The position numbers and the translations under genes were made by a program. DNA of 37,399 nt, from positions 1 through 37,399 of the forward strand of contig CAMRSY010000014.1 of NCBI GenBank assembly GCA_947053545.1. The letters are read 5' to 3'. Within the stretch, counting starts at the first letter, position 1. Every line of letters begins with the position of its first letter. The notes below the pieces were generated by a model. The model searched no databases, was not told the DNA's origin, and worked only from the letters and a program-made list of their open reading frames with translations. This document shows, in pieces, positions 1 through 37,399 of the stretch. This stretch comes from an uncultured Clostridia bacterium. Its GTDB lineage: Bacteria; Bacillota; Clostridia; Christensenellales; Borkfalkiaceae.

Positions 1-962
1 ACGTTAAATTCCTTTCCTACCTCTTCAAGAGTTCTGGGTCTGCCGTCGTCCACGCCGTAACGCAGCCTCAAAACCTTTTCTTCGCGCGGGGTAAGGCTGT
101 TTAAAACGGATAACAGCGTTTCTTTCAGCATAGTCGTAGACACGCTGTCCGAAGGCGTAACCGCCCTGTCGTCCTCTATAAAATCGCCCAGATGCGAATC
201 TTCTTCCTCACCTATAGGCGTTTCCAACGAAACAGGGTCCTGCGCTATTTTCTGTATTTCACGCACGCGCTCTTCAGAAACGCCCATTTCCGCCGCGATT
301 TCCGCTGGCGTGGGCTCACGCCCGAGGGTTTGCAAAAGTATGCGCGATACGCGCGTAAGTTTATTTATGGTTTCAACCATATGCACGGGAATTCGTATTG
401 TGCGCGCCTGATCGGCTATCGCCCTTGTTATCGCCTGCCTTATCCACCACGTTGCGTAAGTTGAAAACTTAAAGCCTTTCTGATAGTCGAACTTTTCAAC
501 GGCCTTCATAAGCCCGATGTTGCCTTCCTGAATCAAATCGAGAAACAGCATACCGCGGCCGACGTACCGCTTTGCTATTGAAACAACCAGCCTTAGGTTT
601 GCCTCGGAAAGTTTTTTCTTCGCTTCCTCGTCGCCGTCCTGTATCCTGCGCGCCAGATCGATTTCGTCGTCGGCGGAAAGCAGCGGCACCTCGCCTATAT
701 CTTTTAAATACATTTTAACGGGGTCGTCGAGGCTGATATCCGACAGTGCCTGTTCGTACAGCTCTTTATCGCGCTCCGCCTCGTCGATTATCTGTATGCC
801 TACCTCGGCTATCGATTTGTATACGTAGTCAACCTGCGCCGGCGTAGTTTCGTACTTTTCAAGAACGTCGCAAAGCGCGTTTGTCGTTATTGCGCCCTTA
901 TACGAATAGCTGTCGATAAGCTGTTTTAATATTTCGTTAAGTTTCTGTTCGGATAAATTCAT
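1..962 (-). CDS. rpoD: RNA polymerase primary sigma factor RpoD (sigma-70), 3' end outside the window
   Basis: Primary sigma factor, which directs RNA polymerase to housekeeping promoters. About 320 residues are visible from the ATG. After a short N-terminal region there is a region 1.2-like stretch ([16 protein letters not shown]), the region 2 core ([30 protein letters not shown], the -10 recognition stretch [13 protein letters not shown]), region 3 ([24 protein letters not shown]) and the start of region 4 ([14 protein letters not shown]). The frame is open at the window edge, so roughly the last 40 residues (the end of the -35-binding helix-turn-helix) are missing. The start codon overlaps the dnaG stop in an ATGA, so the two genes are translationally coupled. 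GGAG lies 7 bases upstream of the start. The order dgt-dnaG-rpoD is familiar in Clostridia. Identification is secure. Confidence 0.97.
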
Positions 963-2752
963 ACCTCTTCTCCGTTTTTGATTTTTTCCTTTTGCCTTGT
1001 AAGAAGGGAAATAGTCTGCGCTATTTCAGCCCGCCCATTTATGTCTTCCACGCCGCCAAGCCGCCTTTTCGCTTCGCTTATGCGGCAGTCGATGTCGTCT
1101 ATTTTCAGTTTTGTTACGCAGTCGTTAAAATACTTTTCTGCCACAGCACCCGTAAATCCTCCGCCCTCCGAATTATCCAGAATGCGGTTTAGCTCTTCCG
1201 ATTCCGCCGTCTTTTCGTCGAAAAATTCGAAAAGTTCGCTTATTCTTACAGGCTCGTCCATAAGATTTTTACTTCTTATGTATTTGGCTATTATAATGTG
1301 CACCTCGTCCTTGAACGGCACGTCGGAAATATCCAGACCATCGGTATAATCCGCCCCGAAAAGAAACCCGGACAGTACGTAGCGCGAAGCTTTTTTTGAA
1401 CTGTCCGCAGTGTCGCGGCGAACGGGCGGCGGCTCTTTTTTAACGGCGGCGGTTTGCGGCGACGCCTGCAAATCGCGCTTTAACGCTTCGAACGATATAC
1501 CCGACGAATCGCGCAGCTGTTTTAAAAGTTCTTCCCTCTCCGCTTCGCTGTCCGCGGTGCGTATAACGGAAATAGCTTCGGCAACATATCTGCGCTTGTC
1601 CTCTGTTTTGGAAAGGTCGAATCCCCGCCTTAAAATTGCAAGTTTATAGTCTATAAGCGGCATTGCCGCGTCGAGGCAGGCTTGATATCCTTGAACCCCG
1701 CGTTGTTTTATTACGTCGTCGGGGTCTAATCCCTCCGGCAGCGGAACAACCTTTACGTTAAGCCCCTCGTCCTTTAAAATATCCAGTCCGCGCAGGTTTG
1801 CCTTTTGTCCGGCGCCGTCGCCGTCGTAACTTATGAAAACGGTATCGACGTACCGTTTTATCAGTCTGGCCTGGTCCTGCGTGAGCGACGTGCCCATACT
1901 TGCAACCACGTTTTTAAAGCCCGCTTGATATAACGATAGCGTGTCCATATAACCCTCTACCATTATTACCTCTTTGACGGTCTGCGTGCGCTTTAGCTTT
2001 TTTAACAGGTTTATATTGTAAAGATTTTTTCGTTTATTGAATATTATTGTTTCGCGCGTATTAACGTATTTACCGAAATCGGTTTTTTTAAGCGCCCTTC
2101 CGCCGAAAGCTATAACCTCGCCGTACGAATTTATTATTGGGAATATAAGTCTGCCGCCTTCCGCATCGGTGAGCCTGCCGTTTACGTCGTTAACCGTACC
2201 GCTGTCTACTATATCCTCGCGCGAGTAACCTTTTGATAAAAGATATTTAGGAAGATCGGTAAAATTTAAACTGGCGCCCAACCCGAAAGTACGTACCATA
2301 GGCGCTGGTATTTCACGCTTTAAAATATAGTTTATATGAGCGTCGGCTTTGCCCGAATTTAAGTTGTCAAGATAAAAGTGCGCGCAATCGTTTAAAATTT
2401 TTAAAAGCGTATCACGCTTGCGCTTTAATTCCGCCGTCTTTCTGTCGTTGCCGCCCGTTTCAGGCATAGGCATTTTCGCGCGGTCGGCAAGCAGCTTAAC
2501 CGCTTCCATAAAGTCGAAACTCTCCATTTCGGAAACAAATCTTATAACGTCGCCCGACTCGCCGCATCCGAAACAGTGGTAAAACTGTCCCGCCTCGTTT
2601 ATGGCGAAAGAAGGGGTTTTTTCGTGATGAAACGGACAGCAAGCCCAGTAACTTGCTCCCCGTTTATCGAGGGTCAGATAACTGCCCGCGACGTCGACTA
2701 TATTAACTTTTTCCTTTAATTCCCTTAGGAATTCCTGGTCGACTCCTGCCAT
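959..2752 (-). CDS. dnaG: DNA primase DnaG
   Basis: Synthesises RNA primers for DNA replication at the fork with the replicative helicase. At 597 residues it is close to the Bacillus enzyme. The N-terminal CHC2 zinc finger is intact (C39, H42, C60, C63). The RNA-polymerase core contains RLIFPI near residue 201. The TOPRIM domain shows EGYMD at 266-270 and the acidic metal site DGDGAG from 310. The remaining C-terminal part is the helicase-interacting region, which is typically divergent. The start is an ATG with only a weak ribosome-binding site. The 64 bases separating it from dgt contain no convincing promoter, so it probably shares a transcript with dgt and rpoD. Confidence 0.97.
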
Positions 2753-2816
2753 ATATTTTTAAGCTTTTTATACTTGTCCTTTTGCCGCCCCGTAATTCAA
2801 ACCGAAACTGTGCAAG

Positions 2817-3851
2817 CTAGTTTATTTCGTCGGTAAACATCCAGCCACGCGGCACGAAAATGCTGTTGAAAAGATAAACCGCGTACCTGTCGGTCATAGA
2901 TGAAAGATAGTCGCAGACAACCTGTTCGACGGTAAATTTTTCCGTAAGTCCTATATATGTAGGGGGCAATTTATCAATATGCCCTGTAAAATATTCGTAA
3001 AGCGCCGAAATCATACGCTCGGCTTTCTGCTCTTCCCCGCGGGCATATCCCGTAAGGTAAACCCTTTCGAACATAAATTTTCTAAGTTCGTCGCTTGCCT
3101 GCAACACGTCGGCGGAAAGCTCCACCTCGGGCTTGCCGGCGCTGTGGCTATACACCGAATTTATTGCGGTGTTTATCCTCTCGCGCGAGGTTTCGCCAAG
3201 CGTTGCGCGGATATCCTTCGGCACGTCGTCAAGCTTTAAAATGCCCGCGCGGACCGCGTCGTTAAGGTCGTGGTTTATATAGGCTATCCTGTCCGCAACG
3301 TTAACGCACTTACCTTCCAAAGTGACAGGCTTCAAATCTTTTTTATGATTTAAAATTCCGTCGCGCACCTCGAATGTCAAATTTAATCCTTTACCGTCCT
3401 TTTCCAAAACGTCGACAACCCTTACCGATTGTTCGTTATGTTTAAAACCTGCGGGATTAAGTTTGTTAAGGATGCGTTCGCCACTGTGCCCGAAAGGAGT
3501 ATGTCCCAAATCGTGACCTAAAGCTATTGCCTCGGTTAAATCTTCGTTCAATGAAAGGGCGCGGGCGAGCGAACGGGCTATCTGCGACACGTCGAGCGTA
3601 TGCGTAAGCCGCGTTATATAGTGGTCGCCTTCCGGTGAGAAAAATACCTGCGTTTTGTTTTTCAGCCTTATAAAAGCTTTCGAGTAAATTATTCTGTCGC
3701 GGTCGCGCTGGTATTCGGTGCGCATTTCGCACGGGGATTCCGCGCGCCGCCTGCCCCTGGTTTGGCACGACTTTGCCGCATAAGGCGACAAAAATGCCTG
3801 CTCGACCGCGTACGTTTTTTCCCTTATCGAATTAAAATTTTGAGTTTCCAT
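2817..3851 (-). CDS. dgt: dGTP triphosphohydrolase-like HD-domain protein
   Basis: A member of the deoxyguanosinetriphosphate triphosphohydrolase family, which hydrolyses dNTPs to deoxynucleosides and triphosphate and so affects nucleotide pools. The HD metal site is complete: H84 in RLTHTLDV, the H113-D114 pair and H117/H122 within GHDLGHTPFGH. The N-terminal signature with RGR, PC and RTEYQRDRDRIIYSKAF supports the chosen upstream ATG. Length (344 residues) fits the shorter Gram-positive form. It is the first gene of the dgt-dnaG-rpoD block. No Shine-Dalgarno sequence is visible before the ATG, and a TATATA lies about 5 bases upstream, so a very short leader is possible but unproven. The actual dNTP preference cannot be read from sequence. 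Confidence 0.93.
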   Translation of the reverse strand: METQNFNSIREKTYAVEQAFLSPYAAKSCQTRGRRRAESPCEMRTEYQRDRDRIIYSKAFIRLKNKTQVFFSPEGDHYITRLTHTLDVSQIARSLARALSLNEDLTEAIALGHDLGHTPFGHSGERILNKLNPAGFKHNEQSVRVVDVLEKDGKGLNLTFEVRDGILNHKKDLKPVTLEGKCVNVADRIAYINHDLNDAVRAGILKLDDVPKDIRATLGETSRERINTAINSVYSHSAGKPEVELSADVLQASDELRKFMFERVYLTGYARGEEQKAERMISALYEYFTGHIDKLPPTYIGLTEKFTVEQVVCDYLSSMTDRYAVYLFNSIFVPRGWMFTDEIN

Positions 3852-3939
3852 TTTTTATATACGAAAAAAATTTGAGTTTTCCTTTATTTTTCGGTAAATT
3901 CGTTAAAAAAATTTAAAATTATTTTACCGTTCGTTTAAT

Positions 3940-4665
3940 TTATTTGGCAAAACCGCCGCCGACCGACAGCACTTCGCCGGTAATATACGAATTTTCCGCA
4001 AGAAAAACGCACGCCTTGGCCACGTCCTCGCCCGTGCCCAAACGCCCGATAGGTATTTGGTTAATCAAATCTTCCATTTCCACCTCGGAAAGGTGCGAAT
4101 TCATTTCCGTATCTATTACGCCGGGGGAAATGCAGTTTACTCGTATAAACGAGGGAGCCAGCTCTTTGGCAAGCGCTTTGGTAAAGGCAATAACAGCGCC
4201 TTTCGACGCTGAATAAGCCACCTCGCAGCTGGCGCCGACCTCTCCCCATATCGAAGCGATATTGATAATGCTGCCTCCGCCCGAAAAAATCATACTTTCC
4301 GCCACCTCGCGGCTGCACAGAAATGTGCCGCGCACGTTTACGCCGAAAACCTCCTCCCAGTCGTAGAGAGTGGTATCCTGTATGACCTGTACTTTAGATA
4401 TGCCCGCATTGTTTACCAGCACGTCTATTTTGCCGTAAATGCGGAACACCTCTTTAAACATATCCTTAACCTGCTCTTCATCGGAAACGTCGGCGCGCAT
4501 TAATACGGGACAAAAACCCTGCATATTAAATTCGGACTGGGAGGCAAGCGCCGCTTCCTCGTCGCGGCTGTAATTTAAAATTACCTCGTAGCCCTGCTGT
4601 AAAAATTCCTGCGCTACGGCTTTACCTATTCCCTTTGTTCCGCCCGTTATAAGTACGGTTTTCAT
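3940..4665 (-). CDS. SDR-family NAD(P)-dependent reductase, FabG-like, last gene of the aro operon
   Basis: Classical short-chain dehydrogenase/reductase of 241 residues. The cofactor motif TGGTKGIG is at 7-14 and NNAG at 85-88. The catalytic S138, Y151 and K155 (YSASK) are all present. Closest by overall feel are FabG (3-oxoacyl-ACP reductase) and the YmfI-type reductases that some Firmicutes use to finish the 5-aminopentanol modification of elongation factor P. The sequence alone does not decide between these. Its ATG overlaps the aroK stop (ATGA), making it the coupled last gene of a shikimate operon. No fatty-acid synthesis gene adjoins it, and acpP lies about 14 kb away. The SDR call is secure; the substrate is unknown. 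Confidence 0.85.
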   Translation of the reverse strand: MKTVLITGGTKGIGKAVAQEFLQQGYEVILNYSRDEEAALASQSEFNMQGFCPVLMRADVSDEEQVKDMFKEVFRIYGKIDVLVNNAGISKVQVIQDTTLYDWEEVFGVNVRGTFLCSREVAESMIFSGGGSIINIASIWGEVGASCEVAYSASKGAVIAFTKALAKELAPSFIRVNCISPGVIDTEMNSHLSEVEMEDLINQIPIGRLGTGEDVAKACVFLAENSYITGEVLSVGGGFAK

Positions 4666-5156
4666 AAATTTATTTCCCTTATCTTCTCCGCTACCTGCAA
4701 AGCGGTTAATTCGTCGGTATCGATTATATGATCGGCAACGCGTTCGTAAACCGCCGCCCTCGCGTTTAAAATGCCGTTAACGCGTTCTTCCAGTCCGCCT
4801 TGCAAAAGCGGTCTGGAAGCGTCGCCCTGCAATCGTTTAATTAAAGTTTCGGCGCGGGCGCGCAGATAAATAATTTTACCGCCCGCCTTTAAGTTTTTGA
4901 CGTTTTCCTTCCGTAATACGCAGCCGCCGCCCGTGGAAATTACCGCATCGGAATAATTTTTTGCAATTTCGGCGGTAATTCGTGTTTCTATCTCACGGAA
5001 ATATTCTTCCCCGCGCTTAGCAAACAAGTCTGCAATCGAGCCGTAACGCTCAACGATTACGGAGTCGGTATCAACCACCGTATAGCCGTATTTTTCAAGC
5101 AGCGCCGCAACCGTGGTTTTACCGCAACCCATCATACCGCATAAAACTATATTCAC
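4662..5156 (-). CDS. aroK: Shikimate kinase
   Basis: Phosphorylates shikimate at the 3-hydroxyl with ATP in the cytoplasm, the fifth step of the chorismate pathway. The P-loop GMMGCGKT lies at 7-14, followed by the Asp pair at 29/31 (DTD) that binds magnesium and shikimate, the FREIE segment and the STGGGCV substrate-binding glycines. Length 164 is normal. Translation starts at GTG, which overlaps the aroQ stop as GTGA; the gene end overlaps the SDR start as ATGA. It is therefore coupled on both sides. The adjacent aroQ, aroE, aroB and aroC genes make the pathway assignment firm. Confidence 0.95.
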   Translation of the reverse strand: MNIVLCGMMGCGKTTVAALLEKYGYTVVDTDSVIVERYGSIADLFAKRGEEYFREIETRITAEIAKNYSDAVISTGGGCVLRKENVKNLKAGGKIIYLRARAETLIKRLQGDASRPLLQGGLEERVNGILNARAAVYERVADHIIDTDELTALQVAEKIREINL

Positions 5157-5563
5157 AGCTTAAAGCTCTCCGCCGCTAAAATGTAACTGTTTTTGCCGAA
5201 TCCGCATATTACGCCCTTGCAAACTTCGGATAAAACCGATTTACCGCGGAAATCCTCACGCGCGTGCACATTTGACATATGCACCTCCACGACGGGAATT
5301 TTTACGGAAGCAACGGCGTCGCGTATGGCGTAGCTGTAGTGCGTAAACGCGCCGGCGTTTAATATAATCGCGTCCGCCTCGGCGCTTTGTATCGCTGTGC
5401 AAATTTCGCCTTCGATATTGCTTTGGAAAAACGCGCATGAATCTTCCTTAAAATGAGCGGTAATCTGCCGGTTTATCTGTTCCAGCGTTTCGGTGCCGTA
5501 CACGCCCTTTTCGCGCACGCCGGTCATATTAAGGTTTACTCCGTTTATAAATAGAAATTTCAT
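5153..5563 (-). CDS. aroQ: 3-dehydroquinate dehydratase, type II
   Basis: Removes water from 3-dehydroquinate to give 3-dehydroshikimate. The type II catalytic set is present: N10, R17, Y22 (the base), N69, H75, E93, H95 and R106 within EVHMSNVHAREDFR. At 136 residues it is slightly shorter than the usual 145 or so. Three normally conserved positions differ: the Pro of INGPNLN is V9, the His of QSNHEG is I50, and the Pro of NPGA is A70. The core residues remain and the gene is coupled to aroE and aroK by 4-base overlaps, so an active enzyme is expected. Confidence 0.92.
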   Translation of the reverse strand: MKFLFINGVNLNMTGVREKGVYGTETLEQINRQITAHFKEDSCAFFQSNIEGEICTAIQSAEADAIILNAGAFTHYSYAIRDAVASVKIPVVEVHMSNVHAREDFRGKSVLSEVCKGVICGFGKNSYILAAESFKL

Positions 5564-6363
5564 TTTACAATTTCCTTTAAATATTTTTCAAAAAGTTTTT
5601 TCGCCGTTTCCGCCGACGGATTTATACCGAAATAGTAACAATCGGAATAATACGCCTGATAAAACAGCATTGCCCTGCCGTTTATAATTTTTTTGTTTAA
5701 ACTTTCGGCGATTCGTAAAAATTCGCTTTTTGCAGGCTCGTATATCAAATCCGCCGCAACGTCGCACTCTTCTAAAATTTCCTTTCCTACGGGTGATACG
5801 CCTTCGGTTTTATGCATACCTACCCCGGTTGCGTTTACGACCAGACGGTATTTTTTCGCCTCTACGCAGTCTATTGCCTTAACGCGGGAAAATTCCGTTG
5901 CAACGGTTTGCGCGTTAGCGGGATTTCTGTCGTAAATTTCTACGTCGGCACCCATATCGGCAAGTTTTTTAGCCACGCTTCTGCCCGCGCCGCCCGCGCC
6001 GAGCAAAAGCGCCCTTTTACCGCTTAATTCCACGCCTTCATTTTCAATCATCAACTTAAAACCCTGACCGTCGGTATTATAGCCTGTAAGCGTTGAGGTA
6101 ACAACGGTGTTAACCGCGCCGAACACCTGTGCATCGCCTTCCACCTTTTTTAAATGAGGAATTATTGACAACTTGTATGGTATAGTAACGTTTAAACCGT
6201 CGTATTGTTTTAACAGGCCGTCTATTTCAAACTCGAAACTGCTTTCGGGAACCGAAATTTTTCCGTATGAAATTCCAAGACCCAGACTCGACGCTATAAA
6301 ACTGTGAATCTGCGGACTTGACGACTTTGAAACATCCTTACCTATAACCGCCAGCTTTAACAT
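5560..6363 (-). CDS. aroE: Shikimate dehydrogenase (NADP)
   Basis: Reduces 3-dehydroshikimate to shikimate with NADPH. Substrate-site residues are visible: the SKSSSP serines at 14-16, K64 in NVTIPYK, N85 in GAVNT and D98 in NTDG. The nucleotide-binding loop GAGGAGRS lies at 122-129. Length 267 is standard. Its ATG overlaps the end of aroB by 7 bases, and its stop overlaps the aroQ start as ATGA. The paralogue YdiB is less likely given the complete pathway context. Confidence 0.95.
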   Translation of the reverse strand: MLKLAVIGKDVSKSSSPQIHSFIASSLGLGISYGKISVPESSFEFEIDGLLKQYDGLNVTIPYKLSIIPHLKKVEGDAQVFGAVNTVVTSTLTGYNTDGQGFKLMIENEGVELSGKRALLLGAGGAGRSVAKKLADMGADVEIYDRNPANAQTVATEFSRVKAIDCVEAKKYRLVVNATGVGMHKTEGVSPVGKEILEECDVAADLIYEPAKSEFLRIAESLNKKIINGRAMLFYQAYYSDCYYFGINPSAETAKKLFEKYLKEIVK

Positions 6364-7421
6364 AAACCACCTTTAATTTCCGCCGCGCATAATCCTATTT
6401 CGCGGACATAAGTTTCAATAGGCATTTTCATTTCTCTGCACTTACCCGTTTCCCCGGGCACTATCAAAGAAACCGTAGACTGCTTGTCGTTCTTTTTATC
6501 GTATTTTGCAAACCGCGCCGCTTTGTCCGCGTTTTCGTAAGCGGGTATTCCACCTATAACTTTTTTAATTAGTAAACGCAGGCTGTCAGCATAATCTTTT
6601 GCGCATACGCCCGCCCGCTCGGCAATAAAAAGTTCGTAAAACATACCTATAAGAACAAACTCTCCGTGCGACTTACGCTTGAAAAACAGCTCGAAAGCGT
6701 GCCCTGTTGTATGCCCGACGTTAAGCGTTTTTCTGACGCCGAGAGTATCGCGCTCGTCATCGCGCACAACGTACGCTTTGTGACGGATACAGTCGGCAAC
6801 CACCGTTTCCAGATATTTCAAATCGAACAGCCTGTTTTTATTTTCGCAAAGCGAAGCGTATATATCGCCGTCGATTGCTCCGTATTTTATAATTTCCCCA
6901 AGGCCGCACCTGATTTCTCTTGCCGGCAAAGTTTTTAAAAACAGCGGATCAACGATAACCTCGGCCGGCTGGTAAAACGCACCCAAAACATTTTTTACCC
7001 CCAGGTAGTCGATTGCCGTTTTGCCACCGACCGAACTGTCCACCTGAGATAATAAAGTGGTGGGAATTTGAATCAGCTTAATTCCGCGCATATACAACGA
7101 AGCCGCAAGCCCCGCTATGTCGCCTACAACTCCGCCGCCCAAGGCCACTACGGTATAAGCGCGGGTTACTCCGCTTTCTATCATCTTATTTATAATCTGA
7201 AAAAGCTGAGTGCGATTTTTACTCTTTTCGCCCGCAGGCAAAATATACATGGGCGCGTTTGCGAAAATTTGCTTTATTAATTCGCCGTACAGCGCAAAAA
7301 CGTTGCTATCGGTAACTATAAATATATTGCCGCCTAATTTCGGAGCGTATCTTTTAAAAGAGCCTTCGCCGCAGTGTATTACACTTTTCAACGACGGCGC
7401 GTTTAATATTATATCTTCCAT
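6357..7421 (-). CDS. aroB: 3-dehydroquinate synthase
   Basis: Converts DAHP to 3-dehydroquinate using NAD and a divalent metal. The NAD-binding stretch GGGVVGDIAG is near residue 97. The substrate and metal region IPTTLLSQVDSSVGGKT and the later NVGHTTGHAFE metal histidine region are intact. Length is about 354 residues. I place the start at the ATG two bases after the aroC stop. A TTG two codons further upstream overlaps that stop as TTGA and cannot be excluded, since neither has a clear Shine-Dalgarno. It is the third gene of the operon, after the degenerate MBL-fold gene and aroC. Confidence 0.95.
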   Translation of the reverse strand: MEDIILNAPSLKSVIHCGEGSFKRYAPKLGGNIFIVTDSNVFALYGELIKQIFANAPMYILPAGEKSKNRTQLFQIINKMIESGVTRAYTVVALGGGVVGDIAGLAASLYMRGIKLIQIPTTLLSQVDSSVGGKTAIDYLGVKNVLGAFYQPAEVIVDPLFLKTLPAREIRCGLGEIIKYGAIDGDIYASLCENKNRLFDLKYLETVVADCIRHKAYVVRDDERDTLGVRKTLNVGHTTGHAFELFFKRKSHGEFVLIGMFYELFIAERAGVCAKDYADSLRLLIKKVIGGIPAYENADKAARFAKYDKKNDKQSTVSLIVPGETGKCREMKMPIETYVREIGLCAAEIKGGLC

Positions 7422-7423
7422 TG

Positions 7424-8554
7424 TCAAGGCAAAAGCGCATAGCGCTCTTTAACCTCCTTTAAATTGTCGCCGCCAAGCCTTTGCGAAACCACGTCGGCTA
7501 CAGCTAAACAGACAACGCTTTCCAAGATGATTTCGCAGGCGCAAACCGCCGCGACGTCGCTGCGTTCGCTTGCCGCGACAGCAGGTTTGCCAGTGGCCGT
7601 ATCTACGGTTTTAAGCCCCTTCATTAAAGTAGGAATTGGTTTCATAGCGGCGCGCAAAATAATTTCTTCCCCGTTTGACATACCGCCCTCAATGCCGCCC
7701 GCATTGTTGGTAGAACGCTGATATTTACCGCCGTTTAAAAATATTTCGTCGTGCACTTTACTGCCTGCGCTAGCCGCGACGGCAAATCCCATTCCTACCT
7801 CCACGCCCTTTATCGCCTGCACGCCCATTATGTCGCCGCAAAGACGTGCGTCGAGTTTTTGCGCATAGGTCATACAACTGCCGAAACCGCTTTTTAAGCC
7901 CTTTACGCGAATTTCAACGACGCCGCCCGCTGTATCGCCTTCAGATTTAAGCTTGTCTACCAGCCGCATCGCGCGTTCCTGCGCTGCGCCGTCAAGCATA
8001 AACAAAGGCTGACTTTTGGCGTGTTTAAGCCTGTCGAATCCGTAATTATTTCCATCCTCTATACCGCACACGCTTTTAACATATCCGTCAACATAAATAC
8101 CTAATTGCTTTAAATACTGGCGCGCGATACTGCCGCCGGCAACGCGCGCCGCGGTTTCCCTTGCGCTTGCCCTTTCCAAAATATTGCGCGCGTCGGTTTG
8201 AGCATATTTTAACATTCCGGTTAAATCGGCATGACCCGGGCGTACTTTGGTAAGCGTTTTACATTTTACGTCCGCTTCTTCCGCCGCCATATACAGCTGC
8301 CAGTTTGCGTAGTCGGAATTTACTATGCAAAACGCAAGCGGACTGCCCAACGTAAGTTTATTACGAACGCCGGAAAGAATTTGAATTCTATCCTTTTCTA
8401 TTTTCTGCCTTCCGCCCCTGCCGTAGCCGCTTTGCCTTAACGCGAGGTAGCCGTCGATTTCCCCGATATCCACAGGCAGGTTGGAGGGCAGCCCCTCGAT
8501 TATGCCGACAAGTTGTTTGCCGTGCGATTCGCCTGCCGTTGTAAGCTTTATCAT
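7424..8554 (-). CDS. aroC: Chorismate synthase
   Basis: FMN-dependent last step of the shikimate pathway, EPSP to chorismate. Family signatures are visible: the N-terminal TAGESHG motif, the arginine-rich RQSGYGRGGRQ stretch, RASARETAARVAGG, and the NNAGGIEGGMSNG segment. Length 376 is normal. AAGGAG lies 10 bases before the ATG. It stands 15 bases downstream of the degenerate MBL-fold membrane protein and is followed at once by aroB. EPSP synthase (aroA) and DAHP synthase are not in this window, so the pathway must be completed elsewhere. Confidence 0.97.
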   Translation of the reverse strand: MIKLTTAGESHGKQLVGIIEGLPSNLPVDIGEIDGYLALRQSGYGRGGRQKIEKDRIQILSGVRNKLTLGSPLAFCIVNSDYANWQLYMAAEEADVKCKTLTKVRPGHADLTGMLKYAQTDARNILERASARETAARVAGGSIARQYLKQLGIYVDGYVKSVCGIEDGNNYGFDRLKHAKSQPLFMLDGAAQERAMRLVDKLKSEGDTAGGVVEIRVKGLKSGFGSCMTYAQKLDARLCGDIMGVQAIKGVEVGMGFAVAASAGSKVHDEIFLNGGKYQRSTNNAGGIEGGMSNGEEIILRAAMKPIPTLMKGLKTVDTATGKPAVAASERSDVAAVCACEIILESVVCLAVADVVSQRLGGDNLKEVKERYALLP

Positions 8555-8569
8555 ATTACCCCGCTCCTT

Positions 8570-9586
8570 TCATAAAATTTTATAGCCTTCTGCGTCCGCT
8601 GTAACGGTTATGTCGCCGTCGTACATTGTATACAGCGGATTGCAGTAGTTGCATATATCCGATAACGCGACGTTCGACGGATATCCCGAATAGTTTTTGC
8701 CAACGCTGATTATTGCCTGTTCCGGCTTTGTTAAGTCGTACCAGGGCGCATAAGTGTTTTCTTCGCCGCCGTGCCCCGCCGCGGTAATTATATCGCAGTT
8801 TTTAAGATTTACGTCGTTACCTTTGTAAGCGCAGTAAGGCTGGTTTAACTCTTCGGAAATTTTATAATCTTCCACTATTCTTTTAAGCCCTTCCGAACGG
8901 ACGTCCGACGTAAACGCAAACGAAGTTTCTCCGTACTCCAGCCAGATTACCGCCGAAGCGTTTTCGATATTCGCCGCGCTGGGGTTTTTATTAAGCGACG
9001 CATATTCGCCGTTTGGACTAAGATAGTTACACGGAGAAAGAAAAGTTAAAAAGTAGCCTTCGCCGGATATACCCTCTCCCACGCAGGCATAGCTGCGGGG
9101 CACGCCTTTTTCGTCGAGTTTATTTATAAAAGAACGGTATTGGGATGTAATCCGCGTATTAAGACAGTACGGAATAAACGCATAGCCGATATCTTTATAT
9201 TCAACCAAATCGGAAAGACCGCCGCAGTGTTCAGGTTTTACCGACGAACATATAAGATAATCTATCTTTTTTACTCCGCGCGAATTTAGAACTTTAAGGA
9301 CGGAAAGCGTATTGGGATACGCCCCGTCGCCGCCGTCAATAAGCGCGGTTTTACCGTCGGGCAATTCTATTAATATGCAGTCGCCGAAACCCACGTTTAC
9401 ATAGTTGACGCGCAATATGCCGTAACGGTTTTGTTCGGCTTTTACAAAATATGCGGTTAAATATTTTACAGGTATGTAAATTTCGGTAATTAACAGAGCA
9501 ACGATAAAGATAATTAAAACGGACACGGATATTAAAACGGATGCTACCGCTTTTGACAGTTTAATTTTTTTGCCGCCGTCTTTCAT
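8570..9586 (-). CDS. Membrane-anchored ComEC/Rec2-type metallo-beta-lactamase-fold protein with degenerate metal site
   Basis: One N-terminal membrane helix (about residues 12-35 from this start) precedes an MBL-fold domain facing the outside. The opening strand VNVGFGDCILIELPDG followed by TALIDGGDG is the ComEC/Rec2-like pattern. The metal motif usually written THPHADHIGGL is here CSSVKPEHCGGL: only the final His survives and the Asp is Glu. A later AGHGGEEN may match the usual HHGS. The protein may therefore bind no metal, or bind it differently. I prefer the ATG preceded by AAGGA; an in-frame ATG seven codons upstream has no ribosome-binding site. It is the first gene of the aro operon behind a good promoter. 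Function unknown. Confidence 0.72.
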   Translation of the reverse strand: MKDGGKKIKLSKAVASVLISVSVLIIFIVALLITEIYIPVKYLTAYFVKAEQNRYGILRVNYVNVGFGDCILIELPDGKTALIDGGDGAYPNTLSVLKVLNSRGVKKIDYLICSSVKPEHCGGLSDLVEYKDIGYAFIPYCLNTRITSQYRSFINKLDEKGVPRSYACVGEGISGEGYFLTFLSPCNYLSPNGEYASLNKNPSAANIENASAVIWLEYGETSFAFTSDVRSEGLKRIVEDYKISEELNQPYCAYKGNDVNLKNCDIITAAGHGGEENTYAPWYDLTKPEQAIISVGKNYSGYPSNVALSDICNYCNPLYTMYDGDITVTADAEGYKIL

Positions 9587-9646
9587 TTTCTTCCTTCGCA
9601 TAAACATATCTTAAATTTAAGCTTTAGTTAAAATTATACATAATAA

Positions 9647-9675
9647 ATTATACTATAAACCGACGGCATTGTAAA
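9647..9675 (-). promoter_or_regulatory. Sigma-70 promoter for the MBL-fold/aro operon
   Basis: On the minus strand, TTTACA (9670-9675) and TATAAT (9647-9652) are separated by exactly 17 bases. This matches five of six and six of six consensus positions. Transcription would start near 9640, giving a leader of roughly 50 bases. The -35 element begins right beside the terminator of the preceding gene. Confidence 0.75.
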
Positions 9676-9706
9676 TTAAAAAAGCGGTTTTTTATTCAAA
9701 ACCGCT
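9676..9706 (-). terminator. Intrinsic terminator after the LRR gene
   Basis: Minus-strand hairpin with 9-bp arms (AGCGGTTTT/AAAACCGCT, 9683-9691 and 9698-9706) and a 6-base loop, followed by a run of six T. It lies 45 bases past the stop of the leucine-rich-repeat gene and separates it from the aro operon promoter. Confidence 0.85.
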
Positions 9707-9750
9707 GAAATATTATGCAATTATTTTTGTAACGGTTATAAAACGCCGGG

Positions 9751-11097
9751 TCAGTCCTCGTAATAATTTATAACGAGATTGTTAAGTTTGTGAAACGCCT
9801 TTGCAGGTTTTATCTGCTTCTCTATCTGCCTCGGCGCGTTGACGAGATGAAGCGACGAACAGCCGACGAAAGCCTGTCTGCCCAAAGTTTTTAACGAACG
9901 GGGCAAATCGAAAGCGACTAACGAACGGCAGTTAATAAACGCAACCTCGCAAATGCTTTGCAAACCCTGCGGGAAATTTATTTCCCTTAATTCGTAGCAT
10001 TCGGCAAAAGCCCAGGCGCCTATTTCGGTAAGATTTTTAGGCAAAGTCACCTTTCTTAAATTTTCGCAGTGCGAAAACACGCCTTCGGCAAGCCGCATTA
10101 TACCGCGGGGCACGGTTATCTTTTCAAGCGAAACACAAAAATCGAAAGCGCGGCGGCTGATTGTATGTAACGATTCGGGAAGGTAAAGTTCCTTTATCGA
10201 ACTGCAGGCGCGGAACGCGTTGGCGCCTATAAATTTCAAATCGGGCGGGATATCCACGTTTTCAAGCGCGCTGCAGTTTGAAAACGCACCGTCGTCAATC
10301 ATTTGCAAACTTTGCGGCAAATGTATTTCCGTAAGCTTTTCGCACCAGCTGAACGCGTTTTTACCTATAAGCTTTAAATGAGGCGGCAAAATCACCTTTT
10401 CTACGTCGCGGTTGGAAAACGCGTTTTCTCCTATGCGCGTAATGAAATCTGGCACCTGAGTTTGCTTGTTGGTACCGATATACTTTATAACCTCGTCGTC
10501 AACGATAAGATAGTCGGAAAGGTTGACAAGCGAATTACGGCGAACGCCGTCGGCATCATTTAAAGGGTCGTGCGGAATTATGTCTTCCATTCTTTCCTTT
10601 AAGCTTCTGTCGTCCAAATCGATTTCCTGTTCCTCAAGCTCCTGCTCGAGCGGAAACTCTTCCACTATCGTAATAATTTCTTCCGACTGCACCTCGTCGG
10701 TAAACGCCCTTTCCGCGTCGTTTATACCCGAAGCTACGTATTCTTCCTCCGACTCGAATTTATCGGAATAATCTTCGTCCTCCGTCTGGGCGCCGGCCGA
10801 CGCATAGAAACGGAAATAAATGTCGGCGTCGGAAGGAAAAACCTTGCCGCCGTTTACCCTGCGGAACAGCCTGCCGGGAATTGTTACCTCCACAAGATTG
10901 TCGCAACCGAAAAACGCGCCTTTACCTATTGACGCAAGCTTGACCGGCGCAACGACTTTTTTAAGCGTTTTACAGCCCGCAAAAGCGTACGGCGCTATAC
11001 GCACTACGTTTTTTGGCAATGCAAGCTCTTCGTCTTGCCCCCTGTATTTAAGCACCGTTCCCGCCTGAATATTTAGTTCGCCTTTCGCGGTTTTCAT
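9751..11097 (-). CDS. BspA-type leucine-rich-repeat protein, apparently intracellular, with an acidic linker
   Basis: A 448-residue protein made of LRR_5 (BspA-like) repeats of the form LP..L..IG..AF..C..L..V. Two repeats lie at the N-terminus (about 23-75) and about nine at the C-terminus (about 210-425). Between them (about 105-190) is a strongly acidic stretch rich in Glu and Asp, likely disordered. The block after the linker begins like the N-terminus (VIKYIG versus VLKYRG, each followed by a VP or LP repeat), suggesting duplication of a cap-plus-repeat unit. No signal peptide, membrane segment or cell-wall anchor is seen, unlike most BspA proteins, so it may be cytoplasmic and bind proteins. 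The repeat call is firm; the role is unknown. Confidence 0.85.
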   Translation of the reverse strand: MKTAKGELNIQAGTVLKYRGQDEELALPKNVVRIAPYAFAGCKTLKKVVAPVKLASIGKGAFFGCDNLVEVTIPGRLFRRVNGGKVFPSDADIYFRFYASAGAQTEDEDYSDKFESEEEYVASGINDAERAFTDEVQSEEIITIVEEFPLEQELEEQEIDLDDRSLKERMEDIIPHDPLNDADGVRRNSLVNLSDYLIVDDEVIKYIGTNKQTQVPDFITRIGENAFSNRDVEKVILPPHLKLIGKNAFSWCEKLTEIHLPQSLQMIDDGAFSNCSALENVDIPPDLKFIGANAFRACSSIKELYLPESLHTISRRAFDFCVSLEKITVPRGIMRLAEGVFSHCENLRKVTLPKNLTEIGAWAFAECYELREINFPQGLQSICEVAFINCRSLVAFDLPRSLKTLGRQAFVGCSSLHLVNAPRQIEKQIKPAKAFHKLNNLVINYYED

Positions 11098-11135
11098 TTA
11101 ATTACCCCCGTACTATGCCCTAATTTCCGTTATTA

Positions 11136-11164
11136 ATTATATCACGGCATACAAAAAAAGTAAA
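11136..11164 (-). promoter_or_regulatory. Possible promoter for the LRR gene
   Basis: On the minus strand a perfect TATAAT lies about 40 bases before the LRR start codon. At 17 bases spacing the -35 hexamer is TTTACT (four of six). The -35 region falls in the T-run of the pfl operon terminator, so the two signals abut. The -10 is good and the -35 is modest. Confidence 0.5.
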
Positions 11165-11195
11165 CGGCACGAATGCATTTTTTTGCCCGTGCCGT
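11152..11195 (-). terminator. Intrinsic terminator of the pfl operon
   Basis: Minus-strand arms ACGGCACG and CGTGCCGT (11188-11195 and 11164-11171) enclose a loop of about 16 bases that can pair further. They are followed by TTTAC and a run of seven T. It starts 11 bases after the stop codon of the small glycyl-radical gene, which marks that gene as the operon's end. Confidence 0.85.
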
Positions 11196-11206
11196 CCATT
11201 TTTTTA

Positions 11207-11437
11207 TTACAGTGACGAATGTATAGTTCTTGAAATAACGTCGTCTTGTTGTTCTTTGGTCAATTTGTTGAAATTAACCGCATATCCCGAAACCCTTATA
11301 GTAAGCTGAGGATACTTTTCGGGATGAGCCTGCGCGTCCAGCAGCGTTTCGCGACTGAATACGTTTACGTTTAAATGATGTCCGCCGTCCGCTACGTACG
11401 CGTCAAGCATATTTACCAAATTGTCTGCTCTGGACAT
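11207..11437 (-). CDS. Separate glycyl-radical subunit of a split pyruvate formate-lyase (GrcA-like)
   Basis: This 76-residue protein is the C-terminal glycyl-radical piece of pyruvate formate-lyase, encoded as its own gene. It carries the RVSGYA loop with the radical glycine G51 and the surrounding [26 protein letters not shown] and [13 protein letters not shown] segments. It resembles the stand-alone repair protein GrcA (YfiD) of E. coli. Here, however, the neighbouring large gene lacks this domain entirely, so it is a required subunit and not a spare part. The start is an ATG with AAGGAG seven bases upstream, 40 bases after the large subunit's stop. It continues the homology almost exactly where that protein ends. 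Confidence in the domain is very high. Confidence 0.95.
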
Positions 11438-11444
11438 AATAATT

Positions 11445-11450
11445 CTCCTT
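11445..11450 (-). promoter_or_regulatory. Shine-Dalgarno of the glycyl-radical subunit
   Basis: AAGGAG on the minus strand, seven bases before the ATG of the 76-residue gene. Its quality and spacing show that the gene has its own initiation site, which argues against a frameshifted or interrupted single pflB. Confidence 0.85.
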
Positions 11451-11477
11451 GTTTAATTACTTTCTATACGATAACTT

Positions 11478-13508
11478 TTATTCGTCTTTACCCAGCGACG
11501 CGGGAGTAACCGAAAACGTGTTGGAAATACCGTCGCGCGAGTATTCGTAGGGCAGTTTGGCAACCGATTCAAGCGAGGCGAGCGCGCCGTTTTTATCCCT
11601 GCCGTGCATTGGATTTGCGCCGGGAGCAAGGGGCGTTCCCGCCCTTCTGCCGTCAGGAGTGTTGCCCGTTTTTTTGCCGTACACTACGTTTGACGTAATA
11701 GTTAAAATCGACGTGGTGGGTACGCTGCCGCGGTATGTGTAATGACTTTTAACCTTGTTCATAAACGTCTTTACAAGCCAAACCGCAATTTGGTCTACCC
11801 TGTCGTCGTTGTTGCCGTACTGCGGATATTCGCCCTCGGTTTTAAAGTCGACGACAAGCCCTTCTTCGTTGCGCACGGGATAAACTTTGGCGTACTTTAT
11901 TGCCGAAAGGCTGTCAACCGCGCACGATAATCCCGCTATACCGGTAGCGAAGAAACGCCTTACCTGCGTATCGTGCAACGCCATTTCCAAAGCTTCGTAC
12001 GAATATTTGTCGTGCATATAATGTATGAGGTTAAGCGTGTTTACATACAACCCCGCAAGCCAGTCCATCATCTGTTCGTACTTGGTTACAACCTCTTTAT
12101 AATCGAGAGGTCCGTCGCCGAGCACCGGCGAATACATAGGCGAAACCTGCAAGTGTTTACCCGTCTTTTTATCTATCGTCACCTCGTCCTTGCCGCCGTT
12201 AATAGCGTAAAGAAGACACTTTGCAAGGTTGGCGCGCGCACCGAAAAACTGCATATCTTTGCCCACGCGCATACAGCTGACACAGCACGCGATACAATAA
12301 TCGTCGCCCATTTCGGGACGCATCAAATCGTCGCTTTCGTACTGTATTGCAGATGTGGCTATAGACGTTTCGGCGCAGAATTTTTTAAATCCAGACGGAA
12401 GATTTCGGGACCATAGCACCGTTAAATTGGGTTCGGGCGCAGGACCCAGATTTGTCAGGGTGTGAAGAATTCTGAACGAATTTTTAGTTACGAGCGTTCT
12501 GCCGTCCACACCCATACCGCCTATCGATTCGGTTACCCACGTAGGGTCGCCGGAAAACAGTTCGTTATAGTCCTTTATGCGCATAAATTTTACAATGCGC
12601 AGTTTCATAACAAAATGGTCGATAAGCTCCTGCGCCTCGCGCTCGGTAAGCGTGCCGTTGGTAAGATCGCGCTCGATATATATGTCAAGGAAGGTTGAAT
12701 TTCTGCCTATCGACATAGCCGCGCCGTTCTGGTCCTTTACCGCCGCAAGATACCCGAAATACAGCCATTGTATAGCCTGCTGCGCGGTTTGCGCGGGACC
12801 GGAAATATCGAAGCCGTACAGCGCCGCCATTTCCTTTAACGCCGACAGCGCCTTTATCTGTTCGGAAAGTTCTTCCCTGTCGCGCACTTTATCGGGCGTC
12901 ATATCGCCGTCTATCAAATCCTTGTCGCGCTTTTTGTGTTCTATTAGATAATCCACACCGTACAGAGCAACACGGCGGTAATCGCCTACGATTCTGCCCC
13001 TGCCGTACGTATCGGGCAAGCCTGTTAAAATATGCGCAGTACGGGCGCGTCGCATTTCGGAGGTGTATGCGTCGTACACACCGTCGTTATGCGTTTTGCG
13101 GTAATGCGTAAAAGTATATTTTATTTCGGGGTCGAGTTCGTAGCCGTACATATTTAAAGCCTGCTCGCTCATTTTAATGCCGCCGAAAGGCTGAAGCGCG
13201 CGTTTAAACGGCTCGTCCGTCTGTAATCCCACTATTTTTTCAAGTTCTTTATCGATATATCCCGCGGGATGGCTTGTAAGCGTGGAAACGACTTTGGTGT
13301 CCGCTTTCAACACTCCGCCCGCCCTGCGCTCCTGCTCAGAAAGTTTTAAAACCTCTTCCCACAGTTTTTTCGTGGCCTGAGTAGGTCCTTCCAAAAACCC
13401 GCCGTCGCCCTCGTAAGGTTTATAGTTATGCTGAATAAAGTCGCGCACGTTAACCTCGTCGTCGCTCCATTTACCGGCCGTAAATCCTTCCCACTGTTTA
13501 AATAACAT
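11478..13508 (-). CDS. pflB: Pyruvate formate-lyase large part, lacking the glycyl-radical domain
   Basis: Formate C-acetyltransferase converts pyruvate and CoA to acetyl-CoA and formate in anaerobic metabolism. The 676 residues align along the whole N-terminal and barrel part of the family. They include the catalytic Cys pair C408-C409 in [23 protein letters not shown]. The protein stops after [18 protein letters not shown], where the normal enzyme of about 750 residues continues into the radical domain. That domain is the next gene, and the two lengths sum to 752. The start is an ATG preceded by AGAGGAG eight bases upstream. A dimer of large subunits with two small subunits would be expected. 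The PFL identity is certain; activity of the split form is inferred. Confidence 0.96.
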
Positions 13509-13543
13509 TAAACTTACTCCTCTTTATGTATTAATCCGAACTA

Positions 13544-13825
13544 TTATCGTCCTGTCTTTGCCTCTACCCAAAGTTCGAGAATTTCCAAAGGCTGGTACCC
13601 CGAACACTTGGCTATTTCCTTACCGTCTTCCACAAGTACAATCGAAGGTATTCTTTCCAAATTAAACCGTTCTATCAATTCGGGATTTTCGTTTACGCTG
13701 AATTTAACGAATTTCAAACCGAATTTTCGGGCTACCGCCGCGCAGTTGGGCATAACCGCAAGGCACGCGTCGCACCCTTCTCCGCTTATTTCCAATAAAC
13801 ATTTGCCGCTTAAGCCGTAATTCAT
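13544..13825 (-). CDS. Thioredoxin-like protein inside the pfl operon
   Basis: A 93-residue thioredoxin-fold protein with a CDAC redox motif (C18-C21) after the first strand and the cis-proline segment RIPSIVLVEDGKEI near 65. It is somewhat shorter than a standard thioredoxin and lacks the WCGPC signature. The start chosen is the ATG that overlaps the pflA stop (ATGA); the longer upstream reading runs back through the end of pflA. It sits between the activating enzyme and its substrate enzyme, so reduction of a component of this system is a reasonable guess. Candidates are the activase, the Cys pair and the glycyl-radical subunit. It could instead be a general thioredoxin. Confidence 0.82.
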   Translation of the reverse strand: MNYGLSGKCLLEISGEGCDACLAVMPNCAAVARKFGLKFVKFSVNENPELIERFNLERIPSIVLVEDGKEIAKCSGYQPLEILELWVEAKTGR

Positions 13826-14544
13826 TTTATTATTCCCAAAATTTTTTTTGCGTTTAAAACGCGCTCGGCAGACGGCGGCTGCATTCCGCTTAAAGCGTAG
13901 TTTAAACACATATTTTTATACTTTACCTCACCCATAGAATGGTAAGGAAGCACCTCGACCTTTTCTACGTTTTTAAGGCTTTTTATAAATTCAGAAAGCC
14001 CTTCCAACCACTCGTCTTTATCCGTAAGTTCAGGCACCAGTACATGGCGTATCCATACGGGTTTGCCTGTTTCCGATAAATATCCGGCAAAATTCAAAAC
14101 GTTTTCGTTAGAGTGCCCTGTAAGCTTTATATGTTCGCCGTTATCTATATGCTTTATATCCAAAAGCACCAAATCGGTAACCGACATCAGTTCTTCTATC
14201 TCTTTACGGGTATTACCGTTAAAAATAATTCCGGACGTGTCTAACGCGGTGTGCACCCCCGCATCCTTCAAAATTTTAAACAGTTCGTATACAAATCCGG
14301 TCTGTAAAAGCGGTTCGCCGCCCGAAACCGTAACTCCCCCTCCGCCCGTAAAATAGCTTTTATATTTTAAAGCGTTTGCGGCGACCTGCCGGGGCGAATA
14401 AATTTTGCCGTTATTGCGCGCCCACGTATCGGGGTTGTGACAATAAAGACAGCGCATAAGGCAACCTTGCATAAAAACGACGAAACGTATTCCCGGTCCG
14501 TCGACCGTTCCGAAAGATTCGAATGAGTGAATATATCCGTCCAA
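13822..14544 (-). CDS. pflA: Pyruvate formate-lyase activating enzyme (radical SAM)
   Basis: Generates the glycyl radical on pyruvate formate-lyase using a 4Fe-4S cluster and S-adenosylmethionine. The N-terminal HSFESFGTVDGPGIRFVVF signature leads into the radical-SAM motif C28-x3-C32-x2-C35. The GGGGVTVSGGEPLLQ SAM-binding segment follows. Length 240 is typical. Translation starts at TTG with GGAGG nine bases upstream; an ATG eight bases further upstream is in another frame. It is the first gene after the ZTP riboswitch and precedes pflB, the reverse of the order in E. coli. Its stop overlaps the start of the thioredoxin-like gene. Confidence 0.96.
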   Translation of the reverse strand: MDGYIHSFESFGTVDGPGIRFVVFMQGCLMRCLYCHNPDTWARNNGKIYSPRQVAANALKYKSYFTGGGGVTVSGGEPLLQTGFVYELFKILKDAGVHTALDTSGIIFNGNTRKEIEELMSVTDLVLLDIKHIDNGEHIKLTGHSNENVLNFAGYLSETGKPVWIRHVLVPELTDKDEWLEGLSEFIKSLKNVEKVEVLPYHSMGEVKYKNMCLNYALSGMQPPSAERVLNAKKILGIIK

Positions 14545-14560
14545 CAGACATAACCTCCGT

Positions 14561-14603
14561 AAAAAAAGGGCAATTTACTTTTTAAATTCAAGTAAATTTG
14601 CCC
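14561..14603 (-). terminator. Riboswitch expression platform: intrinsic terminator before pflA
   Basis: On the minus strand a 13-bp stem (14590-14603 with 14568-14580, one bulged A) is followed by seven T. The 5' arm begins with the GGGC that ends the ZTP aptamer, so aptamer folding and the terminator compete for the same bases. Ligand binding would favour read-through into pflA. It ends 17 bases before the start codon. Confidence 0.88.
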
Positions 14604-14682
14604 AGACGAACGGCTTAAACCAAACACCCGTGCGCCGCTCCCCTGCGGTTTTCCGCAATAATTTCGTCAGTTACCGCGCACT
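14599..14682 (-). promoter_or_regulatory. ZTP (ZMP) riboswitch, pfl motif
   Basis: The leader RNA shows the pfl-motif pattern. The outer helix pairs GUGCGC (14676-14681) with GCGCAC (14630-14635). A hairpin UGCGG-AAAA-CCGCA (14644-14657) is followed by the conserved AGGGGAGCG. The segment GACGAA (14663-14668) pairs with UUCGUC (14605-14610), and the conserved CUGGGC forms the 3' end. This class senses ZTP/ZMP, the alarmone of 10-formyl-tetrahydrofolate shortage, and usually switches genes on. Formate made by PFL can feed formyl-tetrahydrofolate synthesis, which fits. The call rests on motif and pairing read by eye. Confidence 0.88.
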
Positions 14683-14697
14683 TTATTTTGTACTGTG

Positions 14698-14726
14698 ATT
14701 ATAACACAGAGGTTTATACTTGTCAA
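14698..14726 (-). promoter_or_regulatory. Consensus sigma-70 promoter of the pfl operon
   Basis: On the minus strand, TTGACA (14721-14726) and TATAAT (14698-14703) are both perfect and separated by exactly 17 bases. Transcription should begin near 14690, just before the riboswitch. Such a strong promoter implies that control lies mainly at the riboswitch or with a repressor. Confidence 0.93.
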
Positions 14727-14780
14727 CAGTTTATTACAAAATATTGTTTAAGAGCAAAAGATTTTACACAATATGTTGTA

Positions 14781-15230
14781 TTAAACAAACGAATAAATAA
14801 GCCCTACCAGTACTCCGGAAAACACTCCGAAAACAATTATAGGTCCGGCAACCGTAAACATTTTTGCCGCCATACCGTATATCCAGCCCTCGGTTTTAAA
14901 CTCGATTGCGGGCGAAGCGACCGAGTTTGCAAATCCCGTAATTGGCACGATTGAACCCGCGCCGGCATGCCTGCCTATCCTGTCGTAAACGCCTAACCCT
15001 GTTAAAAGACAGCTTAAAAATATCAAAATAACCGAAACAGTACCCGCCAGAACGTCGCCAGAAAGCCCTGCGTATTCAAGCATAAAGCGGAAAAACTGAC
15101 CTATACAGCAGATTAATCCGCCTACACCGAAAGCGGAAAGACAGTTTTTAAAGTGTTTCGATTTTGGCTCCTGCGTTTTTATATACTGCAAATAGTTTGC
15201 GTTGTAATTTTCCTTATGCTTTCCTGTCAT
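14781..15230 (-). CDS. spoVAC: Stage V sporulation protein AC (SpoVAC)
   Basis: Small membrane protein of the SpoVA channel, which moves dipicolinic acid into the forespore and out during germination. At 149 residues it has a hydrophilic N-terminus and several membrane helices. Family landmarks are visible: GGLICCIGQ, GAGSIVPITGFANSVASPAIEFKTEG and a hydrophobic C-terminus. In most spore-formers spoVAC is followed by spoVAD and spoVAE(b); here the next gene downstream is the pfl operon, so it is an isolated copy. It follows an SDR gene and a 31-codon ORF whose end overlaps its start. It suggests sporulation ancestry but does not prove sporulation. Confidence 0.9.
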   Translation of the reverse strand: MTGKHKENYNANYLQYIKTQEPKSKHFKNCLSAFGVGGLICCIGQFFRFMLEYAGLSGDVLAGTVSVILIFLSCLLTGLGVYDRIGRHAGAGSIVPITGFANSVASPAIEFKTEGWIYGMAAKMFTVAGPIIVFGVFSGVLVGLIYSFV

Positions 15231-15309
15231 TTTTTACGCCGCCTTCTTTAATTGACTTATAAAAGGTTTCCCGCTCGTCGCGGCGGGACAAATCGTATTC
15301 CTTTCTCAT
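15214..15309 (-). CDS. Possible 31-residue protein between the SDR gene and spoVAC
   Basis: A 31-codon frame rich in charged residues, beginning MRKEYDLSRRDERETFYK. Its ATG overlaps the SDR stop as ATGA, and its TAA lies 17 bases inside the start of spoVAC. No membrane segment or known motif is seen. It could be a real small protein, or a leader that couples translation of spoVAC to the SDR gene. The evidence is position only. Confidence 0.4.
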   Translation of the reverse strand: MRKEYDLSRRDERETFYKSIKEGGVKNDRKA

Positions 15310-16124
15310 TGATTGAACATTTTCCCGTTTAAATAGTTGGTAACTTTTTCCGGCATTACGCGGGTGGCAAAGCGTTTTGCCGTATTCATAGCGCCGCAGG
15401 TTTTTATTATAGGCGGCTTTTCCGCAATTAGCACCTTATATATATCTTCCGCAACGCGCGAAGGTTTCATTCCGCTCTGTTCCATATTGTTTAAAGCGGC
15501 GACCGCGCGGTTTAACGACTTGCCGTAACAGCCGTTTTCCTCTTCCGGATATACCTTGCGTTTAAACGAAAAGTTGGTTGCCGTTCCTCCCGGAAGAATT
15601 GCGGTTGCGGAAATGTTGTAACCGTTAAGTTCGGTATTGGCTTCGCGCGCAAGCATTTCCAAAGCCGCTTTCGAACAGGAATAAAACGCGTCGAACACTA
15701 TGGGAACGTCGCCGCCCAGCGAACCGACGAGAACAATTTTGCCCCCCTTCTTTTTCATAAACGGTATCGCCGTTTGCATTGCCTTTAACGCGCCGAAAAA
15801 GTTAACCTCGAACAGGTATTTATAATCGGTTTCTTTTGCATATTCCAAAGGCGCTGCCATAGAAAATCCGGCGCAGTAAACAAGCGCGTTTAAGCCGTAT
15901 TTTTCAGCCGCGGACGAAATAGCGTCGTATGCTTCGCTTCCGCAGGTTACGTCGGCACAGATATTATGAACTTTTGCATTATTGCACGTAGTGCGCGAAA
16001 TATTGGTTACTTCCCAACCGCGGTTTACAAGGCGCACGCAAGTTTCGTAGCCTATACCCGAACTGCCGCCGACAACCACGACCGAAGGACGCGGCGATAA
16101 TTTTTTATTAGCATTGTTTTCCAT
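15306..16124 (-). CDS. SDR-family oxidoreductase upstream of spoVAC
   Basis: Classical short-chain dehydrogenase of about 272 residues. The cofactor loop GGSSGIG follows a VVVV strand near residue 20. The usual NNAG is replaced by YCAG, and the YSCSK motif supplies the catalytic Tyr and Lys. A C-terminal extension of about 40 residues lies past the core fold. The frame is open 69 bases further upstream, but that region is the terminator hairpin of the preceding gene, so I take the internal ATG before ENNANKKL. Its Shine-Dalgarno is poor. Its stop overlaps the 31-codon ORF. Substrate unknown; a link to spore membrane lipid or cortex chemistry would be speculation. Confidence 0.82.
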   Translation of the reverse strand: MENNANKKLSPRPSVVVVGGSSGIGYETCVRLVNRGWEVTNISRTTCNNAKVHNICADVTCGSEAYDAISSAAEKYGLNALVYCAGFSMAAPLEYAKETDYKYLFEVNFFGALKAMQTAIPFMKKKGGKIVLVGSLGGDVPIVFDAFYSCSKAALEMLAREANTELNGYNISATAILPGGTATNFSFKRKVYPEEENGCYGKSLNRAVAALNNMEQSGMKPSRVAEDIYKVLIAEKPPIIKTCGAMNTAKRFATRVMPEKVTNYLNGKMFNQ

Positions 16125-16149
16125 ACGACTATTTTGCGGAAAGACAGGG

Positions 16150-16186
16150 AAAATATGCGCCTCGCGGCGAAATCGCCGCGAGGCGC
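16150..16186 (-). terminator. Strong GC-rich hairpin terminator
   Basis: A perfect 14-bp inverted repeat (16157-16170 and 16173-16186), nearly all G and C, with a 2-base centre. On the minus strand it is followed by ATATTTT. It begins 11 bases after the stop of the four-helix membrane protein gene. The T-run is short, so termination relies on the stem. Confidence 0.75.
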
Positions 16187-16196
16187 TGTACATATG

Positions 16197-17381
16197 TTAT
16201 TTACTTGATTTTGTTTTAGAAGAAACTTTTTTAACAGGCGGTTTTTTAGCGGCTGGTTTAACAACGGTTTTATTGCTGACCGAAGGGGCTTTTGAAACGC
16301 CGTTAGCCTTTTTTTTCGTCGCGGACGCGCCCTTCTTTTCGGTATCCGCCGCAACCGCGCTTTCGCCTGCGCTTTTGGACGGCAAGCCGGCCGACCTGTT
16401 TTTTCTTATCTTCTGCAATTTTTCGAGGTCGTAGTCCGTCTTTGTTATCAACTGCTTGCCGTGCGGCTGGGCTATTACGCCACGTAATATTAAATTGCGC
16501 GATTTTAACTCGACTATCGCCTCTTTGAACCGCTGAGTAACTCCGTCCGTTAAAACGGCAACTCCGCGCCTGCACATCGCCTCGACAACTTTAAATATTA
16601 TTGGCTTTGTTAGAAGCATCTCGAACTCAATGTTCTGCACATAATAGTAAAACCGCGCCAGTCTTTCCACCGAATCGTCACCGTCGGCAAAGAAATTGTC
16701 TATATCGGCGCAAATTTTAACGCATTGCCGCACGCACTTACGCGAAGCGAGACAGTTTCGTATAAGCGGAATTATCAGCGGCCAGAAACATATGAATATG
16801 TAAAGCGTCTGCCCCGTTGTAGCCTGAACGAAATTAACCCCGACTAGCGTTACGGCAATTGCAATAAGGCATATTACGTAACCGGCAAAAAGTCTGCTTG
16901 AAAGATAACGTATCTTGGCCGCGGACGTACGGCACAGATACAGATAGCTGTAATCGTCGGTTATTTCCGAGGGAACGAAACTTACCGGGTATTTTTCAAG
17001 TTTGCGCATTTTAGGCAACCCTTTGCGGATTGCCAGCTCGTTCAAGTCGTTGGTACTCTCCCTGTCGTACTCGATTTTTGAAAAAGACGAGCCTGTTATT
17101 TCCGCCTCGTACAGCTGATGGCTGAGTATCGCCTTTTCCTTATAATTACTCAGCAGTGCGGATGCAACCTCGTTTATTATAGTCAACGCAAACGATACGC
17201 ACGAACATATCAGCTTCGTAAGCTCGTCCGAGCTTGGCAGAAAACAGATAACCACCGGCACTACGTTTAAAAGGTATAAAAAAAGTTTAGTGTATTTAAG
17301 CTCGGTAAACATTGAGTTGGCGGCAAACAAAAATTTTGCGCAACCGTCTTTAGCACAACGTTCTTTTACTCTGTTCATCAT
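16197..17381 (-). CDS. Four-helix membrane protein resembling S-4TM effectors, with a lysine-rich tail
   Basis: 394 residues. Two helical hairpins (about 32-49 with 57-78, and 163-183 with 192-210) frame a central soluble region. That region has KAILSHQLYEAEI near 83-95 and YP..F.PSEI....YLYLCRTSAAKIRYLSSRL near 131-163. A helical cytoplasmic region follows (215-325). This layout matches the S-4TM family, described as putative pore-forming effectors linked to SMODS-type nucleotide signalling. From about 325 the protein ends in a disordered tail rich in Lys, Ala, Ser and Pro, with KKPPVKK-like repeats similar to a histone H1 tail. No nucleotidyltransferase or other defence gene adjoins it. GGAG precedes the tandem ATG ATG. 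Family assignment is moderate and function unknown. Confidence 0.62.
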   Translation of the reverse strand: MMNRVKERCAKDGCAKFLFAANSMFTELKYTKLFLYLLNVVPVVICFLPSSDELTKLICSCVSFALTIINEVASALLSNYKEKAILSHQLYEAEITGSSFSKIEYDRESTNDLNELAIRKGLPKMRKLEKYPVSFVPSEITDDYSYLYLCRTSAAKIRYLSSRLFAGYVICLIAIAVTLVGVNFVQATTGQTLYIFICFWPLIIPLIRNCLASRKCVRQCVKICADIDNFFADGDDSVERLARFYYYVQNIEFEMLLTKPIIFKVVEAMCRRGVAVLTDGVTQRFKEAIVELKSRNLILRGVIAQPHGKQLITKTDYDLEKLQKIRKNRSAGLPSKSAGESAVAADTEKKGASATKKKANGVSKAPSVSNKTVVKPAAKKPPVKKVSSKTKSSK

Positions 17382-17473
17382 TCGCTCCGTTAAGGTAGTT
17401 ACATATATAGTATAATATTAAATAAGCTTTGACAAATGTTTAAATACGGCAACCGTAAAATTATACAATTTAA

Positions 17474-17514
17474 ACAATAAAAGTTCCCGCAAGCCATAAT
17501 CCGGCTTGCGGGAA
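17474..17514 (-). terminator. Intrinsic terminator after the ZIP transporter gene
   Basis: Perfect 12-bp stem (TTCCCGCAAGCC and GGCTTGCGGGAA, 17484-17495 and 17503-17514) with a 7-base loop. On the minus strand it is followed by CTTTTATTG. It begins 12 bases after the stop codon. Confidence 0.85.
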
Positions 17515-17525
17515 TGCAAAAACTT

Positions 17526-18296
17526 TCAGCCGAAAGCGATATCGAGTATCATCATAAGCGCAAATCCCAGAATAACGCCTACCGTTGCTTTAAGTTTGTC
17601 GGTTTCGAAACTTTCGGGCACAAGCTCCGAACACACCACCGCAACCATAGCCCCCGCGGAAAAAGCCAGCGCGAAAGGCAATATGCCGCTTACCCAGGTT
17701 ACGGCAAGCGCGCCCACAACGCCAGCAACTATCTCAACTGCCCCCGAAAGCTGACCTATTAAAAAACTTTTTGCGCGCGAATAGCCGTTTGCCCGCAACG
17801 GAAACGCAACGCACATACCTTCGGGGAAATTTTGAATACCTATTCCGACGGCAAGCATAATGGCGGCAACCGCGCCCACCCCGCTGCCTTGCGACAGCGC
17901 TCCGAACGCCACGCCGACCGCCAGACCTTCGGGCACGTTATGTACCGTTACGGCTACCGTCATAACCGCGCAAGAACGGTTTTTTTCGTCCCTGTTTTTG
18001 GTGAGCTTTCCTATTATGATATCGGTAACCGATATTAGCAATCCGCCGAGAATAAAACCAGCGGTAAGCACCAGATACGAGTAATTGCCGCCCTGCTCAA
18101 GCGCGGGCAGAAGAAGCGAAAAAAACGACGACGCCAGCATAATGCCCGCCGCCCCGGATAACATAAAGCAAAAAGCCGTTTTGCTTACCTTTTTATAAAA
18201 GAACACGAGCGAAGCCCCAAGCGCCGTAAGCGCCCACGTAAACAGCGTAGCCAACAGCGCCTGAAGCCAGCCCGGAAGACCTATAAACCAATCCAA
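17526..18296 (-). CDS. ZIP-family metal transporter, GufA/ZupT-like
   Basis: An inner-membrane divalent cation importer (zinc and related metals) of 256 residues with about eight membrane helices. The two metal-site motifs of the family are clear: HNVPEG at 119-124 and QNFPEG at 155-160. The latter is the form seen in the GufA branch. A short hydrophilic loop (NRDEKNRS near 101-108) separates the halves. Translation starts at TTG with GGGAG nine bases upstream. It has its own terminator, and acpP upstream is also closed by one, so it is a single-gene unit. I see no Zur-like operator. The metal cannot be told from sequence. Confidence 0.9.
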   Translation of the reverse strand: MDWFIGLPGWLQALLATLFTWALTALGASLVFFYKKVSKTAFCFMLSGAAGIMLASSFFSLLLPALEQGGNYSYLVLTAGFILGGLLISVTDIIIGKLTKNRDEKNRSCAVMTVAVTVHNVPEGLAVGVAFGALSQGSGVGAVAAIMLAVGIGIQNFPEGMCVAFPLRANGYSRAKSFLIGQLSGAVEIVAGVVGALAVTWVSGILPFALAFSAGAMVAVVCSELVPESFETDKLKATVGVILGFALMMILDIAFG

Positions 18297-18377
18297 AACG
18301 TTTTTCTCCCGTAAAAATTGTAGTTATTACATTTTATGCGGGAAACGTGCGCGTTTGGCAATACGTATTAAAATTGT

Positions 18378-18413
18378 TAAAGCCGCGCGGCAAAAACTGC
18401 CGCGCGGCTTTTT
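18378..18413 (-). terminator. GC-rich terminator between acpP and the ZIP gene
   Basis: A perfect stem of AAGCCGCGCGGCA and its complement (18380-18392 and 18398-18410) with a 5-base loop. It has T-runs on both sides and so could work in either direction. Here it ends the acpP transcript, 16 bases past its stop. The T-run is actually better on the plus strand, where no gene approaches. Confidence 0.8.
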
Positions 18414-18428
18414 AAATTTGCTTGATAA

Positions 18429-18650
18429 TTAAAGTTTTTCCAGTATTTCAACTATTTCGCCGACGGTTTTAATTTTTGTAACCTCGTCGTCGGGAATGGT
18501 TTTGCCTGTTTCGTCTTCAAGCGTCATTAACAGCTCGACCACGTCAAGGCTGTCCGCCCCCAAATCGTCAACAATTTTGCTGTCCGCCGTTATTTTTGAC
18601 TGGGGAATTCCCAACTGTTCCGCAAGCAATTTTGCTACTTTTTCAAACAT
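18429..18650 (-). CDS. acpP: Acyl carrier protein
   Basis: Carries growing acyl chains on a 4'-phosphopantetheine arm during fatty-acid synthesis. The 73 residues are the normal length. The attachment serine is S34 in the DSL motif (DDLGADSLDVVELLM). The acidic helix II that follows is typical of proteins docking with Fab enzymes and holo-ACP synthase. It has AGGAG before the ATG, its own consensus promoter and its own terminator. No fab, plsX or rnc gene is nearby, unlike the usual plsX-fabD-acpP arrangement. A specialised acyl carrier is possible, but the sequence is ordinary for AcpP. Confidence 0.95.
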   Translation of the reverse strand: MFEKVAKLLAEQLGIPQSKITADSKIVDDLGADSLDVVELLMTLEDETGKTIPDDEVTKIKTVGEIVEILEKL

Positions 18651-18683
18651 ATATTATAATTCTCCTAAATAATTTGCACTGCA

Positions 18684-18713
18684 ATTATATATTTATTTTA
18701 TTACATTTGTCAA
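18684..18713 (-). promoter_or_regulatory. Consensus sigma-70 promoter of acpP
   Basis: On the minus strand, TTGACA (18708-18713) and TATAAT (18684-18689) are separated by 18 bases, both perfect. It lies directly after the end of tex and gives a leader of about 25 bases, consistent with the high expression expected of an acyl carrier protein. Confidence 0.9.
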
Positions 18714-18722
18714 CCGTTTTTA

Positions 18723-20882
18723 TTACTTTGCCTGCGACTTTGCCAGCTGCTTGATTGATAAGCCTATGCGCTGTTTTTTGACGTCGAGATTAATAATTAC
18801 GGCTTTTACTTTCTGCCCCACCTTTAAAACGTCGGACGGGTGCTTTATGTAGCGGTCACATATTTCCGACACGTGAACAAGCCCGTCCTGATGAACGCCG
18901 ATATCGATAAACGCGCCGAAATCGATAACGTTTCGAACCGAACCTTCAACTACCATTCCCACCGACAAATCTTCTATACTCATAATATCTCTGCGCAACA
19001 CGGGCGAGGGCAGGCTGTCGCGTATATCGCGGCCAGGCTTTAATAGTTCAACGACTATATCGTTCATTGTCGCCCTGTCAAGCCCGCAGTATTCCGCCGC
19101 TTTATTTTCGCCGTATTCCTTAATTTTTGCGGGAAGTTCTTTTAAATTGTCCTTCTTTACGTCGTTTGCGGTATATCCGAAAAGACTTAAAAGTTTTTCG
19201 GCTTTATCGTAGCTTTCGGGATGTACGGCGGTGTTATCGAATATATTTTTGCCGTCGGTTATGCGCAAAAATCCTGCACACTGCTCGTACGCCTTTGCCC
19301 CCAGTTTCGGCACCTTTAAAAGCTGCTTTCTTTCCGTAAACTTACCGTTCTCTTCACGGTAGGCGATAACGTTTTTTGCTACGCCCGCATTTAAGCCCGC
19401 AACATATTTCAACAGATACGCGCTTGCGGTATTTAAGTCTACGCCGACGCTGTTGACGCAGTCTTCCAAAACACCGCCTAAAACCGCGTCTAAACGCTTT
19501 TTATCCATATCGTGCTGATATTGCCCCACTCCTATCGATTTGGGATCGATTTTAATAAGCTCGGCAAGCGGGTCCTGAAGGCGGCGGGCAATGGAAATTG
19601 CCGAACGCAAAGTTAAGTCGTAATCGGGAAATTCTTCCACGGCAAGCGGACTGGCGGAATAGACTGAAGCCCCCGCTTCGTTTACCACGGCGTAGGACAC
19701 ATCCCTGTCTATCTCCTTCAAAAGTTCGGCAACGAATATTTCCGTTTCCTTGCCTGCGGTTCCGTTTCCTATGGAAATTACGTCAACCTTGTGCTTTGCA
19801 ATCAAATCTTTTATTATACGTTTGCTTTCCTCTACTTTACTGTGGGGAGGTACGGGATAGATAACCGACGTTGCCAATACCTTGCCGGTATCGTCTACGA
19901 CCGCCACCTTACACCCTGTACGGTAACCGGGGTCGAGCCCCAACGTTACTTTGCCCTTTACCGGAGACTGTAAAAGCAGGGGGCGCAGATTTACCTCGAA
20001 CATACGAATCGCCTGTTCGCCCGCCCTGTCGGTTAAAATCGAGCGGACCTCGCGCTCTACAGAAGGCTGAATAAGCCTGTCGTAGCCGTCGGAAACCGCC
20101 TCCCTGATAAGGTCGGCGGACGCGCCCTTGGTTTTTACGTATTTAGCCGCGCAGACACGCTTTGCAACCTCGCCGTCGAATGCTATTTTAACGCGCAGGC
20201 ACTCTTCCTTTTCGCCGCGGTTTATCGCCAGAATTCTGTGATTTTTTATTTCGGGAATCAGTTCGCAGTAGTCAGCGTACATATCGTACGTGCCCTTGCC
20301 GTCGTCTTTTAAAAGCTTAACCTGAATTTCGCCGTGGTTTTCCATAAGCGCGCGCAGCTTTTTACGCAGTTCGGCATTATCCGAAACAATTTCGGCGATT
20401 ATATCTTTGGCGCCGTCAATAGCCTGTTGCGCCGTTTCAACTCCGCTTTCTTCGGATATGTATTTTTCAGCCTCGGCAAAAGGGTCGCCTTCCTGAGCCA
20501 AAATAAAATCGGCAAGGGGCTGCAATCCCTTTGCTACCGCAACCGAAGCGCGCGTTTTTTTCTTTTGCTTATAGGGGCGGTAAACGTCCTCTATTTCGGT
20601 CATAGTAACGCAGGCGTCGATTGCAGACTGAATTTCTCCGGTCATTTTACCCTGTTCCGTTATCGCCGCAGCAACCTCTCCCTTGCGCTTTTCAAGGTTT
20701 TGCAGATATTCGTATCTGTCTGCGAACTGCCTTAAAACCTGATCGTCTATCGCGCCCGTCATTTCTTTACGGTAACGCGCGATAAAGGGAATAGTGTTTC
20801 CCTCGTCCAAAAGCTTAACCACGTTTTCCGCATGGTCGGGTTTTAATTTAAATTCCTCGGTTAACTGCTTTACAATTTCCAT
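18723..20882 (-). CDS. tex: Tex-family RNA-binding transcription accessory protein
   Basis: A cytoplasmic nucleic-acid-binding protein linked to transcription. The 719 residues show the full Tex layout. A helical N-terminal part contains IPFIARYRKEMTGAIDD near 32-48. A YqgF/RNase H-like domain begins at TLGLDPGYRTGCKVAVVD near 325. Helix-hairpin-helix repeats follow (VGVDLNTAS, LLKVPKLGAKAYEQ), and a C-terminal S1 domain covers about 640-710 (GSVRNVIDFGAFIDIGVHQDGLVHVS). The start has GAGGA seven bases upstream. It follows the alkD-like gene by 63 bases with no clear terminator, so it may be the end of the long repair-gene transcript. Confidence 0.96.
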   Translation of the reverse strand: MEIVKQLTEEFKLKPDHAENVVKLLDEGNTIPFIARYRKEMTGAIDDQVLRQFADRYEYLQNLEKRKGEVAAAITEQGKMTGEIQSAIDACVTMTEIEDVYRPYKQKKKTRASVAVAKGLQPLADFILAQEGDPFAEAEKYISEESGVETAQQAIDGAKDIIAEIVSDNAELRKKLRALMENHGEIQVKLLKDDGKGTYDMYADYCELIPEIKNHRILAINRGEKEECLRVKIAFDGEVAKRVCAAKYVKTKGASADLIREAVSDGYDRLIQPSVEREVRSILTDRAGEQAIRMFEVNLRPLLLQSPVKGKVTLGLDPGYRTGCKVAVVDDTGKVLATSVIYPVPPHSKVEESKRIIKDLIAKHKVDVISIGNGTAGKETEIFVAELLKEIDRDVSYAVVNEAGASVYSASPLAVEEFPDYDLTLRSAISIARRLQDPLAELIKIDPKSIGVGQYQHDMDKKRLDAVLGGVLEDCVNSVGVDLNTASAYLLKYVAGLNAGVAKNVIAYREENGKFTERKQLLKVPKLGAKAYEQCAGFLRITDGKNIFDNTAVHPESYDKAEKLLSLFGYTANDVKKDNLKELPAKIKEYGENKAAEYCGLDRATMNDIVVELLKPGRDIRDSLPSPVLRRDIMSIEDLSVGMVVEGSVRNVIDFGAFIDIGVHQDGLVHVSEICDRYIKHPSDVLKVGQKVKAVIINLDVKKQRIGLSIKQLAKSQAK

Positions 20883-20945
20883 AATAATTCCTCTCCCGCA
20901 AATTTTCCGCAGACACAGACGCGCCCTTTTAGTGACAAATGCGGG

Positions 20946-21671
20946 TTATCTTTTTAACGTTTTTAAAAAGTCTTTTTGTTCTTTGGTTAAACGGTAACTT
21001 TCGCACGCCTTTTGTATGGCTTTGTTGTGCGTTTTTATATCGAAAGTTTCCGCACCCCTTCCCTTTTCGTCATAATACCCTGCGTTTGCCTTTAAAAACG
21101 CCACGCCGTCGTCGTAGCTTTTTACAACCACCTCGGCTATAAGCCACGCCGCCGCCATGTGTACGTAATAAAAATTATAATCTATTTCATTACCCGTAAC
21201 CGCATCGAAAATTAGTTGCAGGTATTTATCCTCTACGTAAAAATGTAAAAGCGTTGTGAGAGCAAAACGTTGCTCAAACTCTTTTCCGCTCCACGTATAT
21301 TCTCTGATATACGGCAAAAACTCTTCCCTGTGCTTTGCTATGCATTTGGGCGCAAAACAGTCGCAAGTAGCCCAGTTGTCTATAAGCGCAACGCATTTAT
21401 CGGCGTAATTTTTAAATTCGCACCAAGGTAACAGCGCAACCGCTTGCAACTTTATAAAAGTTACCTCGTAATAATCGTCGGGGAAGGTCAATAGCTCTGG
21501 CACGAAATTTTTATAACTTTTTGCAATTTTGCGCAAAGCGGGAACGCGCACGCCCAAAACGTTAAGTTTGTCGTTCTTTATCAGCCGTTTATGAAAAGCG
21601 GCGTATTCGGGCTCGGCGTTATCTTTAAGTTCTTTCAAAAGCTCGTCGTAGAGCGGCGTACCATTCGTCAT
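20946..21671 (-). CDS. AlkD-like DNA alkylation repair protein
   Basis: HEAT-like helical-repeat protein of the AlkC/AlkD DNA glycosylase superfamily, which removes bulky or charged alkylated bases without base flipping. The 241 residues include the N-terminal LLKELKDNAEPEYAAFHKRL helix and LGVRVPALRKIAK. A D.WATCD segment follows, and WSGKEFEQRFALTTLLHFYV matches the region that supplies active-site Trp, Asp and Arg residues in AlkD. The first 47 bases lie inside the preceding glycosylase gene. The start cannot be moved downstream without losing conserved residues, so the overlap is real. Activity on a given lesion is not predictable. Confidence 0.88.
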   Translation of the reverse strand: MTNGTPLYDELLKELKDNAEPEYAAFHKRLIKNDKLNVLGVRVPALRKIAKSYKNFVPELLTFPDDYYEVTFIKLQAVALLPWCEFKNYADKCVALIDNWATCDCFAPKCIAKHREEFLPYIREYTWSGKEFEQRFALTTLLHFYVEDKYLQLIFDAVTGNEIDYNFYYVHMAAAWLIAEVVVKSYDDGVAFLKANAGYYDEKGRGAETFDIKTHNKAIQKACESYRLTKEQKDFLKTLKR

Positions 21672-22110
21672 CGTTTCTTCTTGCGTTTGCGGGGCTTGTG
21701 GAAGGCAATTTAAAATAAGGAATTTGCAATCCGCCGTAATTCTTTTCGAATATCGAAAATGCGCGCCCGCCGTTTATAAGTATACACCGTACGGGCGCGT
21801 TTTGCAATACGTAATGTAAATTTGCCACTTTGAAATTTTTTATGGTTTCGTCGCGGCTGCCTACGATTTCGCACTCGGTAACAATATCCCAAAGCGCTAT
21901 TTCATTGCGCAGGCAAAACGATTTTTTTTCTTCGGTACTTACGGGCTTGTCCTCTTTAAAAAAAGTTGAAAGTATGCGCCAGAAAGCGTTTTGAGGATGC
22001 CCGTAATAAAAGCTTTGCTCTCTGCTTTTCACCGACGGAAAACTTCCCAGAATAAGTACGCGGCTTGCGCCGTTGAAATAGGGTTCGAAACCCTTAATAA
22101 GTTCGCTCAT
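21625..22110 (-). CDS. Hypoxanthine-DNA glycosylase-like protein (UDG family 6)
   Basis: A small uracil-DNA-glycosylase-superfamily enzyme of the family annotated as DNA-deoxyinosine glycosylase, which excises deaminated adenine. The diagnostic N-terminal block LILGSFPSVKSREQSFYYGHPQNAFW is present near 20-45, along with IVTECEIVGSRDETIKN and the C-terminal PSTSPANAR segment. About 161 residues. I take the ATG at MSELIKGF; a GTG five codons upstream is also in frame, and neither has a good ribosome-binding site. Its 3' end overlaps the alkD-like gene by 47 bases, making a two-glycosylase pair downstream of the M16 peptidase gene. Confidence 0.85.
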   Translation of the reverse strand: MSELIKGFEPYFNGASRVLILGSFPSVKSREQSFYYGHPQNAFWRILSTFFKEDKPVSTEEKKSFCLRNEIALWDIVTECEIVGSRDETIKNFKVANLHYVLQNAPVRCILINGGRAFSIFEKNYGGLQIPYFKLPSTSPANARRNDDEWYAALRRAFERT

Positions 22111-22139
22111 AATTTTTACGCGCACGTATTACGCTTTAA

Positions 22140-23375
22140 TTATTTCAAAGGCTTGTCCACGTTGCCGACAAGCGCGGTTGCACGGTACTTTTCGTCGAAA
22201 TTGTACTCGATAGCTTCGTACACGTCGTTTAAGGTTACGGCGTTAAGCTTGCCCACCCTCTCTTCGAAATCGTAAATTCTGCCCGAATAGATAAGCTCTT
22301 TACCATATAAAAGCATTTGCGAACTGGTGCTTTCCTGCGCGTAAATAAGCGACGACAGCAACTGCTCTTTGCCGCGTTTAAACTCGTCCTGCGTTAACGT
22401 TTTCTTCTTTAAGTCCGCAATGCAGTTTTCCACCGCCTCGACCGACTGCAAATAATTTTCGGCATTAACCCCCGCGTAAACGGTCAGCGCGCCGCTTTTT
22501 TCGTAAGTGGATACATACGAGTAAACGGTATACGCAAGCCCCAACTCTTCCCTTACCGTCTGAAAAAGGCGCGACGACATACTGCCGCCCAAAACGGCGT
22601 TCATAATCTGCGTGGCGTCGCACAGCCTTTCGTACCTTTTCATTGAAGGATAGGAAATTGCAATGTGTACCTGTTCGATATCCTTGGATTTGTAAAGATT
22701 GCGGTTTTTAAGAGTTACGCACAAGGGGCGCTTTTCGGCTTTAGTCGGCGCAAGATTACCGAAATATTTTTGCACAAGCTGCTCGGCAAACTCAACGGAA
22801 ATATTGCCCGCCATAGAAATTATGATATTATCGGTAGTATAACGCGCTTTCAGATAGCCGTAAATATCTTCGCGGGAAAAGCCCTTTACATTTTTCTTGC
22901 TTCCCAGTATATTGCGGCCGTAATTCTCTTCGCCGAAAAACGCCTTCGACAGCAAATCAAGGCACAAATCGTCGGGCGTATCCTCGTTCATACTTATTTC
23001 CTCTACGACAACGCCCTTTTCTCTTTTCATTTCGTCGGCGGGGAACACGCTGTTTAAAAACAGGTCGGACAATATTTCAAACGCCTCCGCGGCGTGGTTC
23101 GACGTAGACTTTGCGTAATAACAGGTAATATCTTTTGAGGTAAACGCGTTTACCTGTGCGCCTATCGCGTCCATATTGTCGGAAATTTGAAACGACGTGC
23201 GCCTTTCGGTGCCCTTGAACATCATATGTTCGATAAAGTGCGAAATGCCGTCTTCCCTATCGCTTTCCACACACGCGCCTGTGCCCACAATTATGCCCAT
23301 AGAAACGGACATAAGTCCGCTCATCTGTTTGACAGTCAGCCTTATACCGTTGTCGAGTTGTTTGAAATGTACCAT
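22140..23375 (-). CDS. M16-family zinc peptidase (MlpA/YmxG-like)
   Basis: A 411-residue pitrilysin/insulinase-family protease. The inverted zinc motif HFIEH is at 46-50, with the downstream EEISMNEDTPDD segment supplying the remaining acidic ligand. The second half repeats the fold without a zinc site and has the RVG..NAVT.. region typical of the family. It starts in TAATG, sharing one base with the stop of the deacetylase-like gene, with GGAG just upstream. The deacetylase then M16 peptidase order matches ylxY-mlpA of Bacillus. No signal peptide is visible, so it is probably cytoplasmic. Confidence 0.94.
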   Translation of the reverse strand: MVHFKQLDNGIRLTVKQMSGLMSVSMGIIVGTGACVESDREDGISHFIEHMMFKGTERRTSFQISDNMDAIGAQVNAFTSKDITCYYAKSTSNHAAEAFEILSDLFLNSVFPADEMKREKGVVVEEISMNEDTPDDLCLDLLSKAFFGEENYGRNILGSKKNVKGFSREDIYGYLKARYTTDNIIISMAGNISVEFAEQLVQKYFGNLAPTKAEKRPLCVTLKNRNLYKSKDIEQVHIAISYPSMKRYERLCDATQIMNAVLGGSMSSRLFQTVREELGLAYTVYSYVSTYEKSGALTVYAGVNAENYLQSVEAVENCIADLKKKTLTQDEFKRGKEQLLSSLIYAQESTSSQMLLYGKELIYSGRIYDFEERVGKLNAVTLNDVYEAIEYNFDEKYRATALVGNVDKPLK

Positions 23376-24076
23376 TATTCTCCTATATTGTAAGAGACGG
23401 TTACGGCAGAATAGCCGTTTTCTCTTATGTAAGTTAATATTCGCGGCAACGATTTTACCGTTACGTCCATAGGATGCATCAGGATAAATTCGCCGTTTTG
23501 CAAATTTTTTGTAGCGCGGGTTACAACAAGCTCGGTATCGTTATCCCGCCAGTCGATTGTATCGCGCGACCACATTACGGTTTTTAACCCGAGAGCGGTT
23601 GCCGCCGTTACGGTCGCGTCGCAAAATGCTCCCGAAGGCGGCGCGAAAAGCGAAATTTCACTGCCGAGCATCGCGTTTAAAAGCTTAACGCTTGGACGGA
23701 TTTCGGAAAGATTTTGCTCGTAATTCATTTTGGAGTGATCTTTATGAAAATATCCGTGCGATGCAACCTCATGCCCGCGCGCCGCTATGTCGCGCACGCA
23801 ATCGATATTGTCGTCCGCCCAGCTGCCGCCCAGAAAGAAAGTCGCCTTTGCGCCTGAGCCGTCCAGCAAATCCATTATCGCGTAGACGTTATCGGTGTTC
23901 TGATAAACGTTGAACATCATGCTTACGCCTTTTGGACTGTCGGACTTGTAATACAGATTTTCTCCGTTAGAAATTACCTGCTCGGCCTCGCCGCCCACGA
24001 AACCGACCACGCAAACCGACGCGATTACGGCGCACAGCACAACATTTACTATAACCGAAATAATTTTATTTTTCAA
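23375..24076 (-). CDS. Polysaccharide deacetylase-like protein (YlxY-type), catalytic Asp motif absent
   Basis: 233 residues with an N-terminal membrane helix or signal anchor (about 4-26) and a NodB-like domain outside the cell. The usual TFDDG motif is replaced by MMFNVYQNTD, so the catalytic base and one metal ligand are missing. The following KATFFLGG strand, RGHEVASHG and the H-x3-H pair (HGYFH) remain. This replacement resembles a group common in Clostridia, so it looks like a family trait and not a local mutation. Activity is doubtful. Translation starts at TTG behind AGGGG, and a TATAAT lies about 35 bases upstream without a convincing -35. It is paired with the M16 gene. Confidence 0.85.
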   Translation of the reverse strand: MKNKIISVIVNVVLCAVIASVCVVGFVGGEAEQVISNGENLYYKSDSPKGVSMMFNVYQNTDNVYAIMDLLDGSGAKATFFLGGSWADDNIDCVRDIAARGHEVASHGYFHKDHSKMNYEQNLSEIRPSVKLLNAMLGSEISLFAPPSGAFCDATVTAATALGLKTVMWSRDTIDWRDNDTELVVTRATKNLQNGEFILMHPMDVTVKSLPRILTYIRENGYSAVTVSYNIGE

Positions 24077-24201
24077 TAGTTTGCCCCTAAATTAAAATAC
24101 TATTATATTTTATTTGGGTTTTTACCATTGTAGACTTAATTATCAGGTAAGATTGAATCAATGCTTTTTAAAACGCAGCCTAACACAAGCTTTTGTATAA
24201 A

Positions 24202-26580
24202 TTATTTCAGTTCAACTATTGTTACGCCTATTTCACCCTCGCCGTATTTACCCGCTCGGTACGATTTAACCGAACGGTGTTTTTTTAAATACTGCGAAAT
24301 AACCGTACGAAGTTTGCCTGTGCCCACGCCGTGAATAATTTTCACCTGTTCAAGATTGTCGGTAAGCGCTTTGTCAATAAAATTTTCAACCTCGGCAACA
24401 GCGTCTTCCGACGTCATGCCTATTACGTTAATTTCGAATACCGGCAAAGACGGCGCAAATTTTTTAACCACTTTTACGTTTTCGGAAGGTTTTTTACGCC
24501 TGTCCTTTTTTTGCGGCGCGGCCGGCACTATTTTTAAAGATGAAACGTTTACGCGTAGTTTTATATTGCCACACGCAACCTCCGCCTCGCCTTTATGCGG
24601 GTTGAAAGAAAGCACTTTCCCCGTGCTTTGCAAACTTTCCACATAAACCTCGCAACCCGCCTTTAAATCTTCTGCCTTTGCCGGCTTGTAATTTTCTACG
24701 GAGATTTGTTCTTCCTGTTCAAACGCTTCGTCTTTCAATCTGTTTTTAAGCGTGCGTGCGCGGATTAAATCAGCTTGCGTAATTTCTTCTCTGGTAAAAA
24801 TTTCCTCTATTTCGGCAAGCAGTTCTTCGGCGCGCGCCGTACGTTCGTTTATTATGCGTCGGCTTTCCGAACGTGCGCTTACGCCCAGCCTCACCTTCTC
24901 GTTTTCAAGCGCCGCCGCAAGTTTTTTAGCCTGCGCACATTTTTCCCCCCACTCTTTTTCCAGAGCGGCAGCCCTAGCTTCCGCTTCCTGCGCCTTTATT
25001 CTGCTGTCCTCCGCGCGCTTTAAAATGTTATCGTAAGTTCTGCCTTCTTCGGAAAGATAGCCTTCGGCCGCGGCTAAAATATCCGGATTCATACCCAGCC
25101 GCCGCGAAACCGCAAGCGCGTTGCTTGCGCCTGCCAATCCTATTTTTATACTGTAAAGCGGTTTTAACGTCGCGCTGTCAAACTGCATTGCCGCATTTTC
25201 TATTCCGCCAAGCGAATAGGCAAATTCCTTAAGCGCGGTAAAGTGCGTAGTTATTATTCCTTTCGCACCCTTTTTTAAAAGATATTCGGTTACCGCGCGG
25301 GCGATTGCCTGCCCCTCGTCGGGATTAGTGCCGCCCCCCAGTTCGTCTATCAGCACAAGGCTGTCGTCGTCGGCTCCGTCGCATATTTCTGACACCGCAG
25401 TAATATGGCTGGAAAAGGTTGAAAGGCTGTCCTCTATACTCTGGCTGTCGCCCACGTCGCAAAACACGTTTTCAAACGCGCAAACCTCGCTGCCCGCTGC
25501 GGCGGGAATAAAGAGCCCGCATTCCGCCATAAGGCAGAACAGCCCCGCCATTTTAAGCGTTACCGTTTTGCCTCCCGTATTGGCGCCGCTTAAAAGCAGA
25601 AACGAATAATCTTTACCCAACTCAAGAGAAACGGGGACCACCTCGTCCCTGCCTACCAGCGGGTGGCGCCCCTTTATTATGTTAACGTATCCGCGCTTAT
25701 TTACGCGGGGACAAACTCCCTTTAAAGAATAACCGTATTCCGCCCTCGCATAAAAGCCGTCGATTTCCGACAGAACCTCCACGTCGTTTTCCAGCCTTTC
25801 GCTCATTGCGCCCACCCTGGCGGAAAGAGCTTTTAAAATTCTTTCAACCTCCTGCTTTTCGTCTATGGTCAGCGAAATTAGTTCGTTATTTAAATTTAAA
25901 ACGTATTCGGGCTCGATGAAAAAAGTTGCTCCCGACTGCGAACGGTCGTGAACAAAGCCCTTAACCCTGTTTTTGTGCTCAGCCTTAACGGGGATAACGT
26001 AACGGTCGTTGCGTATGGTTACTATGCTGTCCTGCAGATACGCGGTATTTCCGCCCGACACGTATTCGGTAAGCGAAGAGCGTATGCGTTCGTTTAAACT
26101 GCGTATTTTACTGCGGATTGCAAACAGCGCGTCGCTGGCGCTGTCGCTTACCTGTTCGTCGTTTAAAATTTTCTCCGATATATCCTTTTCCAGAATTTCG
26201 TCGAAATAAATACGGGAAGCTATCGCCTTTATTTTCTGTATTTCCGAATCGTCAACCGAGTTTATTGCACGGTATGTTGTCCGCGCCGAACGGAGCAGAC
26301 AATTTACGCTTAAAAGTTCAGCGCAGGAAAGCGCCGAACCTTTAGAAGCCCTTTTTATCAAACCGTCGGTTTCGGGAAAATATTCCACCTTGCCCGTTCC
26401 GTACCTAAACAGCAGTTTATCGCATTCGGCGGTAATTGCAAGCCGTTCGCGCACTACCGACAAATCGCCTGACGGCAACAACGCCGAAAGCGCGGTTTTT
26501 GTTCGCTGAAGGCTGGCGAACGAAGCACAGGAAGAAAGAATTTTATCAAGTTCGAGTTTTTGCAAATTTTGATTGTTCAT
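24202..26580 (-). CDS. mutS2: MutS2 ATPase/endonuclease
   Basis: A DNA-structure- or ribosome-collision-related MutS homologue of 792 residues. The ABC-type ATPase carries Walker A GANTGGKT near 336 and the Walker B/signature region DELGGGTNPDEG. A long coiled coil follows (about 510-600), then a C-terminal Smr nuclease domain with GMTSEDAVAEVENFI and HGVGTGKL. The mismatch-recognition domain of MutS1 is absent, as expected for MutS2. In the Smr domain the usual D-L-H/R-G start is NVIGM, a common variant. It starts two bases after the U32 peptidase stop, so it shares that transcript. Confidence 0.96.
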   Translation of the reverse strand: MNNQNLQKLELDKILSSCASFASLQRTKTALSALLPSGDLSVVRERLAITAECDKLLFRYGTGKVEYFPETDGLIKRASKGSALSCAELLSVNCLLRSARTTYRAINSVDDSEIQKIKAIASRIYFDEILEKDISEKILNDEQVSDSASDALFAIRSKIRSLNERIRSSLTEYVSGGNTAYLQDSIVTIRNDRYVIPVKAEHKNRVKGFVHDRSQSGATFFIEPEYVLNLNNELISLTIDEKQEVERILKALSARVGAMSERLENDVEVLSEIDGFYARAEYGYSLKGVCPRVNKRGYVNIIKGRHPLVGRDEVVPVSLELGKDYSFLLLSGANTGGKTVTLKMAGLFCLMAECGLFIPAAAGSEVCAFENVFCDVGDSQSIEDSLSTFSSHITAVSEICDGADDDSLVLIDELGGGTNPDEGQAIARAVTEYLLKKGAKGIITTHFTALKEFAYSLGGIENAAMQFDSATLKPLYSIKIGLAGASNALAVSRRLGMNPDILAAAEGYLSEEGRTYDNILKRAEDSRIKAQEAEARAAALEKEWGEKCAQAKKLAAALENEKVRLGVSARSESRRIINERTARAEELLAEIEEIFTREEITQADLIRARTLKNRLKDEAFEQEEQISVENYKPAKAEDLKAGCEVYVESLQSTGKVLSFNPHKGEAEVACGNIKLRVNVSSLKIVPAAPQKKDRRKKPSENVKVVKKFAPSLPVFEINVIGMTSEDAVAEVENFIDKALTDNLEQVKIIHGVGTGKLRTVISQYLKKHRSVKSYRAGKYGEGEIGVTIVELK

Positions 26581-26582
26581 AG

Positions 26583-28781
26583 TTACAGTACAGGGCTGTC
26601 GGTGTGCCCTCTGGTATAAGTTTTAAAAACCGTTTTAAGACGGTTGACGTCGGATATAGCTTCGAAGACGTTAGCGGCGTTTTCAAAGGAGGAAAAATCG
26701 TACAGTCTGCCTGTAAACGAATTTTCGGATACGAGCCGCGCACAGTTGTACAGTTCGAAACGGCAACCGCCGCCAACCGAACCGTCCGTCGCGTATCTGT
26801 ATAAAATAAATTCTCTTTTGTTTTCGTCTGTAAGCGTGTAAAGCCTGCGCTTATCGCACTGCCCGCATGTTTTTTGAAAGGGACAGTAAATAAAGTCCAT
26901 AACCTTTACGTCGCCGGCGGTAAGATAAAAAGTGTTTCCGCGCGATAATCTTTTTGCTTCAGCCGCGCTAATTTCTTTCGACAAAGCTATATAATCGGCC
27001 GGGCATAAACTTAATGAAAGCGCATTGAAAATATTGAAACCCGTACCCGCAAACAGCTTTAAATTAAGCTCTTTTGCAAGTAGAACCGCGTAATTGCCCC
27101 CGCTATATATGCCGTCGAACGATGAAATAAACGGTTTTATGCGCCGAACGTCCTCCCCCGATAGAAAGGGGGGAAGATACACAAATTTTTCGCCATTAAA
27201 ATCATTGCAAAGTTCGTTTATCCCGCCAGTATAGTCATACGGTTTAAATATTCCTATATCCGCGTTAACACCTTTTAAATTACTGGCTATTACCGCGGTT
27301 TTGCGGTTGAGTCCGTCCTTTTGCGGAAGAGGAAACGGCAAACATTTATCAATTATTTCCCGACCGTTACGGCAATGTCCGTTATAAACCGCGGCGTAGA
27401 CATCCCTTCTAAACGCATTTAAAAGCGATACCGGCACAAAAGTATTATCTCCGACATATATATCTCCGTAAACAGGTTTTGCTGGATATAGGTCGGTTTT
27501 GTTAAAACATTTTATTATATCTTCCGCGCAGATAGGTCTGCCCTGCGCCGCCTGAGCGATGAATTCGGCCGTATATATGCTGCCGTTAACGGTAATCTGC
27601 GGTTTTTCACCAGCCGCAAACCGCGCGGATATTTTCAGTTTTTTTACCCTGTTTACATCTAAAAGCTTTTCTTTTAGCCGAACGTCGGTGGTAATAAACA
27701 CCTTATCGCCGTTTTTAAGCCTCTTCGAACTTTTTAAAGTAAACCCGCCGGCAAACTTTTCGCCGAAAACTGCGCCTGCAACCTCTTTGCCGCCGCGCAG
27801 AATTTTAAACCCGTCGCCGACTCCGCAAACGGCGGAACTGCGGCATACGTATTTGCCGCCCTCTACGGTAACGGCCCCCAAATACTCGCCTATATGCCCC
27901 TGCACTGCCGAAGATATAAACGATTTGTCCTGACCAAACGCCAGCCCTTTGGTATAATTACCCCTGTTATATGTGCGCTTTAACGCCGACCAATCCTCCT
28001 TATCCGCCTTGCCTTCCAACAGATTTTTATAATAATTAACCGCTGCGGAAACATATTCGGGGCGACGCATACGGCCTTCTATTTTAAACGACGAAACTCC
28101 CGCTTTTATAAGCGCCGATATATCTTCGCCCACGCACAAATCGGAAAGCGATAAACGGTAAGCGTACTCTTCAAATCCGCTTCGGTTTATGCTGTACTTT
28201 TTGCGGCAGGGCTGTTTGCATTTTCCACGGTTGCCCGAGTTGCCCCCTGCAAACGAAGACAGATAGCACTGACCTGAAAAGCAAGTGCATAAAGCGCCCT
28301 GTACAAAAGCCTCGGTTTCTATTATTTTAGCTATTTCGGCTATGTCCGCAAGCTTAGTTTCACGCGCTAAAATCACGCGTGAAAATCCCAGTTGCTTTGC
28401 GTATTGTGCACCGTAAACATTGCAAACGCCGGCCTGAGTGGAAAGGTGCAGGCACATTTGAGGATAGGTTTTTTTAAGGTAAGCGCCCAGATAAATATCC
28501 TGAATAATAATGGCGTCCGCGCCGATATTGTGCACTTTTACAGCGGCGGATATAAACTCCTCCAGTTCGCTGTCTTTAACCAAAGTGTTCATTGCCACGT
28601 AAATTTTAACGTTTAAAAAATGCGCGTATGCAATAAGTTTTTCCAACGCTTCGTACCCGAAATTTTCGGCGCCGTTTCTTGCCGAAAATGCCGAAAGCCC
28701 CAGATAAACAGCGTCGGCCCCGGCGTTAATCGCGGCATACGCACTTTTCTCGTCGCCCGCGGGCGCTAAAATTTCAGTCAT
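26583..28781 (-). CDS. U32-family peptidase/RlhA-like protein, long form
   Basis: The 732 residues start with a TIM-barrel-like domain (APAGDEKSAYAAINAGADAVYLG at 6-28). The U32 cysteine cluster follows near 165-195 (CTCFSGQCYLSS, GNRGKCKQPCRKKY). Then come a DUF3656-like central part and a C-terminal region with CPFQKTCGQCDKR. Members are named collagenases, but E. coli RlhA and TrhP take part in RNA hydroxylation using prephenate-derived chemistry, so an RNA-modification role is likely. The start overlaps the HAD gene by 8 bases. The long form is common in Clostridia next to DNA-repair or cell-cycle genes. Confidence 0.92.
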   Translation of the reverse strand: MTEILAPAGDEKSAYAAINAGADAVYLGLSAFSARNGAENFGYEALEKLIAYAHFLNVKIYVAMNTLVKDSELEEFISAAVKVHNIGADAIIIQDIYLGAYLKKTYPQMCLHLSTQAGVCNVYGAQYAKQLGFSRVILARETKLADIAEIAKIIETEAFVQGALCTCFSGQCYLSSFAGGNSGNRGKCKQPCRKKYSINRSGFEEYAYRLSLSDLCVGEDISALIKAGVSSFKIEGRMRRPEYVSAAVNYYKNLLEGKADKEDWSALKRTYNRGNYTKGLAFGQDKSFISSAVQGHIGEYLGAVTVEGGKYVCRSSAVCGVGDGFKILRGGKEVAGAVFGEKFAGGFTLKSSKRLKNGDKVFITTDVRLKEKLLDVNRVKKLKISARFAAGEKPQITVNGSIYTAEFIAQAAQGRPICAEDIIKCFNKTDLYPAKPVYGDIYVGDNTFVPVSLLNAFRRDVYAAVYNGHCRNGREIIDKCLPFPLPQKDGLNRKTAVIASNLKGVNADIGIFKPYDYTGGINELCNDFNGEKFVYLPPFLSGEDVRRIKPFISSFDGIYSGGNYAVLLAKELNLKLFAGTGFNIFNALSLSLCPADYIALSKEISAAEAKRLSRGNTFYLTAGDVKVMDFIYCPFQKTCGQCDKRRLYTLTDENKREFILYRYATDGSVGGGCRFELYNCARLVSENSFTGRLYDFSSFENAANVFEAISDVNRLKTVFKTYTRGHTDSPVL

Positions 28782-29607
28782 TATTAATATACCCGAATTT
28801 TTCTATTACTCCTGCCACGGCGTGCTCATCGTTGGTTGCCGCAACATAGTCGGCAACGTCTTTAAGCGCCTGCACGGCATTACCCACGGCTACGCCTACG
28901 CCCGCCGCTTTTATCATACTCACGTCGTTTAAATTGTCGCCTACGGCGCAACACTTTTCTATTGGAACGTTATAATGCGAACATAAAAAGTTAACCGCCG
29001 CACCCTTTGTTTCGCCCGGCGGGGAAATTTCGATAAGCACTTTTGCGCTGCAGGTAACGTCGAACCGTTCCCCGAATTTTTCGGCAATTTTATTATACAG
29101 TTCCTCCTGTTCGTCGGCACGGCAAAGAGTTGCCACTTTGTTGAACTGCCTGCCGCATAAGCTTACGGTTTGCGAAAGGGGTTTTAATGAATGCTCCGCC
29201 TTAACCGCTATAATGTCTTCGTACAGTTTTAAATGCTTTTCGCCTTCGGGCAAGTCGGAATAAAATCCGTCTTTAAAGTAAGCCTGCACGTTAGTTTTAA
29301 TGTCTTCCAAAAAAGCGCAGATTTCGGAGGGCTCGTCCGCATTAAAAGTTTTATTGCGGATAATTTTGCCGCTTTCTATATCGGCAATAACCGACCCCTG
29401 ACTGGCAATTACCAAGCCTTTAAGCCCCATCCGCCTTACCCTCGGCAAAACCGAAGGCAAAATTCTTCCCGTGCAAACGGCGAAAATACCGCCGTCGGAC
29501 ACATACGAATTTATTGCGTTTACAACCTGTTCTGGCACCTCGTTTTGCGAATTTGCAAGCGTTCCGTCAAAATCGGAAACGATTAGTTTACAGTTCAATT
29601 TTTTCAT
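28774..29607 (-). CDS. HAD-superfamily phosphatase, Cof type
   Basis: A cytoplasmic haloacid-dehalogenase-fold hydrolase of 277 residues. Motif I is DFDGTL with nucleophile D12 and acid D14. Motif IV is GDNLNDVSMI, with a C2-type cap in between. The pattern CTGRILP after the first helix and GVGVAVGNAVQALKDVADYV at the end are typical of the Cof/YidA subfamily, which hydrolyses small sugar or nucleotide phosphates. It overlaps uvrC by 4 bases and the U32 gene by 8, so it is transcribed with them. The substrate cannot be inferred. Confidence 0.92.
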   Translation of the reverse strand: MKKLNCKLIVSDFDGTLANSQNEVPEQVVNAINSYVSDGGIFAVCTGRILPSVLPRVRRMGLKGLVIASQGSVIADIESGKIIRNKTFNADEPSEICAFLEDIKTNVQAYFKDGFYSDLPEGEKHLKLYEDIIAVKAEHSLKPLSQTVSLCGRQFNKVATLCRADEQEELYNKIAEKFGERFDVTCSAKVLIEISPPGETKGAAVNFLCSHYNVPIEKCCAVGDNLNDVSMIKAAGVGVAVGNAVQALKDVADYVAATNDEHAVAGVIEKFGYINND

Positions 29608-31415
29608 AAGTTTTCGTTTAAATAAGTTTTTATTCTGTGCGCGAGATTTGCGCCTATGCCCTCTGTTTTTGCAATTTCCTCTTCGGTTGCGTCCATTATT
29701 TTACCGATATTGGAAAACCTGTTCATAAGCGCAACGCGTTTTTGTTTGCCTACGCCCTCTATTCCGTCAAGAACGCTTTTTAAACTGTTTTTGGTGTGAA
29801 GATTGCGGAAATATGTTACCGCGAAACGGTGCGCCTCGTCTCTAATTCTCTGCACCATCTTCAGCGAATAATCTGTGCGGGGAATTTTTACCGGCTCGGA
29901 CGAACCGACAGTAAAAATTTCTTCGTCCTGTTTTGCTATTGAAATGAGGTCGATATCAGTTATGCCCAACCCGTCGAAAATTTGCTTAACCGCAGAAAGC
30001 TGACCCTTGCCGCCGTCGATAACGATAAGGTCGGGCTTGGGGAAACGCTCTTCTTCCTCGCCGCCCAGTTTGGAAAGCCTGCGCAACAGTACCTCTTTAA
30101 GCGAAGCGAAATCGTCGGCGCCCTCCACTGTTTTTATGCGGAACCGGCGGTATGACGTTTTGTCCGCCTCGCCGTCGATAAACACTACCATAGACGCAAC
30201 TTTGTCCACGCCCGAAACGTTTGAAATATCGTAACACTCGGCGCGGCGGGGGTAACGGCCAAGCGACAGCTGTTCTTTAAGCCGCAGGCACGCATTAACC
30301 GTCATATCGTCCTTATGCCTTATTCTTTCGACGGATTTGTTCAAATAGTCCTTGGCGTTTTCCTTTGCCATATCTAAAAGACGCGCTTTTGTGCCCTGCT
30401 TTGCAAGGGTAACTACGACGCTTTTGCCCAGTTTTTCCTTGAAAAATCTTTCCAGAAATTCTTTTTCGCAGTATTCCTCGGCAATTATTTCCACGGGCGG
30501 CTCGTGCTTGGAATAGTACTGTGTAATAAACGAAGTTAATGCTTCAGCATCGGTCCCGTGGGCGTCGTCAAGCGAAAACGAAGCGCCTCCCTGCATAATG
30601 CCTTTGCGCGTAACAAGCAAGTTTACCGCCGAATACAAGCCGTTTGTCGCATAGGCAATTATATCAGCGTCGATAGCTTTATTTATTGATGTTATACGTT
30701 TTGCTTCCAGCTTGGACAGCATACTAAGCTTGTTTTTATAGTCGATAGCTAATTCGAAAGCCTCGTTTTCTGCGGCGTTCAGCATTTTTTCGTTTAAAAT
30801 TTCGCTTGCCTTCGAATAGTTTCCGTCAAGAAAATTAAGCGCCTGCCTAACCCTTTTCGCGTACTCTTCCTCGGATATTTTATGGGCGCAGGGGGCGCAA
30901 CACTTTTGTATATGATAGTTTAAACACTCGCGCTTAGGGGTTGCGGTAACAGGCGTACGGCACAAACGTACGCAAAACAAAAGCTGGCAGGTTTCTAAAA
31001 TATCTTTATAATTTATGCCTCCCATAAACGGTCCGAAATATTTACATCCGTCCTTTTTTATTTTGCGCGTAACATAAAAGTTGGGGTATTTTTCACGCAA
31101 ATCAACCTTTATATACGGATAAGTTTTATCGTCCTTTAAAAGTATATTGTACTTGGGCTTATACTTTTTTATTAAATTATTTTCAAGCGCGAGGGCGTCG
31201 ATTTCCGTTGCCGTAATAATGTAATTGAAATCGGCTACGTTTTCGACCATACGCATAACCTTTTCGGGTTTGGGGCTGTTTTGAAAATACTGCCTTACCC
31301 TGTTTTTGAGCACGCGCGCCTTACCGACATAAATTACGTTGCCGTAATTATCGAGCATTATATATACGCCCGGATTTTCGGGCAGCATTTTTAATTTTTC
31401 TTTTACAACGTCCAT
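29604..31415 (-). CDS. uvrC: Excinuclease ABC subunit C
   Basis: Makes both incisions in nucleotide excision repair with UvrA and UvrB. From the ATG at MDVVKEKL it has 603 residues. A GIY-YIG nuclease lies at about 12-90 (NPGVYIMLDNYGNVIYVGKA). A Cys cluster near 150-178 (LCRTP, REC, QKCCAPC) matches the family's iron-sulfur site. A UVR motif lies near 205-240, then the RNase H-like second nuclease (CYDISNVSG, VIDGGKGQL), then two helix-hairpin-helices (IEGVGKQKR, TEGIGANL). An in-frame TTG two codons upstream is unlikely. The promoter lies so close that the 5' leader would be about 8 bases, with no Shine-Dalgarno. Confidence 0.97.
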   Translation of the reverse strand: MDVVKEKLKMLPENPGVYIMLDNYGNVIYVGKARVLKNRVRQYFQNSPKPEKVMRMVENVADFNYIITATEIDALALENNLIKKYKPKYNILLKDDKTYPYIKVDLREKYPNFYVTRKIKKDGCKYFGPFMGGINYKDILETCQLLFCVRLCRTPVTATPKRECLNYHIQKCCAPCAHKISEEEYAKRVRQALNFLDGNYSKASEILNEKMLNAAENEAFELAIDYKNKLSMLSKLEAKRITSINKAIDADIIAYATNGLYSAVNLLVTRKGIMQGGASFSLDDAHGTDAEALTSFITQYYSKHEPPVEIIAEEYCEKEFLERFFKEKLGKSVVVTLAKQGTKARLLDMAKENAKDYLNKSVERIRHKDDMTVNACLRLKEQLSLGRYPRRAECYDISNVSGVDKVASMVVFIDGEADKTSYRRFRIKTVEGADDFASLKEVLLRRLSKLGGEEEERFPKPDLIVIDGGKGQLSAVKQIFDGLGITDIDLISIAKQDEEIFTVGSSEPVKIPRTDYSLKMVQRIRDEAHRFAVTYFRNLHTKNSLKSVLDGIEGVGKQKRVALMNRFSNIGKIMDATEEEIAKTEGIGANLAHRIKTYLNENL

Positions 31416-31430
31416 AAACAATACTATAAC

Positions 31431-31459
31431 AGTATACCACGTTTAGCCGCCGTTTGCAA
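31431..31459 (-). promoter_or_regulatory. Promoter of the uvrC operon
   Basis: On the minus strand, TTGCAA (31454-31459) and TATACT (31431-31436) are 17 bases apart. The predicted transcription start, near 31423, is about 8 bases before the uvrC ATG. The -10 matches five of six; the -35 is weaker. Confidence 0.6.
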
Positions 31460-31472
31460 CGGGTTAAAAGAC

Positions 31473-31503
31473 AAAAAAATACCCCGCGCCTTCAGGAACG
31501 GGG
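31473..31503 (-). terminator. Intrinsic terminator after the zinc-ribbon gene
   Basis: A minus-strand hairpin with CCCCG/CGGGG outer arms, extended by CC/GG pairs around a TGAA loop, is followed by TA and seven T. It separates the proS-zinc-ribbon transcript from the uvrC promoter, which begins 14 bases further on. Confidence 0.8.
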
Positions 31504-31520
31504 CAAAGCGATAAGTGTAC

Positions 31521-31886
31521 TTACCAGTAAACTAAACCTACGCAGATAATGATAAAAAATAAAATAAACATTACGCCGACAAATCCCAACATAACCGACG
31601 AAATAATTATTCCCGCTTTGGATAACGACTGCGATTTCAAGCTGCCGGTACGTTTTGCTTCGTTATTGGCGATTATGCTTACAATCAACCCTACAATCAA
31701 AGTAAAAAATACAAGCACGAATCCGACTATGCTTAACGATGAATACGTATCGGCGTAAGGAGGAACAACACCGTTTTTACACTCGCTGCCTTCGTTCGGC
31801 ATATCGTATTTTACGCTGCACCCGCACGCGGGGCAAATTACGGCGTCGTCTAAAACCTCTTTTCCGCAATGAATACAGTATTTCAT
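31521..31886 (-). CDS. Small zinc-ribbon membrane protein with DUF4190-like helices
   Basis: 121 residues. The N-terminal zinc ribbon has CIHCGK and CPACG pairs (C4, C7, C19, C22). A short linker leads to two membrane helices (about 50-70 and 90-116) resembling DUF4190. Such proteins are widespread in Clostridia and of unknown function. The pattern suggests a membrane sensor or adaptor with the ribbon in the cytoplasm. It follows proS by 31 bases with a strong GGGGG ribosome-binding site and is closed by a terminator, so it is the second gene of that transcript. Confidence 0.8.
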   Translation of the reverse strand: MKYCIHCGKEVLDDAVICPACGCSVKYDMPNEGSECKNGVVPPYADTYSSLSIVGFVLVFFTLIVGLIVSIIANNEAKRTGSLKSQSLSKAGIIISSVMLGFVGVMFILFFIIICVGLVYW

Positions 31887-31917
31887 TTCAATCCCCCTCT
31901 TTTCCGTTTAAATTTTA

Positions 31918-33345
31918 TCAGTACGCTCTGGCAAAATAAACGCTGTGTTTTGCCGGTTTACCGCAAACCGCGCAAATTTCGTGCTCAGGCTCTTCCAGCA
32001 TAACCCTTGCCGAAGCGGCCGTTTTTTCTTTTATTTTATCTTCGCAACCGCGGCATCCGCACCAGCCGGCTTTTACAAAGTTTCCGCCTTCTACCCCAGC
32101 TAATATGCCTTGGATATCGTCGGCTTTAACTATCCTTCCGTCACGGCGTTTTCTGGCGCTTTCAAGCATTTCGCACTGAACCGTTTCAAGCATAGAAACC
32201 ACTGTTGCCCCCGCACTATCCTTTAAACATTCGGTTTTTTCAAGCGTATCGCGGCGGAACAGTATTACTTTACCAGCCTCTAAATCGCGCGGTCCAACCT
32301 CTATTCTTAAAGGTACGCCCTTCATCTCCCACTCGTTGAATTTCCATCCGGGCGAATTGTCGGAATTGTCGAACACCACCCTTATGCCCGCTTCTTCAAG
32401 CTGGGTTTTAAGCTGTTCGCACGCTTCGATTACGCCGCCTTTTTTAGCCGCAATGGGAACTATTACAACCTGTTCGGGCGCAACTTTTGGAGGAAGAACA
32501 AGCCCGCGCGCGTCGCCGTGCGCCATAATCAGCGCGCCTATCAAGCGGGTTGAAACGCCCCAGCTTGAGGTGTAAACGTATTTCTGCACTCCGTCTTTAT
32601 CAAGAAATTTTATGTCGAACGCCTTGGCGAAATTCTGCCCCAAATAGTGCGACGTGCCCGACTGCAGACTTTTGCCGTCTTTCATCATCGCCTCCATTCC
32701 GTATGTGGCGACAGCGCCGGCAAACTTTTCCTTTTCCGTTTTCTTTCCGCATATTACGGGAATCGCCAGAACGGTTTCGGCAAACTCCTTGTATACGCCC
32801 AGCATTTTCATAGTTTCCTCAACCGCTTCCTGCTCGGTTGCGTGGGCGGTATGCCCTTCCTGCCACAGAAATTCGGATGTTCTTAAAAACGGACGCGTGG
32901 TTTTTTCCCATCGCATAACGTTTGCCCACTGGTTCATTAAAACAGGCAAATCGCGGTACGACTGTATCCATTTAGAATACATATTTCCAATAATCGTTTC
33001 CGACGTGGGGCGGACCACCAGCGGTTCGGCAAGCTGTTCGCCGCCCGCATGGGTTACAACCGCCACCTCGGGCGCAAAACCTTCCACGTGCTCAGCCTCT
33101 TTGGTCATAAAGCTCATAGGTATAAGCAAGGGAAAATACGCGTTTTTATGCCCCGTCGCCTTAAAACGGTTGTCAAGTTCTCTTTGAATATTTTCCCATA
33201 TGGCATATCCGTACGGCCTTATAACCATCGTGCCCTTAACCGGTCCGTAATCGACCAGCTGAGTTTTTTTGCACACGTCCGTATACCACTGCGGAAAGTC
33301 GCTTTCGATGTCCGCTATATTTTCGACAAAACTGTCCTTTGCCAT
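31918..33345 (-). CDS. proS: Prolyl-tRNA synthetase, short archaeal/eukaryotic-like type
   Basis: Charges tRNA-Pro with proline. The 475 residues match the short (type 3) ProRS without the inserted editing domain. Class II motifs are visible: motif 2-like RWEKTTRPFLRTSEFLWQEGHTAH and motif 3-like HGDARGLVLPPKVAP. A C-terminal zinc domain carries C-x-C-x2-C and C-x2-C pairs (WCGCRGCEDK, CAVCGK). The chain ends in the conserved tyrosine (YFARAY). The ATG before AKDSFVE has TTGGAG eight bases upstream; an in-frame TTG four codons earlier is part of that ribosome-binding site. The leader is about 20 bases, too short for a T-box. Confidence 0.96.
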   Translation of the reverse strand: MAKDSFVENIADIESDFPQWYTDVCKKTQLVDYGPVKGTMVIRPYGYAIWENIQRELDNRFKATGHKNAYFPLLIPMSFMTKEAEHVEGFAPEVAVVTHAGGEQLAEPLVVRPTSETIIGNMYSKWIQSYRDLPVLMNQWANVMRWEKTTRPFLRTSEFLWQEGHTAHATEQEAVEETMKMLGVYKEFAETVLAIPVICGKKTEKEKFAGAVATYGMEAMMKDGKSLQSGTSHYLGQNFAKAFDIKFLDKDGVQKYVYTSSWGVSTRLIGALIMAHGDARGLVLPPKVAPEQVVIVPIAAKKGGVIEACEQLKTQLEEAGIRVVFDNSDNSPGWKFNEWEMKGVPLRIEVGPRDLEAGKVILFRRDTLEKTECLKDSAGATVVSMLETVQCEMLESARKRRDGRIVKADDIQGILAGVEGGNFVKAGWCGCRGCEDKIKEKTAASARVMLEEPEHEICAVCGKPAKHSVYFARAY

Positions 33346-33373
33346 AATACGCTCCAAATTTTTATTTTAAAAC

Positions 33374-33401
33374 ATTATAACATAAAACAAGGTAATTTCA
33401 A
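33374..33401 (-). promoter_or_regulatory. Promoter of proS
   Basis: On the minus strand, TTGAAA (33396-33401) and TATAAT (33374-33379) have 16 bases between them. It is back to back with the divergent promoter of the mutase gene about 100 bases away. Confidence 0.7.
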
Positions 33402-33502
33402 ATATTTTAAGGCACATTTTACAAAAAAAGGAACGTGACTGCTACGCCTTTTAAATAGCAAAATTATGTAGCCTAAATTTGTACTCAATTACTATTAAAT
33501 AC

Positions 33503-33531
33503 TTGAATTTGCAAGCGACTTATTGTATAAT
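33503..33531 (+). promoter_or_regulatory. Promoter of the mutase gene, giving a leaderless mRNA
   Basis: TTGAAT (33503-33508) and TATAAT (33526-33531) are 17 bases apart. Seven bases downstream of the -10 is A33538, and the ATG is at 33541. The transcript would therefore have a 5' leader of 0 to 3 bases. Confidence 0.75.
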
Positions 33532-33540
33532 GAAAATACT

Positions 33541-35067
33541 ATGGAAGAAAAATCGTACAAATCGTTAAAAAGCGGAAGCGATATCCGCGGCATAGCCGTT
33601 CAGACGGAGGACGGCGACGTAACTTTGACTATTGAAGCCATAAACGACATTACAAAAGCGTTTTTAAAATGGCTTTCGGACAAAACCGGAAAAACGTCGC
33701 TTAACATTGCCGTGGGCAACGACGTAAGAATTTCAAGCGACGCCGTTTACTCTGCAGTTCAAAAAGCCGTTGTAGAAAGCGGCTGTAACCTTTTTTACTG
33801 CGGCGTTAGCACCACGCCTTCTATGTTCGTTCTTCTGAAAGAAAGCGACTGGGGATGCGACGCGTCGATTATGATTACGGCTTCACACCTTCCTTTCGAC
33901 AGAAACGGCCTTAAATTTTTTACGCCTGACGGCGGGTTAAGCGGCGGCGATATAGACGAAATTATTGCGCTTGCGGAAAACGGAGCGGCTCTTCCCCGAC
34001 AGTTGGGCAACATAACCGAACAGTCGTATATGAATGATTACTGCCGCAAACTTGTTAACGTTGTAAGGACGGGAACGGGCAAATCCGCCCCCCTGTTCGG
34101 TAAGCGCGTTATCGTAGACGCAAGCAACGGCGCAGGCGGATTTTTCGTTAAAAAAGTTTTACAGCAGCTTGGCGCTATTACCGACGGCAGCATAAACGTC
34201 GAGCCTGACGGCAATTTCCCCGCTCACGCACCTAATCCCGAGGACCCTAAAGCGATAGCGGCGTTAAGCGAGGCAGTTTTATCTTCGCGTGCGGAGCTTG
34301 GTATAATTTTCGATACTGACGTAGACAGGGCGGCAATAGTCGACGGCAACGGCAGACATATTAACAGGGACAGTTTAATTGCTCTTACCGCGGCAACCGT
34401 TCTGGCGGAAAGACCCGCAACCATTATAACCGACAGCGTAACCACCGACGGACTTACGGAATTTATTGAAGATTTGGGCGGCAGACATATCCGCTTTAAA
34501 CGCGGCTATAAAAACGTTATCGACGAAGCCCTGAGGCGAAACAAACGGGGCGAGTACTGTCCCCTTGCCATTGAAACAAGCGGGCATGCGGCGTTTGCCG
34601 ACAACTACTTTATGGACGACGGCGCTTACCTTGTTTGCAAACTGCTGGTGGCTTATTCCGAACAAACGCAGAAAAAGGAAAAGTTAAGCGATTTGATTGC
34701 CGATTTAGAGGTTCCCGCCGAAGAAGACGAAGTGCGCGTACGCTTTAACGTTCACTCGGAAAATTTCAAGCGCGAGGGCGAACGCGTAATTAATGAAATA
34801 AAGTTTTTTGCCGAAAACGATAAACGCTGGTCGCTTGCGCCCGATAATTACGAAGGCGTAAGAATTAACTTTGCCGACGGCGAGGGCGACGGATGGGCTC
34901 TTGTTCGTATGAGCGTGCACGACCCCGTTATGCCCATTAATTTTGCAAGCCGCGTAAAAGGCGGAAACAAGAAAATGGCGAGAAGCCTTTACTATTTGCT
35001 TGAAAAATATCCCTTTTTATTTACGGGACAACTTAAAAAGTTTATAGATAACGATAAGAAATTTTAA
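33541..35067 (+). CDS. Phosphoglucomutase/phosphomannomutase family protein
   Basis: Alpha-D-phosphohexomutase that shifts phosphate between C6 and C1 of glucose or mannose, feeding cell-wall and glycan precursors. The 508 residues contain the phosphoserine loop TASHLPFDRNGLKFF (Ser near 113), the metal loop DTDVDRAA near 260, the sugar loop ETSGHAAF near 343 and a C-terminal phosphate-binding domain. The ATG has no Shine-Dalgarno; the -10 box ends 9 bases before it, pointing to a leaderless message. An in-frame TTG six codons upstream overlaps the -10 box and cannot be the start. Transketolase follows by 77 bases. Sugar specificity is not determinable here. Confidence 0.92.
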   Translation: MEEKSYKSLKSGSDIRGIAVQTEDGDVTLTIEAINDITKAFLKWLSDKTGKTSLNIAVGNDVRISSDAVYSAVQKAVVESGCNLFYCGVSTTPSMFVLLKESDWGCDASIMITASHLPFDRNGLKFFTPDGGLSGGDIDEIIALAENGAALPRQLGNITEQSYMNDYCRKLVNVVRTGTGKSAPLFGKRVIVDASNGAGGFFVKKVLQQLGAITDGSINVEPDGNFPAHAPNPEDPKAIAALSEAVLSSRAELGIIFDTDVDRAAIVDGNGRHINRDSLIALTAATVLAERPATIITDSVTTDGLTEFIEDLGGRHIRFKRGYKNVIDEALRRNKRGEYCPLAIETSGHAAFADNYFMDDGAYLVCKLLVAYSEQTQKKEKLSDLIADLEVPAEEDEVRVRFNVHSENFKREGERVINEIKFFAENDKRWSLAPDNYEGVRINFADGEGDGWALVRMSVHDPVMPINFASRVKGGNKKMARSLYYLLEKYPFLFTGQLKKFIDNDKKF

Positions 35068-35144
35068 GATACTTACCAAGGTTTAAACGGCGCGGCGGCA
35101 AAGCCGACCGTAAATATACAAATGTTATAAAATAGGAGATTTTT

Positions 35145-37142
35145 ATGTCGGTACAGCAGAAAAGCGTTGACACAATAAGAGTACTTTCGGCGGAAGCTAT
35201 CGAAAAAGCCAAGTCGGGTCACCCCGGAATATGTCTGGGTGCGGCTCCCATAGGATACGAACTGTTTGCGGACTTTTTGTCGTTCAGCTACAAAAACCCC
35301 AAGTGGGACAACCGCGACAGGTTTGTTTTATCCGCGGGGCACGGCTCTATGCTTTTATACTCCCTTCTGCATCTTTTCGGGTTTAAGGTAAGCAAGGAAG
35401 ATTTACAAAATTTCCGCCAGTTGGGTTCGCTTACGCCCGGTCACCCCGAATACGGAACGACCGACGGCGTTGAAACCTCTACCGGACCTCTGGGTCAGGG
35501 ACTTGCCAACGCGGTTGGATTTGCGGTTGCCGAAGCTCATCTTGCAGCTTTGTTCAACAAGCCAGACTACCCTGTTGTCGACCATTTCACGTACGTTTTG
35601 ACAGGTGACGGATGCCTTGAAGAAGGTATTGGTTACGAAGCTTGCTCGTTTGCCGGTACGCAGAAACTCGGCAAACTTATATTATTATACGACAACAACG
35701 ACGTTACGATAGAAGGCAATATGAAAAACACCTTCTCGGAAGACGCGGCTACGCGTTTTATGGCGCAGGGCTGGCAGGTTATCCGCGTAAATAACGCAAA
35801 CAATTTAGGCGCTTTAAAAGCGGCTATTCTGCGCGCGAAAAGCGACTTAACCCGCCCTTCCGTAATTATTTGCAAATCGGAAATAGGTTACGGCTCACCC
35901 CTTGCCGGCAGCGCGGACTGCCACGGCGCGCCTTTGGGCGAAGCCAACGTGCAGAAACTGCGTGAAAACCTTAACTGGACGCACCCCCCCTTCGAAGCTC
36001 CCGAAGACGTAAAAGAGCATTGCCTTGCCATTGCCGAGGACAAATGCAAAGCCGAAGAAGAATGGAAGGCGCTGTTTGCGCAGTACGAGCAGGCATATCC
36101 TATGCTTGCCGCGCAGTACAAACAGTTTATGGGGCATGTGGATTTGGACGTTAACGGAATTGCCGGACTGTACGATTTTGACAAACCCGAAGCGACCAGA
36201 AGCTGCGGCGGAAAAATATTGAATATTTTGGCAAAAGTTTCGCCTAATATTATGAGCGGTTCTGCAGACCTTTCCCCTTCCACTAAAACAGAAATTAAGG
36301 GAAGCGCCTATTTCTCGCCCGAGCACCGCGAAGGATGCAACATTCATTTCGGCATACGCGAACACGCTATGTCCGCGATTTGCAACGGAATTCAGCTTCA
36401 CGGCGGGTTAAGGGCTGTTTGCTCTACATTCTTCTCGTTTGCAGACTATATGAAACCGGGTATAAGAATGAGCGGACTTATGAAATTGCCGGTTGTGTAC
36501 GTGATGACTCACGACTCTATCGGCGTCGGCGAAGACGGCCCGACCCACCAGCCTATGGAACAGCTTGTTATGGTGCGTTCTATTCCCAACGTAAACGTTT
36601 TCCGTCCTGCCGACGGCAAGGAAACTGCGGCGGCGTTTGTTTCGGCATTTACCTCCGACAAACCTACCGTAATTGTAGAATCAAGGCAGAATTTGCCCTG
36701 CTACGAGCACAATTCGGGCGAAAAGGCCTTGAAAGGCGGATATGTTATAGCCGACTGTATGGAAGACCCCGACGTGTTGTTAATTGCTACCGGTTCGGAA
36801 ATAGAGCAGTGTATAGACGCGAAAAAACTTTTAAAGGAGGACGGCATTAACGCTAGGGTTATATCTCTCCCCTGTATGGAAATTTTCGACCGTCAAACCG
36901 AAGAATATAAGGAAAAGGTTATGCCTAAGTCGGTTAAAGCGCGCGTATGCGTTGAAGCCGCAAGCCATTTCGCTTGGTATAAATACTGCCGCGACTACGG
37001 CGAGTTGATTACGATGACGGGCTTCGGCGTTTCCGGCCCTGCAAAAGAACTGTTTAAACATTTCGGTTTTACTGCGGAAAACATAGCTGATAAAGCTAAG
37101 CTTTCAATCGAAAACGTGAAAAATAACAGATACAGCCACTGA
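35145..37142 (+). CDS. tkt: Transketolase
   Basis: Transfers two-carbon units between ketoses and aldoses in the pentose phosphate pathway, using thiamine diphosphate. The 665 residues are full length. SGHPG is at 24-28 with the catalytic-site His26. The thiamine diphosphate motif runs GDGCLEEGIGYEA to N near 152-185. The cofactor glutamate lies in GIREHAM near 407, and HDSIGVGEDGPTHQP near 460 completes the site. AGGAG lies 7 bases before the ATG. The 77 bases before it contain a TATAAA but no clear -35, so read-through from the mutase gene is likely. Confidence 0.97.
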   Translation: MSVQQKSVDTIRVLSAEAIEKAKSGHPGICLGAAPIGYELFADFLSFSYKNPKWDNRDRFVLSAGHGSMLLYSLLHLFGFKVSKEDLQNFRQLGSLTPGHPEYGTTDGVETSTGPLGQGLANAVGFAVAEAHLAALFNKPDYPVVDHFTYVLTGDGCLEEGIGYEACSFAGTQKLGKLILLYDNNDVTIEGNMKNTFSEDAATRFMAQGWQVIRVNNANNLGALKAAILRAKSDLTRPSVIICKSEIGYGSPLAGSADCHGAPLGEANVQKLRENLNWTHPPFEAPEDVKEHCLAIAEDKCKAEEEWKALFAQYEQAYPMLAAQYKQFMGHVDLDVNGIAGLYDFDKPEATRSCGGKILNILAKVSPNIMSGSADLSPSTKTEIKGSAYFSPEHREGCNIHFGIREHAMSAICNGIQLHGGLRAVCSTFFSFADYMKPGIRMSGLMKLPVVYVMTHDSIGVGEDGPTHQPMEQLVMVRSIPNVNVFRPADGKETAAAFVSAFTSDKPTVIVESRQNLPCYEHNSGEKALKGGYVIADCMEDPDVLLIATGSEIEQCIDAKKLLKEDGINARVISLPCMEIFDRQTEEYKEKVMPKSVKARVCVEAASHFAWYKYCRDYGELITMTGFGVSGPAKELFKHFGFTAENIADKAKLSIENVKNNRYSH

Positions 37143-37153
37143 TTTGAATTGTA

Positions 37154-37183
37154 AAAGCGGATTTGCAACTGCAAATCCGCTTT
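37154..37183 (+). terminator. Hairpin after transketolase, weak or partial terminator
   Basis: A perfect 14-bp stem (AAAGCGGATTTGCA, 37154-37167, with its complement 37170-37183) has a 2-base centre. Only three T follow, so termination may be incomplete, or the structure may protect the 3' end of tkt mRNA. Confidence 0.5.
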
Positions 37184-37201
37184 GCGGTATTAAGGAAATT
37201 T

Positions 37202-37399
37202 ATGAAAGAAAAAGTTATAATATTTATTGACGGCGACCATATTGGAGAAACATATTCCTCGGCGATATTTGAAAACGCAAGCCTATACGGTGAAATTGCG
37301 GAGGCGCATTGCTTTGCCGATTTTACGCAAAAAGGAAACGACTGGGTTAAATCTTCTTACAAATACCGTATTGAAATTCACCACGTTCCGACAATTAAA
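37202..37399 (+). CDS. NYN-domain (PIN-like/LabA-like) protein, 5' part only
   Basis: The first 66 codons are open to the window edge. The opening strand VIIFIDGDHIGETYSS resembles the IDGxNI start of NYN domains, whose first Asp is a metal ligand. CFADFTQKGNDWVKS followed by IEIHHVP fits the next strand and helix of that PIN-like RNase fold. The start is an ATG with AAGGA seven bases upstream. Family members often act on RNA or have regulatory roles. The fragment is too short for a firm name. Confidence 0.6.
   Translation, partial: MKEKVIIFIDGDHIGETYSSAIFENASLYGEIAEAHCFADFTQKGNDWVKSSYKYRIEIHHVPTIK

Follow-up and report, generated by a model that had tools for sequence, protein, structure and literature searches.

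A pyruvate formate-lyase encoded as a body and a separate glycyl-radical subunit in an uncultured Clostridia bacterium and in other lineages

Pyruvate formate-lyase (PFL) is a central enzyme of fermentation and a classic case of irreversible damage by oxygen. In the operon of an uncultured Clostridia bacterium studied here, its adjacent catalytic cysteines and its RVSGYAV glycine motif are both present, but they sit on two open reading frames (ORFs) and not on one chain, so that a canonical single-chain PFL had to be rejected. The locus raises the question of whether the two genes specify two chains of one enzyme. We addressed it in the window, by which we mean the whole stretch of 37,399 nucleotides that was analysed, and in the genomes of close and distant relatives. 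Oxygen cleaves the PFL backbone at the glycine (PMC12288474), and this cleavage is irreversible (PMC13252398); the PflB of gut bacteria is treated as one protein in the available part of PMC9403272. A two-piece PFL suggests that the fragile radical piece could be replaced on its own.

The operon lies on the minus strand in the order pflA, thioredoxin-like gene, large PFL gene and small gene (Table 1). The large chain has a mass of 75.9 kDa, and its 676 residues and the 76 of the small chain add up to the 752 counted in an earlier, sequence-only reading, which had also given the small gene an AAGGAG and an ATG of its own, as we find. Just 5' of the operon is a gene for a SpoVAC/SpoVAEB sporulation membrane protein (14781-15230, PF03862) in this assembly of about 1.5 Mb, and directly 3' of the small gene is one for a BspA-type leucine-rich-repeat protein (9751-11097).

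Table 1. Features of the split PFL operon, with positions in the window
Feature	Position	Strand	Basis
pflA, PFL-activating radical SAM enzyme	13822..14544	-	TIGR02493 312 bits, cut-off 231.75
Thioredoxin-like gene, CDAC and GYQPLEI motifs	13544..13819	-	Family member known from split-PFL loci
pflB-like large subunit (PFL body), 676 aa, without radical domain	11478..13508	-	PF02901 692 bits; TIGR01255 1083.5
Cys408-Cys409 codons	12282..12287	-	Aligned with E. coli active-site cysteine pair
40-nt spacer between large and small gene	11438..11477	-	ORF positions
AAGGAG ribosome-binding site of small gene	11445..11450	-	7 nt before ATG
Glycyl-radical subunit (GrcA3-like), 76 aa	11207..11437	-	PF01228 81 bits; NF038360 155.5; TIGR01255 666-744
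Codon of Gly51 (radical glycine), RVSGYAV	11285..11287	-	Aligned with E. coli G734

The two chains divide a single PFL profile between them. The large chain covers positions 1-663 of the 744 of TIGR01255, and its 1083.5 bits pass the cut-off of this curated formate C-acetyltransferase model (994.2) even without the radical domain; the small chain matches positions 666-744, the part missing from the large one. E. coli PflB (TIGR01255; PDB chain 1h16) resembles the window in body sequence, cysteine pair, glycine motif and pflA partner. It is a single chain, whereas the window is cut between body residue 676, aligned with E. coli residue 678, and small-subunit residue 4, aligned with 682, in keeping with the earlier estimate that the homology resumes about two residues later. 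Both cysteines are invariant in all 33 aligned split bodies, and the dedicated activating enzyme PflA is encoded in the same operon, scoring over its TIGR02493 cut-off. ORFs and profile matches thus agree with the earlier description of a body with the Cys-Cys pair and a separate 76-residue glycyl-radical subunit. The two-gene enzyme should work like PFL, and the genes very probably encode two chains of one pyruvate formate-lyase, with the radical predicted on the small chain and that subunit perhaps replaceable.

Among the alternatives, the one that survives best is that the small gene provides only a repair cofactor for oxygen-damaged PFL, as GrcA does in E. coli. GrcA/YfiD (TIGR04365; PDB 6owr) is, like the small chain, a stand-alone glycyl-radical domain. 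YfiD, 127 residues long and disordered over its first half, restores damaged PFL, according to the available text of PMC8683613; the small chain, whose residues 16-76 align with YfiD 67-127, has a different, short N-terminus and a body gene adjoining it. Assignment to GrcA itself was rejected, the TIGR04365 score of 100.9 being below the family cut-off of 170. The closest named family is NF038360 (GrcA3), which the small chain equals in length and sequence, scoring just below its cut-off (155.5 bits against 158). Six split relatives score from 151.1 to 170.3, four of them above 158, one printed as exactly 158 and one below, and the model separates split from fused forms poorly, since one fused segment scores 150.9 and fused matches elsewhere reach 143.5. 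The NCBIfam name "autonomous glycyl radical cofactor GrcA3" implies a repair cofactor, whereas the genomic data imply a subunit: the adjoining body lacks a radical domain, and profile searches of the host genome, an assembly 85.55% complete, found no intact PFL. There, TIGR01255 matches only the two pieces, and Gly_radical matches only these and one other gene, an NrdD beside NrdG. The search for an intact PFL elsewhere in the genome, which the sequence-only reading had proposed, thus favours the split, and an intact gene in the missing part of the genome is possible. We consider a purely repairing role quite unlikely. The small chain may be both subunit and spare part, and in Lachnoclostridium sp. 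An118, which holds an intact PFL plus a split pair, rescue of the intact enzyme is possible. An118 also means that the split form need not be a cell's only PFL.

Homologues of the small chain extend to phages. Radical-domain matches to it occur in 1538 of 50,697 phage records, and among the annotated rows listed the match lies under the names glycyl radical cofactor, PFL or anaerobic ribonucleotide reductase. Six unannotated phage records (H1-H6) match the small subunit at 71-80%, which may reflect bacterial contamination.

A survey of related genomes for the same split had likewise been proposed earlier. TIGR01255 matched in 50 of the 61 genomes of the window's genus. The junction was readable in 49 loci, one per genome: 33 have the split, always at one position, and 16 are fused. 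The fiftieth genome has an N-terminal fragment only, and in this search an intact PFL accompanied a split pair in none of the 61. In the family, 184 of 251 genomes had a match, and among the matches listed both forms occur within three genera (g2, g9 and g11). Confinement of the split to the window's genus was rejected, since split loci were found in other genera, families and lineages. A contig scan ranked by likeness to the small gene covered the best 80 of at least 574 relatives, a sample biased towards relatives of the small gene, from which no frequency follows; our script called 73 of these split, 2 fused and 5 a small gene alone. One of the 73 (L128) was read through a run of N and is ambiguous, and five have a body truncated where the contig stops, with the junction still visible. 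Titles of the split-locus records name uncultured Clostridia, Candidatus Coproplasma, Gallimonas, Anaeroplasmataceae, Acholeplasmatales, Erysipelotrichaceae, Lachnospiraceae, Ruminococcus and Gastranaerophilales, and two named strains, Lachnoclostridium sp. An118 and Diplocloster modestus ASD4241, have the split form. Of the 55 genomes in the family to which one Anaeroplasmataceae genome belongs, 45 matched the GrcA3 model; the matching frame is short and stand-alone in 43 of them and long in 2. A phylum-wide sample gave NF038360 matches in 136 of 398 genomes. Short frames with GrcA3-level scores occurred there in the window's genome and in G508, a confirmed split; G488 has a 110-aa frame at 79 bits, G484 and G313 have frames of 252 and 198 aa, and the other listed frames have at least 740 aa. 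As nearly all listed frames are long, the split appears uncommon across the phylum as sampled. In one locus (L028, small-gene frame from 2981) the stretch from body to small gene translates as CHSERSRRIS, which resembles what we take to be a repeat common in metagenome assemblies.

The loci so collected bear on whether the two frames are joined into one chain by programmed readthrough or frameshifting. The frames are in phase in 35 of 113 split loci, and seven named loci have a single stop between them. Across the 113 loci, which include near-copies, however, the spacing from stop to ATG runs from -1 to 427 nt (median 44) and its length modulo 3 is distributed 35/43/35, with no frame preferred. 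All three stop codons terminate the body in the 33 split loci of the genus (TGA 20, TAA 12, TAG 1), and the listed small genes start with Met shortly before a conserved NL motif. Mixed stops and unconserved phase argue for two independent frames, and joining of the frames is very improbable. An assembly or sequencing error, in which a false stop or frameshift has broken an intact gene, might be suspected in a draft of 43 contigs, but a cut at this place recurs in dozens of assemblies, some of them of named strains, with differing spacers and stops and a start codon that belongs to the small gene, and makes this explanation scarcely credible. A decaying pseudogene pair, which a small genome and a gene divided relative to that of E. 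coli might suggest, is just as implausible: the body cysteines are invariant, and both genes are under strong purifying selection. In nine comparisons of the window with relatives, with synonymous sites near or at saturation, dN/dS is 0.03-0.09 in the body gene and does not exceed about 0.05 in the small one. The earlier interpretation therefore stands as far as it describes a PFL divided into body and radical subunit, a form that many genomes share and that strong purifying selection maintains; the advantage in repair or turnover that it attached to the division is something we continue to infer.

If the two chains form one PFL, the 76-kDa body would hold the Cys-Cys pair and the pocket for the substrate. 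The 76-residue subunit would associate with it, docking at the site that the C-terminal domain occupies in E. coli PFL, and the PflA of the same operon would install the radical on its Gly51, from which the small chain would pass it to the body cysteines. A small subunit cut by oxygen could then leave and be replaced, and the body would be kept. Artificially cut E. coli PFL offers a precedent. In the part of PMC8683613 available, the enzyme cut at 695/696 and combined with YfiD or its C-terminal half was activated poorly and then had wild-type activity, binding of YfiD to the body cut at 695 was too weak to be measured, and residues 696-733, which that body lacks, appear to be a recognition element. 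Likewise, by the available text of PMC12338860, E. coli PflB G734A makes formate in vivo only with GrcA present. Docking of a detached radical domain is not automatic, given the weak binding of YfiD, and the natural split body also has no counterpart of E. coli residues 696-733. Since the body is without the element by which YfiD recognises cleaved E. coli PFL, we propose as a candidate docking handle the roughly 14 N-terminal residues by which the small chain extends beyond its YfiD/GrcA-aligned part.

Two solved structures, PDB 38la and 38lb, entitled "Formate acetyltransferase" and of 687 and 739 aa, match the window's body to its end at LGK, and 38lb extends about 52 residues further, like the tailed bodies described below. 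No chain of either entry is among the PDB matches listed for the small subunit. By their sequences, both look like split-PFL bodies without a radical domain. These structures, the family name GrcA3 and the linked thioredoxin-like gene had been overlooked by the sequence-only reading.

The thioredoxin-like gene follows the split closely. Where pflA lies within 800 nt upstream, 78 of 88 split loci have the thioredoxin-like gene between pflA and the large gene, as against 0 of 24 fused ones; among representatives at 92% identity the counts are 34 of 41 and 0 of 17. All 34 representative thioredoxin-like proteins have a CxxC, and in a 12-row alignment the motif G-x-Q-P-x-E-I near the C-terminus (of the GYQPEEI type) is invariant. 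In a whole-genome profile search of 47 hand-chosen genomes, a strong match (83-132 bits) was found in 17 of 19 split genomes, partly by construction, since the profile was built from split-locus proteins, some of them from the searched genomes; none was found in 24 fused genomes, which are drafts, or in 4 genomes without PFL, the best score among all of these being 46.5 bits, and the absence from the fused genomes is not by construction. The two split genomes without a match (G023 and G047) sit near fused relatives in the tree, and an ancestry-independent test of the association had too few pairs (median p 0.5). No thioredoxin-like gene was detected at the split loci of the group comprising Lachnospiraceae, Ruminococcus and Gastranaerophilales, whose bodies carry a tail after LGKD. 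In alignment A1, at least two tail cysteines occur in 12 of 16 such tailed bodies and in 0 of 17 bodies of the other clade. In the Gastranaerophilales group (L107, L119, L136 and similar ones) the tail of the body is short and contains a GDL motif and CGCC-like cysteines, and the tails of Lachnospiraceae bodies are cysteine-bearing too. We speculate that the thioredoxin-like protein may keep the active-site cysteines of the body reduced while the pocket is empty, and that protein and cysteine tail may share a common redox role.

The division does not appear to be permanent. In trees built from the body only, the fused PFLs of the window's genus and family are nested within the clade of split ones. 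A minimum of 7 changes of state is needed on 94 representatives, of 6 on 61 and of 6 on 84 with wider sampling, and strongly supported branches alone force 5, 4 and 4. AU tests, on groups picked after seeing the tree, reject grouping the nine nested fused rows together or placing them outside the split rows (p-AU 0.001 and 0.0005). The radical domains of the nested fused PFLs have a mean identity of 85-92% to split small subunits, against 65-71% to outgroup fused domains. In the more widely sampled tree, one clade of fused and two of split PFLs meet at an unresolved fork, compatible with one or two origins of the split. The simplest reading that these results suggest is that the gene was divided once or twice long ago and that the parts were later re-fused several times; repeated fission, or transfer between lineages, are other possible histories.

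Some genomes carry additional genes for the radical subunit. More than one small gene is present in 5 of the 43 split genomes of the Anaeroplasmataceae survey (G684, G685, G686, G687 and G722), leaving out G688, whose second copy may be due to a contig end. Copies unlinked to a body occur in the first four and in a Gastranaerophilales genome (G693); in G722 one extra copy stands alone and another adjoins a body fragment. Extra and operon copies share a contig only in G685, where they encode the same protein with DNA 97.9% identical over 236 nt, and wrong binning is possible elsewhere. Five genomes of a set of 40 had been picked for a lone small gene (L076, L095, L098, L115 and L130), and that set gives no frequency. 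At L095:4430-5228, the extra gene of G685 lies 28 nt after a rubrerythrin gene (PF02915), itself after SUF iron-sulfur assembly genes, which fits the prediction of a replaceable part, though the rubrerythrin link was seen once. A general placement of extra copies beside oxygen-defence genes was rejected, as the others have unrelated or unclear neighbours, one being near a Crp-like ORF. Profile searches found no second copy in the 61 genomes of the window's genus, nor was one present in 28 split genomes of its family, which have a single copy each.

An advantage in repair or turnover draws indirect support from the unlinked extra genes in 5 of 43 Anaeroplasmataceae split genomes and one Gastranaerophilales genome. 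The predicted ribosome-binding sites point the same way, the small gene having a stronger site than the body gene in 85 of 113 loci and a weaker one in 21, with 7 ties, a weak comparison in that near-identical loci are included and starts are assumed; in the window the small-gene site is marginally the weaker. The lack of second copies in the genus and in the 28 family genomes, and the several apparent re-fusions in related species, speak against such an advantage. A wider picture would be of a modular PFL with a consumable radical subunit, stocked by extra genes in some lineages and supported by a dedicated thioredoxin-like protein, or in another lineage by a cysteine tail, that would keep the emptied active site reduced; re-fusion would end the arrangement, with loss of the thioredoxin-like protein. 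Here too the missing second copies count against it, and we regard it as possible, if doubtful.

The split PFL is partly known, the small family being named GrcA3 in NCBIfam and what look like its bodies being present in PDB 38la/38lb, so that these proteins have at least come to the notice of specialists. We found no description of a natural split PFL in the open-access literature, a scope that excludes most subscription papers, and "GrcA3" was absent from the library searched. The link of the thioredoxin-like gene to split PFL, the re-fusion of split PFLs and the unlinked extra small genes are each apparently new, and are the parts of this work most likely to be so.

Annotation that expects a full-length PflB may mislabel split genes. 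A natural two-subunit PFL would be a ready system in which to ask whether radical domains can be swapped in living cells, what such a domain needs in order to dock and how it is recognised by PflA when it stands on a chain of its own. To judge from the available text of PMC8683613, these points have so far been addressed with artificially cut E. coli PFL. The natural split also bears on how anaerobes survive oxygen.
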